A DNA stretch of 64,000 bases, taken from assembly GCF_947077765.1 (NCBI RefSeq), contig NZ_CAMTTF010000003.1, positions 496,001 to 560,000 of the forward strand. Reading direction: 5' to 3'. A program made the translations under genes and the position numbers. This DNA is from Salinibacter grassmerensis (GTDB lineage: Bacteria; Bacteroidota; Rhodothermia; Rhodothermales; Salinibacteraceae). The notes under the pieces were generated by a model. It was not told where the DNA came from. It ran no database searches and worked only from the letters and a program-made list of their open reading frames with translations. Positions within the stretch are counted from its first letter, which is position 1. Every line of letters begins with the position of its first letter. This document shows, one piece after another, positions 1-64,000 of the stretch.

Positions 1-73
1 AAAGCGTCGTACATGGTAGTCGCTCCAGGCGGGGAGCCGCAATTTCTTTCACGATCAACTACCGTTTTCCACC

Positions 74-3000
74 GTGAGCAGCCTCGGATTCAACACGGGC
101 TACATCGAAGAGCTTTACAAGCAGTATCAGGACGACCCTGATAGCGTGAGCGAGAGCTGGCGCGAGTTCTTCGCGGATTACGACCCGGACGCCTCCTTTA
201 TCCCGGTCAGCCGGACGACCGCAGGCGACGGGGAGGCCACCACTCCCCCCGAAGAGCCCACGGAACCGGAGCCAACGGATCGCGACTCCCCGCCCGACTC
301 GCCCCCGCCCCAGACAGAGGAGGCCGAAGACGGCGTCGTGGAGCCCCTGCGTCCCGCCTCGGCCCCGGCGGTCGACGAGGAAAAAGCCGACGTGACGGCC
401 ATGACGGGTCCGTCGGCCAAGGTCGTCGAAAACATGGAGGACAGCCTCGGCATCCCGACGGCCACCTCCGCCCGTACGATCCCGGTCAAACTACTGGACG
501 AGAATCGCACCCTCCTGAACGACTATCAGAAGCAGGTGGGCGGCGAGAAGGTGTCGTACACGCACATCATCGCCTACGCGATGGTACAGGCGATGCAGAA
601 ATACCCCGACATGAACACCACGTTTCGGCGGAACGAGGACGGCACGCCGGAGCACGTCGAGCCGGACCAGATCAACCTGGGGCTCGCGATCGACGTGGAG
701 CGGCGGGGCGAGCGCACGCTCCTGGTTCCGAACCTCAAGGACGCGGGCAGCCTCAACTTCGCCGAGTTCCTCGGGACCTACAACAACGTTGTCGGCCGCG
801 CGCTGAACGGCGACCTCGACCTGTCCGATTTTCAGGGCACCACGGCCACCCTCACCAACCCGGGCATGATCGGCACGTCGATGAGCGTGGCACGCCTGAT
901 GCCCGGACAGGGCGTCATCATGGGGGCCGGGGCCATCGACTTCCCGCCCGAGTACCGCGGGTACGACTCGGAGGTTGCCAGCAAGGCCGGCGTCTCTCCG
1001 GTCATGACACTGACCTCCACCTACGACCACCGCGTCATCCAGGGCGCCACCAGCGGGGCCTTCCTCAATCACATTGAGGAGCTGCTGATGGGCAACCACG
1101 ACTTCTACCAGCGGATCTTCTCCGAGCTGGGCGTGCCCTATCAGCCGTTCCGGATGGCTACCGACTCCACGCCGCAGCTCGGGCAGTCCCAGCCCCAGGA
1201 CGAGCTCGACATGACCGAGAAGCAGGCGGCCGTGCTCCAGCTGATTCGGGCCTACCGGGTCCGCGGCCACCTGCAGGCGGACATCAACCCGCTCGGCTAC
1301 GAGTGGGAGTACCACGAGGAGCTCGACCCCGCCACCTACGGCCTCACGGTCTGGGACCTGGATCGGGAGTTCATCACCGGCGGCCTCGGGGGCGAGGACA
1401 AGCTGCCCCTGCGCGAGATTCTATCCATCCTGCGGAAGTCCTACACCAGCAAGGTGGGGACGGCCTTCATGCACATCTCCGACCCTGAGGAGAAGACGTG
1501 GATCCAGAACCGGATCGAGCCGATGCGGAACGCCGGTCCGCCGTCGGAGGACGAGCGCCACCGGATCGTCCAGAAGCTCAACGCGGCCGAGGCGTTCGAG
1601 CGCTTCCTGCACACCAAGTACATCGGCCACAAGCGCTTCTCGCTGGAGGGGTCAGAGACCATGATTCCCCTCATCGACACCCTTCTCTCCGACGCCGCCG
1701 ACGCGGGCGTGGAGGACGTGGTGATGGGCATGGCCCACCGCGGGCGCCTCAACGTGCTGGCCAATATCATCGGCAAGCCCTACGAGGAGATCTTCTCCAA
1801 ATTCGAGGGCAACATCGACCCGAATACAACGCAGGGATCCGGCGACGTGAAATACCACCTGGGGGCCGAGGGGGACGTCACCTCGCCCGACGGCAACGAG
1901 ATTGCCGTGACGCTCGCCTCCAACCCCAGCCACCTGGAGGCGGTGAACCCAGTCGTGGAGGGCATGTCCCGCGCCAAGCAGAACCTGTTGCGCGACGAAC
2001 ACCCGGAGGCCACCGAGGACGACTACCACGACGCCGTAATGCCCCTTCTGCTCCACGGCGACGCCGGCTTCGCCGGACAGGGCGTGGTGGCGGAGACCCT
2101 CAACCTCAGCAAGTTGCGCGGCTACACCACCGGCGGCACCGTCCACCTAGTCATCAACAACCAGATCGGCTTCACCACGCCGCCCGGTGACGCCCGCAGC
2201 TCCACCTACGCGACAGACCTAGCCCGTGCCATCGAGGCGCCGATCTTTCACGTCAACGGCGACGATCCGGAGACCTGCGTCCGCATCGCGCGGTTGGCGT
2301 TCGAGTATCGCCAGCGCTTCAACAAGGACGTGGTCATCGACATGATGTGCTACCGCGTCCACGGGCACAATGAGGGCGACGAGCCGACCTTCACGCAGCC
2401 GTTGCTCTACGAAAAGATCGAGGAGAAGCGCTCGCCCCGAAAGCTCTACACCGAAATGCTGCTCCGCCGTGGCGAAATTGAGCCGGACGAGGCCGAGCAA
2501 ATGCTCGACGACTACCGGGGCCGGTTGCAGGAAGCCTTCGAACGCACCAAGGACCTGGAAGAGAAGGACGCCGAGAAGGCATTAGATGAACGCGTTCAGC
2601 GCACGGCCGACGATCGTCTGCCCACGGTGGACACAACGGCCGAGCGCGAGCACCTGGAACGGGTCGTAGAGGTGCTCACCGACTTCCCGGACGACTTCAA
2701 CGTCCACCGGAAGCTCGAACGGCTATTCGGGAAGCGTGACGACCTCTTCTACGATGAGGAGCGCATCGACTGGGCCTTCTCCGAAACCCTGGCGTTTGGC
2801 TCGCTGCTGCAAGAGGGGACCCGTGTCCGGCTGAGCGGACAAGACTCGCGACGCGCCACCTTCAGCCAGCGGCACGCCGTCCTCTTCGATCAAGAGACCG
2901 GCGAGGAGTATACCCCCCTCAACCACCTCACCGACGAGCAGGAGCGACTCCTCATCTACGACAGTCTGCTCTCGGAGTACGCCGTGGCCGGATTCGAGTA

Positions 3001-3805
3001 CGGCTACTCAGTGGTGGACAAGAACGCCCTCACCTGCTGGGAGGCCCAGTTTGGGGACTTCGCGAACGGGGCAGAGATTGTATGGGACCAGTTCGTGAGT
3101 GCCGCCGAGGAGAAATGGGGACAGACCTCCAGCCTCGTGGCCCTGCTGCCGCACGCCTACGAGGGACAGGGCCCGGAGCACTCCTCGGCCCGCCTGGAGC
3201 GCTTCCTGCAGCTTTGTGCGGAGCAGAACATGATCGTCGCCAACTTTTCCACGCCCGCGAACTACTTCCACGCCCTACGCCGGCAGGTGAAGCGCGACGT
3301 GAAGAAGCCCCTCATCATCATGACGCCGAAGAGTCTACTACGGCATCCGAAGTGCGTGTCCACGCCGCAGGAGCTCATGGAAGGGGGGGTCCAGGAAGTG
3401 ATCCCGGCCGAGACCGAACCCGCCGAGGCGACGCGACACATCCTCTGCAGCGGCAAGGTCTACTACGACCTCGTGACGGCGTTGGAGGACACTGATCGTC
3501 ACGACGAGATTGCCATTACGCGCCTGGAGCAGTTTTATCCCTTCCCCGAATCGGACGTGAAGGAAGAGCTGGAACGCTACGCGGAGGCCGACAACACGGT
3601 ATGGGTGCAGGAAGAGCCAAAGAACATGGGCACCTGGTCGTTCCTGCAATCCCGCCTAGACGACCTGCTCGAGGAGGTGCACGGCCCCTGTGAGCAGCGC
3701 ATTCAGTACGTCGGGCGTCCGGCAAGCGCGAGCCCGGCCACCGGCTCGGCGAAGGTGCACGACCGGGAGCAAGAACAGCTGGTTGGTGAAGCCCTCGGCC
3801 TCTAA
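74..3805 (+). CDS. kgd: 2-oxoglutarate dehydrogenase, E1 fused to an E2-like acyltransferase domain (Kgd/OdhA type)
   Basis: This enzyme decarboxylates 2-oxoglutarate in the TCA cycle using thiamine diphosphate. The 1243-residue protein starts at a GTG and opens with the short E1 N-terminal domain (GYIEELYKQYQDD). A Pro/Glu-rich linker follows (about 45-110), then an E2 acyltransferase core (about 115-345) with its active-site histidine in DHRVIQGA (H319), then a full E1 domain (about 375-1243). The E1 domain carries HRGRLNVLANI, the ThDP-binding HGDAGFAGQG (from H661) and NNQIGFTT. There is no lipoyl domain. The architecture matches mycobacterial Kgd and corynebacterial OdhA, unlike the separate E1 of most Bacteria. 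In the E2 active site the usual Asp of the HxxxDG motif is Gln (HRVIQG), as I remember for actinobacterial homologues. A perfect 15-bp inverted repeat follows the stop codon. I am confident of the family and less so of the exact start. Confidence 0.95.
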   Translation: MSSLGFNTGYIEELYKQYQDDPDSVSESWREFFADYDPDASFIPVSRTTAGDGEATTPPEEPTEPEPTDRDSPPDSPPPQTEEAEDGVVEPLRPASAPAVDEEKADVTAMTGPSAKVVENMEDSLGIPTATSARTIPVKLLDENRTLLNDYQKQVGGEKVSYTHIIAYAMVQAMQKYPDMNTTFRRNEDGTPEHVEPDQINLGLAIDVERRGERTLLVPNLKDAGSLNFAEFLGTYNNVVGRALNGDLDLSDFQGTTATLTNPGMIGTSMSVARLMPGQGVIMGAGAIDFPPEYRGYDSEVASKAGVSPVMTLTSTYDHRVIQGATSGAFLNHIEELLMGNHDFYQRIFSELGVPYQPFRMATDSTPQLGQSQPQDELDMTEKQAAVLQLIRAYRVRGHLQADINPLGYEWEYHEELDPATYGLTVWDLDREFITGGLGGEDKLPLREILSILRKSYTSKVGTAFMHISDPEEKTWIQNRIEPMRNAGPPSEDERHRIVQKLNAAEAFERFLHTKYIGHKRFSLEGSETMIPLIDTLLSDAADAGVEDVVMGMAHRGRLNVLANIIGKPYEEIFSKFEGNIDPNTTQGSGDVKYHLGAEGDVTSPDGNEIAVTLASNPSHLEAVNPVVEGMSRAKQNLLRDEHPEATEDDYHDAVMPLLLHGDAGFAGQGVVAETLNLSKLRGYTTGGTVHLVINNQIGFTTPPGDARSSTYATDLARAIEAPIFHVNGDDPETCVRIARLAFEYRQRFNKDVVIDMMCYRVHGHNEGDEPTFTQPLLYEKIEEKRSPRKLYTEMLLRRGEIEPDEAEQMLDDYRGRLQEAFERTKDLEEKDAEKALDERVQRTADDRLPTVDTTAEREHLERVVEVLTDFPDDFNVHRKLERLFGKRDDLFYDEERIDWAFSETLAFGSLLQEGTRVRLSGQDSRRATFSQRHAVLFDQETGEEYTPLNHLTDEQERLLIYDSLLSEYAVAGFEYGYSVVDKNALTCWEAQFGDFANGAEIVWDQFVSAAEEKWGQTSSLVALLPHAYEGQGPEHSSARLERFLQLCAEQNMIVANFSTPANYFHALRRQVKRDVKKPLIIMTPKSLLRHPKCVSTPQELMEGGVQEVIPAETEPAEATRHILCSGKVYYDLVTALEDTDRHDEIAITRLEQFYPFPESDVKEELERYAEADNTVWVQEEPKNMGTWSFLQSRLDDLLEEVHGPCEQRIQYVGRPASASPATGSAKVHDREQEQLVGEALGL

Positions 3806-3839
3806 AATTCCTCCTCGTCAGAACTTCTCCCTCGTCAGC

Positions 3840-3875
3840 CCCGAAAGCCCCACCCGGTGTGGTGGGGCTTTCGGG
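3840..3875 (+). terminator. Stem-loop after kgd
   Basis: A perfect 15-bp inverted repeat (CCCGAAAGCCCCACC at 3840-3854, complement at 3861-3875) with a 6-nt loop sits 34 nt after the kgd stop. No clear T-run follows on either strand. It could be a transcription end or mRNA-stabilising hairpin for kgd and may also face the convergent rpsU transcript. Confidence 0.6.
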
Positions 3876-3891
3876 TTGAGGGGGACCCAAA

Positions 3892-3925
3892 GAAAAAGGG
3901 ACGGACCCGCTCGGGCCCGTCCCCA
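3892..3925 (-). terminator. Rho-independent terminator of rpsU
   Basis: Read on the minus strand, a GC-rich hairpin (GGGACGG...CCGTCCC with an inner CCCG/CGGG stem) is followed directly by TTTTTCTTT. It lies about 55 nt beyond the rpsU stop, as expected for an intrinsic terminator. Confidence 0.7.
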
Positions 3926-3978
3926 ACAACGTTGCCGCGCGCCGATTCACCGACGCCGGCGACCAAATGTGCGGCGCT

Positions 3979-4191
3979 CTACTTGCGCTTCCGGTTGTCG
4001 CCACGCTTCCGCTGGCGGTGACGCCGGCGGCGAGACCGCTTCTCTTCAAGCCGCTTCTCTTCTGAGGGCTTCATGTAGGTCATGTTCTGCCGATACTCCT
4101 GCAGCACACGACTCCGGTTTACCTGACGCCGGAAGCGCTTGAGCGCACGATCAATGTCTTCGTTGTTTCGGACTTTTACACCAACAGACAA
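3979..4191 (-). CDS. rpsU: 30S ribosomal protein S21
   Basis: S21 is a small basic protein of the 30S platform, near the anti-Shine-Dalgarno end of 16S rRNA. The 70-residue product has the family N-terminus (SVGVKVRNNEDIDRALKRF) and a Lys/Arg-rich tail (RSRRRRHRQRKRGDNRKRK). The start codon is TTG. It is supported by the family N-terminus and by a strong GGAGGG ribosome-binding site 7 nt upstream. The gene is divergent from rdgB and convergent with kgd, with its own terminator. Length and composition are normal for Bacteroidota S21. Confidence 0.95.
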   Translation of the reverse strand: MSVGVKVRNNEDIDRALKRFRRQVNRSRVLQEYRQNMTYMKPSEEKRLEEKRSRRRRHRQRKRGDNRKRK

Positions 4192-4198
4192 AGTAGAT

Positions 4199-4205
4199 CC
4201 CTCCG
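4199..4205 (-). promoter_or_regulatory. Strong ribosome-binding site deciding the TTG start of rpsU
   Basis: On the minus strand GGAGGG lies 7 nt before the TTG codon that begins the conserved S21 N-terminus. Such a clear Shine-Dalgarno is not obvious before most genes here and supports the non-ATG start. Confidence 0.65.
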
Positions 4206-4323
4206 TAGGGAGTTTGGTTTTGAAATAGAGTGGACGCTGCGCAAAATACAGAGTGGAAACGCGAATGTGAGAGGCATGTTTCTTTTCCGCACTTTGGTAT
4301 TACTTCCCCAGTCTCTCCCCCAC

Positions 4324-4935
4324 ATGACGGCTCTCTCTCCCCTGGTATTGGCGACCGGAAACACCGGCAAGGTCGACGAGCTCCGCGCCCTGCTCGTCGG
4401 CCTCGACCTGACGCTCCTTCCGGCCAACGAACTCGACCGGTCTCTCACCGTGGTTGAGGACGCCGACACCCTCGCCGGCAATGCTCAAAAGAAGGCCCGG
4501 GCGTACCACGAACACACCGGTCGCGCCGCCCTCGCCGACGATACGGGCCTGGAGGTGGCGGCGCTCGACGGAGGACCGGGCGTCCACACCGCCCGGTTCG
4601 CTGGTGCCGACGCCACGCCCGAAGACAACAAACAAAAACTGTTGAGGGTCATGGACGGGGTGAGTGACCGACGCGCTCGCTTTCGGACCGTCGTGGCACT
4701 CATCGACGCAGACGGAGCCACCCATACCTTCGAGGGCCGCTGTGAGGGCACCATCGCAGCTGCTCCCCACGGCGATGGGGGCTTCGGGTACGACCCAATC
4801 TTCCGCCCGGACGGCTACGACCAGACGTTTGCCGAGATGCCGGCGGAGGCGAAAAACGAGATCAGTCACCGCCGAAAGGCCCTCGACGCCCTTCGTGCCT
4901 TTCTTTCGAGCCTGGAGTCCGACACGGATCGCTGA
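4324..4935 (+). CDS. rdgB: XTP/dITP diphosphatase (RdgB/HAM1 family)
   Basis: This cytosolic enzyme hydrolyses non-canonical purine nucleoside triphosphates (dITP, XTP) to monophosphates and so keeps them out of DNA and RNA. The 203-residue protein shows the HAM1 signatures: LATGNTGKVDEL near the N-terminus, the catalytic ADDTGLEVAALDG, GFGYDPIF for base recognition, and the terminal SHRRKAL. The frame is open further upstream to 4267. I chose the ATG at 4324 because the family begins just before the LATGN strand. It is followed 45 bp later by dtd on the same strand, giving a probable two-gene house-cleaning/quality-control operon. Confidence 0.93.
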   Translation: MTALSPLVLATGNTGKVDELRALLVGLDLTLLPANELDRSLTVVEDADTLAGNAQKKARAYHEHTGRAALADDTGLEVAALDGGPGVHTARFAGADATPEDNKQKLLRVMDGVSDRRARFRTVVALIDADGATHTFEGRCEGTIAAAPHGDGGFGYDPIFRPDGYDQTFAEMPAEAKNEISHRRKALDALRAFLSSLESDTDR

Positions 4936-4980
4936 CCACCGCCGTTCGTCTCTGCTTCCCACCTCTACGCATCACTCCGT

Positions 4981-5433
4981 ATGGTTGCTCTCGTACAGCG
5001 CGTTTCCGAAGCCACCGTCGAGATCGACGGCGAACCTGTCGGGGCCATCGGACACGGCCTGCTCATCCTGCTCGGTGTCCATGAGGACGACACCCGCGCC
5101 GAAAGCGCATGGTGTGCCGAGAAGTGCGCCCACCTGCGCGTCTTTCCCGACGCCGACGGCAAAATGGACGAGTCGCTTCTCGACACCGGGGGCGATGCCC
5201 TGGTGGTGCCTCAGTTCACCCTCTACGGCGACACGAGCGCGGGCAACCGGCCCTCCTTTACGGAGGCCGCGCCGCCCGACCGGGCCGACCGGCTCTACGA
5301 ACACTTCGTCCGTGAACTCGAAGGGCACCTCGGACGAGACGTCCCTACCGGCGAGTTCGGCGCACTGATGGATGTCCACCTCACGAACGACGGCCCGGTG
5401 ACGCTCTGGGTGGAGCGCCGGGCGGACGAGTAG
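4981..5433 (+). CDS. dtd: D-aminoacyl-tRNA deacylase
   Basis: DTD removes D-amino acids and glycine mischarged onto tRNA. The 150-residue protein has the standard length and landmarks: MVALVQRVSEATVEIDGE at the N-terminus, GLLILLGVHEDDT, and the C-terminal TNDGPVTLWVE that carries the Gly-cisPro motif. The usual SQFTL motif reads PQFTLYGDTSAGNRPSF, a Ser-to-Pro change relative to the sequence I remember. It lies 45 bp downstream of rdgB and converges on gltD. Confidence 0.93.
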   Translation: MVALVQRVSEATVEIDGEPVGAIGHGLLILLGVHEDDTRAESAWCAEKCAHLRVFPDADGKMDESLLDTGGDALVVPQFTLYGDTSAGNRPSFTEAAPPDRADRLYEHFVRELEGHLGRDVPTGEFGALMDVHLTNDGPVTLWVERRADE

Positions 5434-5478
5434 CTGGGGTGGGGCGCGGGAAGACGGCAGTCGGTCGTCTCGGCCCGG

Positions 5479-6957
5479 TTACCGGCCGAGGGGCGGGTTG
5501 GAGGTCTGGAGGCTCGCTGGAAGCTCCGTGTTGCCGGTAAGGTAGCGATCAACCTGACGGGCCGCGTCGCGCCCCTCCCCGATGGCCCACACCACGAGTG
5601 AAGCTCCCATCCGGGCATCCCCCGCCGCAAAAATGCCCTCTGCGTCCGTCATCAGTCGGTCGTCCGTGGCGAAGGTCCCATCATCGGCCCGCGCCACGCC
5701 CGATGATGCGAAGGGATTGCTGTCCGGCCCCGTGAACCCGATGGCGACGAGAACCAGGTCGGCAGGGATCTGGAGCTCGGGGTCGAGAACCGTCTTGTCG
5801 GCGCGACGGCCATCCTCGTAGGTCCACTCTACCCGCTCGGCCTGCAGTTCATCCACCCGGCCGTCGTCATCGAGGTCGACCAGTGCCTGGGTATTGACCG
5901 CAAACTCCTCGGCCCCGCCCTCCTCCTGGGCGTAGGTCTTGGTGTACACCTGTGCGGCCTCCGGCCAGGGATTGTCCGCCGCCCGCTCGGTGGAGCCTCG
6001 CTCGTTGATGCCAATCTGGACGACCTGCTTCGCACCCTGTCGGTGGGCCGTGGCGACGCAGTCGGCCCCGGTGCTCCCGCCCCCCAACACAACGACATTC
6101 TTGTGGGCGGCCGTGGTACCACCAGGGGCGGCCTGGCCTTGCTGACGACGGTTTTCCTGCGGGAGGAACTCCATGGCCGGCAGTACGCCGTCCAGGTCGG
6201 TGCCCGGGACCGGGAGCGTACGGGGCTCCTGTGCGCCCAGGGCGAGACACACCGCATCGTGGCCCGCGCGAACCTGCTCCGCCGGGAGGTCAGCCCCCAC
6301 CTCCGTGTCTACTACGAACCGAATGCCCTCTCGCCCAAGCTGATCGACCCGCTGCTCGACGCGGCGCTTCGCAAATTTGAAGTCCGGAATGCCGTATGTC
6401 ATCAGGCCGCCGATGGCCTCGTCCCGTTCGTAGACCGTTACCCGGTGCCCGGCACGGTTGAGCTGCTGCGCGGCGGCAAGGCCGGCCGGCCCGCTCCCCA
6501 CCACGGCCACCTGAAAGCCAGTCCGTTCGGCGGGCGGCTCCGGCTGAATCCAGCCTTCCTCCCATCCCTTGTCCACGATGGCCCGCTCGATGCTTTTGAT
6601 GGCCACGGCATCGTCGTTGACGGCCAGAACACAGGCATCCTCGCAGGGGGCCGGGCAGGTGTAGCCCGTAAACTCCGGAAAGTTGTTCGTGGCGTGGAGC
6701 TGCTCCAGGGCCTCCTTCCAGTCGCTGCGGTGCACCAGGTCATTCCACTCCGGAATGCGGTTGCCGATGGGACAGCCGCTCATGCAGGTGGGCACCCCGC
6801 AATCGACACAGCGCTCCCCCTGATTCTGTAGGGCCTCGGGGCTCCACTCCGGCGCCCAAATTTCGCGAAAGTCAGCCGTGCGCTCCGTGGCCGACCGCTT
6901 GCCGATGGGGCGGCGCGGGTGCTTCCGGTATCCGTCCGGATGGTGTTCGCGGGGCAT
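5479..6957 (-). CDS. gltD: Glutamate synthase (NADPH) small subunit
   Basis: The beta subunit of GOGAT takes electrons from NAD(P)H through FAD and 4Fe-4S clusters to the large subunit. The 492-residue product has the N-terminal cysteine-rich cluster region (CVDCGVPTCMSGCPIGNRIP and CPAPCEDACVL). An FAD Rossmann motif follows (VAVVGSGPAGLAAAQQLNRA), then an NADPH motif (VVVLGGGSTGADCVATA). The frame is open to 7047, but the ATG at 6957 (MPREHHPDGY) fits the family. It lies 124 bp downstream of gltB on the same strand, and the two subunits are presumably co-expressed. Confidence 0.95.
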   Translation of the reverse strand: MPREHHPDGYRKHPRRPIGKRSATERTADFREIWAPEWSPEALQNQGERCVDCGVPTCMSGCPIGNRIPEWNDLVHRSDWKEALEQLHATNNFPEFTGYTCPAPCEDACVLAVNDDAVAIKSIERAIVDKGWEEGWIQPEPPAERTGFQVAVVGSGPAGLAAAQQLNRAGHRVTVYERDEAIGGLMTYGIPDFKFAKRRVEQRVDQLGREGIRFVVDTEVGADLPAEQVRAGHDAVCLALGAQEPRTLPVPGTDLDGVLPAMEFLPQENRRQQGQAAPGGTTAAHKNVVVLGGGSTGADCVATAHRQGAKQVVQIGINERGSTERAADNPWPEAAQVYTKTYAQEEGGAEEFAVNTQALVDLDDDGRVDELQAERVEWTYEDGRRADKTVLDPELQIPADLVLVAIGFTGPDSNPFASSGVARADDGTFATDDRLMTDAEGIFAAGDARMGASLVVWAIGEGRDAARQVDRYLTGNTELPASLQTSNPPLGR

Positions 6958-7081
6958 GGCACTTGAGCGTAGGGGTAGAGAGCGTAGGGGCAGGGGGGCA
7001 GAGGATGCGCCGTTTCCGATGCGTATTGCGTGAGGGACGACGCGCAACGAACTTCTCCCTCACGCTTTCACGCTTCGCGAA

Positions 7082-10000
7082 TCATGCAGCTACGGGAGCA
7101 GACGCCGACGGCGAAGACGGCACGGTGGGGCGGATGTCCTCTCCCCGTTCGAGACTCGCCTCCACCTGTCGGGCGAAGGCGTCGGGCATGACTTTGCGGA
7201 ACCGGCCGACGTACTTCTCCCACTCGTTCAGCACGCGGGTCGCCTTGGCGCTGCCCGTGTGGTGAAGGTGGTGCTCCACGAGGCGACGAACGAGGCGGCG
7301 GTCCCGCTCACCGGACAGGGCCTCGACGCGCACCATCTCGCGATTGACCGTGTCCGCAAAGGTCCCGTCCTCGTCGAGCACGTACGCCTCCCCGCCACTC
7401 ATGCCCGCCCCGAAGTTGCGGCCGGTGCCTCCAAGCACGACGACCACACCGCCGGTCATGTACTCGCACCCGTGGTCGCCCACCCCCTCCACGACCGCCT
7501 GTGCGCCGGAGTTGCGAACCGCGAAGCGCTCGCCGGCCTGGCCGTTGACGTAGGTCTCTCCCCGGGTTGCGCCGTAGAGGGCCACGTTGCCCAGGACGAT
7601 GTTCTCGTCTGCCTCGAAGCCCGCTGTCTCTGGGGTGCGCAGAATAATCCGCCCCCCGGAAAGGCCCTTCCCGACGTAGTCGTTGGCCTCGCCCACGAGC
7701 CGAAGGGTGACCCCGGAGGCCAGAAATGCCCCGAAGCTCTGCCCGGCCACCCCCTCAACATCAACCTCGATGGTGCCGTCGGGGAGCCCGTCCGGCCCGT
7801 AGCGACCGGTCACCTCGGAACTGAGCATGGCCCCGACCGCCCGGTCCCAGTTGTGAATGTCGTGGGTTATCTGGACCGGGGCCTGCTGGTCGAGGGCCGG
7901 ACGGGCCTCTTCAATAAGGGTATGGTCCAGCTTGTCGTCGAGCTTATGGTTCTGTTCCGTCGTCTTCCGCGGATCGTCGTCGCTGGCCGGACGGTGCAAA
8001 ATCGACCCCAGATCCAGCCGACGGGCCTTCGGGTGGTCGGTGTTCCTCTGCCGCAACAGGTCGGTACGCCCCACCATCTCGTCGACGGTGCGCACCCCGA
8101 GGTCCGCCATGATCTCGCGGAGTTCTTCCGCCACAAAGTGCATGTAGCGCATCACGTGCTCGGGCTCGCCCACGAACTGCTCGCGCAACTCCGGGTCCTG
8201 CGTGGCGATGCCCACCGAGCAGGTGTTGCAATGACACTTCCGAAGCATGATGCATCCCAGACAGACGAGTGCCGCAGTGCCGAAGCCAAATTCCTCTCCG
8301 CCCAGCAACGCCGCCACCGCCACGTCCCGCCCGGTTTTGAGGCCGCCATCCACACGGAGACGGATGCGGGAGCGGAGGTTGTTTTCGAGGAGCACCTGCT
8401 GCGCCTCCGATACGCCCAACTCCCACGGGAGGCCCGCCGACTTGATGGAGGTCTTCGGCGACGCCCCCGTCCCGCCGGACTGGCCGCTGATGAGGAGGGC
8501 ATCGGCCTTCGCCTTGGACACGCCCGCGGCGATGACTCCGATGCCGGCCGCTGCCACGAGCTTCACGTGCACGTCGGCCGCCGAATTGACACTTTTGAGG
8601 TCGTGGATGAGCTGTGCGAGGTCCTCAATCGAGTAGATGTCGTGGTGGGGCGGCGGCGAAATAAGCGACACCCCCGGGGTCGTGTAGCGCGTCTCGGCGA
8701 TGAGCTCGTTTACCTTCTCCCCCGGCAGGTGTCCACCCTCCCCGGGCTTCGAGCCCTGCGCCATCTTGATTTCGATGTCGTCGGCGTGTTGGAGGTAGGT
8801 GCTCGTCACCCCGAAGCGCCCACTGGCCACCTGTTTGATCGCACATTCGCGTTCGGTGCCGAAGCGGTCGACCTGCTCGCCGCCCTCGCCGGTGCTGGCC
8901 CGCCCGCCAATCCGGTTCATCGCGACGGCGAGCGTCTCGTGGGCCTCCGGGCTGAGGGAGCCAAACGACATGGAAGCCGTGAAGAAGCGCTGGACAATGG
9001 ACGCGGCAGACTCCACCTCGGCACGCGGGATGGCCGCGTCGGGCGCGGCGTCAAACGCAAGCAAGCCCCGCAGCGTCTGGTGCTGGGTCGACTGCTCGTT
9101 GATCAGCGCGGCAAACTCATCGTACGCCGCGCGGTCGTCCTGCCGCACCGCGTGCTGGAGCGTGCCAATCGTTTGTGGGCTCCACTGATGATGCTCCCCG
9201 TCCCGTCGCCAGTAGAGCTCCCCACCGCTCTCCAGGTCCGTCGCGCCCGGCAGGGACTCCTCAAACGCGCTCTCATGACGATCGCGCAGATCGGCCTCCA
9301 ATTCGTCGAGGCCCGCCCCTTCAATTCGCGAGGGGGTGCCGAAGAAGTACGCCTCCACAAATTCCGAGTCGAGGCCAACCGCTTCGAAGACCTGCGCCCC
9401 CTTGTAGCTCTCGAGGGTGGAGATGCCCATCTTGGCCATCACCTTGAGAAGGCCCTGTTCGAGAGCCCCAACGTATCGCTCGACGGCCGTCTCCGCGTCG
9501 GGCACCGCGTCGCTGCGCCCCGCCCAGTCGCGCACAGTGGCGTAGGCCAGATAGGGGTGCACGGCGTCGGCCCCGTAGCCCAAGAGCGTGCAGACGTGGT
9601 GCACCGCGCAGGGCTGCCCACTGTCGACCACGAGCGCCGCGTGCGTCCGGCGGCCCGCCCGGATCAGATCATGGTGCACGGCCCCCACGGCAAGAAGACT
9701 CGGGATCGGAAGCCGGTCCGGCCCCGTTGCTCGGTCCGACAGGTGGAGAATTTCGTCGCCCGCCGCCACGGCCTGGCGCGCGTCCCGGCAAATTCGCTCA
9801 ACGGCGGCCTCCAGGCTCATCTCCTCCCCGAATGTCGTGTCGATCGTCGTCGACCGGATGCCATTCGTGTCGACGTGGCGGAGCGCGTCCAGCTCCGCGT
9901 CACTGAGGATGGGCGAATCCAGGTGCACCTGCCGGCAGTGCTCCGGCCCCTCCGTGAGCAAATTCCCCTTGCGCCCGACGTGGCTTTCGAGCGAGGTGAT

Positions 10001-11656
10001 TAGCTCCTCACGAATGTAGTCGAGGGGCGGATTTGAGACCTGCGCGAACAGTTGCTTGAAGTAGGTGAAGAGGGTTTTGCTCTGGTCCGAGAGAACGGCG
10101 GGCGGCGTGTCGTTGCCCATCGCACCCACCGGATCCTTGCCGTCCTCTCCCATCGGCTGCACGAGCCGCCGGACGTGCTCCCGCGTGTAGCCGAAGGCCT
10201 GCTGCTGCCTAGGGAGGGCCTCCGCCTCTCCGTTCAAGGAGGACAGGCCCTCCGGCCCGGGGGCATCGCCCGAGGGTGCACCGGCGGACACGAGCGTGCG
10301 GAGCCGCACGCGGGACTCGTCGAGCCACCGTTTGTATTTTTCGTCGGTCAGTTGGTCAAACACTTCCTCCTCCGGCACGATGCGCTCCGCCGCCGCGTCG
10401 GCAAGGAAGAGCTGGCCGGGTTGTAGCCGGTCCTTTCGGGCCACCCGTTCGGGCGGCACGTCCACCACGCCTGCTTCGCTGGCCATTATGAGCTGGTCGT
10501 CGTGGGTGACCCAGTAGCGACACGGCCGCAGGCCGTTGCGGTCGAGCACCGCCCCGACACTGTCCCCGTCGGTAAAAGCCGCGAGGAGCGGCCCGTCCCA
10601 TGGCTCGATGAGGGTCGAATGGTACTCGTACCAGGCCCGCCGGGCCGGACTCATCCGGGCATCCTTGGTCCAAGCCTCCGGGATGAGCATCCGCAGGGCG
10701 TGCGGCAGCGAGCGACCGCTCTCTACGAGCAGCTCCAACACGTTGTCGAGCACCGCCGTGTCGCTCTGCGCCGCCGTGGTGATGGGCCGGATCCGCTCCA
10801 GATCCTCCCCGAAGGCGTCGGTGTGCAGGTCTGCCTCCCGGGCCCGCATCCAGTTGAGGTTGCCACGGAGCGTGTTGACCTCCCCATTGTGGACGACGGT
10901 GCGGTAGGGATGAGCGAGGCGCCACGCGCCCAGCGTGTTCGTGGAGAAGCGGGAGTGGACGAGAGCCAGGGTCGATCGTACCCGATCGTCGGCCAGTTCC
11001 GGGTAGTAACTAGCAACCTGCGCGTTGGTGAGGAGCCCCTTGTAGACCACCCTGCGCCGGTCCAATGAACATACGTAGAACGTCTCGCTGTCTTCGAGGT
11101 CGCTGTCCGCCACCGCCGATTCGAGAAGACGACGAAGGACGTACAGCCGGGCGTCGAGAGTCTCGGGAGAAAGCGACGCGGTGGGCCGGATGAAGAGTTG
11201 CCACACGTCGGGCTCCGTGGCGCGGGCCGTGGGGCCGAGGTCCGAGGCGTCGGTCGGCACAGAGCGCCACGCAACAGATTCAAAGCCCTCGGCTTGTACC
11301 TGTTGATCGATAAAATCGCGGAGCGCCGATTGGACGTGCTCGTCGGTCGGGAGAAAAAACTGGCCGACCCCGTAGGAGTCTACGTCGTTGAGACTCGGGA
11401 CAACATCTTGATAGAACGCGTGCGGCTTCTGAATCAGGATGCCTGCCCCGTCGCCCGTGTTCTCTTCGGCGCCGCGCGCGCCACGGTGATCGAGGCGGCG
11501 AAGCAGCCCGAGTGCCTCGTCAACCATTGTGTGGCTCTTCGTGCCGTTCAGGTCCATAAGGACCCCGACGCCACAGTTGGATCGTTCTCGCCGGGGTCCT
11601 AGTGCCGGGCGGTCTGGGGATTGCACGAGGGATGGGGGTGGGAGGGAGTGGCCCAT
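7082..11656 (-). CDS. gltB: Glutamate synthase large subunit
   Basis: GltB transfers the amide nitrogen of glutamine to 2-oxoglutarate, making two glutamates. The 1524-residue precursor begins with a 27-residue propeptide that is presumably cleaved to expose Cys28 (CGVGVLMDL) as the Ntn nucleophile of the class II glutaminase domain. A central domain follows, then the FMN/2-oxoglutarate synthase domain with its 3Fe-4S cysteines (CLGCIMLRKCHCNTC, roughly residues 1135-1150), then the C-terminal GXGXG domain. The length is normal for bacterial GltB. Gene order is gltB-gltD. A 245-bp upstream region shared with the divergent amidohydrolase contains two AAGCGCTT palindromes. A 914-codon frame antisense to it is a GC-driven shadow. 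Confidence 0.97.
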   Translation of the reverse strand: MGHSLPPPSLVQSPDRPALGPRRERSNCGVGVLMDLNGTKSHTMVDEALGLLRRLDHRGARGAEENTGDGAGILIQKPHAFYQDVVPSLNDVDSYGVGQFFLPTDEHVQSALRDFIDQQVQAEGFESVAWRSVPTDASDLGPTARATEPDVWQLFIRPTASLSPETLDARLYVLRRLLESAVADSDLEDSETFYVCSLDRRRVVYKGLLTNAQVASYYPELADDRVRSTLALVHSRFSTNTLGAWRLAHPYRTVVHNGEVNTLRGNLNWMRAREADLHTDAFGEDLERIRPITTAAQSDTAVLDNVLELLVESGRSLPHALRMLIPEAWTKDARMSPARRAWYEYHSTLIEPWDGPLLAAFTDGDSVGAVLDRNGLRPCRYWVTHDDQLIMASEAGVVDVPPERVARKDRLQPGQLFLADAAAERIVPEEEVFDQLTDEKYKRWLDESRVRLRTLVSAGAPSGDAPGPEGLSSLNGEAEALPRQQQAFGYTREHVRRLVQPMGEDGKDPVGAMGNDTPPAVLSDQSKTLFTYFKQLFAQVSNPPLDYIREELITSLESHVGRKGNLLTEGPEHCRQVHLDSPILSDAELDALRHVDTNGIRSTTIDTTFGEEMSLEAAVERICRDARQAVAAGDEILHLSDRATGPDRLPIPSLLAVGAVHHDLIRAGRRTHAALVVDSGQPCAVHHVCTLLGYGADAVHPYLAYATVRDWAGRSDAVPDAETAVERYVGALEQGLLKVMAKMGISTLESYKGAQVFEAVGLDSEFVEAYFFGTPSRIEGAGLDELEADLRDRHESAFEESLPGATDLESGGELYWRRDGEHHQWSPQTIGTLQHAVRQDDRAAYDEFAALINEQSTQHQTLRGLLAFDAAPDAAIPRAEVESAASIVQRFFTASMSFGSLSPEAHETLAVAMNRIGGRASTGEGGEQVDRFGTERECAIKQVASGRFGVTSTYLQHADDIEIKMAQGSKPGEGGHLPGEKVNELIAETRYTTPGVSLISPPPHHDIYSIEDLAQLIHDLKSVNSAADVHVKLVAAAGIGVIAAGVSKAKADALLISGQSGGTGASPKTSIKSAGLPWELGVSEAQQVLLENNLRSRIRLRVDGGLKTGRDVAVAALLGGEEFGFGTAALVCLGCIMLRKCHCNTCSVGIATQDPELREQFVGEPEHVMRYMHFVAEELREIMADLGVRTVDEMVGRTDLLRQRNTDHPKARRLDLGSILHRPASDDDPRKTTEQNHKLDDKLDHTLIEEARPALDQQAPVQITHDIHNWDRAVGAMLSSEVTGRYGPDGLPDGTIEVDVEGVAGQSFGAFLASGVTLRLVGEANDYVGKGLSGGRIILRTPETAGFEADENIVLGNVALYGATRGETYVNGQAGERFAVRNSGAQAVVEGVGDHGCEYMTGGVVVVLGGTGRNFGAGMSGGEAYVLDEDGTFADTVNREMVRVEALSGERDRRLVRRLVEHHLHHTGSAKATRVLNEWEKYVGRFRKVMPDAFARQVEASLERGEDIRPTVPSSPSASAPVAA

Positions 11657-11795
11657 ATTCGTGTCGCGGGTCGTGCCGCAATGGAAACTATTTATTCGGA
11701 CCGGTCAGACGTCTGGAACGGCCTTTTTTTCATAATCCGTGTAAAGGGACCCGTTATATGAGTGAAAGCCCTGTGAGTATCAAATGGTGATTTTG

Positions 11796-11810
11796 TGCAA
11801 AGCGCTTTCA
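11796..11810. promoter_or_regulatory. LacI-family-type operator-like palindrome, site 1
   Basis: TGCAAAGCGCTTTCA is centred on the perfect palindrome AAAGCGCTTT and resembles LacI/GalR-family (Cra/CcpA-like) operators. It lies in the gltB-amidohydrolase divergent region. A second AAGCGCTT core is centred 32 bp away, about three helical turns. No regulator gene is visible nearby, so the function is inferred. Confidence 0.4.
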
Positions 11811-11828
11811 GTCACTGGTTCTTTACGA

Positions 11829-11843
11829 AAAGCGCTTCTACAG
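11829..11843. promoter_or_regulatory. LacI-family-type operator-like palindrome, site 2
   Basis: GAAAAGCGCTTCTAC repeats the AAGCGCTT core of site 1 on the same face of the helix, which is consistent with a paired operator controlling gltB or the downstream amidohydrolase. Confidence 0.35.
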
Positions 11844-11901
11844 AATCACTTATTCTCGACCTACTGTCTTTTTGTACCTTCTACTGCTTACTTCTTCTTA
11901 G

Positions 11902-13542
11902 ATGCCATCCTCCGAGCTCCTAATTACGAATGCCCGCGTGCACCCCGTCAACGACGCTCGTGACGAGCCCGTCCCTGCCACGGCCCTAGCCGTCCGCGAC
12001 GGCCGTATTGCCGCGGTTGGCTCATCCGCGGAGGCGTCGGCGGCCGTTCCGGGCGCCCGGCGCATGGACGCCGGCGGGCGGACCATCGTGCCGGGCTTCA
12101 TCGACGCACACGCCCACCTGCAAGAGTTGGGACTGGCCCTCCGACGTGCCGACCTTACGGATGCCTCGTCCCCGGACGCGGTCGTCGAACAGCTCCGGTC
12201 ATTCGTCGCCGACCACGACCACCCTCCCGACGCGTGGCTGCGGGGCCACGGGTGGGACCAGACCGAGTGGACGCCCGCTCGCCTTCCTTCTCGTAGCGCC
12301 CTGGATGCCGCGTTCCCGGAGCGTCCCGTCTGGCTCACGCGTACGGATGTCCATGCCGGCTGGGCCAACACGGCCGCTCTAGAAGCCACCGTGGGCCTGA
12401 ACCGCCTCCATGAGATGAGCGACCCCGACGGCGGGCACATTCACCGCGACGGCACTGGTGTCCCCACGGGAGTGCTGGTCGATGCCGCGATGACCCTCGT
12501 TGAAGACCATATTCCGCCCCCTAGTGAGGCACAACAGGAACGTGCCCTCTCCGCCGCCCTCCGCCAGACTGCCCGGCGCGGCATCACGAGCCTACACGAC
12601 GCAGGGCTGGGGCTCTCTACCCTGCGACGAGTCCAGCGCTTTCTGGAGGAGGGGCGGTTCCCACTCCGGCTGTACGCCATGATCGACGGGCGCGGGGACA
12701 CGCTCGAGCATTTCTGTGACCGCGGCCCACTGCATCACCCATCCGGACGCCTCGACGTGGAGTCGGTCAAGTTCTTCGCCGACGGCGCGCTCGGCAGCCG
12801 GGGCGCCGCCCTGCTCGAAGACTACGCCGACGCGTCGGGCAACCGCGGATTCCTACTCCACGAAGACGACGCGTTTCGGGAACACGTGCGGGTAGCCCAT
12901 GAGTGCGGGTTTCAGGTAAACACCCACGCCATTGGCGACCGCGCCAACCGACAGGTACTGGACGCCTACGAAGACGTCGCCCGGAAGAGTCCCCACCCGC
13001 TCCGTCGGCCACGGATCGAGCACGCTCAGATTGTGGCCCCCGAGGACCGATCTCGCTTTGGCCGCCTCGGTGTGATCGCCTCCGTACAACCGGCATTCGC
13101 GCCGAGCGACCACGATTGGGCCCCGGCGCGTCTCGGCCCGGACCGGATCACAGACGCCTACGCGTGGCGAAGCCTGCAGGATGCGGGCGCCCGCCTCGCG
13201 TTCGGGTCCGACGCACCGGTCGAGCCTCCCGACCCGATTCGGGGCTTCCACGCCGCCGTCACGCGCCAGGACGCGGACGGTGCGCCCGACGGGGGCTGGC
13301 AGCCCAACGAGCGGCTGGCCCGCGCTACAGCCCTCCACGCCCACACTTGGGGCGCCGCCTACGCTGCGTTTCAGGAGGACGAGATCGGATCCATATCCGC
13401 AGGCAAACGCGCCGACTTCGTGGTACTCTCTCAAGACCTCATGACGGTGCCTGCTGACCGTCTTCTGGACACGGAGGTCGTGGCGACGTATCTGGGGGGC
13501 ACTCCGGTGCACACGACGCCCGACTGGCCGGATGCACACTAA
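11902..13542 (+). CDS. Amidohydrolase, YtcJ-like (amidohydrolase_3)
   Basis: This is a metal-dependent hydrolase of the amidohydrolase superfamily, substrate unknown; relatives act on formamides, N-substituted amides or aryl amides. The 546-residue protein has the HxH metal motif in GFIDAHAHLQELG and the family's FADGALGSRGAALLEDY segment. It also has HAIGDRANR and RIEHAQI (metal/active-site histidines) and FGSDAPVE (catalytic Asp). The length is normal for YtcJ proteins. There is no signal peptide, so it is cytosolic. It is transcribed divergently from gltB across a region with two palindromic operator-like sites. Confidence 0.88.
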   Translation: MPSSELLITNARVHPVNDARDEPVPATALAVRDGRIAAVGSSAEASAAVPGARRMDAGGRTIVPGFIDAHAHLQELGLALRRADLTDASSPDAVVEQLRSFVADHDHPPDAWLRGHGWDQTEWTPARLPSRSALDAAFPERPVWLTRTDVHAGWANTAALEATVGLNRLHEMSDPDGGHIHRDGTGVPTGVLVDAAMTLVEDHIPPPSEAQQERALSAALRQTARRGITSLHDAGLGLSTLRRVQRFLEEGRFPLRLYAMIDGRGDTLEHFCDRGPLHHPSGRLDVESVKFFADGALGSRGAALLEDYADASGNRGFLLHEDDAFREHVRVAHECGFQVNTHAIGDRANRQVLDAYEDVARKSPHPLRRPRIEHAQIVAPEDRSRFGRLGVIASVQPAFAPSDHDWAPARLGPDRITDAYAWRSLQDAGARLAFGSDAPVEPPDPIRGFHAAVTRQDADGAPDGGWQPNERLARATALHAHTWGAAYAAFQEDEIGSISAGKRADFVVLSQDLMTVPADRLLDTEVVATYLGGTPVHTTPDWPDAH

Positions 13543-13660
13543 TCATCCCCCGTCCCGCGTTTTGAAACCAACGGGCCCCCTCCCGATTCGAACGGACGGA
13601 GTTTTCTCGCCGAGTCCCGCCCCACGTGTACGTATTCATTTCGCTTTTGCCGATTGACCT

Positions 13661-14173
13661 ATGGCCGATCCTTCTACACTCACCCACCCCGATCCCGAAG
13701 GAGGCGTCCGCATGATGGACGCGTCCCAGAAGTCGGACTCCGCCCGCACCGCCGTCGCCGTCGGACGGGTTCATCTGGGAGAGGAGGCATTCCGGCGCGT
13801 CCGGGACCACGACATCGAGAAGGGCGATGTCCTGACGACCGCCCAGATCGCCGGCATCATGGGGGCGAAGCAAACCGACAAGCTTATCCCCCTCTGCCAC
13901 GACGTCACCATCAACGGCGTGGAGGTCGACTTCACGTTCAACGAGGACGAACAGGCCATCGACGTCCGGGCCTTTGCCAAGTCCTTCGGCGTGACAGGGG
14001 TCGAGATGGAGGCGCTTACGGCAGTCTCGGTGGCCTCCCTCACGATCTACGACATGTGCAAGTCGGTCACCAAAAACATCCGCATCGGCGACGTGCACCT
14101 GCGCGCCAAGACCGGAGGACAGAGCGGGAACTGGAAGAGCAAGTCCAAGGACACGTCCCCCGCTGAGTCCTAG
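13661..14173 (+). CDS. moaC: Cyclic pyranopterin monophosphate synthase
   Basis: MoaC converts the MoaA product (3',8-cyclo-GTP) to cyclic pyranopterin monophosphate in molybdenum cofactor synthesis. The 170-residue protein contains the family core KGDVLTTAQIAGIMGAKQT, then DKLIPLCHDV with the conserved Cys-His. It also has TGVEMEALTAVSVASL followed by YDMCK with the catalytic Asp/Lys. No other moa gene lies in the window. The gene is followed 48 bp later by an unrecognised gene on the same strand. Confidence 0.94.
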   Translation: MADPSTLTHPDPEGGVRMMDASQKSDSARTAVAVGRVHLGEEAFRRVRDHDIEKGDVLTTAQIAGIMGAKQTDKLIPLCHDVTINGVEVDFTFNEDEQAIDVRAFAKSFGVTGVEMEALTAVSVASLTIYDMCKSVTKNIRIGDVHLRAKTGGQSGNWKSKSKDTSPAES

Positions 14174-14221
14174 CGCTGGCGCCTCCTGACTCCGATTTCC
14201 CGCTCTCCAACCGGTCACTCC

Positions 14222-14824
14222 ATGTCTTCCGACGATTCCGATGCCCCGCTCAACCGCGTGGCCCGCTTCACGTCTTTCGCCACGGTGGGGACCCTGGGCC
14301 TCACGCAGGACCTGACCCACGCCGTGATTGAGAGCATCGGCGATATGGAAGGGGCCGACCCGGAGCTCGTGGCCGAGGAGACGCTCTGCCTCATCGCTAC
14401 GGCCACCGCACGGGCCGCCGAGATCGGGCTCGAGGAGGAGCCCGACCGGGCCCCAACCATTATCGAAACGCTCCTCGATCTCCCCTTCACGTACCGGAAC
14501 TACCTCCTTGGGAAGGCGATGGTGGCCGAAGAGCGCCCGGAGCTCTCAGAAGTGGCCGAGGAGGTTCGCGCCCGTCTCGAGGAGAAGCGCGCCTTTTACA
14601 CGACTCATTTGCCGGGCGGCCAATTTCCGGGGCCGCACGCGCTCGGGGACAAGATGGAGCTGTGGATGGGGCGTGTAAGCCCCCCAAAACTTCCAGAAAC
14701 CCCTCAGGAACGACTGGACGCGCTCGGCCTGGTAGACCCGACGGTGGCCCACCTCAAACTCGTGCTCGCGTACGGGCGTCGGGGCGTGCCGCCCCTCGGG
14801 TCCGCAGCCGAGTCGTCCGAGTGA
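14222..14824 (+). CDS. Protein of unknown function
   Basis: I do not recognise this 200-residue acidic protein. It is predicted to be mostly helical, with Glu/Ala-rich segments (about 45-75 and 105-130) and no signal peptide or membrane helix. The C-terminal third has a Pro/Gly-rich patch (HLPGGQFPGPHALGDK) and the segment MELWMGRVSPPKLPE. It sits 48 bp after moaC on the same strand and converges on the PspA operon, so it is likely co-transcribed with moaC. A cofactor-related role would be guesswork. The start ATG is close behind moaC and codon use matches its neighbours, so I believe it is a real gene. Confidence 0.7.
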   Translation: MSSDDSDAPLNRVARFTSFATVGTLGLTQDLTHAVIESIGDMEGADPELVAEETLCLIATATARAAEIGLEEEPDRAPTIIETLLDLPFTYRNYLLGKAMVAEERPELSEVAEEVRARLEEKRAFYTTHLPGGQFPGPHALGDKMELWMGRVSPPKLPETPQERLDALGLVDPTVAHLKLVLAYGRRGVPPLGSAAESSE

Positions 14825-14855
14825 GGCCGCCCGCGGGGCCTTCTCCCTTAGGAAA

Positions 14856-15806
14856 CTACTCTCGGACTCGGGACTGAGACGACCGCTCCTGGGTCTTATC
14901 CTCGAGGTCAGACACGGACCCGTCATCGCCGTCGGGCACATCGAGAGCCCCCTCCGTGGCCGCGTCCAACTCTGCGTCGAGCGCATCTAGGTCTTCCGCC
15001 ATCTCGTCGTCGAGATAGTCGGTGGGAGCGGCGAATACGTCTTCGATCTCACGGATGGAGCTTTGGGTCTCCTCCACCTCCTGCAGCAGGGTGTCGAGCT
15101 GTGTCGTCACCTCTTCCGGGTTTTGCAGTGTCCAGGACTGCTCGTGGATGTACCGCACCACGTCCTCGATGGTGCTAAGCTGCGCGCCAATGATCTCCAG
15201 GTTTTCGTGGGCCTTGCGGAAGCGTGCCAGCCGGCGCTCCAACACCTTCAGCCGGCGTTGCTTGACGGCCCGCACCCGTTCGGCGTCGTCGGCCATGTCT
15301 TTCTTCAGCGCGTCGATGGACTCGAGAATTTGCGCCTCCGTGGCGCTGTCCATGAAGTCCCGGTACCGCTCCCGCTGGTGAAGCAGGTCGAGGTACGAGT
15401 CCAGAAGGCCGTCGATCTTTTCGACGTGGCTCCCCAAGATGCCCTGGGAGGCGTAGCTGAGCTTCTGGTAGTTTGCCTGGATTTGCTCCTTGAGCTTCCG
15501 AAGCTTGGCGTAGCGACGCTGGCTCTGATTGCGGAGCTGGCTGAAAATCTCGCGCTGGGACGGCGCCTGGTGTTGTTCGGACCGCTTCTCGGCGCGGATG
15601 TACCGCTGAAACCGGTCGTGCCGCGGCATCACCCCTAGGTAGAGGAGCTCCGCTCCGCCCCCCAGCAGGAGGAGGAGTTCGGGAAGCCAGGCGGGGAAGA
15701 TGCCGACCAGCCCGAGGCCCGCCGCCACAGCCACGACCGTGATCAAAAACACCAGATTCCAGGTGTTGAAGAGGGCCTCTTTCGTGTAATTGATGTCGTC
15801 GTCCAT
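14856..15806 (-). CDS. Membrane-anchored coiled-coil protein of the PspA operon
   Basis: This 316-residue protein has two hydrophobic helices near the N-terminus (about 14-33 and 37-55: LVFLITVVAVAAGLGLVGIF, then LPELLLLLGGGAELLYLGV). A long charged coiled coil follows (about 60-260), then an acidic C-terminus ending in a Ser/Arg-rich tail. I do not recognise a named family. It is the third gene of an apparent operon (pspA, small coiled-coil gene, this gene) with a 19-bp gap upstream. I placed the start at the internal ATG giving MDDDINYTKEALF, because the longer frame has a low-complexity Arg/Thr-rich extension overlapping the upstream gene. It may tether or cooperate with the PspA-like protein at the inner membrane; this is inferred from context. 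Confidence 0.75.
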   Translation of the reverse strand: MDDDINYTKEALFNTWNLVFLITVVAVAAGLGLVGIFPAWLPELLLLLGGGAELLYLGVMPRHDRFQRYIRAEKRSEQHQAPSQREIFSQLRNQSQRRYAKLRKLKEQIQANYQKLSYASQGILGSHVEKIDGLLDSYLDLLHQRERYRDFMDSATEAQILESIDALKKDMADDAERVRAVKQRRLKVLERRLARFRKAHENLEIIGAQLSTIEDVVRYIHEQSWTLQNPEEVTTQLDTLLQEVEETQSSIREIEDVFAAPTDYLDDEMAEDLDALDAELDAATEGALDVPDGDDGSVSDLEDKTQERSSQSRVRE

Positions 15807-15825
15807 GACAATGGGATTATTCGGG

Positions 15826-16350
15826 CTACGAAGCGTCGTCGGCGTGGAGGTCGCCCATGCGGCCAATGGTCTTGTCGGGCCCCTCCGGATGCGGATCGTC
15901 CGCCTCCGCTGCCTCTTCTGCCCCCGAATCAGACGATTCGTTGGTACCAGGCGCCGCACCCGGACGGGCAGACGTCTCCGCCTCTTCCGCCTTCATCCGA
16001 CGGATGAGCTGCTCGGCGCGCTCGTCACGAAGGGCCTCTTCGGCCTCGCGGAGCTCCGCATCCTCCCCCCACTCGTCGTCGAGGGCCACCTCGAAGCGGG
16101 CCTCCCGCTCCGCAACCGCCCCTCGCAACCGGTCCACGAGCGACTCGGTCTCGGCCAGCAGGCGCCGGGCGCCCTGCTTCATGCGCCGCACGACTCCCTG
16201 CACCTCGCCCCGCTGCTTCAACTGTTCAAGGGTCGTCTGGAGCCGTTTTTTGGCCCGCAGGTGCCGCTTTTCGGTCTCCTTCAGCCGCTGGAATTCTTCG
16301 TCGGTCATGGCTCTATCGGACGGCGGATTGTGCATGCTGAGCGAAGGCAT
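15826..16350 (-). CDS. Small coiled-coil protein with C-terminal KTIG tail, PspA operon
   Basis: This 174-residue soluble protein has a basic, strongly helical N-terminal half (LKETEKRHLRAKKRLQTTLE) and an acidic, Ala/Glu-rich, probably disordered C-terminal half. It ends with PDKTIGRMGDLHADDAS. The KTIG element closely matches the end of the PspA-like protein encoded just upstream (PSKTIGKQRNKSE). It lies 35 bp after pspA and 19 bp before the membrane coiled-coil gene. The start could also be the ATG at 16308 (MTDEEFQRL), which would leave a more typical gap. I know of no named family for it. A role as a PspA partner or regulator is inferred from the operon and the shared tail. Confidence 0.75.
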   Translation of the reverse strand: MPSLSMHNPPSDRAMTDEEFQRLKETEKRHLRAKKRLQTTLEQLKQRGEVQGVVRRMKQGARRLLAETESLVDRLRGAVAEREARFEVALDDEWGEDAELREAEEALRDERAEQLIRRMKAEEAETSARPGAAPGTNESSDSGAEEAAEADDPHPEGPDKTIGRMGDLHADDAS

Positions 16351-16385
16351 CCAGGCTCGTCATTCAATCGTCGGCCCAGGACGGA

Positions 16386-17174
16386 CTACTCTGACTTGTT
16401 GCGCTGCTTGCCGATGGTCTTCGACGGCTCTTCAATCTCTTCGTCCTCCGGTAGGTCGATCGTCTCCTCCTCCATGGACTCCTGGTCCAGCGTCTCCCCT
16501 CCTTCGGCCATGCCCATATCGGCCTTGAACTCATCGACGACCTGCTGGGCCCGCAGCTCCTCGGCGTCTTCCTCAATCTGCATGGCTTCGGTGTCCACCG
16601 AGTCGAGGGCCATTTCCATGCGGGCCTCGTTTTTGGCGGACTCTTCGTCCAGACGCCGGACCATCCCATCGTGGGTCTGGTCCAGCCCCGACACCTCGAA
16701 CTGCTCCATTGTATCGGCAATCTCGGCCTGCCACTGCGCCCGCTCGTGCTGGCGGAGGGCGTTTTTCGCCTCTTGAATCTTCTGCTCTTTCTCGCGCATG
16801 AAGGCCTTCTTGACCTTGAGGGCTTTCTCGTAGGCCCGCTCGGCGCCCTTGAGCTGCTCCTCCGTCCGCTCTAGGCTTTCTTTCTGGTCCTCCAGTCGCT
16901 TTGCGTACTTTTTGGCAATGTCTTCGCGGTCGGACTTGAGGGCGGTCTTGATGCGGTTGGAGAGCTGCTCGACCCGGTCTTTCGTCTTCTCGACCTCCTT
17001 CTCGAGCATGATCTTGTTCGCCTTCACCGTGGCGATGTTTTCGTTCATCTCCGGGACTTGATCGTTGAGCTCCCGGATGTTTTGTTCGAGAATCGTCCGC
17101 GGATCCTCCATCGCCGAAACGGCGCCGCCGAAGAGCGACTTTACTGCGCGCTTGAATCGGGACCAAATAGACAT
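16386..17174 (-). CDS. pspA: PspA/IM30 (Vipp1) family envelope-stress protein
   Basis: PspA/IM30 proteins are ESCRT-III-like polymers that bind and protect or remodel the inner membrane. The 262-residue protein begins with the membrane-binding amphipathic helix (MSIWSRFKRAVKSLFGGAV) and the conserved AMEDPRTILEQNIRELNDQ. A continuous coiled coil follows to about residue 195, then an acidic tail ending EEPSKTIGKQRNKSE. The tail is unusual compared with E. coli PspA, and its KTIG element recurs in the next gene. It is first in a three-gene operon. No PspB/PspC or sigma-54 enhancer-binding protein is adjacent, although rpoN lies about 21 kb away. Confidence 0.9.
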   Translation of the reverse strand: MSIWSRFKRAVKSLFGGAVSAMEDPRTILEQNIRELNDQVPEMNENIATVKANKIMLEKEVEKTKDRVEQLSNRIKTALKSDREDIAKKYAKRLEDQKESLERTEEQLKGAERAYEKALKVKKAFMREKEQKIQEAKNALRQHERAQWQAEIADTMEQFEVSGLDQTHDGMVRRLDEESAKNEARMEMALDSVDTEAMQIEEDAEELRAQQVVDEFKADMGMAEGGETLDQESMEEETIDLPEDEEIEEPSKTIGKQRNKSE

Positions 17175-17240
17175 AGCAGGGGGGTCGGTGTCGAAGGGCC
17201 GGATGAATACAGTTCATATACTTTGCACGGAAGCGGATTG

Positions 17241-18608
17241 TTACACCTCGCCCGCAGTGCCCTCCGACAGATGGGTCCAGCCTTGAGCGTCATAGCGGGC
17301 CTTCAGGGAAGGGGCGGCGGATGGGGGTGTGTCCGAGAAGGTGTAGGCACTGCGCACGGCGGCCCGAACGGCCCCCAGGTCGGGGCTCCCACCGGCGTGA
17401 AGCCGGGCGAGCACGTCCCCCCCGTCGACCCGATCCCCCGGCTTCTTGAGCTGGGTCAGGCCCGCAACCGGATCGACCGGTGCCTCTTTCGTTTGGCGTC
17501 CGGCCCCGAGTTCCACGGCCGCCTGCCCGATCGAGAGGGCGTCGAGATCCGCGACGTATCCTCCCGCCTCGGGCGGCGCAGTCACCTTGGCCACCGGTGC
17601 GCCATCGGGCCGCGTGTCTGGATCGTCGACGACCGCCGGGGCCCCGTCCTGTGCCTCAACGAGGGCCCGGAACTGGCCCAGGGCCCGTCCGCTCTCGATT
17701 GCCTCTCGGGCCCGTACGCGGCCCTCCGCCGGCGTCTCCGCCTGTCCGCCCAGAGCAATCATCTCACCCGCCAGCCCACGCACGATTTGCATGAGGGGCG
17801 ATTCCGCCTGCTCGCCACGGAGACAGGCGATTGCCTCTCGGATCTCCGGCCAGTTGCCTACGGCCCGGCCCAGCGGCACGTCCATGTTCGTCATGACCGC
17901 CACGACGGGCGTGTCGTGTTCGGCGCCGATGGCGACCAGGGTCTCGGCCAGCGTTCGCGCGTCGGCGTCGGTCTTCATGAAGGCCCCACGCCCGCACTTC
18001 ACGTCGAGCACGAGTGCGTCGTTGCCCTCCGCGAGCTTCTTGCTCATGATGGACGCCGCGATGAGGGGAATCGAGTCAACGGTTGCCGTGACGTCCCGGA
18101 GCGCGTAGATCTTCTTATCGGCGGGGGCCACCTCGCCGGTCTGTCCGGCGATGACCCCGCCCACATTCCCCACTTGCCGCCGATACTGCTCGACGCCCAG
18201 GTCCGTACGGAACCCGGGAATGGATTCGAGCTTGTCGATGGTGCCGCCGGTGTGGCCGAGCCCGCGCCCGCTGAGTTTGGCCACCGGCACGCCGCAGCTG
18301 GCGACGAGGGGCACAAGGATCGGCGACACCTTGTCTCCCACCCCGCCGGTCGAGTGCTTGCCCACCTTGGTGCCCGGCACTGAGGAGAGGTCGATGTGGG
18401 TGCCCGAGTGCAGCATCGCGTCGGTCAGAGCAGCCGCCTCCGCGGGGGAGAGGCCGTTGAGGTACGCCGCCATCAGAAATGCGCTCATCTGATAGTCCGG
18501 TACCTCCCCGTTGGTGTAGCCGTTGATGAGTGCCGCCACGTCGTCGTTCGACAGGGCATCGCCGTCGCGCTTGGCCGCGATGAGGGAAACGGGGTTGACA
18601 CTACTCAT
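17241..18608 (-). CDS. deoA: Pyrimidine-nucleoside (thymidine) phosphorylase
   Basis: This enzyme performs reversible phosphorolysis of thymidine or uridine for nucleoside salvage. The 455-residue protein carries the family signature SGRGLGHTGGTIDKLE. It also has the phosphate-binding GKHSTGGVGDKVS, a central DVKCGRGAFM and a C-terminal domain ending near LKARYDAQGW. The frame extends to 18707, but the ATG at 18608 (MSSVNPVSLIAAKRDG) matches the family start. Both thymidine-specific DeoA and broader Pdp enzymes share these motifs, so specificity is uncertain. It lies upstream of pspA on the same strand with a 66-bp gap and is probably a separate unit. Confidence 0.92.
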   Translation of the reverse strand: MSSVNPVSLIAAKRDGDALSNDDVAALINGYTNGEVPDYQMSAFLMAAYLNGLSPAEAAALTDAMLHSGTHIDLSSVPGTKVGKHSTGGVGDKVSPILVPLVASCGVPVAKLSGRGLGHTGGTIDKLESIPGFRTDLGVEQYRRQVGNVGGVIAGQTGEVAPADKKIYALRDVTATVDSIPLIAASIMSKKLAEGNDALVLDVKCGRGAFMKTDADARTLAETLVAIGAEHDTPVVAVMTNMDVPLGRAVGNWPEIREAIACLRGEQAESPLMQIVRGLAGEMIALGGQAETPAEGRVRAREAIESGRALGQFRALVEAQDGAPAVVDDPDTRPDGAPVAKVTAPPEAGGYVADLDALSIGQAAVELGAGRQTKEAPVDPVAGLTQLKKPGDRVDGGDVLARLHAGGSPDLGAVRAAVRSAYTFSDTPPSAAPSLKARYDAQGWTHLSEGTAGEV

Positions 18609-18698
18609 GCAACGTGGGTGCGATTGTGGGGAGACAAGGGGAAGGGAGGTATGCCCGGATCTGACCGCCGCAACGCCGAGCATCCCCCTCGAAAACGA

Positions 18699-18727
18699 AA
18701 AGGCCACCCGTTCGCACAGGTGACCTT
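18699..18727 (-). terminator. Intrinsic terminator of rpmE2
   Basis: On the minus strand AAGGTCACC pairs with GGTGGCCTT (one mismatch) around a 10-nt loop and is followed by TTCGTTTTC. It lies 25 nt past the L31 stop. Confidence 0.6.
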
Positions 18728-18752
18728 CACTCTTCGAAATGGGGATGGGGGC

Positions 18753-19007
18753 CTATTCGTCGGCAGCGTCCTCCGTCTCCTCATCCTCCCCCTCCTCGTC
18801 ATCGTTGAGCCCGTACCGGCGATTGAACTTCTCGACGCGGCCGGCGGTGTCGACGAACTGACGACGGCCCGTGTAGAAGGGGTGGTTCGTCGAGTCGACT
18901 TCGGTCTCGTACGAGTCGGTCTCCATCGTGGACCGGGTCGTGATTTCAGTGCCATCCGCGAGTTGGATGGTCACTTCGCTGTACTCGGGGTGCAGATCGT
19001 TTTGCAT
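18753..19007 (-). CDS. rpmE2: 50S ribosomal protein L31, cysteine-free type
   Basis: L31 bridges the 50S and 30S subunits. The 84-residue protein has the L31 body (HPEYSEVTIQLADGTE, then STNHPFYTGRRQFVDTAGR, then VEKFNRRYG). It lacks the zinc-binding cysteines of the C-plus form, so it is the zinc-independent (type B-like) version. The C-terminus carries an acidic extension (DDEEGEDEETEDAADE) typical of halophile proteins. It has its own terminator and is divergent from the SAM riboswitch transcript. Confidence 0.93.
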   Translation of the reverse strand: MQNDLHPEYSEVTIQLADGTEITTRSTMETDSYETEVDSTNHPFYTGRRQFVDTAGRVEKFNRRYGLNDDEEGEDEETEDAADE

Positions 19008-19186
19008 AATGGGGCCGTCGGTGGACTCACTCGGTCAGTCGGGAATTATTGTCGACATTGATGCACGGCATCGTTCCCCAAAAGTTTCGGGGACGCATCG
19101 CCCGTGCGTGAAGAACGGGCGAGAGCCCTATGCCCTGGCGCATTGCCCGCTTGAAAACCCGCACCCCGCTCCTTAGACTATTATCG

Positions 19187-19303
19187 TCTCATCGAGAACG
19201 ACTGAGGGAACAGGCCCGATGACGTCGTGGCAACCGGACTCCTCTTCGCGAGGGGTCGCCCTGGTGCCAACTCCTGCCCCGCCCCACGCGGGGACAGATG
19301 AGA
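19187..19303 (+). promoter_or_regulatory. SAM-I (S-box) riboswitch
   Basis: The segment contains the conserved SAM-I landmarks in order. These are P1 5' strand TCTCATC (19187-19193), GAGGGA then GGCCCGATGA, GGCAACC, the joining element GGTGCCAACTCC, and GGACAGATGAGA closing P1 (19297-19303). It lies about 100 nt before the start codon of a Cys/Met-metabolism PLP enzyme, a standard S-box target. SAM binding should repress that gene. Downstream, GCACG-CGAA-CGTGC (19316-19329) may be part of the expression platform. No T-run follows it, so control may be translational. Confidence 0.93.
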
Positions 19304-19400
19304 GGGTTGCTTCAAGCACGCGAACGTGCGTCCTTGAGGTCCTCTGTCGCCGTTTCGGTGAGGCCACCACGCTTCTTCACTCACCGAGACGACTTTTCCC

Positions 19401-20600
19401 ATGGATCTGGACCCGGAAACCACACTCTCCCTCGCTGGGCAGGACCTCGACGACACGTTTAATAGCGTCATACCTCCCCTCTACCAGTCGGCCATCTTTC
19501 AGTTCGAAGATGTCGGCGAGACGAAGGGGTACGACTATACCCGCAGCGGCAATCCGACGCGGGCGGCCCTGGAGGATACGCTGTCCGACCTCGACAGCGG
19601 GGCCGGCGCTGTGGCCTGCGCGACCGGCATGGCCGCCGTGTCGACCGTCACATCGCTCTTCGACGCCGGTGCACACCTAATCTGTGCGCACGACTGCTAC
19701 GGCGGCACGGAGCGCCTCTTTTCTTGTCTCGGCGACCAGGACAAACTTTCCGTCTCGTACGAGGATCTCTCGGATCGCGACGCCCTGGCCGACGCCGTGC
19801 GGCCCGAAACGGAGGCCTTGTGGGTGGAGACACCTTCAAATCCCCTCCTCCGCATCGTCGACCTGGAGGCCCTTTCCACATTTGCCGACGCGCACGACCT
19901 GCTCCTCATCGTCGACAACACCTTTCTCTCCCCACTCCTGCAACGGCCCATCGACTACGGGGCCGATCTCGTGGTGTACTCGACGACGAAGTATCTGAAC
20001 GGCCACTCCGACGTGGTCGGCGGCGCCATCATTGCCCGCACAGAGGCCCTGGCCAACAAAGTCGACTTCATGGCCAATGCGCACGGCACCGTTGCCGCAC
20101 CGTTCGACAGTTGGCTTGTCCTCCGCGGGGCCAAGACCCTCCCGGTTCGGATGCGTCAGCACGAAACCAACGCACGGGCCATCGCGCACTTCTTGGACGA
20201 GCATCCGGCCGTGCAGCACGTCTGCTATCCCGGCCTCCACGACCATCCCGGCCACGAGATTGCACGTGCGCAGCAAAACGGCTACGGCGGCATGGTCTCC
20301 TTCTTCGTCGATGACGCGCAAGTGGACGTCGAAGAGCTGCTCCGCGCGACTGAGGTCTTTGCCCTGGCCGAATCTCTGGGGGGCGTCGAGTCGCTCATCG
20401 AGCACCCGGCCACCATGAGCCACGCCTCCATGGCCCCGGAGCAGCGGGACGAGGCGGGCATTACGGACAGCCTCATCCGTCTCTCCGTCGGCATCGAGTC
20501 GACCGACGACCTGCGGGCGGACCTGAGTCGGGCCCTGACGGCGGCGAGCACCGAGGCGTCAGCAACGGAGCACGACGCACCCGTCTCCACGGAGGCCTGA
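19401..20600 (+). CDS. Cys/Met metabolism PLP-dependent enzyme (cystathionine gamma-synthase/lyase or methionine gamma-lyase family)
   Basis: This fold-type I PLP enzyme of sulfur amino acid metabolism has 399 residues. It shows the family pattern YDYTRSGNPTRAALEDTL, the PLP-stacking ATGMAAVSTVTSLF, DNTFLSPLLQRP, and the Schiff-base lysine in VYSTTKYLNGHSDVVGG. The C-terminal active-site segment is AESLGGVESLIEHPATMSHA. Sequence alone does not separate cystathionine gamma-synthase, gamma-lyase, beta-lyase and O-acylhomoserine sulfhydrylase activities. Control by a SAM-I riboswitch argues for a biosynthetic role towards homocysteine and methionine. It converges on uvrB. Confidence 0.9.
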   Translation: MDLDPETTLSLAGQDLDDTFNSVIPPLYQSAIFQFEDVGETKGYDYTRSGNPTRAALEDTLSDLDSGAGAVACATGMAAVSTVTSLFDAGAHLICAHDCYGGTERLFSCLGDQDKLSVSYEDLSDRDALADAVRPETEALWVETPSNPLLRIVDLEALSTFADAHDLLLIVDNTFLSPLLQRPIDYGADLVVYSTTKYLNGHSDVVGGAIIARTEALANKVDFMANAHGTVAAPFDSWLVLRGAKTLPVRMRQHETNARAIAHFLDEHPAVQHVCYPGLHDHPGHEIARAQQNGYGGMVSFFVDDAQVDVEELLRATEVFALAESLGGVESLIEHPATMSHASMAPEQRDEAGITDSLIRLSVGIESTDDLRADLSRALTAASTEASATEHDAPVSTEA

Positions 20601-20706
20601 GCCTCCGGGCCCTGAGGGCCTGCTGAGAGGGTACGGCCACAGTTGCGGTCAGGGGAATTGGGAGCGCGCGGCCTCCGGCCTCCCCACCGGTCCACTCCCC
20701 GACCGT

Positions 20707-22782
20707 CTACTCTCCATTCTCGGCGAGCTCCTCCTCCAGCTCTTCGATGCTGTCTCGGAGCTCCGCGGCCCGCTCGAACTCCAGGTTCTCGGCGGCCTCT
20801 TCCATTTCCTCCCGCATCTGGTCGATGAGATCCCCCTTCTGGTCCTCCGAGAGGTACTCGACCACCGGGTCGGCCACCTCGCTAGAGAGTTGATCCGGGC
20901 TGCCATAGTGGTGGCGGGAGCCGGACTCTTCTCCCTCACTCTTCTCGTCGGCGATCGCCGTGCCCATCTTAATCTCGTCGGGCGACTTGCGGATCGGCTC
21001 CGGCGTCACGTCGTGCTTCTCGTTGTACTCGAGCTGCCGCTCGCGGCGCCGCTCCGTTTCGTCGATCATCTTCTGCATCGCCTCCGTGATTTCGTCGGCA
21101 TAGAGAATCACCTCTCCATTCACGTTGCGGGCGGCGCGACCGGCCGTCTGGATCAGCGAGGTCTCCGACCGCAGAAAACCCTGCTGATCGGCGTCGAGGA
21201 TGGCCACGAGCGACACCTCGGGTAGGTCCAGCCCCTCCCGCAGGAGATTTACGCCCACGAGAACGTCGTACTCCCCGAGGCGCAGCCCGCGGATGATGTC
21301 AACCCGCTCGAGGGCATCGATGTCGGAGTGCATCCAGCGGACGTCCACCCCGTAGCTGTCCAGGTAGTCGGCCAGATCCTCCGTCATCCGCTTCGTAAGG
21401 GTCGTCACGAGCACCCGCTCGTCCTTCTCGGCGCGTTTGCGAATCTCCTCCATCAGGTCGTCCACCTGATTGCCGGTCGGCCGGACGTCGACCTCGGGGT
21501 CGGGAATGCCGGTGGGGCGCACCACCTGCTCCACGAAGACGCCGCCGCTCTGCTCCAACTCGTAGTCGGCCGGGGTGGCGCTCATGTAGATGGTCTGCGG
21601 CGTCAATTCTTCGAACTCCTCAAACGTGAGGGGCCGGTTGTCGAGGGCCGACGGGAGGCGAAAGCCGTGCTCTACCAGCTTCAGCTTGCGCTGCCGGTCG
21701 CCGTTGTACATGGCGCGCACCTGTGGAATCGTGACGTGGCTCTCATCCACCACCAGCATGAAGTCGTCGGGGAAGTAGTCGAGCAGGCAGTAGGGACGCT
21801 CGCCCGGCTCGCGGCCCGTCAAGTGCCGGGAATAGTTTTCAATGCCCGAGCAGTAGCCGACCTCCTGCATCATCTCGATGTCGAACATGGTCCGCTGCTC
21901 CAGGCGCTGGGCCTCTACCATCTTGCCCTCCTCCCGTAGCACCGCCAGCCGCCAGCGCAGCTCCTCCTTGATGTCGTCGATGGCCTGCTCCAGACGATCT
22001 TCCGGGGTCACAAAGATCTGTGCCGGATACAGCGTAAACTGGTCCACCTCCTCCAGCTCACGCCCGCTCTCTGGCTCGAACAGGGCCAGGCGGTCGATCT
22101 CGTCGCCCCAGAATTCGATTCGGAGGGCGAGCTCTTCGCGGTAGGCCGGGAAGATGTCCACCACATCCCCACGGACCCGAAAGGTCCCGGGGGTGAATTC
22201 AATGTCGTTGCGCTCGTAGAACAGGTCAATAAAGCGCCGCAGCAGGTCATTGCGCTCCACTTCCAGTCCCCGTTTCAGAGGCAAAATCTCTTTCCGAAAT
22301 TCCGCCGGCGAACCGAGCCCGTAGATGCAGGACACGCTCGCCACCACAATAACGTCGTCCCGCCCACTGATAAGTTCGGAGGTAGCCCGGAGCCGTAGCC
22401 GCTCGATGCGGTCGTTGATGGCCACGTCCTTCTCGATGTAGGTGTCGTTGGGGACGATGTACGACTCCGGCTGGTAGTAGTCGTAGTACGAGATGAAGTA
22501 CTCGACCGCGTTGTCGGGAAAAAACTGCTTCAGTTCCCCGTAGAGCTGGGCCGCCAGGGTTTTGTTGTGGCTCATGACGAGGGTCGGTTTGTTCACCTCC
22601 TCAATCGCATTCGCCACGGTAAAGGTCTTGCCTGTTCCAGTGGCCCCAAGCAGCGTCTGGTGCGCATCGCCCCTCCCTATCCCATCCACCAGCTCCTGAA
22701 TCGCCTGGGGCTGGTCGCCCATGGGCTCGAAGTCCGACTCGAGCTGAAACTGATCCGTCCGGTCGTTCAGGACCTCCGTCAT
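20707..22782 (-). CDS. uvrB: Excinuclease ABC subunit B
   Basis: UvrB is the damage-verifying helicase-like subunit of nucleotide excision repair and loads UvrC. The 691-residue protein has the Walker [16 protein letters not shown], the damage-probing beta-hairpin [20 protein letters not shown], and helicase motifs near [10 protein letters not shown] and [16 protein letters not shown]-terminal UVR domain ([20 protein letters not shown]) mediates UvrA/UvrC contact. The length is normal. It is divergent from an unknown gene across about 350 bp. I did not find a convincing LexA box. Confidence 0.97.
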
Positions 22783-23131
22783 GTCCGCAGAGCGGTTGTG
22801 TGCAGGGAAACTGTAGAAAAGCTTGAATCCGCTCGCATCTGTTGGGTTTTGACCGAACCACCAGAAATTGCACCGACGTCATTGTCCACGTTGCGCCTGC
22901 CCCGGAGCCCCCACAGGTTTGGGCGATTCAACAGAGGGTTGCCGTACATTCCAGAACTTGTCGCCGAATCTTGACCGGTTTCTGACAAAGATGTGTGAGC
23001 GTGCCCCTATTTTGGAAGCGGTTCCAGATTATAAAGGATCTCACTTCCATTTTCCATCGGTCTGAGTCGGTAGGTCGGCGCACATCCGCATGCCCGTCCG
23101 CACGCAGCGTACTCCCTACGCTCTCTCCAAC
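22783..23131. other. Intergenic region between uvrB and an unknown gene
   Basis: This divergent promoter region contains an inverted repeat TGGAA-N4-TTCCA (23013-23026) just before an AT-rich TATAAAGG element. I see no RNA gene or additional coding sequence; short frames in it look like shadows. Confidence 0.5.
23013..23026. promoter_or_regulatory. Inverted repeat TGGAAGCGGTTCCA
   Basis: This is a 5-bp perfect inverted repeat around GCGG, similar in form to the AAGCGCTT palindromes at 11.8 kb and 50.0 kb. It sits just upstream of TATAAAGG, so it may be an operator for the plus-strand unknown gene. Confidence 0.3.
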
Positions 23132-23506
23132 ATGCCTACATCCACGGTGTCCTCTCAGTCTGACGAGGCGTCCCCCGATTCTGGTGACTCATTTTCGTCC
23201 GCCAAACTTCCCCTCGACCACCCTGCATCGAGTCTCGAGGAAGCGGTTGAAGAGCTGCGGCGTCGACCCGAAGATGAACTGCGACGAGCCCGGAAGCACC
23301 ACCAGCGTGCTCTCAAGGCCCTTCAAAACGGGGCGTACGAGGCCCTCTCGGAGGAGACGCGCGGACGCCTTACGAATCAGTTCCGCTCCGGCCTGCACGC
23401 CCTGAACCAGGCACTGGACGAGGTGGAAGCGTCCAACGGCTCGGACGAAGGCCCCTCTTCGTCTTCGTCCACTTCACTTGGAGACGTGCTGACGGGACTA
23501 TGGTAG
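23132..23506 (+). CDS. Small acidic protein of unknown function
   Basis: This is a protein of about 124 residues with Ser/Asp-rich termini and a helical core (LEEAVEELRRRPEDELRRAR, HHQRALKALQNGAYEALSEE). It ends in a Ser-rich stretch followed by LGDVLTGLW. There is no signal peptide or membrane helix. An in-frame ATG at 23090 would add a basic 14-residue extension; I prefer the internal ATG because the rest of the protein is acidic. It is divergent from uvrB. I do not recognise the family, and the gene is supported mainly by codon pattern and isolation on this strand. Confidence 0.6.
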   Translation: MPTSTVSSQSDEASPDSGDSFSSAKLPLDHPASSLEEAVEELRRRPEDELRRARKHHQRALKALQNGAYEALSEETRGRLTNQFRSGLHALNQALDEVEASNGSDEGPSSSSSTSLGDVLTGLW

Positions 23507-23532
23507 TCGCCAAATAGGGACTCGCCACGCCC

Positions 23533-25374
23533 CTATTCCGTCACGGACTGGGGCTGAAAGAGAACAAGTCCGCCGCGGGTGCCCCCCACGACGAGGTCTG
23601 TCACGCCATTTCCGTCCAGGTCTCCCCAGGCAGGCGTAGCGTTCTGGGGAATGCCGTCGAGATCAATCGAGGTGGGGGAGCCGAACTTTGGTGCATCAGC
23701 TGTTCCCTCGTTGCGGGCCAGGAGCAGTCCCGCCTCCGTCCCAATGATCAGGTCCAGTGTCCCGTCGCCGGTCACGTCGTGGAGGGTGGGGGCGGCCCGT
23801 CCATCCACCTCAGCGAGGGTCCGCCCCTCTGAGACAAAGTTGGGGGACGCCTCGGATCCCGTGTTGCGGTGGAGCGTGACGTCGCCGCTTGCGGTTCCCA
23901 GTACGAGATCCAGGGCGTCGTTGCCCGTCACGTCTCCCAGGGCCGGCACCAGATTGTTTCCGCCCGACAGGTCGCTCAAGGCCTTGTCCACCGCACTGAA
24001 TGTGCCGTCGCCCTGGTTTTCGTGGTAGGAGAGGGTTCCCTGCCAGGTCCCAAGGACGAGATCATCGGTCCCGTCGCCGTTCAGGTCACCGAGAGCCGGA
24101 GCGTAGCGGTACGCCTCCGGCAGATCAAGTGCCGGTCGTTTTCGGAGGCGACTACTGCCACCGTCACCGGTGGGCGTCAACGGATACACCAGGGAGGTCG
24201 CCCCCTGCGTCGGGTCAATTTTGTTTGCCACGAGCACGTCGGTTTGCCCATCGCCCTGAATGTCCCCAAGCGCCACGGTGCTTTCACTTCCCACATCGAG
24301 CCCCCCGGCAAACTGGCGCGTCCGGAGCTGATATCCATCCGCCGTGTGTTCGTAGAAATAGAAATTGTCCGCGAGGCTACTGTTGGAATCATTTGCCCCC
24401 CCGAGGACCCCGACAAACAAGTCCGGGCGTCCGTTGCCCGACCAGTCGGTAAGGGCGGGGGCGTTGTACCCACTGGTCAGGAGCGGATTCGACGATGGAA
24501 AGCGTTCCGGCTCGCCGCTGAGAACGGGATTTCCGCCCCCCCCCGTGTTCTCGATCAGGAGAAGTCCGGGCTCGAAAAAGTCGCCCCAGAACAAGTCGGA
24601 GTCGCCGTCGCCGTCCAGGTCCGCAAAGGTGAGGGTATTGGCCCCGTGGAGCGACGGCCCCTTCTGGCCCGTCCCGCCAACAATCTTAATCCCTTCAAAT
24701 TCGTCCGCTGCGTGGGCGAACTGGGGCATGCCCTCCGCCGTCTTGCTGACCGACTCGTAGTGCGTGATGGTTCCGTCGAGCCGCCCCAGGAAGAGGTCCA
24801 TCTGGCCGTCGCAGCCGAGATCTGTGACGTTTGGGATGTTTTGGCGATCCGAGAAGATGGGCTCCCCCTCCACCGTCCGCAGCGTGTCGGCGTAAAGCTC
24901 AAATTTCGGCGCCGTGGCCGAGCCGACATTCCGGTAGGCACGGAGGTGGCTGTACGGCTCCTCCGTCAACAGATCGGGCACCCCGTCCTGGTCAAGGTCC
25001 GCAAACCGGTACCATTCGCCGATGTCCAGGTCCCGGTAGTGATCCGTGCGCCACACGAGACGCGACGAGTCCCCTTCGGTGACGTGCTCAAAAAACGCGA
25101 GCTGGCCGGGACGCTCCTGGACGAAGAGGTCCGAGTCCTTGTCCCCGTCAATGTCCACAAACTGCGGGCGCGGCGCGTTGAAGCCGCCGTAGAACGGGTT
25201 TGAGATGACGGCACCGTCGGCGTTGATCACCTCAACGGACGGAGCCACCACGCGCTGGTAGTCGTCCGGAAACGAGGCCGATGAGGCGTCCGACGACACC
25301 GATTGCGAGGACCCGGCACAGCCCGCCAGGAGGATTCCGACGAGACCGACGACAAAGGCACAAGTACGCGGCAT
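23533..25374 (-). CDS. FG-GAP/VCBS-repeat beta-propeller lipoprotein
   Basis: This 613-residue exported lipoprotein has a signal peptide and lipobox (ILLAGC) near residue 18. It contains repeated FG-GAP/VCBS units with calcium-loop-like DxDxDxxxD motifs (DIDGDKDSDLF, DLDQDGVPDLL, DLDGDGDSDLFWGD, DLNGDGTDDLVLG, DLDGNGVTDLVVG), predicting a beta-propeller outside the cytoplasm. The first ATG of the frame follows a TTG and gives MPRTCAFVVG. It is the last of three co-directional secreted propeller genes, 50 bp after the YncE-like gene. Such domains often bind ligands or partners; the substrate is unknown. Confidence 0.85.
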   Translation of the reverse strand: MPRTCAFVVGLVGILLAGCAGSSQSVSSDASSASFPDDYQRVVAPSVEVINADGAVISNPFYGGFNAPRPQFVDIDGDKDSDLFVQERPGQLAFFEHVTEGDSSRLVWRTDHYRDLDIGEWYRFADLDQDGVPDLLTEEPYSHLRAYRNVGSATAPKFELYADTLRTVEGEPIFSDRQNIPNVTDLGCDGQMDLFLGRLDGTITHYESVSKTAEGMPQFAHAADEFEGIKIVGGTGQKGPSLHGANTLTFADLDGDGDSDLFWGDFFEPGLLLIENTGGGGNPVLSGEPERFPSSNPLLTSGYNAPALTDWSGNGRPDLFVGVLGGANDSNSSLADNFYFYEHTADGYQLRTRQFAGGLDVGSESTVALGDIQGDGQTDVLVANKIDPTQGATSLVYPLTPTGDGGSSRLRKRPALDLPEAYRYAPALGDLNGDGTDDLVLGTWQGTLSYHENQGDGTFSAVDKALSDLSGGNNLVPALGDVTGNDALDLVLGTASGDVTLHRNTGSEASPNFVSEGRTLAEVDGRAAPTLHDVTGDGTLDLIIGTEAGLLLARNEGTADAPKFGSPTSIDLDGIPQNATPAWGDLDGNGVTDLVVGGTRGGLVLFQPQSVTE

Positions 25375-25424
25375 CAAGACTACAGGGCTGTCACGTCAGC
25401 GGAGCGAGTGGACGCGCTCACCCG

Positions 25425-26498
25425 CTAGGAGCCGGTGGGCTGTGCTCCGCCAAAGGTGCCAACGCCAGTGGGGTAGGTCCCCACCTCGATCACCTTCACA
25501 ATCTCGTTGGTTTGCGTGTCGATCACCGTCACCGTTCCGGCTTCGGGGTTGTCTCCACGGGGCTCGTAGGTGCCCTCTCGGTTGTTGTTCGACACGAAGA
25601 GATGCCGCCCATCAGCCGAAAGGACCGTGCCGTGGGGCTGAGCGAGGCCGTCGCCCCGAATGGTAGCCTGTACCGACGCGTTGTCAACATCCACCACACT
25701 GATGGAGTGCGATGTCTTGTTCGGGACGTATGCCAGTCCGCTTTGCCGACCGATGACGGGGTGCCACGGCTGATTCCCCACCATCAAGGTGTCGGTCACG
25801 GACAGAGCCGGGGCCTCGCTGGCGTCGAACACGAGGAGCTGTCCTGTCTTCTGTCCCCCGGCAATAAGGGTCGACCCATCGGCCGTCGCCGCAAATTGGA
25901 CTGGGGTCTGGGTCGTCCCGTCCAGTCGGGTCAACTGCGTTTCACGGGTGTCGGTGTTGATGCCCATCAGCTGGTTGGTGCCCAGGCTCGCGATGAAGGC
26001 ATGCTCGCCGTTCGGCGTCACGGCCAGGGGGTGGGGACGCGGAAAAAACGTCCCGACCCGCTCCATGATCTCCATGTTAGACCGTTGGATCATGCCTAGA
26101 CTCTTCGGCGGGTTCACGGCGCTCATCGAACGGCCCGCGTACAGGACATCCTTCGATGGGTCAAGGGCCAGCAGTCCTGGCACCTCGAAGTTATCGAGGC
26201 GGCCGACGACCTCGTTTTGCCGATTCATCTTGAGAATCGTGTTCGCCCCAATTAGGCTCACGTACCAGTGGCTTCCATCGGGCTCGGCCACGACGTGGTG
26301 CGGCTTTGCGTTCTCCGAGAAGCCACGTTCTTTGAGGTCGACGGTCGTCTCGACGGCCATCGACTCCATGTCAATCACCGAGACGGTGGCCTCTCCCTGG
26401 TTGCACACGTATAGCTTCGAACTCGAGGCCTGCCCCCATGCTGGAAGGGTGGCACACAGGAGCATGCCGACGATCAAAACCGAAAGGAAACGACGCAT
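25425..26498 (-). CDS. Secreted YncE-like seven-bladed beta-propeller protein
   Basis: This 357-residue protein has a Sec signal peptide (MRRFLSVLIVGMLLCATLPA, cleavage likely after AWG/Q). Repeated YVTN/YncE-type blades follow (KLYVCNQGEATVSVIDMES, HAFIASLGTNQLMGINTDT, GLAYVPNKTSHSISVVDVD, HLFVSNNNREG). I chose the ATG at 26498 because it starts the signal peptide; the frame is open to 26573. It lies between a choice-of-anchor B protein and an FG-GAP lipoprotein, all on the minus strand. YncE-like proteins are periplasmic or surface binding proteins; no enzyme motif is visible. Confidence 0.82.
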   Translation of the reverse strand: MRRFLSVLIVGMLLCATLPAWGQASSSKLYVCNQGEATVSVIDMESMAVETTVDLKERGFSENAKPHHVVAEPDGSHWYVSLIGANTILKMNRQNEVVGRLDNFEVPGLLALDPSKDVLYAGRSMSAVNPPKSLGMIQRSNMEIMERVGTFFPRPHPLAVTPNGEHAFIASLGTNQLMGINTDTRETQLTRLDGTTQTPVQFAATADGSTLIAGGQKTGQLLVFDASEAPALSVTDTLMVGNQPWHPVIGRQSGLAYVPNKTSHSISVVDVDNASVQATIRGDGLAQPHGTVLSADGRHLFVSNNNREGTYEPRGDNPEAGTVTVIDTQTNEIVKVIEVGTYPTGVGTFGGAQPTGS

Positions 26499-26582
26499 GA
26501 TGGCACGTAAGGCTATTGGTTCCGAAGAATCAACCCAGTGGGGCCACGCAGACTCCGTCTCCGCGGCCCCCAATACCCTACT

Positions 26583-28973
26583 CTACAGTTCCTGCTGCGA
26601 TTCTTCCAGCACGAACAGCCCCTCACCAATGCTCGACACGATGATAATGCCGCTCTCGAAGTACGGGTAGTTGCTCCAGGAGCCCTGGAAGCCCGTCCCG
26701 TTGTCGTCGTAGGGCTGCGTGTCGAAGTGGGCCACCTCTTCCGGGTTCTCCCGGTTGCTAATGTCGAGGATGCGCAGTCCGCTCTTGTAGTTGGACTGGT
26801 ACATCGTGGAGCCGTCTACATACAGGTTGTGATCAATGGACTCGTTCGGCAGCATGAGCTGGTTGACCAGCTTGGGGTTGTCAAGGTCCTTCATGTCCCA
26901 CACCAGGGTGCGCGTGTGGTCTGCCTTGCCCTGCGCCTCGTCCAGTTCATCGTTCTGGTAGAAGTAGCGCTGCTGCTCGTCGAACCAACCCTGGTGGACG
27001 TAGCCGTAGTCCGGGTACGAGGCCGTGGAGATGGCCGAAGTGCTGTCCTTGTTTGTGACGTCCGCAACGCTGATGGCCGTCTCGTTGGAGCCGACGCAGA
27101 TCTCGCGGCCCTGATACTCGGGATCCGGTCCTTCGTAGACGACACACTGAGCATCGTGGCTGTAGCCGGTGCCGGAGCGGCCCGTGGAGGGGTCGGAGAA
27201 GCAGCCCTCAAAGGAGGGATTGACCGGGTCCTGAATATTGATCATGTGGAGTCCGCCACCACAGGTCTTCCCACCGCCGCTGCTGCCCACGGCGTAGGCG
27301 TACCCGGTCTGCTCGTTGATGACCACATTGTGGACGCTATTGACCTGGTCGTAGAGAGCGTCGTGGTCGAAGGTCATGGGCATCTCGCCAGCATCCACAT
27401 CGCGGAGACGGGTCAAGTCGAAGACCTGCATGCCATGGTCTCCGGCGTTATCCGCTACCACAAACGCGTGGTTGTCGTAGACCTTGATGTCCCGCCAGGA
27501 GTTGACACGCGCCCCCTCCGTGAGCGGAAGCTCACCAATGTACTGCGGGTTCGTAGGATCGCTCACATCCACAAAGGCCGTCCCGTCGGTGCGGCCCACG
27601 AGGGCGTACTCCGTTCCCGTCTCCGGGTCGGTCCAGCCCCAGATGTCGTTCAGGTTGATTCCACGCTCGCCCCCGATGGACTGAATCGGGAGGAAAGACT
27701 TCATGTCGACGCCCTCACAGGAGAACTGGGCGACGCTACCGTCCGCACAGTCTCGCTCCTCGCCCGTCATGGCACTGAGGGCCTGACCCGTCGAAGGAGC
27801 AATGGGGGTTGTCCGGGTCCACTCACCAGACGCGATGGAGTAGAGTCCCATCGTGCCGGCTCCGTGGTCGTCCCCCGGCAGCCCCGTCGCGAGCACGTCC
27901 TTGTTGCCCGCGAGCGTAGCCCCCAGCCCATTTCCGGATTCCGTCTCCGGGTGTGTGATCCGCGTAGCGCCGGTCCAGGAGCCGTCACTGTGACCGTAGC
28001 GGTAGAGGGCGCCGCTCCGATCCGTCGCGCCCGGTGCTCCCACCCAGAGGTCTGTGCCGTTGTAGGCAAAGGCCGCTCCGAAGAGATGACGGGACGCACC
28101 ATCAAACGGAAGGAGCCGTCCGTCGACGGACCAACTCTCCGCCTCCGCGTCGAATGAGAGGGTGTAGGCCAGTCCTGTGGCGTCGTAGGCCCGCGGGGCC
28201 CCGACGAGGACCTGATCGCCGGCGGCCTCGATCGCCGTTCCAAATCGGGCGTTACTGCTCAACTCTCCAGGCGTGACCGTCTGGAGCTCCGTCCAGCCGT
28301 CATCGCCCTGATGGAAGGCCACGACAGCCCCCCCGTTGTGCTGCGGCGCCGTGGCGAGCAGGTGATCACCGGACGTGAGCAGGGCACTCGCGAACCCTGC
28401 GTCCGCCCCGACCTCTTCGCTTCGGAGTGTCTCGGTTTCCTGCCAGGTCCCATCCTGCTGTTCGAAGACGTGGACGGCACCGGTCGTCAGCGTGTCTTCC
28501 TCCATCATTGACACAGTCGAGGAGGTACCCACGAAAAGCCGGTCCCCGTCCAGCACCACACTCTGCCCGAACTCCGCGGTGCTGTCGGCCACCGTCAGGC
28601 GAGCGCTCTGGGTCCATCCGTTCGCGCTTGACTCAAACACGTAGGCGGCGTTGGCCGACGGGGCGCCCACGACGACTTGGTCGCCCGCGGCGTCGAGTGC
28701 CGAGCCAAAGCTGTCTCCGACCTCGCCGTCGGTCGCTTCAAAGTAGGCGGCTTCCGTCCAGCCGTCCATTTCGTCTTCGTAGACGTACACCCGACCAGGG
28801 GTGTGGATATTCTGCGACTCCCCGACGAAGACCCGATCGTCTTCTACATCGAGGGCACGGCTGAAGCCGTTCATCTGCGCGGCCGAACCGGTGGGTGTTG
28901 TCTGGGCCGAGGCGGGCAGGCCCCAGACCACGAGACAAAGTGCGAGGCTGAGAAAGAGCGATATTCGTTTCAT
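26583..28973 (-). CDS. Secreted choice-of-anchor B family protein with N-terminal FG-GAP-like repeats
   Basis: This 796-residue exported protein has a signal peptide (MKRISLFLSLALCLVVWGLP, then ASAQ). The N-terminal half (about 30-400) has repeats of the type GDRLFVGTSS and GDQVLVGAPRA, like FG-GAP/Kelch-type blades. The C-terminal half (about 410-796) matches the choice-of-anchor B/LVIVD pattern (YIGELPLTEGARVNSWRDIK, HAFVVADNAGDHGMQVFDLT). Several Cys residues (DCADGSVAQFSCEG, KTCGGGLHM) suggest disulfides. It ends LFVLEESQQEL with no T9SS sorting tail or LPXTG-like anchor. It is first of a three-gene set of secreted propellers. Function unknown. Confidence 0.82.
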   Translation of the reverse strand: MKRISLFLSLALCLVVWGLPASAQTTPTGSAAQMNGFSRALDVEDDRVFVGESQNIHTPGRVYVYEDEMDGWTEAAYFEATDGEVGDSFGSALDAAGDQVVVGAPSANAAYVFESSANGWTQSARLTVADSTAEFGQSVVLDGDRLFVGTSSTVSMMEEDTLTTGAVHVFEQQDGTWQETETLRSEEVGADAGFASALLTSGDHLLATAPQHNGGAVVAFHQGDDGWTELQTVTPGELSSNARFGTAIEAAGDQVLVGAPRAYDATGLAYTLSFDAEAESWSVDGRLLPFDGASRHLFGAAFAYNGTDLWVGAPGATDRSGALYRYGHSDGSWTGATRITHPETESGNGLGATLAGNKDVLATGLPGDDHGAGTMGLYSIASGEWTRTTPIAPSTGQALSAMTGEERDCADGSVAQFSCEGVDMKSFLPIQSIGGERGINLNDIWGWTDPETGTEYALVGRTDGTAFVDVSDPTNPQYIGELPLTEGARVNSWRDIKVYDNHAFVVADNAGDHGMQVFDLTRLRDVDAGEMPMTFDHDALYDQVNSVHNVVINEQTGYAYAVGSSGGGKTCGGGLHMINIQDPVNPSFEGCFSDPSTGRSGTGYSHDAQCVVYEGPDPEYQGREICVGSNETAISVADVTNKDSTSAISTASYPDYGYVHQGWFDEQQRYFYQNDELDEAQGKADHTRTLVWDMKDLDNPKLVNQLMLPNESIDHNLYVDGSTMYQSNYKSGLRILDISNRENPEEVAHFDTQPYDDNGTGFQGSWSNYPYFESGIIIVSSIGEGLFVLEESQQEL

Positions 28974-29326
28974 GAGGATCGGGATGCGTGTCCGCGAGGA
29001 TTACGAAGCGAGAGTCAAGACAAAGCGACATTCCATGATAGCCATCTCTGCCGATGGGGTTTCAGGGGGTCCGTCGTGTGTTTTTTAAACTTTCGTAATG
29101 GGGCAGCAGAAGATACAGGAATCTACTTCTTTCCGACCACATGGGACGTTCGGCCCACTAACGCGGCCATGTCTATCGCCGGAGAGAGGCCTCAGAGCAG
29201 AAGTCGGTTGGGTCTTTCTTCGTGGCAGGGAAATGCTGTTCCACAACACAAAAGGAGCCAGCAATGAAGTGTCGGCCTCTAAGAGCGGAGACTGGCATTG
29301 ACATGGAGAGGGAGTGAAGGATCTGC
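28974..29326. other. Intergenic region upstream of the secreted propeller genes
   Basis: The region lies between the accD stop and the start of the choice-of-anchor B gene and must hold that gene's promoter. It is locally AT-rich around 29078-29100. I see no RNA gene. A 17-codon frame with a good AAAGGAG site at 29264 is too short to call. Confidence 0.4.
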
Positions 29327-30172
29327 CTACTCCATCAGGAGGTTGAGCAGCCGGACAATGCGGCGGCGGAGGCGGCGCCGGTCCACAATCATGTCGACGA
29401 ACCCGTGCTCCTGCAAAAACTCCGACTTCTGGAACCCCTCCGGCAGGTCGGACCCAATGGTCTCACGGATCACGCGCGGCCCAGCGAATCCGATCAGCGC
29501 GTCCGGCTCGGCAATGTGGATGTCCCCGAGCATCGCGAAGGAGGCCGTGACGCCCCCCGTGGTCGGGTGCGTCAAGATGGAGATGAACGGCAGTCCTGCC
29601 TCGTCGAGCCGGGTGAGGTGCGCACTCGTCTTGGCCATCTGCATGAGACTGAGGGCCCCCTCCATCATGCGAGCCCCGCCGCTCTGAGCAATGGTGATAA
29701 GCGGCATGCCTTCCGTGTAGGCCCGCTTGATCGCCCGGGCCACAGTTTCTCCGACGACCGACCCCATCGACCCTCCGATGAAGCTAAAGTCCATCCCCGC
29801 CATCGACACGGGGTGCCCTCCGATGGAGCCGGTGGCGGCCTGGACGGCCTCGTTTTGTCCCGTCTCCTCCACGGCGCTCTCCAGCCGCTGGCTGTAGGGC
29901 TTTCGGTCTTCGAAGTTGAGTGCGTCCACGGAGCGGAGGTCCGTGTCGTGCAGGTCGTAGTCCCCCTCGTCGAATAGAAAGCCGAAGTACTGGTGGCTGT
30001 CCATCCCGAAGTGGTATCCCGAGCCGGGAAAGACGAGCAAGTTTTCCTCCAGCTCGCGCCGGTTGGTAATTTCGCCGGTCTCCGGGCACTTCACCCACTG
30101 TCCCTCCGGCATTTCATTTTGCTCTTCGCGGGTGGTACGGATGCCGGCCTTCTCGCGCCGAAACCAGGGCAT
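29327..30172 (-). CDS. accD: Acetyl-CoA carboxylase carboxyltransferase subunit beta
   Basis: AccD with AccA transfers carboxyl from carboxybiotin to acetyl-CoA to make malonyl-CoA for fatty acid synthesis. The 281-residue protein has the crotonase-like core (SVVGETVARAIKRAYTEGMP, ITIAQSGGARMMEGALSLMQ, HPTTGGVTASFAMLGDI, IGFAGPRVI). The N-terminal zinc ribbon is degenerate. C29 is kept, but the other ligand positions are T32, F48 and S51 (KCPETGE ... VFPGSGYH). I recall this as common in Bacteroidota AccD. I chose the ATG giving MPWFRREKAG, the family start. It lies 112 bp after tsaB on the same strand. Confidence 0.95.
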   Translation of the reverse strand: MPWFRREKAGIRTTREEQNEMPEGQWVKCPETGEITNRRELEENLLVFPGSGYHFGMDSHQYFGFLFDEGDYDLHDTDLRSVDALNFEDRKPYSQRLESAVEETGQNEAVQAATGSIGGHPVSMAGMDFSFIGGSMGSVVGETVARAIKRAYTEGMPLITIAQSGGARMMEGALSLMQMAKTSAHLTRLDEAGLPFISILTHPTTGGVTASFAMLGDIHIAEPDALIGFAGPRVIRETIGSDLPEGFQKSEFLQEHGFVDMIVDRRRLRRRIVRLLNLLME

Positions 30173-30284
30173 ATCGGAGGGAAGTGACGAGTACGGGAAA
30201 TCATGTGCGAACCAGTGGGCGCCCAGCTCAGGGCTTCGTTCTGTCGGAAAATCAGAAACGGCACCCGCAAAGTCCAAACGAAAC

Positions 30285-30986
30285 TCAGTCGAAGGGGGAC
30301 GGTGCTGGGGTAGCGTGCACGTCTTTCACGTACAACGGTTCGACCGTCGCCACATCGTCGGGGCCGTGTGCCTCAAGCCGCTGGCGGCCACACCGGGCCA
30401 CCCAGCCCGCCGACGGCGGCGTCGTGTCGGCGGGGAGCACGGTGCTGGCAGACGTTCCACCGAGGGCGGCCTGGCTTTTCGGCGCCCCGTCCCCAACGAG
30501 CCACAGCCGCCCGTCCACCGTTCCCACCCAGCCGGGCAGATCGTCCACTGGAAGCGCCGTCGTAGACGCGTGCTGGTCCATTCCGTCCGTCGTTCGCCGG
30601 TACGCCCCGGCGTACACCTCGTCCCGACGGGCGTCGAGCAGCGCGCACACTACGTCTCCGGGCGCAGCGACCGGACGCAGCTGGGCAGCGTACGCCTCCA
30701 GCGTCGGCACCCCGACGAACGCCGCGTCGGCGGCCAGGGCCCACCCCTTCGCCGTGCTCACCCCGATGCGGAGCCCCGTGTACGACCCCGGCCCCATCGA
30801 CGCGGCCACGGCGTCCAGGGCCCCCGTCGCCACGCCGGCGTGGCCGAGCAGGTCCTCAACCAGCGGGGTCAGGCGCTCGGCATGGACGCGAGGACGGTGT
30901 AGATGAGCTTCCGCAACCACCGTATCGTCGTCCAGGACGGCCGCGCCGCAGGTGGAAGTCGCGGTTTCGAGGGCGAGAAGGATCAC
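30285..30986 (-). CDS. tsaB: tRNA threonylcarbamoyladenosine biosynthesis protein TsaB
   Basis: TsaB is the non-catalytic partner of TsaD in the complex that installs t6A at position 37 of ANN-decoding tRNAs. The 233-residue protein shows the ASKHA N-terminus (ILLALETATSTCGAAVLDDD), a helix with HAERLTPLVEDLLGHAGV, and the hallmark MGPGSYTGLRIGVSTAKGWA. The start codon is GTG. It lies 42 bp after the SDR gene and upstream of accD, so it may be on the same transcript as the TPP-riboswitch-controlled SDR. Confidence 0.93.
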   Translation of the reverse strand: MILLALETATSTCGAAVLDDDTVVAEAHLHRPRVHAERLTPLVEDLLGHAGVATGALDAVAASMGPGSYTGLRIGVSTAKGWALAADAAFVGVPTLEAYAAQLRPVAAPGDVVCALLDARRDEVYAGAYRRTTDGMDQHASTTALPVDDLPGWVGTVDGRLWLVGDGAPKSQAALGGTSASTVLPADTTPPSAGWVARCGRQRLEAHGPDDVATVEPLYVKDVHATPAPSPFD

Positions 30987-31028
30987 AGTCGCAAGACGAA
31001 GCTGAGCAAGACACGATTCAGACGAGGG

Positions 31029-31793
31029 TTACCGCATCACGAGACCGCCGTCCACGATTAGGTTCTGCCCCGTGACGGCCCGGGCCCAGGGGGAGGCGAA
31101 GAAGAGCACCGCGTCGGCCACTTCCTCCGGGGTCGTTACCGTGCCACGGGGAGTGTTCTGCCGAATGGCGTCGAACACCGCGTCCGACGAGGCCGCGCTG
31201 GCATCCGTCTCGTCGAGCAGACCGCCCGACACTAGGTTGACCGTGATGTCCTCCGCGCCGAGCTCACCCGCCATGTTGCGCGTGAACCCGAGGAGGGCCG
31301 CCTTGCCGGTGGTGTAGTCGTGGTACGGGACCGCCGGATCCTGCACGAGGTTGGAACTGATGCCCACGAAGCGCCCCTCCCCCGCCGCCCGCATCTCAGG
31401 AAGGCACGCCTGGAGCAGGTGCAGCGCCCCTTTCACCGACCCATCCAGCTGCGTCTGATAGTCGTCCCAGTTGATGGTGTCGGCGGTCTCCCGGTTTGCC
31501 GCGTCGAACTGGTAGTCGATCAGTGCATTGTGGACGGCGGTCGTAACGGGCGCCCCGAAGTGATCCGCGGCGGCGTCAACCATCGCCTGCACGGCGTCTG
31601 GGTCGCGCACATCGGCCTGCACGGGCAGGGCCCGATCGCCAATGTCGGCGGCGACGGCCTCGGCCTGGTCGGGGCTCTGGTAGTAGTTAACCACCACGCG
31701 GGCTCCCTCTCGCCCGAAGGCGCGGGCAATGGCGGCGCCGAGCCCCCGGCTGGCTCCGGTGATGACAACAACTTGCGAGTCGAGATCACGCAT
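31029..31793 (-). CDS. FabG-like short-chain dehydrogenase/reductase under TPP riboswitch control
   Basis: This 254-residue classical SDR has the Rossmann motif ITGASRGLGAAIARAF, ISS (catalytic Ser region, GISSNLVQDP) and YHDYTTGKAALLGF with the catalytic YxxxK. The usual NNAG is replaced by HNALID. It ends ARAVTGQNLIVDGGLVMR, as in 3-oxoacyl-ACP reductase-like proteins. The start is placed at MRDLDSQ; an upstream frame runs through the riboswitch and is not coding. A TPP riboswitch lies about 80 nt upstream, implying regulation by thiamine status. I recall a thiamin-regulated oxoacyl-ACP-reductase-like gene (oarX) from comparative genomics, which this may represent. Substrate unknown. Confidence 0.88.
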   Translation of the reverse strand: MRDLDSQVVVITGASRGLGAAIARAFGREGARVVVNYYQSPDQAEAVAADIGDRALPVQADVRDPDAVQAMVDAAADHFGAPVTTAVHNALIDYQFDAANRETADTINWDDYQTQLDGSVKGALHLLQACLPEMRAAGEGRFVGISSNLVQDPAVPYHDYTTGKAALLGFTRNMAGELGAEDITVNLVSGGLLDETDASAASSDAVFDAIRQNTPRGTVTTPEEVADAVLFFASPWARAVTGQNLIVDGGLVMR

Positions 31794-31871
31794 GAGAAAC
31801 TGGCTTCTTGATACGAACAGAGACGGTGAAGCCAGACGGTACGTCGCCCATGTACGGGCCCCCGGACGGTG

Positions 31872-31962
31872 CCGAGGCGCTTCCTGCGCCGGTGCAAACC
31901 GGATCAGGTTCGAAGGGTGTGTCTCAGCCCGTGCTCGACGAGCAACGGGTACCCCTGGCCAT
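31872..31962 (-). promoter_or_regulatory. TPP (THI-box) riboswitch
   Basis: Read on the minus strand, the segment contains CAGGGGTACC, then GGGCTGAGACACACCC with the invariant CTGAGA (31922-31927). GAACCTGATCCGG (CCTGATC at 31902-31908), ACCGGCGCAGG and AAGCGCC follow. These are the ordered conserved elements of the TPP aptamer. A variable stem (GTTGCTCGTCGAGCAC) sits between the P1 arm and the CTGAGA element. It precedes a lone SDR gene rather than a recognisable thi gene. Confidence 0.93.
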
Positions 31963-32002
31963 GATCGCAAGGTATTTGCCTCAACCTGCAGATGCAATTC
32001 GT

Positions 32003-32638
32003 CTATCCCCCGAAGGTAGGCTTCTTCTCGCCGGCCACCAGGGGCACGGCAATTCGATTCTTTGGGGGCGGAAGCGGACACGCGAAGTCCGGGTTGTAGG
32101 CGCAGGTGGGGTTGTACGCTCGGTTAAAGTCCACCACGACCGAATCTGAATCCGTCGACGTCAGATCTACGTAGCGCCCCCCTTTGTACGTGGCGTGTCG
32201 ATTCGTGGAGTCGGCAAACGGAATCCATAGCCGTCCGCGGGGCGTGTCGCCCTCGCCCCGAAATACGACGAACTCTTCCGGTCCCTCCGGAAGCGGCACG
32301 GTCACCTCTCCCACTCGCTGCTGGGGCCGCAGAGCGCCCGTGCTCTCGGGGATCATGACCGTGTCGGGCGTCTCAAACCGCCGGAGCGGCACCGTATACC
32401 GGTAGGCCGGGTCGACCTCGTAGAAGTTGAGTCCGCGGAACGCCTCCCGGCGGCCGGGGGGCAGCACGCTCTCCTTCTCCCGCATCTGCATGTCCCGCTG
32501 CACGCGGTCCTGCATGACGACCTGCTTGTAGTCTTCCGACGATGGGCTCGTCCCGCAGGCCAGAACGAGCCCGGTCACGGACAACAGAAGAAGAACCCGA
32601 GCGCACATCATCCGGGAGCGCAAACGTGGAAGAGACAT
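32003..32638 (-). CDS. DUF1684-family lipoprotein
   Basis: This 211-residue protein has a lipoprotein signal peptide (VLLLLSVTGLVLAC, lipobox Cys28). The DUF1684 pattern follows: GLNFYEVDPAYRYTVPLRRF, FVVFRGEGDTPRGRLWIPFA, YKGGRYVDL, and the diagnostic VDFNRAYNPTCAYNPDFACP with PLPPPKNR. The family's function is not established as far as I know. It starts 3 bp after the stop of the DUF411 gene, so the two are almost certainly translated from one mRNA. Acts at the envelope. Confidence 0.85.
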   Translation of the reverse strand: MSLPRLRSRMMCARVLLLLSVTGLVLACGTSPSSEDYKQVVMQDRVQRDMQMREKESVLPPGRREAFRGLNFYEVDPAYRYTVPLRRFETPDTVMIPESTGALRPQQRVGEVTVPLPEGPEEFVVFRGEGDTPRGRLWIPFADSTNRHATYKGGRYVDLTSTDSDSVVVDFNRAYNPTCAYNPDFACPLPPPKNRIAVPLVAGEKKPTFGG

Positions 32639-32641
32639 GGC

Positions 32642-33133
32642 CTACTGTCCGTACTGGGCAAACACCGTGGTCTCGCCCGACGGCGTGAACGTAACGACCT
32701 CGTGCGGGTCCACCCGTCCCCCCCGCTCCATGCCCGGAGACCCCACGGGCATGCCCGGCACGCTGAGGCCCCGTACATCCGGCTGTTCCCGGAGAAGTTG
32801 TTTCACGTCCTGCGCCGGCACGTGTCCCTCAACCACATAATTCCCCACCACGGACGTGTGGCAGGCCGCGAGCGACGAGGGCAGCCCCACCTGCTTCTTC
32901 ACCGGCTTCATGCGCAGCTTCGACTGTACCTCAACCTCAAAGCCCTGGTCTTTCATGTGGGTGACCCACTCCGAACAGCACTGACACGAGGGACTCTTGT
33001 ACACTGTCACCGTCGGCAAGCCCGCCGACGCCGACGGGCCAAACTGCAGATAGCCCCCCACGCCCAGCGCGGCGAGGACAATGCCAATCCCGAAAGCCTT
33101 GAGGTGGGTCTGGTACGACGCGAGCGAAGCCAT
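32642..33133 (-). CDS. DUF411 domain protein, membrane-anchored
   Basis: This 163-residue protein has an N-terminal hydrophobic anchor (LKAFGIGIVLAALGVGGYL). A DUF411 domain follows: VTVYKSPSCQCCSEWVTHMK with a CxCC cluster, then LAACHTSVVGNYVVEGHVPA with a second conserved Cys-His, then LSVPGMPVGSPGME. DUF411 proteins are often found with copper or other metal handling genes, and the Cys/His/Met content fits metal binding. It is first of a tight pair with the DUF1684 lipoprotein and divergent from the EF-G-like gene. Confidence 0.88.
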   Translation of the reverse strand: MASLASYQTHLKAFGIGIVLAALGVGGYLQFGPSASAGLPTVTVYKSPSCQCCSEWVTHMKDQGFEVEVQSKLRMKPVKKQVGLPSSLAACHTSVVGNYVVEGHVPAQDVKQLLREQPDVRGLSVPGMPVGSPGMERGGRVDPHEVVTFTPSGETTVFAQYGQ

Positions 33134-33421
33134 GGCGGTGAAGGTACAGTCTGCAGGAAACAGGCAACTCCAAAAACCCAGCCCCCAGATCCGTGTTTCG
33201 CGATGGGCCTCTCCCCTTTCGAGACACGCGCAGCCGCAAGAGCCAGTGCCTACTCAGATTGGCCGTTCGAAGGCAGGAGCCGAGGCTCTTTTCGTCTCAG
33301 GTCTCATCTTGACTCCTCCCGTTCTTTTTCTGAACTTAAAGAATTAGAAGGAGATGTCATCTGCCGTCCGGTTCTGCTCTGTTGTCTCTCTTCAACATTT
33401 CCGCAGAGATTCCCCCGTCCC

Positions 33422-35545
33422 ATGACCGTTTCCGCCCCCCAGCAGATTCGCAACATTGCCCTGGTCGGCCACCAGGGCAGCGGCAAAACCGCCCTGACCG
33501 AGGCCATGCTCCACACGAGCGGCGCCATCCCGCGCGCCGGCTCCGTGCCCGACGGCACGACCCAGAGCGACCACCACGAGAGCGAAAAAGAACGGCAGAT
33601 GTCGATTTTCGCGACCCTGCTTCATGCCCCCTGGGACGACACGAAGATCAACATTCTCGACACCCCGGGTTACCCCGACTTCGCCAGCGAAGTGATCGCT
33701 TCCGTGCGGGTGGCCGACACGGCGCTTTACGTAATGGATGCCCGCTCCGGGGTCGAGGTCGGCACGGAAATGGCCTGGTCGTACGGTGAGCAGACCGAGA
33801 CCCCCTCTTTGTTCGTCATCAACCACATCGACCAGGCGAGCGCCGACTTTCGGGGCATCATCGACGAGATTGAGGAGCGGTTCGGGCGGGGAGCGACGGT
33901 GGTGCAGTTGCCGGCAGGTGAAGGCACCCGCACTCTGGTCGACGTGCTGCACATGCGCCAGCTGTACTACCCAGAGGGCGAGACCGGCCCGGAGGTGCAG
34001 CCGATCGATGAGGCCTTCGAGGAGGAGGCCCGCGAGCTCCACGAGACGCTCGTTGAGGACATCGCCGCCAGTGACGACCGGCTCATGGAGACGTACTTCG
34101 AACAGGGCGAGCTGACGGACGACCAGATGCGGAACGGGCTCCGTGCGGCCATGATTGAGCGGGATCTGTATCCCGTCTTCGTCACGAGCGCAACGGAGGA
34201 GATTGGCGTCTCTCGTCTCCTCGACTTCATCGGGACGGTGTGCCCCTCCCCCGCCAGCCGACTGCTGGAGACCGAGAGCGGCCAGGAACTGACGGCCGAT
34301 CCGGACGACGACCCGGTTGCCTTCGTCTACCGCACGATGGCCCAGGAGCACGTCGGGGAATACTCCTACGTCCGCGTGTTCGACGGGACCCTCCAGTCGG
34401 GACAGGACCTCGACAACGCACGCACCGGTGCCACCGAACGCATCGGGCAGGTCTATGAACTCAACGGCGAGGAGCGCAACAACGTCCCCCGCCTCGTCGC
34501 TGGCGACCTCGGCGCGCTCGTCAAGCTGGAGGACACCACCACGAACGACACGCTCCGGGCTCCGTCGTCGGACGTCGTCATTCCGCCTATCCAATTCCCC
34601 GCCCCCCGATATCGGATGGCGGTGCGGCCGGTGCAGGAGGGGCAGGAGGACAAGCTCGCTCGGGGCCTCCACCAGATCACCGACGAAGACCCGTCGCTCG
34701 TCTTCAATCACGACGCGCTGCTCAACCAACTTACCCTCAGCGGCGTGGGCGAGATGCACCTCCAGATTGCCAAGTCGCGGCTCGAACGGCAGGCCGGCGT
34801 GGAAGTCGCGTTCGTGGAGCCCCGCATCTCCTACCGGGAGGCCATCCAGAACCGGGCGACCGCCGAGTACCGCCACAAAAAGCAGTCGGGCGGTGCCGGG
34901 GAGTTTGCCGACATCTCGATGCTCATTGAGCCCCTCGACGGCGCGTTCGACCCGCCGGACGCCATCGACGTGCGGGACGAGGAGAGGGTCGAAACCGAGT
35001 GGGGCGCCGAGATACACTTCGTCGACGCCATCGTAGGCGGAGTCATTGACATGAACACGTTCTTCTCGTCCATCCAGAAGGGCGTCCTCAACACCATGGA
35101 GGAAGGACCGGTGGCCGGGTTCCCGGTCGGGAACGTGCGGATCGTCATTCACGACGGCGACATGCACCCCGTCGATTCGAACGAGGCGGCCTTTAGGCGC
35201 GCCGCTTTCGAGTGCTTCCGCCAGGCCTTTCAGAAGGCCGGCCCGGTCCTCCTGGAGCCGATCCACGAGGTCACCATTACCACGCCGGACGACTACACGG
35301 GCGACATCGTCAGCGACCTCAACACGCGACGAGGACGCGTGCAGGGCATCGATACGCAGGGGTCGCTTCAGAAAATCACCGCCGAGGTGCCGGAGGCGGA
35401 GCTTCACCGGTACTCCACCACGCTGCGCTCACTCACCCAGGGCCGCGGCCTGCACCGCACGAAATTCAGCCGCTACGAAGAGATGCCGGGCCACGTACAG
35501 GAAGAGGTCGTCAACGAGACGGCGGCCGCGGCGGCCGCAGCATAG
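33422..35545 (+). CDS. Elongation factor G-like GTPase (EF-G paralogue)
   Basis: This 707-residue translational GTPase has EF-G domain order (G, II, III, IV, V). The P-loop is GHQGSGKT instead of AHIDAGKT. G3 reads DTPGYPDF, so the catalytic His of DTPGH is Tyr84. G4 is NHID (134-137) instead of NKMD. The C-terminal domains are intact (VGEMHLQIAKSRLERQAGVE, RRGRVQGID, SLTQGRGLHRTKFSRYEE). These traits match the EF-G2/FusA-like paralogue group rather than the housekeeping EF-G. The frame is open far upstream, but MTVSAPQQIRNIALVG is the natural start. It ends with an Ala-rich tail and converges on the class V aminotransferase. Confidence 0.9.
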   Translation: MTVSAPQQIRNIALVGHQGSGKTALTEAMLHTSGAIPRAGSVPDGTTQSDHHESEKERQMSIFATLLHAPWDDTKINILDTPGYPDFASEVIASVRVADTALYVMDARSGVEVGTEMAWSYGEQTETPSLFVINHIDQASADFRGIIDEIEERFGRGATVVQLPAGEGTRTLVDVLHMRQLYYPEGETGPEVQPIDEAFEEEARELHETLVEDIAASDDRLMETYFEQGELTDDQMRNGLRAAMIERDLYPVFVTSATEEIGVSRLLDFIGTVCPSPASRLLETESGQELTADPDDDPVAFVYRTMAQEHVGEYSYVRVFDGTLQSGQDLDNARTGATERIGQVYELNGEERNNVPRLVAGDLGALVKLEDTTTNDTLRAPSSDVVIPPIQFPAPRYRMAVRPVQEGQEDKLARGLHQITDEDPSLVFNHDALLNQLTLSGVGEMHLQIAKSRLERQAGVEVAFVEPRISYREAIQNRATAEYRHKKQSGGAGEFADISMLIEPLDGAFDPPDAIDVRDEERVETEWGAEIHFVDAIVGGVIDMNTFFSSIQKGVLNTMEEGPVAGFPVGNVRIVIHDGDMHPVDSNEAAFRRAAFECFRQAFQKAGPVLLEPIHEVTITTPDDYTGDIVSDLNTRRGRVQGIDTQGSLQKITAEVPEAELHRYSTTLRSLTQGRGLHRTKFSRYEEMPGHVQEEVVNETAAAAAAA

Positions 35546-35559
35546 GTCGGACACGGGCG

Positions 35560-37074
35560 CTAGGTGGCCGACTGGAGCCACGCGTCAACCTCATCCCCCA
35601 GCGAGAAGGCCTGTTCGGGCGGGTGCTCGAAGGAGCGGTGGACCCAGTCGCCGCTGCCATCGAGGCGGGGGCGGTATTGCTTGCGGTACCAGTCGGGCCG
35701 CGCGGCAAGGTCGGACAGCGCCTCGACGGCCGCATCGATGTCCTGCTCCGTATTGTACAGGCCGAGGGACGCTCGCACCATGCCCGGCTGCGACTCGGGC
35801 CCGCACTCTGCACCGCCCGCGGCCTCCTCACCACTGCCCGCCCGGCCCAGCAGATCGCGCACGAAGGGTTGCGCGCAGAAGCATTCATTGCGCACGGCAA
35901 CCCCAAAGTAGTCGTTCAGTGCCGCGGCGACGAGGCCGTGCGGCAGGCCAGCGAGGTTGAAGGCAATGACCCCAATCCGGTCGGCCACCTCCAGGCGGTG
36001 GGATCCGTAGATCGTAAGACCGTCGACTGCCGCAAAGCGATCCAGCGCGTACTGGGCCAGCTCGCGCTCATCCGCCGCCACGAGGTCCATGCCGATGCGG
36101 CCTAGCAACTGAAGCGTGGCGGCCAGGCGCAGCGCCCCGGGCAGGTTGGGCGTGCCCGCCTCTTCCCGCTCCGGCAGTGCATCCGTGATCTCGTAGCGGT
36201 CCGTCTCTACCCGGTCCACAATGCCGCCGCCCACCACCTGCGGCTCCAGCCCCTCGAAGAGGGCCTCGCGGGCCACAATCACACCGGGGCTGCCGGGTGC
36301 GTACAGCTTGTGTCCGCTCATGCACACGACGTCGAGCGCCCCGGCCTCACTGCGTCCCTGCACGCTGATCGGCACGTGGGCGGCCGACTGGGCCGCGTCG
36401 ACCACGCACAGGGCCCCCGCCTCGTGGGCGTGCCGGGCGACCTCGTGGACCGGGTTGACGATGCCGGTCACGTTCGACGCCGCCGTGACGGCGACGTAGT
36501 TGAGCCGGTCGGCATGCTCGTCGATGGCGGCCCGCAACGCAGAGAGATCCACCCGTCCGGCCTCCCCGTCCGGGTCGTTTTCCAACGGCACGTGCACCAC
36601 CTCGCCGACATGCTTGCGGTGGGGCAGGTCATTGGCGTGGTGCTCCATCAGGGTGGTGATAACGAGGTCGCGCTCGGGCCGTCGCTCGGCCAGCACGCGG
36701 GCCATGCGGTTGAGGCCGCCCGTGACACCGCTCCCGGTGAAGATCGTCGTGTAGTCGTCGGGCGCATCCACGAAGCGGCCCACAATCTCGTGCGCCTGCT
36801 CGTAGAGATGCGTCATGATGCGGGCCCCGGCGTGCAGCGTCGAATGCGTGTTCGCGTAGTGCCGGAGGGCCCGCCGGACGATGGTATCGGCGGCGCTGCA
36901 GCGCAGGGTCGACGCGGCACTGTCGAGGTAGGTGCGAGGCGCCGTCGTGCCGTCGGCCAGTGGGTACTCGGTATCGAGTCCGGTGAAGGCGCGGCGGAGG
37001 GCGTCCAGCCGGGATCGCCGCTCCGTGCGTGACCCGTGCGATGCGATTTGAGAGGTGGGGGCAGAGTCGAGCAT
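35560..37074 (-). CDS. Class V aminotransferase, cysteine desulfurase-like
   Basis: This 504-residue PLP enzyme resembles CsdA/SufS-type cysteine desulfurases. It shows LDSAASTLRCS at the N-terminus, TGSGVTGGLNRMARVLAER, LMEHHANDLPHR, VVDAAQSAAHVPI and the PLP lysine in CMSGHKLYAPGSPGVI. A late RNECFCAQPF carries possible catalytic cysteines. The family is normally about 400-420 residues, so this one has an extended C-terminus (YRKQYRPRLDGSGDW ...). The internal ATG at 37074 was chosen. No Fe-S assembly genes are adjacent, so it could be an accessory desulfurase or a different class V enzyme. Confidence 0.82.
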   Translation of the reverse strand: MLDSAPTSQIASHGSRTERRSRLDALRRAFTGLDTEYPLADGTTAPRTYLDSAASTLRCSAADTIVRRALRHYANTHSTLHAGARIMTHLYEQAHEIVGRFVDAPDDYTTIFTGSGVTGGLNRMARVLAERRPERDLVITTLMEHHANDLPHRKHVGEVVHVPLENDPDGEAGRVDLSALRAAIDEHADRLNYVAVTAASNVTGIVNPVHEVARHAHEAGALCVVDAAQSAAHVPISVQGRSEAGALDVVCMSGHKLYAPGSPGVIVAREALFEGLEPQVVGGGIVDRVETDRYEITDALPEREEAGTPNLPGALRLAATLQLLGRIGMDLVAADERELAQYALDRFAAVDGLTIYGSHRLEVADRIGVIAFNLAGLPHGLVAAALNDYFGVAVRNECFCAQPFVRDLLGRAGSGEEAAGGAECGPESQPGMVRASLGLYNTEQDIDAAVEALSDLAARPDWYRKQYRPRLDGSGDWVHRSFEHPPEQAFSLGDEVDAWLQSAT

Positions 37075-37237
37075 GGAGAGGCGTTGCGGGCGACGAGAAG
37101 ACCGGATTGTTGGTTGAATTCCACACAATAATATAGGAACTGCGAACGAGAGATGCAGTCCGCCCGTCGACAGACATGCTCACATCAAAGAAGATACGTC
37201 CTCTCTTTCTGCTCTCCTCACTGCCACCGATGCCCCC

Positions 37238-38038
37238 ATGCGTGATCTCCTCGTTCTGTTGCTCTCAATCGCCGGAGCGGGTGTGCTCGCGGTCCCGGCC
37301 CAGGGCCAGACCATCTGGTCTCGCCCCTACCAGCCCAACCAGGTCGCCCTGGAGGCCATCGTTCCGGACCTTCCGGCGGACGATGCGTCGGTGGCATCGG
37401 GTGCCGCATTCCTCACGGTCACCCGCTCTCTGAACAAGAATGTAGAGCTGGCGGCCGAGCTGCCGGTGGCCCGCTACGCCACCGACGCCGCTTCCTCCAC
37501 GGCCGTAGGCAACCCGTACGTGGGATTTGGACTGAGTAGCTCCTCCCTCCCGGTCTTGCTCGAGCTCGGCGTTCGCATCCCCGCCACGCCTACCAACAAT
37601 GCCCTGCGGGCAGGACGGCGCGCAGACATGGGACGTACCGCGGCGTTTCGCGACGAGTCCGTCGCGCCCTCCGTTCTTCTGAACGGGCGCCTGCCCTTCG
37701 GACGGCGTGCCTCTCTGCGCCTTCGCTCGGGGGTCACGTACGCCTCCGTCGAGAGCGCGGGGGAAATGGGAGCGCAGAACCGCTGGCGGCTTCCCTACAG
37801 CGCCCAACTTTGGTGGGACAGCGAGCAGTTCATGACAGGAGTGAGCCTGGAGGGGCGGCCTCTCCTCTCCGGCTCGGAGCCGGACCGGACCACGCACCGC
37901 GCTGTGGTCTCGGTCATTTTCGACGAGGCCCGCATACAGCCGGGGCTTCTGGTGGGCACTGGCCTCGATCCGCTCGTTCAGGACGGCCGGTTCGTAGCGG
38001 TGGCCGGCCTCACGATCTCGGCCTCCTACGGCCAGTAG
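37238..38038 (+). CDS. Exported protein of unknown function, probably outer-membrane beta-barrel
   Basis: This 266-residue protein has a Sec signal peptide (MRDLLVLLLSIAGAGVLAVP, cleavage near AQGQ). Alternating hydrophobic beta-strand segments follow (ASGAAFLTVTRSLNKNVELA, YVGFGLSSSSLPVLLELGVR, FVAVAGLTISASYGQ), consistent with a small outer-membrane barrel. The last residues end in a polar-aromatic tail. I recognise no named family. It is divergent from the class V aminotransferase and convergent with rpoN. Confidence 0.72.
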   Translation: MRDLLVLLLSIAGAGVLAVPAQGQTIWSRPYQPNQVALEAIVPDLPADDASVASGAAFLTVTRSLNKNVELAAELPVARYATDAASSTAVGNPYVGFGLSSSSLPVLLELGVRIPATPTNNALRAGRRADMGRTAAFRDESVAPSVLLNGRLPFGRRASLRLRSGVTYASVESAGEMGAQNRWRLPYSAQLWWDSEQFMTGVSLEGRPLLSGSEPDRTTHRAVVSVIFDEARIQPGLLVGTGLDPLVQDGRFVAVAGLTISASYGQ

Positions 38039-38082
38039 GCCAGACGGAACGGCCGTGGCCCGCCTGGCCCTGAACTCTTGCG

Positions 38083-39597
38083 TCAGCCGTCGGCCAACTC
38101 CTCTTCGCCGAGGACGATCTCCCGGCGTAGGCGGGCGACCGGAATGCTGAGTTGCTTCCGGTACTTCGAAACCGTGCGTCGAGCAATTTTAAAGCCTTTC
38201 TCTTCGAGGGCGTCGGCCAGATCCTGATCCGACATCGGGTCGGTCTTGTCCTCGGCGTCTACGATCCGCTGAAGCTCGGCCTTTACCTCTTTATTGGACA
38301 CCTCCTCCCCGTCGACGGTCTCTAGGCCCTCGGAGAAGAAGTATTTGAGCTCGTAGACCCCCCACTCGGTCTGGACGTACTTGCCATTGACCACGCGGCT
38401 CACCGTGGAGATGTCCATGTCGATGATCTCGGCCACGTCCTTCAGAATCATTGGCTTGAGGTGGCCCTCTCCGTACCGGAAGAAGTCCTCCTGCAGCTGC
38501 ACGATGGCGTCCATCACCAGGTACATCGTGTGGCGCCGCTGGTTGATGGAATCGATAAACCACTGCGCCGAGCTGAACTTGTCTTTGAGGAACTCTTCGG
38601 TCTCCTCGTCGACCTCGTCCACGTCGTCCGACTTCTTCTGCGCCTTTAGCTTCTCGAGCATCTTGCGGTAGTGGCGCGAGACATGCAGGTCCGGGGCGTT
38701 GCGCCCGTTCAGGGTGATCACGAACTCCCCGTCTACGTACCGCACCGAGAAGTCGGGCGTGATGTAGTTGGTCTCTTCCGAAAACTCGCCCTCTCCCGGC
38801 TTCGGGTCGAGGCGCTGCCGGATGAGGTCAAACGCCGTCTTGAGTTCTCGCTCGTCCACGTCGAGCCGCGTCTGGAGCTTGTCGAAGTGCTTCTTCGTGA
38901 ACGCCTCGTACTCGCCCTCCAACATGGCGATGGCCGTGTCGCGCCCCTCCACGTCATCCGGCATGCGACGAAGCTGAAGCAGCAGGCACTCCTGCAGGTC
39001 CCGCGCGGCGATGCCGGCCGGCTCAAGCGACTGCACCTGCCGCAGCACCTTCTCCACGTCCTCCGCGCCGATCTCGATGCCGTGGTTAAACAGAATGTCG
39101 TCTAGGATGGAGTCGGTTTCTCGTTTTAGGTATCCGTCCTCATCGATCGACCCGATGATCTGATCAGCGATGATCTGGTCGGTCTCGTCGAGATTCAGGA
39201 ACGAAATCTGCCCCTGGAGCTGCTCAGGCAGCGACTGATCCGCGGGCATTGGGCGATCACGGTCCTCATCGTCGCCCTGATAGCCGGGACTGGCGTTGTA
39301 GCCGTACATGTCGTCGGTGTTGTTGAGGAGGTCCTCCACGTCGAAATCCTCCTCCTCGTCTTCCGTCTCCAGCTCGTTCTCCATCTCGTCGGCGGTGGAG
39401 TCGATCTCATCCTCTTCTCGCTGCTCTTCTTCACCGAGCCCCTCTTGAAGCAGGGGATTTTCTTCGAGCTCCTCCTCGATGCGCCGCTCCAGGTCGAAGG
39501 TGTCCAGTTGCAGCAGCTTGATGTACTGGATCTGCTGCGGCGAGAGCTTCTGCTGAAGGTCTTGCTCTTGCTTGAGTTCGAGGACGTTACTGCTCAT
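38083..39597 (-). CDS. rpoN: RNA polymerase sigma-54 factor
   Basis: RpoN directs polymerase to -24/-12 promoters with AAA+ activators. The 504-residue protein has region I (LKQEQDLQQKLSPQQIQYIK, LLQLDTFDLERRIEEELEEN). An acidic region II linker follows (about 55-110). The core-binding domain and the C-terminal DNA-binding part carry the RpoN box (ARRTVSKYRKQLSIP). The start at 39597 (MSSNVLELKQ) fits region I; the frame extends upstream by 33 codons. The acidic region is longer than in E. coli, in keeping with the halophile. No enhancer-binding protein is next to it. Confidence 0.95.
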   Translation of the reverse strand: MSSNVLELKQEQDLQQKLSPQQIQYIKLLQLDTFDLERRIEEELEENPLLQEGLGEEEQREEDEIDSTADEMENELETEDEEEDFDVEDLLNNTDDMYGYNASPGYQGDDEDRDRPMPADQSLPEQLQGQISFLNLDETDQIIADQIIGSIDEDGYLKRETDSILDDILFNHGIEIGAEDVEKVLRQVQSLEPAGIAARDLQECLLLQLRRMPDDVEGRDTAIAMLEGEYEAFTKKHFDKLQTRLDVDERELKTAFDLIRQRLDPKPGEGEFSEETNYITPDFSVRYVDGEFVITLNGRNAPDLHVSRHYRKMLEKLKAQKKSDDVDEVDEETEEFLKDKFSSAQWFIDSINQRRHTMYLVMDAIVQLQEDFFRYGEGHLKPMILKDVAEIIDMDISTVSRVVNGKYVQTEWGVYELKYFFSEGLETVDGEEVSNKEVKAELQRIVDAEDKTDPMSDQDLADALEEKGFKIARRTVSKYRKQLSIPVARLRREIVLGEEELADG

Positions 39598-39901
39598 ATG
39601 ACTGTGGCGAAGGCCGGTCTGGTGTGACAAACGCAAGGTGCCACCCAAGGGGCACGCGAAGGGACGTTCGGTTCCCCTTTCTTCTTTGGGACTCAATAAT
39701 AAGCAAAATTCATTCCTGTGTTTCCAAACCCCTTTCTAGAGGCGACCGGCACCAGCCTGAGACGGGCGCCTGGGCCGGTCTGGGCCGGTGCGTCCCTCTC
39801 CCGCAGGTCCTACACAGTGGGCACACATGAAACCCTGTCCTCCCACCAGCCGTCCGGTAGGGTGCAATCCCCTTTTCTCCTTGACTGCCGTCTCTCCGTC
39901 C
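39598..39901. other. Intergenic region between rpoN and ruvB
   Basis: This divergent promoter region has an AT-rich patch (ACTCAATAATAAGCAAAATT, 39690-39709) that could hold the rpoN promoter. I see no RNA gene or other coding sequence. Confidence 0.4.
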
Positions 39902-40936
39902 ATGAGTAGCCCGCGCTCCGACGCCCTTAAGGCCGAGGCCGATCGCTCGGAAAACGACGTCGAAAAGCTACTTCGCCCACAGTCCCTCGACGAATTTACC
40001 GGCCAGGAGAAGATTAAGGAAAACCTGAATATATTCATGACGGCGGCGCTCCAGCGGGGGGAAACCCTCGACCACGTCCTGCTCTCCGGCCCCCCCGGAC
40101 TCGGGAAAACAACCCTCGCCCACATTGTTGCCAACGAGATGGGCGCTCGCATCCGCACCTCTAGCGGCCCGGTTCTCGAAAAACCGGCCGACATTGCGGG
40201 CGTGCTCACCAATCTGGAAGAGGGAGACCTTCTGTTCATCGACGAGATCCACCGCCTGAGCTCCGTCGTGGAGGAGTACCTGTACTCGGCGATGGAAGAC
40301 TACCGCATCGACATCGTCATCGACCAGGGCCCGAACGCCCGTACGGTGCAGATTGACCTCCCTCCGTTCACGATGGTGGGGGCGACGACACGCAAGGGCC
40401 TGCTGACCGCCCCCCTCCGTGCGCGCTTCGGGATCGATTTCCGCTACGACTACTACACCGCGGACCTTCTGCAGGAGATTACGCAGCGGTCCGCCCGCAT
40501 TCTGGACGTGGAAACGACCCCCGACGGGGCCTACGAGATTGCGCGCCGCAGTCGCGGGACCCCTCGCGTCGCCAACCGCCTCCTGCGCCGCACACGCGAC
40601 TTCGCGGAGGTGGAGGGCGATGGGCAGATCACCAAAGCCATTGCCGACCGCGCCCTCAACGCCCTCGACGTGGATGAGGAAGGCCTCGACGACATGGACG
40701 CGCGCATCCTCCTTACCCTGATCGACAACTTCGACGGGGGACCCACCGGCCTCAAGAACCTGGCCGTATCCGTCGGCGAAGAATCCGGCACGCTCGAAGA
40801 GGTCTACGAGCCCTACCTCATCCAGGAGGGCTTCATGGAGCGCACGCCCCAGGGCCGTGTCGCCCTCCAGCGAGCGTACGATCACTTCGACCGGTCCTCC
40901 TCGTCTGCCGACCAGGATCTCTTCGATCAGGAGTAG
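39902..40936 (+). CDS. ruvB: Holliday junction branch migration helicase RuvB
   Basis: RuvB is the AAA+ motor that drives RuvA-bound Holliday junctions. The 344-residue protein has the N-terminal [19 protein letters not shown], Walker [13 protein letters not shown], Walker [21 protein letters not shown], sensor region [20 protein letters not shown], and a C-terminal winged helix ([20 protein letters not shown]). The ATG at 39902 gives the family-like N-terminus. No ruvA or ruvC lies next to it. Confidence 0.96.
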
Positions 40937-41255
40937 TTTGCTCCGATGTCGCGGGAAGCCGTCCCACGGAGGCGCCTACGTCTCTTCCGGGTTTCTCACC
41001 CCGCCGCGGAAGCGGCCGTGTTGGGCTGTCGACTCGTTCGTCGCCGTTTCTGCGCGCGGCATGTGTGCTGAGACGCGTGTTGAGAAAGGCCCGCCGGACA
41101 CGGGAGCAGAAAAGACTCAACGGGGCCGTGACTTCTGCGGAAACGTCCGGTCCGAGCGAACACGCTTGGAACCGCTCTTCCCAACTGGTCTACCACACTA
41201 CGGAAACTTAGCGCCCGCTGTATCTGCGCGTTCTTACCCGCCTTTTTGCCCCTGT
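40937..41255. other. Intergenic region between ruvB and ferredoxin gene
   Basis: The reading frame of the ferredoxin stays open back to 40857, but this part lacks any recognisable protein sequence and overlaps ruvB, so I treat it as non-coding. It presumably carries the ferredoxin promoter. No RNA structure was recognised. Confidence 0.4.
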
Positions 41256-41600
41256 ATGCCCTACGTTGTCACCGAGCCCTGCATCAACTGCAAGTACACC
41301 GACTGCGTAGAAGTCTGCCCGGTCGACTGCTTCTATGAGGGCCCCAATTTTCTCGCCATTCAGCCGGACGAGTGCATCGACTGCAACGCCTGCGTGCCGG
41401 TGTGCCCGGTCGAGGCCATCTATCCGGATGACCAGCTGCCGGAGGAGTACGAACACTACATCCAGTGGAACGAGTACCTGTCCAACCAGTGGCGCGAGCT
41501 GGGCTACAACGTGACTGAAAAGTCTGAGGCCATAGAAGACGCCGAGGAGTGGGAGGACAAAGAGAAGTCGGAGGAGGACATTCTGACATGGGACGTGTAA
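41256..41600 (+). CDS. fdxA: Ferredoxin, 3Fe-4S/4Fe-4S (FdxA type)
   Basis: This 114-residue cytosolic electron carrier starts [20 protein letters not shown]. The first cysteine set (CxxCxxxxCxxxCP) and the second ([15 protein letters not shown]) match seven-iron ferredoxins of the Azotobacter FdI type. The C-terminal half has the usual [18 protein letters not shown] followed by an acidic extension ending EEDILTWDV. The ATG at 41256 is the family start. A stem-loop follows the stop codon. Confidence 0.92.
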
Positions 41601-41615
41601 GCTAGGTGTGAGACG

Positions 41616-41646
41616 CGCAGGGATGTACGTATCGTCTCTCCCTGCG
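41616..41646 (+). terminator. Stem-loop after ferredoxin gene
   Basis: CGCAGGGA pairs with TCCCTGCG around a 15-nt loop between two convergent genes. There is no T-run, so it is either a weak bidirectional terminator or an mRNA 3' end structure. Confidence 0.4.
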
Positions 41647-41662
41647 TCGCCCCCCCTTGGCT

Positions 41663-42127
41663 TCATTTCTCCGCACGTTCGCGGACAGTTCCCCCTACCA
41701 CGAGCGCCGCGCCGATGAGGACGGCGTTCTTGACGATGTACTGCCCCTCCAGGGTCAGCCCCCAGGGAATGTGTGTAAAGCAGACCTCGGGCAGCAGCAC
41801 GAGCGGAAGGAGCGTGCCCGGCATCTGAAGGAATAGCAGAAAAATGGCGGTCCGATTGAAGGGGCGGTACAGGAGGCCCACCCCAATGGCGACCTCCCAC
41901 CACCCCAGGATGGGGATAAAGAGGTCCGGCGGGACAAAGTACACCGTTCGACGCACCAGCTCCGCGGCGGGACTCATGCCGAAGGGCTTCAGGATGCCGT
42001 ACCAGATGAAGACCGCGGCCAGCCCGAATCGCAGAACAAACAGTCCGTTGCGCTGCATCCAGCCTGCGATGTGGCGGTCGAGCGGTTCGAGGCCGAGCCG
42101 TTCGATGAGACGATCCTCCAGGGACAT
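41663..42127 (-). CDS. DoxX-like small membrane protein
   Basis: This 154-residue integral membrane protein has about four hydrophobic helices (GLFVLRFGLAAVFIWYGILK, LFIPILGWWEVAIGVGLL, NRTAIFLLFLQMPGTLLPLV, IVKNAVLIGAALVVGG). The pattern FGLAAVFIWYGILKPFG followed by GWWEVAIGVGLL fits DoxX/DUF417-like proteins. Function is uncertain for this group. It is convergent with the ferredoxin gene and has a 126-bp gap to the upstream penicillin acylase gene on the same strand. Confidence 0.72.
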   Translation of the reverse strand: MSLEDRLIERLGLEPLDRHIAGWMQRNGLFVLRFGLAAVFIWYGILKPFGMSPAAELVRRTVYFVPPDLFIPILGWWEVAIGVGLLYRPFNRTAIFLLFLQMPGTLLPLVLLPEVCFTHIPWGLTLEGQYIVKNAVLIGAALVVGGTVRERAEK

Positions 42128-42253
42128 AATATGCTCTGATGCCGGTGTGTAGAGTGCGCGTACAGTAGTATCAGTGCGCCGTCGAATCGTCCCGTCTCCC
42201 TCTTTAATTCACGCCCGGTTGACGCTTTTCGTCGGGCCATCAGCGTGGGACGT

Positions 42254-44359
42254 TTAGAACGATACCCTGCGCTCAAGGTGGGCGCGTACACTGTCCCGGC
42301 TCAACCAGACCGGACGCATTTCCTTCCTAGCGTACAACTGGAGTTGGTCCCCCCGGTGCGGAGACCCGGGTTGGGACGCATTCCCGTAGGGCAGCACCGC
42401 CTTCGCCCGTGGACCCTCTTCGGTAAACTCGGTCAGGGCAACGTACGAGTCACCGAACGTTGCGCGCCGCCGCCCGTCCCCCATCTCGTCAAACCGGAGG
42501 ACCCGGAAGAGACCAAAGAGACCGCTCCCTCCCGAGGCCGGATATGATTCCTCCGGCCCCGCCAGTCGGTGCACGGCTCCCCAGGACACATCGAGCGAAT
42601 CGTATCGGGTCTCGACTGTGCCGGCGGCCTCCGCGAGGGTCTGGACTGCCGCTTCCGGATCGGCCAGGCCGTCCGGCGTTGTGCGCGGGGCACCGGGCCG
42701 GTACGGGGTGGCAAAGGGGCTCTCCGTCCCGCTGACCGTCGCGCGCAGCCAGCGGGCGAAGAGCACGCTCCCCTGACTCTCCGCGTCGGCGGTCCGGTCC
42801 CAATCGGCGAGCACGTCCGCGGCGCGCCGGGCCCGGTCGTTATCCGAGGCCCGCGCCGCCGGGAGCAGGTCGTCGAGGAGCCGATCGGCAGCGAGCATCC
42901 GGGTGTCGTTCTTGTAGGCCTGCAGCTCGGCAAAGGTGATGGAGGCATCTCCGTCGAGCATTTCGATCGAGCGCTGGGGCCGAAACATGTACGCCGGCTC
43001 AGCGGGGGCACGCGGGGCCATGTAGCTGGGCACCTCGGCAGAGTCCACTCGCGATGGCAGCGTAGACGTAAACGGCGGCTCGTTGGCATTCTGCACCCAT
43101 CCGCTCGGGGGATCCACGACCCGGGGCAGCTCCTCGTAGTCGTGGACCGCGTTCCACAGCGTGGCGGAAGTGTCGCCCGGCACCACGCCTTGCCAGTACG
43201 CCCAGTCCCCTTGATCGCGCTTGGGCACCCGCCCCCCAAAGTGGTACAGGATGTGGCCGTCCCGGTCGGCGTAAACGGTGTTGAACATCGGCATCTGCTG
43301 GCGGCGGAGGGCGGCCTCAAACTGCGACAGATTGGTGGCCCGGAGCATGCGCCAGTACTGTTCGAACAGCTTCGACTGGGTCAGACCCGCAATGCGCAGC
43401 GCCAGCGCCGCGCCGTCTGCCTGCCCCACCACCGGCCCGTGCACCGATCGGCGCACCGTCATCGTATCGGCGCGAAGGGAGCCATCCGGCTGCTTCACCT
43501 TCAACACCTTAGTGTCCGTATTAAAGGGACGCACCGCGCCGTTCCACCTGTACCCGCCCCCGGCGAGGGGAAGGCGGTAGAGGTCCGAGGCATCGATGGG
43601 ATTCACGGTATGGGTCCAGCCGAGCTGATCGTTAAACGCGACGGCCGGAAAGGGCATGCCGAGGAGAGCGGCCCCGTACGCGTCGATGTCCGGGCCCGTG
43701 AGCTGCGCCTCAAACCACGTAAATCGGTCGCCCCAGGACAGGTGTGGATTCGCGAGAAGCATCGCGTTGCCACTCGCGCTGCGGGACGGCCCCACGGCCC
43801 ACGCATTGGAGCCGGCACGCCGCCGCTGGGCCTGTCGCAGGTCGCGCCCGGCCACGAAGGTCGCGTGGACCGTTCGCAGGGTATGAGCAAACACGTCCCT
43901 CGGCTCCACGGGCAGGACGGCCGTTCGGGGAGCGGAAATGCGGTCAGGGTGGGCCTCGGCGTACGCGTTCATGCCCGCCACGAACGCCTCCACGTAGCCC
44001 CCGAACGGCATGTCCTGGTCGTCGGCCCACCGCCGCGCGTGCTCCGGAAGCTCCAGGGTGCGCACCCGCCGGTCCGATGCAAGATGCTCTTCGCCCCAGT
44101 ACTCCGCGGCCCGGCCCCGAGCCTCCCCGTACAGACGAAGCACACGGTCTCCATGGGCTCGCATCTGCGCCCATCCGAAGGCGTACATCAGCGAGTCGGT
44201 GTTCGAACTATACACGTGCGGCACCCCCCAGGTATCCCACAAGATTTCTGTCTGGTCCGGCCCCTGTCCCATTCCACACCCCGATAGTCCCACTGCAAAG
44301 AGGACGCCGAGGGCGATGGTGGTAACCAAGGATGCTCGTCGGGTGGTGAGAGCTCGCAT
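42254..44359 (-). CDS. Penicillin acylase family (Ntn hydrolase) lipoprotein
   Basis: This 701-residue exported protein cleaves acyl-amide bonds; the natural substrate is unknown and may be N-acyl homoserine lactones or other amides. It has a lipobox signal (GVLFAVGLSGC, Cys28). The alpha-subunit start is ILWDTWGVPHVYSSN, with AFGWAQMRAHGDRVL. The autoprocessing site is RRRAGSNAWAVG, making Ser184 the likely nucleophile at the beta-subunit N-terminus. NPHLSWGDRFTWFEAQL and FNDQLGWTHTVN further support the family. It lies 30 bp before the pantoate kinase-like gene's 3' end on the same strand. Confidence 0.9.
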   Translation of the reverse strand: MRALTTRRASLVTTIALGVLFAVGLSGCGMGQGPDQTEILWDTWGVPHVYSSNTDSLMYAFGWAQMRAHGDRVLRLYGEARGRAAEYWGEEHLASDRRVRTLELPEHARRWADDQDMPFGGYVEAFVAGMNAYAEAHPDRISAPRTAVLPVEPRDVFAHTLRTVHATFVAGRDLRQAQRRRAGSNAWAVGPSRSASGNAMLLANPHLSWGDRFTWFEAQLTGPDIDAYGAALLGMPFPAVAFNDQLGWTHTVNPIDASDLYRLPLAGGGYRWNGAVRPFNTDTKVLKVKQPDGSLRADTMTVRRSVHGPVVGQADGAALALRIAGLTQSKLFEQYWRMLRATNLSQFEAALRRQQMPMFNTVYADRDGHILYHFGGRVPKRDQGDWAYWQGVVPGDTSATLWNAVHDYEELPRVVDPPSGWVQNANEPPFTSTLPSRVDSAEVPSYMAPRAPAEPAYMFRPQRSIEMLDGDASITFAELQAYKNDTRMLAADRLLDDLLPAARASDNDRARRAADVLADWDRTADAESQGSVLFARWLRATVSGTESPFATPYRPGAPRTTPDGLADPEAAVQTLAEAAGTVETRYDSLDVSWGAVHRLAGPEESYPASGGSGLFGLFRVLRFDEMGDGRRRATFGDSYVALTEFTEEGPRAKAVLPYGNASQPGSPHRGDQLQLYARKEMRPVWLSRDSVRAHLERRVSF

Positions 44360-44389
44360 GACGGGCTGAACGGGTGAGAGTGATGCCGA

Positions 44390-45172
44390 CTATTCAAGGG
44401 CCGCGCCCTCCGACGTGATGTGCGTTTCGTGCTTGAGCCCGCCTTCGGCCCCTGCCGCAACGACCGTCTCCCCGATCATCGCCATCGTTGCCGCGCCGCC
44501 CGCCGCCCGCACCGACGCAACGGCCTCGGCCACGCGGTCGGTGGCGAGGCCGGTCTCCCGAGCAAACTGCCAGGACGCCTCAACCAGGTCGACGACCGGC
44601 CCGTCGGGATCGATGCCCGACAGGGCGGCCCGGCCCGCAGCCGTCACCTGTTCCACAGTGCTCTCGTCCCCGAGCACCGCGGCGGTCGTGATGCCGCCAA
44701 AGCTCTGATACTCGATCCGCGCACTGCGCGTGGCGTGCTCCAGGCCGTCGCCCACGTTCCACACGAGCCCGCCGCGCTCCTGAATAAAGACGTCCCCAAG
44801 CCCCGTGCCGGCCTCCACCTCGGCCTGGTGCGAGGCCTCGAGGAGCGCCTCGCGGTCGTGGCCGAGGCTCATTCGCTCATTGGTGGCCAACGCCGTGGCG
44901 AGCGTGGCCGCCCCGCTGACCCCAAAGCCACACCCAATGGGGACCGCCGTGTCGAGGCGGACCGTGGCGCTTACGCCGAGTCGGTCAAGCAGCCCACTCA
45001 CCGGCGCCACCTGCGCGGGCCGTCCGTCCAGGTAAACCAGCGTCTCGCGGGCCGACTCGACCGTCGCCGTCACGCCGTCGGCCGTGGCAAAGCTGATGCC
45101 GAGCGACGACTGGCCGTCGCGCGGAACGAAAATCGGCGTAACACTCCCCGGGGCGTGGGCGGTAACGGGCAT
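44390..45172 (-). CDS. GHMP kinase, archaeal-type pantoate kinase
   Basis: This 260-residue protein resembles archaeal pantoate kinase (PoK), which phosphorylates pantoate on the archaeal route to CoA. It has HAPGSVTPIFVP near the N-terminus, SLGISFATADGVTATVE, the GHMP ATP loop VPIGCGFGVSGAATLATALA (78-97) and HQAEVEAGTGLGDVF (115-129). The frame extends 145 codons upstream over the alaX gene, but that part reads as alaX in another frame. A TTG 19 codons upstream is a possible alternative start. It follows alaX by 58 bp. Bacterial pantoate kinases are rare in my knowledge, so transfer from haloarchaea is likely. Confidence 0.8.
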   Translation of the reverse strand: MPVTAHAPGSVTPIFVPRDGQSSLGISFATADGVTATVESARETLVYLDGRPAQVAPVSGLLDRLGVSATVRLDTAVPIGCGFGVSGAATLATALATNERMSLGHDREALLEASHQAEVEAGTGLGDVFIQERGGLVWNVGDGLEHATRSARIEYQSFGGITTAAVLGDESTVEQVTAAGRAALSGIDPDGPVVDLVEASWQFARETGLATDRVAEAVASVRAAGGAATMAMIGETVVAAGAEGGLKHETHITSEGAALE

Positions 45173-45230
45173 GGGCCGGTCGTCCAGAAGACGGGCGATC
45201 AACGAGAGACGCAGAGGGTCGGAGGACAAA

Positions 45231-45953
45231 TCAGTCCTCCAGTTCAAACTCAATCCGATCCACATCGGCGCCCTTCGACGTGCGATTCGTGATGCGGACC
45301 CGCCCGACATCTCGGGTGCGGTCCACGTGGGTGCCGCCGCAGGGACAGAGGTCGAGGTCGCCAATCTTGACCATCCGCAGTGGGTCCACATGATCGGGAA
45401 TGAGGTCGAGTAGCCCGCGGCCCTCCGGCGTCTGCTCCTCCGCTCGGGCGCGGGCCATCTCCTGTTTCTCGACCGGCAGGTCCTGTTCGATGGCCACGTT
45501 GGTTCGCTCCTCGATGAGGGCTGCGTCTTCCTCAGAGAAGTCGGCGGGCTCGAAGTCGATGCGCGAGCGGTCTGCGTGAATCTGATTCCCGGCCGTCTGC
45601 GCCCCAAACACGTCGAGCACGATCTTCGAGAGGATGTGCTGAGCAGTGTGCATCCGGCGCAGGACCCAGCGGCGCGCCTCGTCTACGTCTCCCGTTACCT
45701 CGTCGCCCTCCGCCGGCAGCGCTCCCTCCCGGGTTTCGATGTAGTGGCGCACCGCACCGTGCTCCTTCTGCACGTCGGTCACCTCCGCCGAGCCGCCCGC
45801 CCAGTGCAGTGTGCCGTGATCCGCCGGCTGGCCCCCGCCCTCGGGGTAGAAGTAAGTGCCGTTGAGCACGATGTAGTCGTCGGTCGCGTCCGCGACGGCG
45901 GCGCTGAAGGTGGTGACGTCGTCGCTGTCGGGCAGGTATCGAAGCTCAGTCAT
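45231..45953 (-). CDS. alaX: Alanyl-tRNA editing protein AlaX
   Basis: AlaX is a free-standing editing domain that deacylates Ser-tRNA(Ala) or Gly-tRNA(Ala). The 240-residue protein has the second-class AlaX layout: an N-terminal beta-barrel piece (YFYPEGGGQPADHGTL) and the editing core. Zinc ligands are visible in MHTAQHILS (H102, H106) and LCPCGGTHVDRT (C204, H208). The size fits AlaX-M. The acidic composition resembles haloarchaeal proteins. It precedes the pantoate kinase-like gene on the same strand. Confidence 0.9.
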   Translation of the reverse strand: MTELRYLPDSDDVTTFSAAVADATDDYIVLNGTYFYPEGGGQPADHGTLHWAGGSAEVTDVQKEHGAVRHYIETREGALPAEGDEVTGDVDEARRWVLRRMHTAQHILSKIVLDVFGAQTAGNQIHADRSRIDFEPADFSEEDAALIEERTNVAIEQDLPVEKQEMARARAEEQTPEGRGLLDLIPDHVDPLRMVKIGDLDLCPCGGTHVDRTRDVGRVRITNRTSKGADVDRIEFELED

Positions 45954-46216
45954 GGGCGTCGTGGTGAAAACGAATCAGCATAAACCCGGCGGTCCCAATG
46001 CACGCGACCACAGATTTCCATTCCTAAATTAAACTCACGCCCATCAAAAAAGAAATGCCTTCGCGTCTCGTCTCCTCATGATGATCTGTTTGAGCCTCCC
46101 CGCCACACCATCCATGGGGACCGGAGTTGGAAAAACCGCCCCCGTTGCCGGGCTCGCAAAGGGCGGCCGGGGAGGGTCGAGTCCCGCATGGGAGAAAGCC
46201 GGAACCGCTCGTCCCC

Positions 46217-46927
46217 CTATAGACGAAACGAGTATCCCAGCCTGATCCCGTACGCCCGGCTCCGAACCGTCGAGTCGACATTCAACATGTCGATCCCGGT
46301 GATCCCGGGATGGTACCGTGCGCCGAGCACGAGCGCCCCGGCCGCCGTCACGTCGTACTGAACCTCTACCCCCGCCACCGCCCCAAGCGTTTCGCGCGAC
46401 ATCGGAGACAATGCATTCTCTGGGAGGGCTGACTCGGAGAGCGTGCCCGTCACGATCTGCGTGTCCACGACCAGATCGAACGATGGCCCGGCCAGCAGTC
46501 GCAGGCTAAGGCCGTGCCCGAGGGGCTGGCGCCACGCAAGGAGTATCGGGAGCTGCACGTACGAGGCCCGGTACGTGCCATCGAGAGATGGGATGATGCA
46601 GTCCACGAGCGGCCCGCCACAGGTCTCCTGCGACCATGTCCCGCGAAGGGCCGCGCCTTTCTGGGCGTACTGGAGTTCGGCCTGCACCGCAACCCGGTCG
46701 CTCAGCGAAACGGCCAAGGCGCCAGCGACCTGAATCCCGGCCTGGTGAGTCGTGCGCACCTGCCCACCCTCGAATTCGAGGCCAGGGTAGAAGAGATCGC
46801 CCCGCAGGGTCGATACGACCACCCCGTTTCGCACTCCAATCTGTACGTCTTGTGCTTGAACGGGCGAACCGATCGCGATGCATCCAACAGCTAGGATGGC
46901 GAGGGCGCAGACGCGAGACAGTCTCAT
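46217..46927 (-). CDS. Outer-membrane beta-barrel protein (PorT/OmpW-like fold), function unknown
   Basis: This 236-residue protein has a signal peptide (MRLSRVCALAILAVGCIAIG, cleavage near VQAQ). Bacteroidota-type outer-membrane strands follow (VQIGVRNGVVVSTLRGDLF, VSLSDRVAVQAELQYAQKGA, LSLRLLAGPSFDLVVD, GALVLGARYHPGITGID), ending in YGIRLGYSFRL with the C-terminal aromatic-Arg-Leu/Phe pattern of barrels. The layout resembles the outer membrane protein beta-barrel (PorT-like) family. The ATG at 46927 starts the signal peptide. Confidence 0.78.
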   Translation of the reverse strand: MRLSRVCALAILAVGCIAIGSPVQAQDVQIGVRNGVVVSTLRGDLFYPGLEFEGGQVRTTHQAGIQVAGALAVSLSDRVAVQAELQYAQKGAALRGTWSQETCGGPLVDCIIPSLDGTYRASYVQLPILLAWRQPLGHGLSLRLLAGPSFDLVVDTQIVTGTLSESALPENALSPMSRETLGAVAGVEVQYDVTAAGALVLGARYHPGITGIDMLNVDSTVRSRAYGIRLGYSFRL

Positions 46928-47067
46928 GGGGGCGAGGCGGACATCGAGGGGGAGCAAAAGGGGTTCGAAAACACACGCCTAGGCCTCGATGACTACGATC
47001 CCGGCTGGCACCTCCTTTGCACCCATGGTCCCGACGCCCGGTCCCACTCTCCATCCTGCCTCTCCCA

Positions 47068-47586
47068 ATGTCTTCGAACATCACCGAACCAACGAAGCCA
47101 ACCCAGTTTTTCCTCCGCCGATGGGGCCTCTCGGGGCTCCTCGCTCCCGTATGCGGCTACCTGCTCTGGGCCTACGCCGCCGGTACGTTCACGGTGCTCG
47201 ACACGACCGCCCTAATCGTCCACGAGGCCGGGCACGTCTTCTTCGCCCCGTTTGGCTGGACCCTCCGGACCCTCGGCGGCTCGCTCTTTCAATTGATCCT
47301 GCCGGGGCTGTTCGTGGTGTCATTCTTGAGACGCCTGTACCGCCCCGGCGTGCAGATCGCGCTGGTGTGGTGGGGACAGAACGCGCTCTACGTGAGCACC
47401 TACGCCGCCGACGCGCAGGAGCGTGCCCTCCCCCTCATCACGAACGACCCGGCCACGCACGACTGGTGGGCCCTCCTCCGCGCCGCCGGGCTCCTGCCCT
47501 ACGACGACGTGGTGGGCGGCCTCGTTCTCGGGCTCGCCCTGCTCGCCTTCGGGGCCGCGCTGCTTGTTCCCCGGATTCTTTTGTAG
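47068..47586 (+). CDS. Putative membrane zinc metallopeptidase (HEAGH, M50-like)
   Basis: This 172-residue protein has about four hydrophobic helices and an HEAGH zinc motif at the end of helix one (ALIVHEAGHVFFAPFG). LGGSLFQLILPGLFVVSFL and a later NDPATHDWWALLRAAG could provide the third ligand or substrate contact. It resembles small uncharacterised M50-like peptidases. There are no PDZ or CBS domains. The start at 47068 gives MSSNITEPTKP. Whether it is catalytic is unproven. Confidence 0.72.
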   Translation: MSSNITEPTKPTQFFLRRWGLSGLLAPVCGYLLWAYAAGTFTVLDTTALIVHEAGHVFFAPFGWTLRTLGGSLFQLILPGLFVVSFLRRLYRPGVQIALVWWGQNALYVSTYAADAQERALPLITNDPATHDWWALLRAAGLLPYDDVVGGLVLGLALLAFGAALLVPRILL

Positions 47587-48100
47587 AGACCAAAGGAGAC
47601 TCGGGGCACCCTCAATCGGATCGCCCCTTTCGTCGTCGGTGACGGTCGAGACCCGGTCGCGGGGGACCCTGGCTGACGGGATCGCTCGAGCCCCCCTCCA
47701 CAATCGCAACGAGCAGGGAAAGGGCCCGGAGAAGCACCGAACGACGCGATGTGACGACCCGTCGTCTGCCATCGGGGACCTGTCCGCCCAGGGGTGAAGT
47801 GACAACTGAATATGACTCGCGACAGGAGACAACGGGCGGCATGCACGTCCGCAACCCATTGCGTCCTTCCGAAACGCTCAATCCGGGAATGACGATTATT
47901 GTGCGGACTCAAGACAATCTGACCTTGTGCACTGGCCTCGACTTTGTACGAGAGATCCTTTGGCGCGGGGTCAGCGGCGATCTTGCCCCACCGCGCCTGA
48001 CGCTTCCACGCCTGGGCCGCGGGCATTGGCGTGGGAATCGATCGGCGTGAGGAGGAAGCTGTCGGTCCTGTCCACGACCTTCATGTCGCTCGTCTCGGCG

Positions 48101-48170
48101 TCCCGTTCGTCGGTGTCCCGTTCGTCGGTGTCCCGTTCGTCGGTGTCCCGTTCGTCGGTGTCCCGTTCGT
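48101..48170. repeat. 15-bp tandem repeat, 4.7 copies
   Basis: The unit TCCCGTTCGTCGGTG is repeated exactly at 48101, 48116, 48131 and 48146, with a partial copy at 48161-48170. A degenerate copy may precede it at 48086. It lies in non-coding DNA and is likely copy-number variable. Confidence 0.9.
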
Positions 48171-48207
48171 GAGGCTGGGCACGATCCCCGGGGCTACAAA
48201 CAAAAAA

Positions 48208-48246
48208 CGCCGCTCCGACTCGAACACATCCGAGTCAGAGCGGCGC
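48208..48246 (-). terminator. Intrinsic terminator of ahcY
   Basis: A 15-bp hairpin with one mismatch (CGCCGCTCTGACTCG pairing with CGAGTCGGAGCGGCG, 7-nt loop) is followed on the minus strand by TTTTTTGTTTG. It lies about 50 nt after the ahcY stop and is the clearest intrinsic terminator in the window. Confidence 0.88.
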
Positions 48247-48295
48247 ATCTGTGGGTCACCATGTAGCGGAGACGATTCTCCGCTCCTCTATTCGC

Positions 48296-49573
48296 TTACG
48301 TCCCAGCGGAATAGTCTGTGGCGTAGTGCTCCTGGTCCTCGGAGAGGCCATCGATCTGGATTCCCATCGTGCGCAGCTTCACCTCCGCAATCTCGTCGTC
48401 CATCTCCTGCGGGATATCGTACACCTTGTCCTCCAGCATCGCGGAGGACTCGTGGCGCTGGACGAGGTCGAGGTGGGCGCGGAACTGGTTGGCAAAGCTC
48501 ATGTCCATCACTTCGCTCGGGTGGCCCTCCGCCGCGGCTAGGTTCACCAGGCGGCCATCGCCGAGCACGTACACGCGCTTGCCATTCTCCATCGTGTACT
48601 CGCGGTTGTTCTCGCGCACCTCTCGGGCGTCGGTGGACAGCTCGGCGAGCTCCTCCAGGTTGAGCTCCACATCGTAGTGGCCAGTGTTGGCGACGATCGC
48701 CCCCTCCTTCATCTTCAGGAAGTGGCGTCCCCGGATCACGTCCTTCATGCCGGTGGCCGTCACGAAGATGTCGCCCTTCTCGGCGGCCTCGTCCATGCTC
48801 ATCACCTGGTGGCCGTCGAGGGTCGCCTTCAGCGCCTTCGCCGGCTTGACCTCGGTCACGATCGTGTTGGCGCCCATGCCCTTGGCACGGGTGGCAACGC
48901 CCCGCCCGCAGTGGCCGTAGCCCGCGATGACGAAGTTCTTGCCCGCGATCATGGTGCTGGTCGCTCGCAGAATGCCGTCGATCGTGGACTGGCCGGTGCC
49001 GTACACGTTGTCGAAGTCCCACTTCGTCTCCGCGTCGTTGACGGCGTACACGGGATACTGCAGCTCCCCGTCGTCGTCCATGGCGCGAAGCCGGTGCACG
49101 CCCGTCGTGGTCTCCTCGGATCCGCCGATGATGTGGTCGGCCATCTCCGGATGGTCGGAGTGGACGGTGAAGATGAGGTCTGCACCGTCGTCGAGCGTGA
49201 GGTGCGGCGGCGTGTCGATCGTCCGCTCGATGCACCAGTAGAAGTCTTCGGTGTCGAGCCCGTGCCACGCGTAGATTTCGGTCCCGCCGTTGGCGAGGGC
49301 GGCGGCAATGTCGTCCTGGGTCGAGAGCGGGTTGCAGCCGCTCCAGGCCACCTCGGCGCCGCAGGCCTGCAGGGTCTCGACGAGCACCGCGGTTTCCTTC
49401 GTCACGTGCAGGCAACCGCTGATCTTGTAGCCCTCAAAGGGCTTCTCGTCGGCAAACTCTTCACGGAGCTCCATGAGCACGGGCATCCGGCTCTCGGCCC
49501 ATTCGATGCGCTTGCGGCCCTCGTCGGCCAGGCCCAAGTCGCGTACCTTATACTGTCCTTCTTTGTGATCCAT
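48296..49573 (-). CDS. ahcY: Adenosylhomocysteinase
   Basis: This NAD-dependent cytosolic enzyme reversibly splits S-adenosylhomocysteine into homocysteine and adenosine, clearing the product of SAM-dependent methylation. The 425-residue protein has the family blocks SGCLHVTKETAVLVETL, SGCNPLSTQDDIAAAL, YAVNDAETKWDFDNVYGTGQ and the NAD-binding VIAGYGHCGRGVATRAKGMG. GHYDVELNLEEL and HPSEVMDMSFANQ follow. The ATG at 49573 (MDHKEGQYKVRDL) is preferred over an upstream in-frame start. It is followed by a strong terminator. I looked for an SAH riboswitch upstream and did not see one. Confidence 0.96.
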   Translation of the reverse strand: MDHKEGQYKVRDLGLADEGRKRIEWAESRMPVLMELREEFADEKPFEGYKISGCLHVTKETAVLVETLQACGAEVAWSGCNPLSTQDDIAAALANGGTEIYAWHGLDTEDFYWCIERTIDTPPHLTLDDGADLIFTVHSDHPEMADHIIGGSEETTTGVHRLRAMDDDGELQYPVYAVNDAETKWDFDNVYGTGQSTIDGILRATSTMIAGKNFVIAGYGHCGRGVATRAKGMGANTIVTEVKPAKALKATLDGHQVMSMDEAAEKGDIFVTATGMKDVIRGRHFLKMKEGAIVANTGHYDVELNLEELAELSTDAREVRENNREYTMENGKRVYVLGDGRLVNLAAAEGHPSEVMDMSFANQFRAHLDLVQRHESSAMLEDKVYDIPQEMDDEIAEVKLRTMGIQIDGLSEDQEHYATDYSAGT

Positions 49574-50162
49574 GTGGCTTGATGTAGTTGATTTGTGGTA
49601 GACGTACAGATCCAAGAGGTCCCAGGCCGTGACGAAATATGCCCCACGCGACCGGCAGCCCGGAGTGCGTGCGTGACAGCCCGACGGGAATTGCTGTTCT
49701 CAAATGGATGCTACCGGAGCGCTGGGCAACAGTTTGTAAGTTTGGCGGAAATCTCCCCCCAATTCATCAATGGCCTCCATCATGCTCCGGTCGTCAGGGG
49801 TCCGTCACGCCCCGTCGTCCCACAAAATGTCCCCTCGACCTGGCCCATCGGAGATGAGATCGGGGCCGAGGGGCCCGCTTCATGTGTGTCTTTCCCGCTG
49901 GGTTCGTGGCAGCCACTGTCCTTCAAGGGGCACTCGCATGTTTATCGAATGGTAATCAACTCGACGATCCTGTCACGCGTTTTGGAAGCGCTTTCAAAAG
50001 TGGAGTGTAGGCCCCATATTGGGTTTAGCTATCGCTATTCTATAGAGTAGCCTGTCGGCACTCTGCAAGTGGAACTCGGTAGGATTTAGTACCGACGCGC
50101 ACATGTTCTCCGAGCAACGCTCCCCTTCGCTCTTCCTGTCAGCAGTCCCCCCTTATTTTCGT
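49574..50162. other. Divergent intergenic region ahcY/ppsA
   Basis: These 589 bases separate ahcY and ppsA and hold both promoters. The notable element is the palindrome at 49983-49998. Short frames crossing it have no recognisable protein sequence. No RNA gene was recognised. Confidence 0.45.
49983..49998. promoter_or_regulatory. LacI-family/Cra-like palindrome upstream of ppsA
   Basis: TTGGAAGCGCTTTCAA is palindromic at all but one position pair and fits the general LacI/GalR (CcpA/Cra-like) operator form. It shares the AAGCGCTT core with the two sites near 11.8 kb. It lies about 165 bp before the ppsA start. Confidence 0.45.
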
Positions 50163-52583
50163 ATGCCCGACGCTACGACGCCCTCTGCACCCGACGCCGC
50201 AACGCCCCCCAAGACAGCGTCCGCGATTCGCTGGTTCGAGACGCTCGACAACGAGGACATTCCCTTGGTCGGTGGGAAGAATGCCTCTCTCGGCGAGATG
50301 ATTGGGGCCCTGAAGGACTCTGGCATTCGCGTCCCCGACGGATTTGCGACGACCGCCGATACCTACCGGCGCTTTTTAGAGGCCAACGACCTCACGGAGC
50401 ACATCCAGGCGGAGCTTGAGGCCTGGGCCGCAGGCGAGAAGCCCCTGAACGAGACGGGCACGGCCATCCGTACCCGAATCCGGCAGGGCTCTTTTCCGGA
50501 GGACGTGGCAGAGGAGATCCGGGAGGCCTACCGGTCCCTCAGCGCCGCTTACGACACCGACGCCACGGACGTGGCCGTGCGGAGCAGCGCGACGGCCGAG
50601 GACCTGCCCGACGCCAGCTTCGCGGGACAGCAGGAGAGCTACCTGGACGTGCGTGGGATCCCCGCCGTCCTCACGGCCTGCAAGCGGTGCTTCGCTTCCC
50701 TCTTCACCGACCGCGCCCTGGGCTACCGTGAGAAGCAAGGCTTCGACCACCTCGACGTGGCCCTGTCGGTGGGCATCCAGAAGATGGTGCGGGCCGACAA
50801 GTCGGGCGTTCTCTTCACGATCGACACCGAGACGGGCTTTCCCGACACGAGCGTCATCAACGCGGCGTATGGGCTCGGCGAGAGCGTCGTGAAGGGCATC
50901 GTCAACCCGGACCAGTATACCGTCTACACTCCCTTCGTGGAGGACGAGACCCTGTCCCCCATTCTGGAGAAGACCAGGGGCGACCAGGCCCAGAAGATCG
51001 TGTCTACGGGCGAGGGCGGCACGACCACGATGCCCACCTCCGACGATGAGCAGTCCGGCTTCGTGCTGTCCAACGAGGAGATTCTCGCACTGACCCGGTG
51101 GGGGAAAATTATTGAGGAGCACTACGACCGTCCGATGGACGTAGAGTGGGCCCGCGACCGGGACAGTGGCGAGCTGTTCGTGGTGCAGGCCCGGCCCGAG
51201 ACGGTGCAGTCCCAGCAGGCCGCCGGCACCCTCCGGACGTACCGACTGACGGAGGACGGGTCGCCATTGGTCACGGGCGTCGGCATCGGAAAGTCCATTG
51301 TGTCGGGGACGACCCGCGTGCTCGACAGCGTCGACGAGGCCGAGCGGTTCGAGGACGGGGACATTCTCGTCACCGAAATGACGGACCCCGACTGGGGCCC
51401 CATTCTGGAACGGGCCGGCGGCGTGGTCACGGACCGGGGAGGGCGGACGTCCCACGCCGCGATCGTGAGCCGCGAACTCGGCATTCCGGCCGTCATCGGC
51501 TCGGAGACCGCCACGGAGGCGCTCCGGGACGACCAGACGGTGACCCTGTCGTGCGCCCACAGTGACGCCGGGTACGTCTACGAGGGGCAGCTCGACCACG
51601 AGAGCGAGGAGATCGACCTCGACGCGCTTCCGGACCCCGACACCCGGGTCATGCTAAACCTGGCAAGCCCGTCCGCGGCGCTCGATTGGTGGAAGCTTCC
51701 CGTGGAGGGGGTTGGACTCGCCCGCATGGAGTACGTCATCAACAACATCATCAAGGTCCACCCGCTGGCGCTGGTGGCGTTCGACGAGGTGGAGGACAAG
51801 ACCGCACAGCGTCGCATCGAAGACCTCACTCAGGGGTACACCGACAAGGCGGAGTACTTCGTTGACCACCTCTCACGCGGGATCGCCACGATTGCCGCCA
51901 CCCAGCACCCCCACCCGGTGATCGTGCGCCTCAGCGACTTCAAGACCAACGAGTACGCCGATCTCATTGGCGGGAGCGGCTTTGAGCCGGAGGAGGCAAA
52001 CCCGATGCTCGGCTGGCGCGGGGCCTCTCGCTACTACAGCGACGCGTACGAGAAGGGCTTCGCGCTGGAGTGCCGGGCCCTCAAGCGCGTCCGCGACGAG
52101 ATGGGCTTTACAAACGTGGTGGCCATGGTGCCCTTCTGCCGCACGCCAGAGGAGGCCGACCGGGTGCTCGACGTGATGGCCGACCATGGCCTGAAGCGCG
52201 GCACGAACGGGTTGGAGGTGTACGTGATGGCCGAGATTCCGGCCAACATCGCCCTGGCCGACAAGTTTGCGGAGCGGTTCGACGGATTCTCCATCGGCAC
52301 GAACGACCTGACGCAACTCACGCTGGGCGTGGGGCGGGACGCGGAGCGCCTCACCCACCTGTTCGACGAGCGCAACGCGGCGGTGAAGCGGCGGATTGCG
52401 GAGCTCATTGAGGAGGCCCATGCCGCCGGGCGCCCGGTGGGCATCTGCGGGCAGGCCCCCAGCGACTATCCCGAGTTTGCGGAATTCCTGGTCGAGGCCG
52501 GCATCGACTCGATCTCCGTCACCCCCGACAGTGTCCCCAACGTCCTCCGGCACGTTGCCCAGGCGGAGGCCCGAACGTCGTAG
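50163..52583 (+). CDS. ppsA: Phosphoenolpyruvate synthase
   Basis: PpsA makes PEP from pyruvate and ATP, giving AMP and phosphate, for gluconeogenesis. The 806-residue protein has the ATP-grasp domain (PLVGGKNASLGEMIGAL, AVRSSATAEDLPDASFAGQQ). The swivelling phosphohistidine domain has GGRTSHAAIVSRELGIPAVI with its catalytic His. A PEP-binding TIM barrel follows (VIVRLSDFKTNEYADLIGG, EANPMLGWRGASRY, YVMAEIPANIALADKFAERF, IGTNDLTQLTLGVGRD, GICGQAPSDYPEFAEFL). The ATG at 50163 is chosen over an upstream in-frame one. A LacI/Cra-like palindrome lies upstream, consistent with carbon control. It converges on the NhaC-type gene. Confidence 0.96.
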   Translation: MPDATTPSAPDAATPPKTASAIRWFETLDNEDIPLVGGKNASLGEMIGALKDSGIRVPDGFATTADTYRRFLEANDLTEHIQAELEAWAAGEKPLNETGTAIRTRIRQGSFPEDVAEEIREAYRSLSAAYDTDATDVAVRSSATAEDLPDASFAGQQESYLDVRGIPAVLTACKRCFASLFTDRALGYREKQGFDHLDVALSVGIQKMVRADKSGVLFTIDTETGFPDTSVINAAYGLGESVVKGIVNPDQYTVYTPFVEDETLSPILEKTRGDQAQKIVSTGEGGTTTMPTSDDEQSGFVLSNEEILALTRWGKIIEEHYDRPMDVEWARDRDSGELFVVQARPETVQSQQAAGTLRTYRLTEDGSPLVTGVGIGKSIVSGTTRVLDSVDEAERFEDGDILVTEMTDPDWGPILERAGGVVTDRGGRTSHAAIVSRELGIPAVIGSETATEALRDDQTVTLSCAHSDAGYVYEGQLDHESEEIDLDALPDPDTRVMLNLASPSAALDWWKLPVEGVGLARMEYVINNIIKVHPLALVAFDEVEDKTAQRRIEDLTQGYTDKAEYFVDHLSRGIATIAATQHPHPVIVRLSDFKTNEYADLIGGSGFEPEEANPMLGWRGASRYYSDAYEKGFALECRALKRVRDEMGFTNVVAMVPFCRTPEEADRVLDVMADHGLKRGTNGLEVYVMAEIPANIALADKFAERFDGFSIGTNDLTQLTLGVGRDAERLTHLFDERNAAVKRRIAELIEEAHAAGRPVGICGQAPSDYPEFAEFLVEAGIDSISVTPDSVPNVLRHVAQAEARTS

Positions 52584-52609
52584 CCGGATGCCTCTCGCGT
52601 CCGCCCCGT

Positions 52610-54223
<1,614 letters not shown>

Positions 54224-54333
54224 GAACGGTGGGCAGGGTTATTGGCGTCGCGTCGCAGTCCCCAAATAAGGCATCGACGGACACGGACGCCAACTGCCCG
54301 ATGCCGCGAAGGTGGCAGCCTGGATGCTTAGAT

Positions 54334-54654
54334 TCAGCGGAGCGGTTCGTTGGGGGATTCGGCCCCGTTGCCGTCAATCAGCCCCCCAAGGTCCCGCATC
54401 ACCTCTTCAACAACCGACTGAGCTTCGGGCTCGGCACGCTCCAGTGCCTCCACCGCCACCGCAGTTCCCTCGTCTCTGCCTCGTGGCTCCAGTACCACGA
54501 GGGCCGCGTGGCACGGGCCACCGCCCGATTCGCCCGCCCCACCCATTGGACTGACGGTGGCCACCCGCCAGCCCGTTTCGAGTTGACGGTTTAGCTGCTT
54601 GAGCCCTTCGTGCCCTTCGGGACCTGTGCGCACAATGAGCGCCTTCTGCATCAT
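54334..54654 (-). CDS. Small protein of unknown function (DUF4177-like pattern)
   Basis: This 106-residue soluble protein has KALIVRTGPEGHEGLKQLNR, QLETGWRVATVSPMGG and HAALVVLEPRG. The pattern of a first strand, a helix with LNxxLxxGW, then a strand and a hydrophobic last strand resembles DUF4177-like small proteins. I am not sure of the family. The C-terminal tail is acidic and probably helical. It lies upstream of the NhaC-type gene on the same strand with a 110-bp gap and is divergent from the ATP-grasp gene. Confidence 0.6.
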   Translation of the reverse strand: MMQKALIVRTGPEGHEGLKQLNRQLETGWRVATVSPMGGAGESGGGPCHAALVVLEPRGRDEGTAVAVEALERAEPEAQSVVEEVMRDLGGLIDGNGAESPNEPLR

Positions 54655-54788
54655 GGTTGTGGTGCTTGCACGCTGAAAATCATGGAGTTCAGATGAACGC
54701 CACGGGAGGGGAGTTGTTGAGGGTCCCCTTGGCTAGTATCGTGCGCAGAGCGTATCTCTTCAACCTTCTTAGCACGACCCACGAGACA

Positions 54789-55790
54789 ATGCGCATCGGT
54801 CTCCTCTACGACACCTTCGACGCCTATCCGTGGACCGACGACGACCCACCGGACGCCGACGCCGAGTACGAGCCCGAAGAGACGGTCGACACCCTCGCGG
54901 CCGCCGTGGAGCACCTCGGGCACGTCCCCGTTCGCATCGGCACCGCGGTTGACCTGCGCGATCAACTCGGTGGGGGGCTGTCGCTCGACGCCGCAATCAA
55001 CATCACAGAAGGGGCGCACAGCCGCAACCGGGAGGCCTATGCACCAGTTCTGCTGGAGATGGCCGGCATCCCCTGCCTCGGCTCCGACGCCCTCACCCTC
55101 TCGGTAACGCTGGACAAGGCCTGGACGAAGGACCTCGTTTCGGCGGCTGACGTCCCTACCCCCCCACATCGAGTCTATGATGCGCCCGAAGCGGTCGACG
55201 CCGAGGACCTTCCGGGCGCTTTTCCGCTGTTCGTAAAGCCGCGCTACGAGGGCACGTCGAAGGGCATCACGCCCGAAAGCAAGGTCGAGGACGTAGCGGC
55301 CCTGCGGCGTGCGGTGGACCGGATCACGACGACGTACGACCAGGACGCCGTGGCGGAGGAATTCGTGGCGGGGGGCGGCGAGTTCACGGTGGCCGTCGTG
55401 GGGCACGACCCGCCCGAGGCGCTGCCCGTTCTTCAACGCGGGGTGGAGCCCACGACGGGCCTCGGCCTGCACGCCCTGGAGCACCGCGGCGCCCCCACCG
55501 CCGACCGGGACTGGGACTATGAATTACGCGGCACACTCGACACCGCCCTCGAAGATCGCCTGCAGGCCCTCGGCCGGAGGGCCTTTGACACGCTCGATTG
55601 CCGCGACTTCGCCCGCGCTGACTTCCGGGTCGACGGCGATGGAGCCCCCTGGTTTCTCGAAATCAATCCACTCCCGACGTTCAAGCCCGACGACACCTTC
55701 GCGATCGTCGCTGAGCTTATGGGCTGTGATTACGTAGACTACCTCGCCGACGTGTTTGGGCAGGGGCTGCGGCGACTGGGGCTTGCGTAG
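54789..55790 (+). CDS. D-alanine-D-alanine ligase-like ATP-grasp protein
   Basis: This 333-residue ATP-grasp ligase resembles Ddl in layout. It has a Rossmann-like N-domain (MRIGLLYDTFDAYPW, FGVTEG-like INITEGAHSRNREAYAPVLL), IPCLGSDALTLSVTLDKAWT, the ATP-grasp lysine in FPLFVKPRYEGTSKGITPES, and the metal-binding RADFRVDGDGAPWFLEINPL. It is more acidic than typical Ddl and lacks adjacent mur or ftsQ genes, so it may join substrates other than D-Ala. It is followed 102 bp later by a KamA-family radical SAM gene on the same strand. I suggest a linked role only from adjacency. Confidence 0.82.
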   Translation: MRIGLLYDTFDAYPWTDDDPPDADAEYEPEETVDTLAAAVEHLGHVPVRIGTAVDLRDQLGGGLSLDAAINITEGAHSRNREAYAPVLLEMAGIPCLGSDALTLSVTLDKAWTKDLVSAADVPTPPHRVYDAPEAVDAEDLPGAFPLFVKPRYEGTSKGITPESKVEDVAALRRAVDRITTTYDQDAVAEEFVAGGGEFTVAVVGHDPPEALPVLQRGVEPTTGLGLHALEHRGAPTADRDWDYELRGTLDTALEDRLQALGRRAFDTLDCRDFARADFRVDGDGAPWFLEINPLPTFKPDDTFAIVAELMGCDYVDYLADVFGQGLRRLGLA

Positions 55791-55892
55791 CCCTGCCTGT
55801 TTCTGCGCCTTCTCACCGGACGGACGCAACGTTCCGTCTGTGGGTCTCGTGCAAGGCCCCATAGAGCGCTTTCCACCGAGAACGCCCCCCCG

Positions 55893-57095
55893 ATGGCTCC
55901 CTCTGACCCACGCCCCAGCCCCGACCACCCAAAGTGGACCGACTGGCGCTGGCAGATGCAAAACCGCATCCACAGTGCCGAGGCCCTTCGGAAGTGGATT
56001 CGCCCGACAGACGACGAGCGTGCGGCCATCGAGCGGGCCGGGGACGCCTTTCGGTGGAACGTGACCCCGTACTACGCCCACCTGATGGCCCCCGACGACC
56101 CGTCGTGCCCGGTACGGCGCCAGGCCGTGCCCACGATGGACGAGTTCGGGGCCGACATCGTCGACGAGCTCGACCCCCTCGACGAAACCGGGCACGAGCC
56201 CGTCAAAAACCTCATCCACAACTATGAGGACCGGGTGGCCTTCTGCGTCACCGCCGAGTGCGCCATCTACTGCCGGTACTGCCTGCGCAAGCGCATGGTC
56301 GGCGACGCCGAGTACTTCATGCGGACCGACGAGCACCAGGCGGCCATCGACTACATCGCCGCCCACGACGAAATTCGCGACGTGCTGCTCACGGGCGGCG
56401 ACCCGCTTACGTTCAACGAGGCAAACCTGGAGTGGCTTCTCAGCAGACTACGGGCGATCGACCACGTGGAGCTCATCCGCTTCGGGTCCCGCATGCCGGT
56501 AAAGCTTCCGTACCGTATCACCGAGGAGCTCTGCGACCTGTTGGCCCAGTACCACCCGCTCTGGATCAACACCCACTTTAACCACCCGAAGGAGCTCACC
56601 GACGATGCCGCCGCGGCCATCGCCCGGCTCAAGGACGCCGGCATTCCCGTGGGCAACCAGACCGTGCTCTTGCGGGGGGTCAACGACGACCCCGATACGA
56701 TGAAAGCCCTCAATGAGGGCCTCGTCCGCATGCGGGTGCGTCCCTACTACCTCTACCAGGCGCAGATTATCGGCGGCACCGGCCACCTGCGCACGCCCAT
56801 CGAGGTGGGCATGCACATCATGCGGCAGCTTCGGGGACGGACGTCTGGGTTTGCCATTCCAGACTACGTTCTCGACACGCCCCACGGCAAAGTGCCCCTC
56901 AACCGCAGCTACGTGAAGGGACGGGCGGGCAACCACGTGCTCATGGAGAGCTACGACGGCACGCTCTGGGCCGAGCCGAATCCGGTCCCGAAGGGCCACG
57001 ACCTCCCGGTTCGGCTCCCCCCGGTCGACCTGCCCCCCGACGTTGACACCATCCCGACGAACGACTCGCTAGGCACACGCACCGCGAGCGCGTAG
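55893..57095 (+). CDS. KamA-family radical SAM aminomutase-like enzyme
   Basis: Members shift amino groups from C2 to C3 of amino acids using SAM, a 4Fe-4S cluster and PLP. The 400-residue protein has the cluster motif CAIYCRYCLRKRM (C123, C127, C130), LLTGGDPLTFNEANLEWLL, the conserved HFNHPKELTDDAAAAI, and the PLP-lysine area VLDTPHGKVPLNRSYV. In the remembered lysine 2,3-aminomutase alignment, the Asp that binds the lysine epsilon-amino group falls at Q291 here (YLYQAQIIGGTGHLRTP). The substrate may therefore not be lysine. It is downstream of a Ddl-like ATP-grasp gene. Confidence 0.88.
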   Translation: MAPSDPRPSPDHPKWTDWRWQMQNRIHSAEALRKWIRPTDDERAAIERAGDAFRWNVTPYYAHLMAPDDPSCPVRRQAVPTMDEFGADIVDELDPLDETGHEPVKNLIHNYEDRVAFCVTAECAIYCRYCLRKRMVGDAEYFMRTDEHQAAIDYIAAHDEIRDVLLTGGDPLTFNEANLEWLLSRLRAIDHVELIRFGSRMPVKLPYRITEELCDLLAQYHPLWINTHFNHPKELTDDAAAAIARLKDAGIPVGNQTVLLRGVNDDPDTMKALNEGLVRMRVRPYYLYQAQIIGGTGHLRTPIEVGMHIMRQLRGRTSGFAIPDYVLDTPHGKVPLNRSYVKGRAGNHVLMESYDGTLWAEPNPVPKGHDLPVRLPPVDLPPDVDTIPTNDSLGTRTASA

Positions 57096-57195
57096 TGCGA
57101 ATCGGCGTTCATTCTGTTGACATTACCGGTGGGTCGGGATACCTTCAATTACCTATCTATTTCCGCTCGCCAAGGGAATTTCGTCCCGTCCCCGA

Positions 57196-58611
57196 ATGGT
57201 CCGCTTCCTGCTCGTGCTTCTGGCCGTCCTCGTCGTCGGGCTTGCCGTCCTGTTCGGCCGTCCGTGGCTCTACGTCGCGACGGGCCTGATCCTCGTCGGC
57301 GGCCTCGGGGGGTTGGGCTGGTGGCTCTGGACCACGTATCAGCAGGACCAATCGCCCCCGGAGCGCCCCGGTCCCAAGCCCAATCCCGACGACTCGTCGC
57401 TCGACGACTTTGGGATCATGGACATCCAGCCGGAAGGATCGGGGCCCGGCGCGTCGGACGCCCTCCCTGACGACACGGCCGAGCGCAGTCCAGACCGGGC
57501 GCCCTCGAACACGGCCGTCCCCGCCGAAACGGATGCGTCGTCCGAAAATACTCCGGCGTCCACGGATACGCCCCGGCCTTCGTCCTCGACGTCCTCTCCG
57601 GCACAGGAGGCGACGGATGGACAAGCGGATTCCGTGCTTGCGCCCCTGCTAGAGGCCGCACGCATGGCCCTCGACGCCCAGACGGTCGGTCTCCTGGTCC
57701 AGGAAGACGTGGCGCTAACCTACCGCATTGAGGCCCTCGCCAGCCGCCACCCCTCCGTTCGGGAGAGCGGCTCGTTCGACACCCAGACCCCCCTTCTCAC
57801 CGCCACGATGTCGCGGGAGTCGGTCACCTACCGGTCCCTCACCGGGGCCGAGGTGGCGGTCGAAGACCTGGGCTACTACGACGATCCGCCGACGGTGGAT
57901 CACCTGGCCCTTGCCCCCGTGGCTCAGCCGGACGCCTCCTCCACGACCTTTCTGGTGGCGGATGCCCCCTCGGACACCGACCTGGGGTCGTCCCGGGCCC
58001 GCACCGTGCTGTCCCACTTTGCCGACACCGTGGCCCTCCTGCTCGACGTGGGTCGGTCGCCCGATGGGCCGGAGCCGGAGCCCTCTCCCGACAGCGCCCA
58101 CGAGGTCGACGACGCCGACATGCCGTCTCCAAGCGCGAACGGCACGGTCGAGGCGGACACTGAGGCGGAGGACGCCCCGGAGGAGTCCCCCCGTCCCCGC
58201 CGCGAACTGATCGCGGAGGAGATGGAGACTGCCCGATCCTCGTCGGAGCCGCTCGCCCTGGCCCTCGTCCATCTCAACCGGGCCGAGTCTATCGCTCGTC
58301 AGGGCGAGGAAGCCGTTGCCTCCGCCGAGCGCCTGTTTCAGGCCCGCCTGGAACAAAAGGCCCCCAACCACCGGGTCGAGCGCTTCGGCGAGCTCACGTA
58401 CGGCGTCTTCTTTCGGGCCGGGCCCGACACCATCGAGCCCTGGATCGCGGACTTTGAAGCCGCCATGGCGCAGGAACAGGGCCAGCTCGAGGGCGGCGCG
58501 AGTGTCGGCGTGGCCATGTGGACCGACGAGACCCCAGAGGCACTCCGGACCGCCGCCACGGAGGCCCTGCGGGAGGCATACGAGACGGGCACCTGCACGA
58601 TTGTGACGTAA
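57196..58611 (+). CDS. Membrane protein with GAF-like and degenerate GGDEF-like domains
   Basis: This 471-residue protein has two N-terminal membrane helices (FLLVLLAVLVVGLAVLF and YVATGLILVGGLGGLGWWLW). A Pro/Ser/Asp-rich linker follows (about 55-145). A domain of alternating strands and helices (about 148-290: LLEAARMALDAQTVGLLVQE, YRSLTGAEVAVEDLGYY) reads like a GAF domain. A second acidic linker precedes a C-terminal domain (about 335-471) with RRELIAEEMETARSSSEPLA, RVERFGELTYGVFF where GGDEF would lie, and GGASVGVAMW. The GGDEF residues are absent, so it is unlikely to make c-di-GMP. The assignment is from fold pattern, not from a search. Confidence 0.65.
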   Translation: MVRFLLVLLAVLVVGLAVLFGRPWLYVATGLILVGGLGGLGWWLWTTYQQDQSPPERPGPKPNPDDSSLDDFGIMDIQPEGSGPGASDALPDDTAERSPDRAPSNTAVPAETDASSENTPASTDTPRPSSSTSSPAQEATDGQADSVLAPLLEAARMALDAQTVGLLVQEDVALTYRIEALASRHPSVRESGSFDTQTPLLTATMSRESVTYRSLTGAEVAVEDLGYYDDPPTVDHLALAPVAQPDASSTTFLVADAPSDTDLGSSRARTVLSHFADTVALLLDVGRSPDGPEPEPSPDSAHEVDDADMPSPSANGTVEADTEAEDAPEESPRPRRELIAEEMETARSSSEPLALALVHLNRAESIARQGEEAVASAERLFQARLEQKAPNHRVERFGELTYGVFFRAGPDTIEPWIADFEAAMAQEQGQLEGGASVGVAMWTDETPEALRTAATEALREAYETGTCTIVT

Positions 58612-58693
58612 CTGGGCATGAACCCGCCTCCCTGAAGCGGCGTTTCAAGGGAGAGGGTCCTTCGTCACTTCCGCTACGTACTCTTTCGTCGCC

Positions 58694-59086
58694 ATGCAAG
58701 AGACCGACTCGTCGCCGCGCATCACGCACGTGTCGTGGGGCCGCCTGGAAGTCGAGCCCGCGTCCGACGACGGTGCCCAGTCGTTCAAGGACGCCAAGCT
58801 GTATCCGGGCGGGGCACGCACATGGGACTGGAACGAAACCGGCACGTCACACACGCCGGGCATTCAGCCCGCCGACGTGGAGGAGCTGCTGGAGCATGGG
58901 GCCTCGGTCGTAGTTTTGTCCCAGGGCATGAACAAACGTCTCCAGGTACAAACGGAGACCCTTGATCGGCTCGACGACGCGGGCGTGGACACCCACGTGC
59001 TGCCGACCGACCAGGCCGTGGAGCGGTACAACAAACTGCAGGCCGCCGACGAGGCCGTTGCGGGCCTCTTTCATTCGACCTGCTAG
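58694..59086 (+). CDS. Mth938-like domain protein (DUF498 family)
   Basis: This 130-residue protein has the Mth938/DUF498 pattern: ITHVSWGRLEVE, DAKLYPGGARTWDWNETGT, HTPGIQPADVEELL, ASVVVLSQGMNKRLQV and GVDTHVLPTDQAVERYN. It ends AGLFHSTC. Homologues are small cytosolic proteins of unsettled function; NDUFAF3 is a eukaryotic relative. It precedes the PPTase gene by 18 bp, so the two are probably co-transcribed. Confidence 0.82.
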   Translation: MQETDSSPRITHVSWGRLEVEPASDDGAQSFKDAKLYPGGARTWDWNETGTSHTPGIQPADVEELLEHGASVVVLSQGMNKRLQVQTETLDRLDDAGVDTHVLPTDQAVERYNKLQAADEAVAGLFHSTC

Positions 59087-59104
59087 CATCTCCGGCGCAC
59101 CGAT

Positions 59105-59881
59105 ATGCACCTACCCGCCCCCACATGGACGTCGTCGTGGCCGGCGGGACGCCCGGTCAGCGTCTGGCGGCTTCGCCTGAACGCCCTCGGCGGCGATCCG
59201 GAGGAGGTGCTGCGCCCGCTCACTGTTCCGTCCGAGCAGGAGCGGGCCCGTCGATTTGCGTTCGCCGCGGACCGGCATCGCCACCTCGCCGGCCGCGCCC
59301 TGGTTCGTCTCGTGGCGTCTCGCCGCTACGACTGCACGCCAGACTCGTTCACGCTCACGGAGGGCCCGCACGGCAAGCCCAGGCTGCAGGACCCACCGGG
59401 CGATGCCCCGCGTCTTCACTTCAACGTCGGCCACACCGGCACCGTGGTCGTGGTGGCCTTCAGCCGGCGTCAGCCCATTGGGATCGACGTGGAGCCCCGA
59501 GCCCGGACGGTCGATGCTCCCTCGCTCGCGGGGCGGGTCCTCACCGCCTTGGAACGGGACCGGTGGCAGTCCCGACCCGCGCCTCACCGACAGGCGGCCT
59601 TTCTGCACGTGTGGACGTGCAAGGAAGCATTTCTCAAGGCAACGGGCGAGGGCCTGCACCGCGCCCCGAAGACAATCGAGTCCATCGTCGACGGCTCCAC
59701 GGTCGTGGCACTCCGCGACGCGTCGGACGCCCCGGACACACCTCCTTCCGCAAACGAATGGGCCGTTCGCCCCTTCTCGGCAGCGGACGGCGTCATCGGG
59801 GCAATCGTGCGGAAGGGCGAGGTGCCCACCCCACTCTCCTGGGTCGACGCGACGGACCTCTTGTCTCGCGTCGGTGGGTAG
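59105..59881 (+). CDS. 4'-phosphopantetheinyl transferase superfamily protein (Sfp type)
   Basis: This enzyme moves the phosphopantetheine arm from CoA to a carrier protein Ser. The 258-residue length fits the two-domain Sfp/Gsp group rather than AcpS. Motifs include RRFAFAADRHRHLAGRALVR, GPHGKPRL, FNVGHTGTVVVVAFSRR, the Mg2+ site IGIDVEPRAR, and VWTCKEAFLKATGEGLHRAP. The target carrier is unknown; no NRPS or PKS gene is in the window. It may serve fatty acid synthesis if AcpS is absent. It is downstream of the Mth938-like gene. Confidence 0.88.
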   Translation: MHLPAPTWTSSWPAGRPVSVWRLRLNALGGDPEEVLRPLTVPSEQERARRFAFAADRHRHLAGRALVRLVASRRYDCTPDSFTLTEGPHGKPRLQDPPGDAPRLHFNVGHTGTVVVVAFSRRQPIGIDVEPRARTVDAPSLAGRVLTALERDRWQSRPAPHRQAAFLHVWTCKEAFLKATGEGLHRAPKTIESIVDGSTVVALRDASDAPDTPPSANEWAVRPFSAADGVIGAIVRKGEVPTPLSWVDATDLLSRVGG

Positions 59882-59896
59882 CGCGCCGGGTCCCAC

Positions 59897-61117
59897 CTAT
59901 TTGCACTCGTCACTCACGACCTCTCCCCCGCTCAGGACGGTGCAGACGTGCGTGGTGTACTCGAAGGGATCGCCGTCGAAGAGGGCCAGGTCGGCGCGCT
60001 GCCCCGGGGCCAGAGTCCCAACGGATTCCAGTTCGAGGATTTCGGCCGCCTCACTGGTGATGCTGGCCAGGGCCGCCTCGCGGGGCAGGCCGTGGGCCAT
60101 GGCGATGGCCGCCTCGTAGAGCGCAATGCGGGTCTTGGGCACGTAGGGCTCCCAACCGGTCTGAATGGCAACAGGGATGCCCGCGTCGTGCAGAGCGGCC
60201 GCCGTCGTGAAGGCCGCGTTCTGCGTGGTGCCCGAGGGCCGGGCCATGGTCGGGTGCAGAATGACGGGAACATCGGCCTCCGCGATCTCCTCGGTCATCA
60301 GGTAGGCCTCCGCCGCACCGTCCAGAATCATCTCAAACCCAAACTCTTCCTGGAGCCGGAGGGCGGTCTGGATGTCGTGGGCCCGGTGGGCGGTAATCAG
60401 GGCCGGCACCTCCCCCCGGAGCACATCCTGCAACACATTCTGCCCCAAATCTTCTCCAGTCGCCTCTCCCCCACTCATCGCGGCCTGCGCGTCGTGCAGG
60501 GCCTGTCGGAGCATCGAGACCCCCTTTGCGCGGGTCCCGGGACGCTCGAACCGGGCCTGCGCGTCGGGCCCCAGCGTGAAGGCGACCGTGGTGATCGAGT
60601 CGCGCAGGGAGGCCTCCACCGTCTCGCCGGCGGTCGAGAACGTGGCCGTCTGCCCACTGATGAGGGCGCCCGGCGCGTGGCCGGTGTGGACGGTGGTGAA
60701 CCCCAGCTGCTGGACGAAGGACACGAGCTGCTCTCGCGGGTTGTACGCGTCGAGGGCGCGGAGCGCAGGCTGCATGGGCTCCGAGGTGTCGAGCTGGTCC
60801 TGATCGGCGGAGACGTTGTAGATTCCCGACAGGCCCACCGTGCCCCGCGGGTCGATTAGGCCCGGGGTCACGACGGACGCCTCGTGCACCTCGGCGGACG
60901 CCGGGACCTCCACCTCCGACGCGGGCCCGACGGCCTCAATCGTTTCGTTCTCGATGAGCACCACCCCATCCTCGATGGGCGCGCCCGTCATGGTGTAGAG
61001 GGTATCGGCGCGCACGGCCCGCTGCGACTGAGCGGAGGCCGGCGACAAGCCGCCCCCCAACAAGAGCACGGCGAAAAGAAATGAGAGACACTGAGGGCGA
61101 AGGAGCGGAGTCGACAT
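59897..61117 (-). CDS. Exported amidohydrolase homologue lacking metal-binding residues
   Basis: This 406-residue protein has a signal peptide (LSFLFAVLLLGGGLSPASAQ) and an imidazolonepropionase-like amidohydrolase fold. In place of the HxH metal motif it has GLIDPRGTVG (R91, T93). The later LHHVSEG of its neighbour is LDGAAEAY here, and the catalytic Asp region HTDDPITD reads QTGWEPYV. The C-terminal part (LGTLAPGQRADLALFDGDPF type) is intact. It is therefore probably not a classical metal hydrolase. It lies 61 bp downstream of an intact paralogue. The long frame upstream of 61117 is not coding. Confidence 0.82.
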   Translation of the reverse strand: MSTPLLRPQCLSFLFAVLLLGGGLSPASAQSQRAVRADTLYTMTGAPIEDGVVLIENETIEAVGPASEVEVPASAEVHEASVVTPGLIDPRGTVGLSGIYNVSADQDQLDTSEPMQPALRALDAYNPREQLVSFVQQLGFTTVHTGHAPGALISGQTATFSTAGETVEASLRDSITTVAFTLGPDAQARFERPGTRAKGVSMLRQALHDAQAAMSGGEATGEDLGQNVLQDVLRGEVPALITAHRAHDIQTALRLQEEFGFEMILDGAAEAYLMTEEIAEADVPVILHPTMARPSGTTQNAAFTTAAALHDAGIPVAIQTGWEPYVPKTRIALYEAAIAMAHGLPREAALASITSEAAEILELESVGTLAPGQRADLALFDGDPFEYTTHVCTVLSGGEVVSDECK

Positions 61118-61178
61118 GGCAGAACGGTCAGTTGAGAGACGGAAGCAGACGGACAGGAGTGCGGGTACGAAGCAGGCG

Positions 61179-62471
61179 TTACTCGTGGACGTGCTGAGCC
61201 GCGCCGTCGTAAACCCGGTACCCGCCGGTGGCAAACTCGCGATCCTCGGGGTCGGACCGGTCGAAGACCGGCGTGCCCTCCACCCAGGTCTGCTCGATCT
61301 TCGTGTACACACTGAGCGGATCGCCAGACAGGACGATGAAGTCTGCATCCTTCCCCGCTTCGAGCGATCCCACCTCGTCCTCCAATCCGAGCATGCGCGC
61401 ACCCGCCAGGGTGACCGATTCGAGCGCCGCGTCCCGCGACATTCCCGCGCGCACCCCAAAGGCCGGGGACCGCAGGAACAGCCGGGAGTCCGTGATGGGA
61501 TCGTCGGTGTGGTAGGCCACGTCCACGCCCGCCTCTTCGAGCACGCGCCCCGTGCGGTACACGAGTTCATCGGCTTCGTGCTTGCCGCCCGGCGAGTCGA
61601 GCACGATGATGGAGGCCGGGACGTCGGCCTCGGCAATCTCGTCGGCCACCTTCCATCCTTCACTGACGTGGTGAAGCACAAGGTCGAAGCCAAACTCTTC
61701 ACTCAGCCGGATGGCCGTAAGAATGTCGTCGTGCCGGTGCGTGTGGAAGTGCACGGCGCGCCGCCCCTCCAACACATCGATCAGGCCCTCCATGCGGAGG
61801 TTGCGGTCCGGGGCCTCCGACGGATCGTCGGCCTGCTCTTTCTTACGCCGGTACTCCTGCGCCGCCACGAACTGCTCTCGGACCATGGCCGCGGCCCGGG
61901 CTCGAGTGCCCGGGAAGGGTCCGTTTGCCCGCTGGGGGTTTGTGCCGTTGGCCATCTTCATGCCACCGCAGTCCTCCACCGGACGCTCTTCACAGGCGGA
62001 GAGGTCGCGAACCGTCCCCCCCTCGCGCAGCTTGAGGTAGGTGGTCTGCCCGCTCATCAGGTGGCCGGACCCCGAGATCAGCTGCACGGTCGTAATGCCA
62101 CCGGCCCGGGCTCGGTTCATCGACGGGTGGCGCACGTTGATGGCATCGATGGTGCGGGCGTCCGGATGCATCGCCGCGGACCCGTCCCCGCCGCCTACCT
62201 CCCCAATGTGAGAGTGCGTGTCCACGAGGCCGGGCATGATTTCCTTCCCCGCCACGTCGTGCTCCACCGCGTCGGTCGGCACGTCGACCGACCCAGCCGG
62301 CCCGACGGCCTGAATCGTGCCCCCTTCCACCACCAAGACGCCCTGCTCGATGGGCTCGCCGCTAATCGGGTAGAGGGTGGCGTTTCGGAAGACGTGGGGC
62401 TGATCCTGGGCCTGGGCGGGCGCGCAGAGGCACAGTCCCGCGAGGCTTAGGATGAGAAGGGCAGTCCGCAT
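61179..62471 (-). CDS. Exported metal-dependent amidohydrolase
   Basis: This 430-residue secreted or periplasmic protein has a signal peptide (ALLILSLAGLCLCAPAQAQ). The full metal centre pattern is present: GLVDTHSHIGEVGG (H86, H88), HFHTHRHDDILTAIRL, LVLHHVSEGWKVADE and YHTDDPITDSR with the catalytic Asp. The C-terminus has GSLEAGKDADFIVLSGDPLS. It belongs with imidazolonepropionase-like amidohydrolases common in Bacteroidota, often linked to peptide or amide breakdown; the substrate is unknown. It is first of a tandem pair. Confidence 0.88.
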   Translation of the reverse strand: MRTALLILSLAGLCLCAPAQAQDQPHVFRNATLYPISGEPIEQGVLVVEGGTIQAVGPAGSVDVPTDAVEHDVAGKEIMPGLVDTHSHIGEVGGGDGSAAMHPDARTIDAINVRHPSMNRARAGGITTVQLISGSGHLMSGQTTYLKLREGGTVRDLSACEERPVEDCGGMKMANGTNPQRANGPFPGTRARAAAMVREQFVAAQEYRRKKEQADDPSEAPDRNLRMEGLIDVLEGRRAVHFHTHRHDDILTAIRLSEEFGFDLVLHHVSEGWKVADEIAEADVPASIIVLDSPGGKHEADELVYRTGRVLEEAGVDVAYHTDDPITDSRLFLRSPAFGVRAGMSRDAALESVTLAGARMLGLEDEVGSLEAGKDADFIVLSGDPLSVYTKIEQTWVEGTPVFDRSDPEDREFATGGYRVYDGAAQHVHE

Positions 62472-62878
62472 GGGAAGGAGAAGAAAATTCGGAAAGGGCA
62501 AGTGGCACTGGCTCCATAGAACGTAGGATGTGCCCTTCACACTCGCAAACGATCCAAAGACCGCATGACACTCTGGGGAGAAGAGCACGGCTTGGCCCTT
62601 CCTGCACCCTTTTTTGGCATCTTCTCGTGACAATGCCCCCAAAAAAAGCCTCGGGCGCTTGAGATGGATTTGGGGAAAGGGACTGCCAATAGTGACGATA
62701 ACGGCCAGCCCCATTTCGCTTTCGTCCGGCATTCGTTTGTCCCGTGCTCACCTCGGCAGCATGGGTCGTGAGGAAGCACGTTGCACCTCGGGCTCGGTGT
62801 GTTGCGTAGCGACCCTGCCCTGAAGCGTTGAATCCTGTGATCGATCGTTCCACCGATTCGGTGTCTCTCGCCTCTTCT
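62472..62878. other. Intergenic region between amidohydrolase and polysaccharide export gene
   Basis: This is the divergent promoter region for the amidohydrolase pair and the polysaccharide export gene. It has an imperfect inverted repeat around 62609-62646 (TTTTTTGGCAT facing ATGCC then CAAAAAAA), which may be a regulatory or terminator structure. No further gene was recognised. Confidence 0.4.
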
Positions 62879-64000
62879 ATGTTCTCGGTCCTCGGGTGGG
62901 GGGGTCTAGTCGTTCTCCTCCTGGTGGCAGGCGTCGGGGGAACCCCCACGCACGCTCAGCAGCAAGAGGTTCCCGACTCCATCCGGAATGACCTGGAGGC
63001 CCGCAACCTGTCCCCCGACCAGGCGCGGCGGCGGGCGCAGCAACTCGGCCTCGACCTGTCCGCCCCTGCACAGGCCGCCGACGAGGCCCGACGCCGCGGC
63101 ATCCCCGAGGCCCGTGTCCGGGCGCTGCTGCGGGCGGCACGGGCGGCCTCCACGATGGACACCACCGCACGGTCGCTCTCTGCATCAGACGTGGCCGCGA
63201 CGGGCGCCGCTCCGCCCGACACCACACCGCCGGCCTCGAAGCCGCTCGCCCCGGACACCACGGCGGACGGCGACCAGCCCAGCGGCCTTTCCTATTTCGG
63301 CTACAACACCTTCGATAGTGTCCCGGACGCCTTCGCGCCCTCGCCCTCGGGCCCCGTCGACGACAGCTACGTGGTGGGCCCTGGGGACGAGTTGCGCCTC
63401 GTGGTGTGGGGCGCCCCGGAGTTTCAGTACGACCTTACCGTCGACCGCCAGGGACGCGTCTTCGTGCCGGACCACGGCCAGTTCACGGCCGCGGGCCAGA
63501 CGATCGAGGCGCTCCGGGCCGACATGAAACAGTGGCTCTCCCAGCAACACTCGGGGCTTACGGAAGACCCCCCGACGGTCTTCATGGACCTGTCGGTCAC
63601 GCGCCTGCGCCCCCTCAAAGTTTTCGTACTCGGCGAGGTGGCCCAGCCCGGCGGCTACACGGTCAGTGCCACGGCGACGGCCTTCAACGCCCTCTACAGC
63701 GTGGGCGGGCCGCTGCGGCGCGGGTCCCTGCGCCGGATTCAGGTCATTCGGGACGGATCGGTGGCCGACACGGTCGACCTGTACGACTATCTGGCCGAGG
63801 GGGGCCAGCCAACCCCTGTCAACCTGCAGGGCGGCGACTACATTCGGGTGCCGGTCCGCGGCAAGACCGTCGCGGTTACGGGGGCCGTCGGCCGCCCCGC
63901 CTACTACGAGATGGCCGATGGCGAGACCGTTCGGGATCTGATTGAGTACGCGGGGGGCGTGGAGCCGGACGCGTACGGGGCTGACTTTGAGGTGCGCCGG
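62879..64000 (+). CDS. Polysaccharide export protein (Wza-like, SLBB domains), 3'-truncated by window end
   Basis: The frame is open from the ATG at 62879 to the last base (374 codons), so the gene continues beyond the window. A signal peptide (GLVVLLLVAGVGG, cleavage near THAQ) leads to a helical N-terminal segment (NLSPDQARRRAQQLGLDLS). A poly_export domain follows (DDSYVVGPGDELRLVVWGAP, VDRQGRVFVPDHGQF). SLBB-like units come next (KVFVLGEVAQPGGYTVSATA, VAVTGAVGRPAYYEMADGET). An in-frame GTG at 62837 is an alternative start. Such proteins form the outer-membrane channel for capsular or exopolysaccharide export. It likely begins a polysaccharide locus to the right. Confidence 0.9.
   Translation, partial: MFSVLGWGGLVVLLLVAGVGGTPTHAQQQEVPDSIRNDLEARNLSPDQARRRAQQLGLDLSAPAQAADEARRRGIPEARVRALLRAARAASTMDTTARSLSASDVAATGAAPPDTTPPASKPLAPDTTADGDQPSGLSYFGYNTFDSVPDAFAPSPSGPVDDSYVVGPGDELRLVVWGAPEFQYDLTVDRQGRVFVPDHGQFTAAGQTIEALRADMKQWLSQQHSGLTEDPPTVFMDLSVTRLRPLKVFVLGEVAQPGGYTVSATATAFNALYSVGGPLRRGSLRRIQVIRDGSVADTVDLYDYLAEGGQPTPVNLQGGDYIRVPVRGKTVAVTGAVGRPAYYEMADGETVRDLIEYAGGVEPDAYGADFEVRR

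Follow-up and report, generated by a model that had tools for sequence, protein, structure and literature searches.

A class-wide PspA operon of Rhodothermia encodes a hairpin-less PspA paralogue with a shared KTIG tail motif and a constant membrane-anchored partner

The PspA operon of Salinibacter grassmerensis

Three consecutive minus-strand genes lie in the window, the whole 64,000-nt stretch of Salinibacter grassmerensis DNA analyzed here: they encode PspA (262 aa; 16386–17174), a protein hereafter called P2 (174 aa as called; 15826–16350), and a membrane-anchored coiled-coil protein, P3 (316 aa; 14856–15806). Gaps of 35 bp (PspA/P2) and 19 bp (P2/P3) separate them, and the open reading frames, strand, and spacing agree with an earlier sequence-only reading of this DNA. 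Because homologues of P2 open with MTPEEYQRLKE, its true start is probably codon 15, at about position 16308, which would widen the first gap to about 77 bp. A pyrimidine nucleoside phosphorylase gene adjoins the operon upstream; downstream, following MoaC, a 200-aa plus-strand open reading frame with no Pfam family (14222–14824) converges on P3. In many relatives (L005, L006, L008, L009, L016, and others) the gene 3′ of P3 resembles an enoyl-CoA hydratase (crotonase), an identity taken from the appearance of the sequence; this gene does not follow P3 in the window.

PspA is a membrane-repair protein and a bacterial cousin of ESCRT-III. The PspA of the window belongs over its whole length to the PspA/IM30 (Vipp1) family of the ESCRT-III superfamily (PF04012; 3e-21; 76.4 bits against a curated cut-off of 33.9), and the profile built from PspA of the window's class, Rhodothermia (hereafter, the class), aligns to solved Vipp1/PspA structures over residues 1–203, so that at the level of sequence helices 0 to 5 are all present. 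It is nevertheless a divergent, class-specific form: Pfam E-values for PspA of the class are about 1e-12 to 1e-22, compared with 1e-32 to 1e-55 for most other PspA of the phylum. As in the classical proteobacterial pspABC/F operon, a PspA effector is encoded together with a membrane partner; unlike in that operon, no pspB, pspC, or pspF adjoins pspA in the window, as the sequence-only reading had remarked, and the gene for a PspC protein lies on a different contig of the genome.

P3 matches no Pfam or NCBIfam family above cut-off. Its AlphaFold2 model comprises two transmembrane helices, predicted from secondary structure and hydrophobic sequence at residues 15–34 and 40–62 (15621–15764, minus strand), a bundle of helices, and an end modelled with low confidence. 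Comparisons with ESCRT-III proteins stayed short of significance, at E 0.9 for the Snf7 profile (below cut-off) and probability 0.51, E 0.45 for a Foldseek match of the model to CdvB; VIA-align Z scores of 8–12 are at a usual level for helical bundles. We rejected P3 as a relative of PspA or P2, with hhalign probabilities of only 5–16% and <1%. The P3 C-terminus carries a recurrent basic element at all loci (SRVRE, RVKE, TRTRE, or RRQRQRS; 14856–14880 in the window), weaker than the KTIG element described below. In one single-contig genome (G065; L016:1953–2836) a frameshift or a sequencing error breaks P3 into two reading frames that overlap, and the P3 search of genomes likewise returned two pieces there.

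P2 as a truncated PspA paralogue and the conservation of the trio

P2, too, matches no Pfam or NCBIfam family above cut-off, and it falls short of the PspA_IM30 threshold. Profile comparison with hhalign, however, aligns residues 128–255 of PspA with residues 29–157 of P2 at a probability of 99.3% (E 4.8e-20, tails included), and at 98.4% with a score of 88 once the tails are removed; the highest control scores were 34.7 in 30 heptad-block shuffles and 18 in column shuffles. The matches are reciprocal. The PspA profile finds the open reading frame after PspA in many genomes (E 1e-10 to 6e-4), beginning only at PspA positions ~112–142, and the P2 profile finds PspA in 14 of 14 genomes tested, 13 of which have no P2. 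Since the alignment scores lie far above those of the shuffles with or without the tails, and since the profile matches run in both directions, P2 is a truncated paralogue of PspA, which to judge from these profiles arose by duplication and truncation. The part homologous to PspA (15976–16266, minus strand) corresponds to PspA residues ~128–220, so that P2 consists of the end of helix 3, helices 4 and 5, an acidic linker, and a tail, and lacks both the helix 1–2 hairpin and the N-terminal membrane helix. AlphaFold2 models it as one long straight helix (residues 17–127) with a low-confidence tail, and a structure search with this single helix, an uninformative query, returned no matches. The sequence-only reading had treated PspA and P2 as unrelated proteins that share a terminal peptide, a view that the homology overturns; the profile searches it called for place P2 with the C-terminal half of PspA and leave P3 without a named family.

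The trio is a stable feature of the class. The PspA profile has matches in 227 of 244 class genomes. P3 turned up in every one of the 62 class genomes sampled, whereas the 185 genomes sampled from the rest of the phylum gave none, although many of them encode full PspA proteins. Of 198 genomes of the phylum searched with P2 alone, 41 gave homologues, and every one of these belongs to the class. We read the loci of 119 genomes (~80 genera, 21 families), in which PspA and P3 are direct or near neighbors and P2 stands between them in 105; gene order is kept in nearly all. Counts for PspA refer to 118 loci, leaving out L129, a short contig that carries P2 and P3 and no PspA and whose P2 had been scored as a PspA. 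P2 is absent from families f9 and f46, from most of f49, and from single genomes. P2 and P3 overlap by 1–4 bp in many relatives, which suggests translational coupling. A second set of loci from named organisms, partly overlapping with the first, agrees (Salinibacter, Salinivenus, Longimonas, Roseithermus, Rhodothermus, Fodinibius, Gracilimonas, Balneola, Rubrivirga). The genes thus stay together in relatives, and the proposal of a distinct envelope-stress module holds as regards a stable, class-wide unit lacking adjacent PspB, PspC, and PspF; a role in envelope stress is a putative one, suggested by the homology of PspA.

The KTIG tail motif

PspA ends in ...EEPSKTIGKQRNKSE (the ending also given as SKTIGKQRNKSE) and P2 in ...EGPDKTIGRMGDLHADDAS (also given as DKTIGRMGDLHADDAS), so that in each an acidic linker leads to a short element located by pattern search, KTIGK in PspA (16408–16421, minus strand) and KTIGR in P2 (15860–15873, minus strand). 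The near-identical element first noticed behind an acidic stretch is thus present, although it is not quite terminal: 7 residues follow KTIG in PspA and 11 follow it in P2. Both proteins retain it across ~80 genera of the class, the motif [KR][TS][ILVM]G lying no more than ~20 residues from the C-terminus in 99 of 118 class PspA and no more than ~60 from it in all 105 P2 homologues, which bears out the expectation that a meaningful tail would be conserved in orthologues. It is a feature of the class: none of 18 PspA from other Bacteroidota classes has it. PspA with two copies (KSVG and KTIG) occur in the Fodinibius group (L085, L086, L198, L205, L207, L210, L214).

A whole-genome search at the DNA level, made for the pattern KTIG[KR], returned 10 occurrences, among which only those of PspA and P2 are C-terminal tails of recognizable proteins. 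Because only these two of the ten are tails, and because the motif is kept across the class, the sharing is not a matter of chance; and since P2 is a paralogue of PspA, the shared tail stems from gene duplication rather than convergence. No further KTIG[KR] tail came out of this search. An FtsA-like protein (L031, G000:C1:657074) contains KTIGR in the context DEKTIGRDALAQII, 138 residues before its end and seemingly within a folded domain; we take this internal match as a coincidence.

When one position of the motif at a time is left free (counts that include L129), K or R occupies position 1 in 103/106 cases for PspA and 133/136 for P2, T or S occupies position 2 in 103/109 and 133/135, and G occupies position 4 in 103/121 and 133/146, whereas the flanking linker columns vary, with entropies of ~2.4–3.6 bits. 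This pattern supports strong constraint on the element, of the kind that would be expected of a docking motif, and suggests a tail that was inherited through the duplication and then kept by selection while the linker drifted. The near-exclusive exchange of T for S, directly preceded by a basic residue, also fits a different account, in which a Hanks-type kinase phosphorylates the tail on its Ser/Thr residue and thereby switches PspA/P2 assembly, with no constitutive docking. The genome holds one such kinase; its gene is unlinked to the operon, no FHA domain that could read a phosphothreonine is encoded in the genome, which also removes the candidate reader we had considered for the tail, and the K and G positions are as strict as the T/S, which is unexpected for a plain kinase site. 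We consider this account unlikely, if still worth weighing.

Some class PspA have lost the tail. Where PspA has no tail and P2 is present (families f3, f6, f44, and f45; for example Rubrivirga and Rubricoccaceae MAGs), P2 carries two copies of the motif, at 12 of 12 loci, and none of the loci read combines zero motifs on PspA with one on P2. Remnants of the motif such as ETTVGRDRTRTE and ATIGRTASDRDRTRTE persist in some of these PspA, an indication of loss. Mapped on a tree, these cases reduce to about two independent tail losses among P2 carriers, so that loss in PspA with doubling in P2 is a suggestive pattern for which a sign test cannot reach significance; the tree also shows 11 changes in the motif copy number of P2, none of them down to zero. 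Six genera of f49 keep P3 and have neither P2 nor the PspA tail. In f49 loci L114–L119, PspA without the KTIG tail often end in a His/Asn-rich sequence (for example HVNRNNHV, HVNKNNHV, HVNNNDHA), possibly a replacement tail.

These losses bear on the idea that the tail acts inside the polymer, its acidic linker and basic KTIG(K/R) folding onto the PspA helices as an autoinhibitory element or touching anionic lipid, with no separate receptor. The charge distribution is favorable (median net charge of PspA −5 before the motif and +3 after it), and contact of the tail with PspA itself would explain why it is retained in genomes that lack P2; pure electrostatics, however, would not hold the I/L/V and G positions so strictly, and the Rubrivirga-type arrangement, with no tail on PspA and two on P2, implies that PspA does not need a tail of its own. 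We regard it as rather doubtful. That the tail is a mere relic of the duplication that formed P2, without separate function, agrees with its inheritance by a paralogue and is very improbable, given that the linker drifted while K-T/S-I-G stayed and that P2 never fell to zero motifs through its repeated changes in number.

A candidate ESCRT-III/PspA membrane-remodelling module

If the tail is a docking motif, as we prefer to read it, what it binds must be present beyond the range of P2. The PspA tail is retained where P2 is missing (families f9 and f46, and locus L113), which excludes P2 as its sole receptor; the receptor is therefore something else that is present throughout. The only other partner seen throughout the class sample is P3, which makes it the leading and most economical candidate, with the six f49 genera that keep P3 without tail or P2 standing against it. 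A docking site in the P3 loop at residues 112–122 was considered and rejected: the loop differs in those six tail-less genera (permutation p 0.03), but it differs also in the tail-bearing f9 and L113. We infer that one docking partner may be common to both tails.

Taken together, the data make it fairly probable, in our judgment, that the operon encodes a class-specific ESCRT-III/PspA membrane-remodelling module, with the hairpin-less P2 as regulator, a short docking tail, and P3 as anchor and candidate receptor. PspA, which has the full set of membrane helix 0, helix 1–3 hairpin, and helices 4–5, would be expected to polymerize at the membrane's inner face. Vipp1 polymers cannot form without helix 5, which engages the hairpin of subunit j+3, and contact with the membrane is made by helix 0 (PMC8281802). 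P2 could offer a helix 5 to a PspA hairpin and accept none, as would befit a subunit that caps PspA polymers or regulates their length. Anchoring of the assembly would fall to P3, with its two transmembrane helices and cytosolic coiled coil, and the K-[T/S]-[I/L/V/M]-G-[K/R/N] tails of PspA and P2 would serve as docking motifs on disordered acidic tethers for one shared receptor.

Such docking would resemble that of ESCRT-III, in which MIM motifs are read by the MIT domains of Vps4 and CdvC. The likeness is that polymer-forming proteins carry, at the end of a flexible and acidic tail, a short conserved motif; we claim neither a sequence relation between MIM and KTIG nor an MIT or Vps4 partner for the latter. 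More tentatively, the module may hold a bacterial equivalent of the tail code of ESCRT-III, in which about two K-[TS]-[ILVM]-G motifs per module, one on each protein or two on P2 where PspA has lost its own, recruit PspA and P2 to a single receptor, probably P3, with P2 capping the polymers.

Within the literature searched, work on PspA bearing the names Salinibacter or Rhodothermota included no study of this module. We take the protein CBH24266.1 to be from Salinibacter ruber. Citing it, one sentence of Ravi et al. (2024; PMC11237479) mentions PspA/Snf7 neighborhoods of Bacteroidetes that hold an additional, third gene, whose coiled-coil product is reminiscent of PspA. The makeup is the same, PspA/Snf7 genes being joined by a third that encodes a coiled-coil protein, and theirs is probably this very trio; the passages concerned do not describe P2 as a truncated paralogue, and the main text has no KTIG. 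The partners, called uncharacterized in the sequence-only reading, are so with respect to function, a trio of this kind having been mentioned. Measured against that account, the hairpin-less paralogue and the class-wide tail motif are what appears new in a PspA/ESCRT-III module.

How PspA/Vipp1 polymers are recruited, limited, and disassembled without a known Vps4-like partner is a question on which this module bears. P2 is a natural hairpin-less fragment of PspA, on which helix-5 domain swapping and capping could be tested as it stands, and the tail amounts to a five-residue tag, for whose receptor a peptide could serve as bait. The genes form a compact operon that occurs in culturable genera, among them Salinibacter, Salinivenus, Fodinibius, and Gracilimonas.
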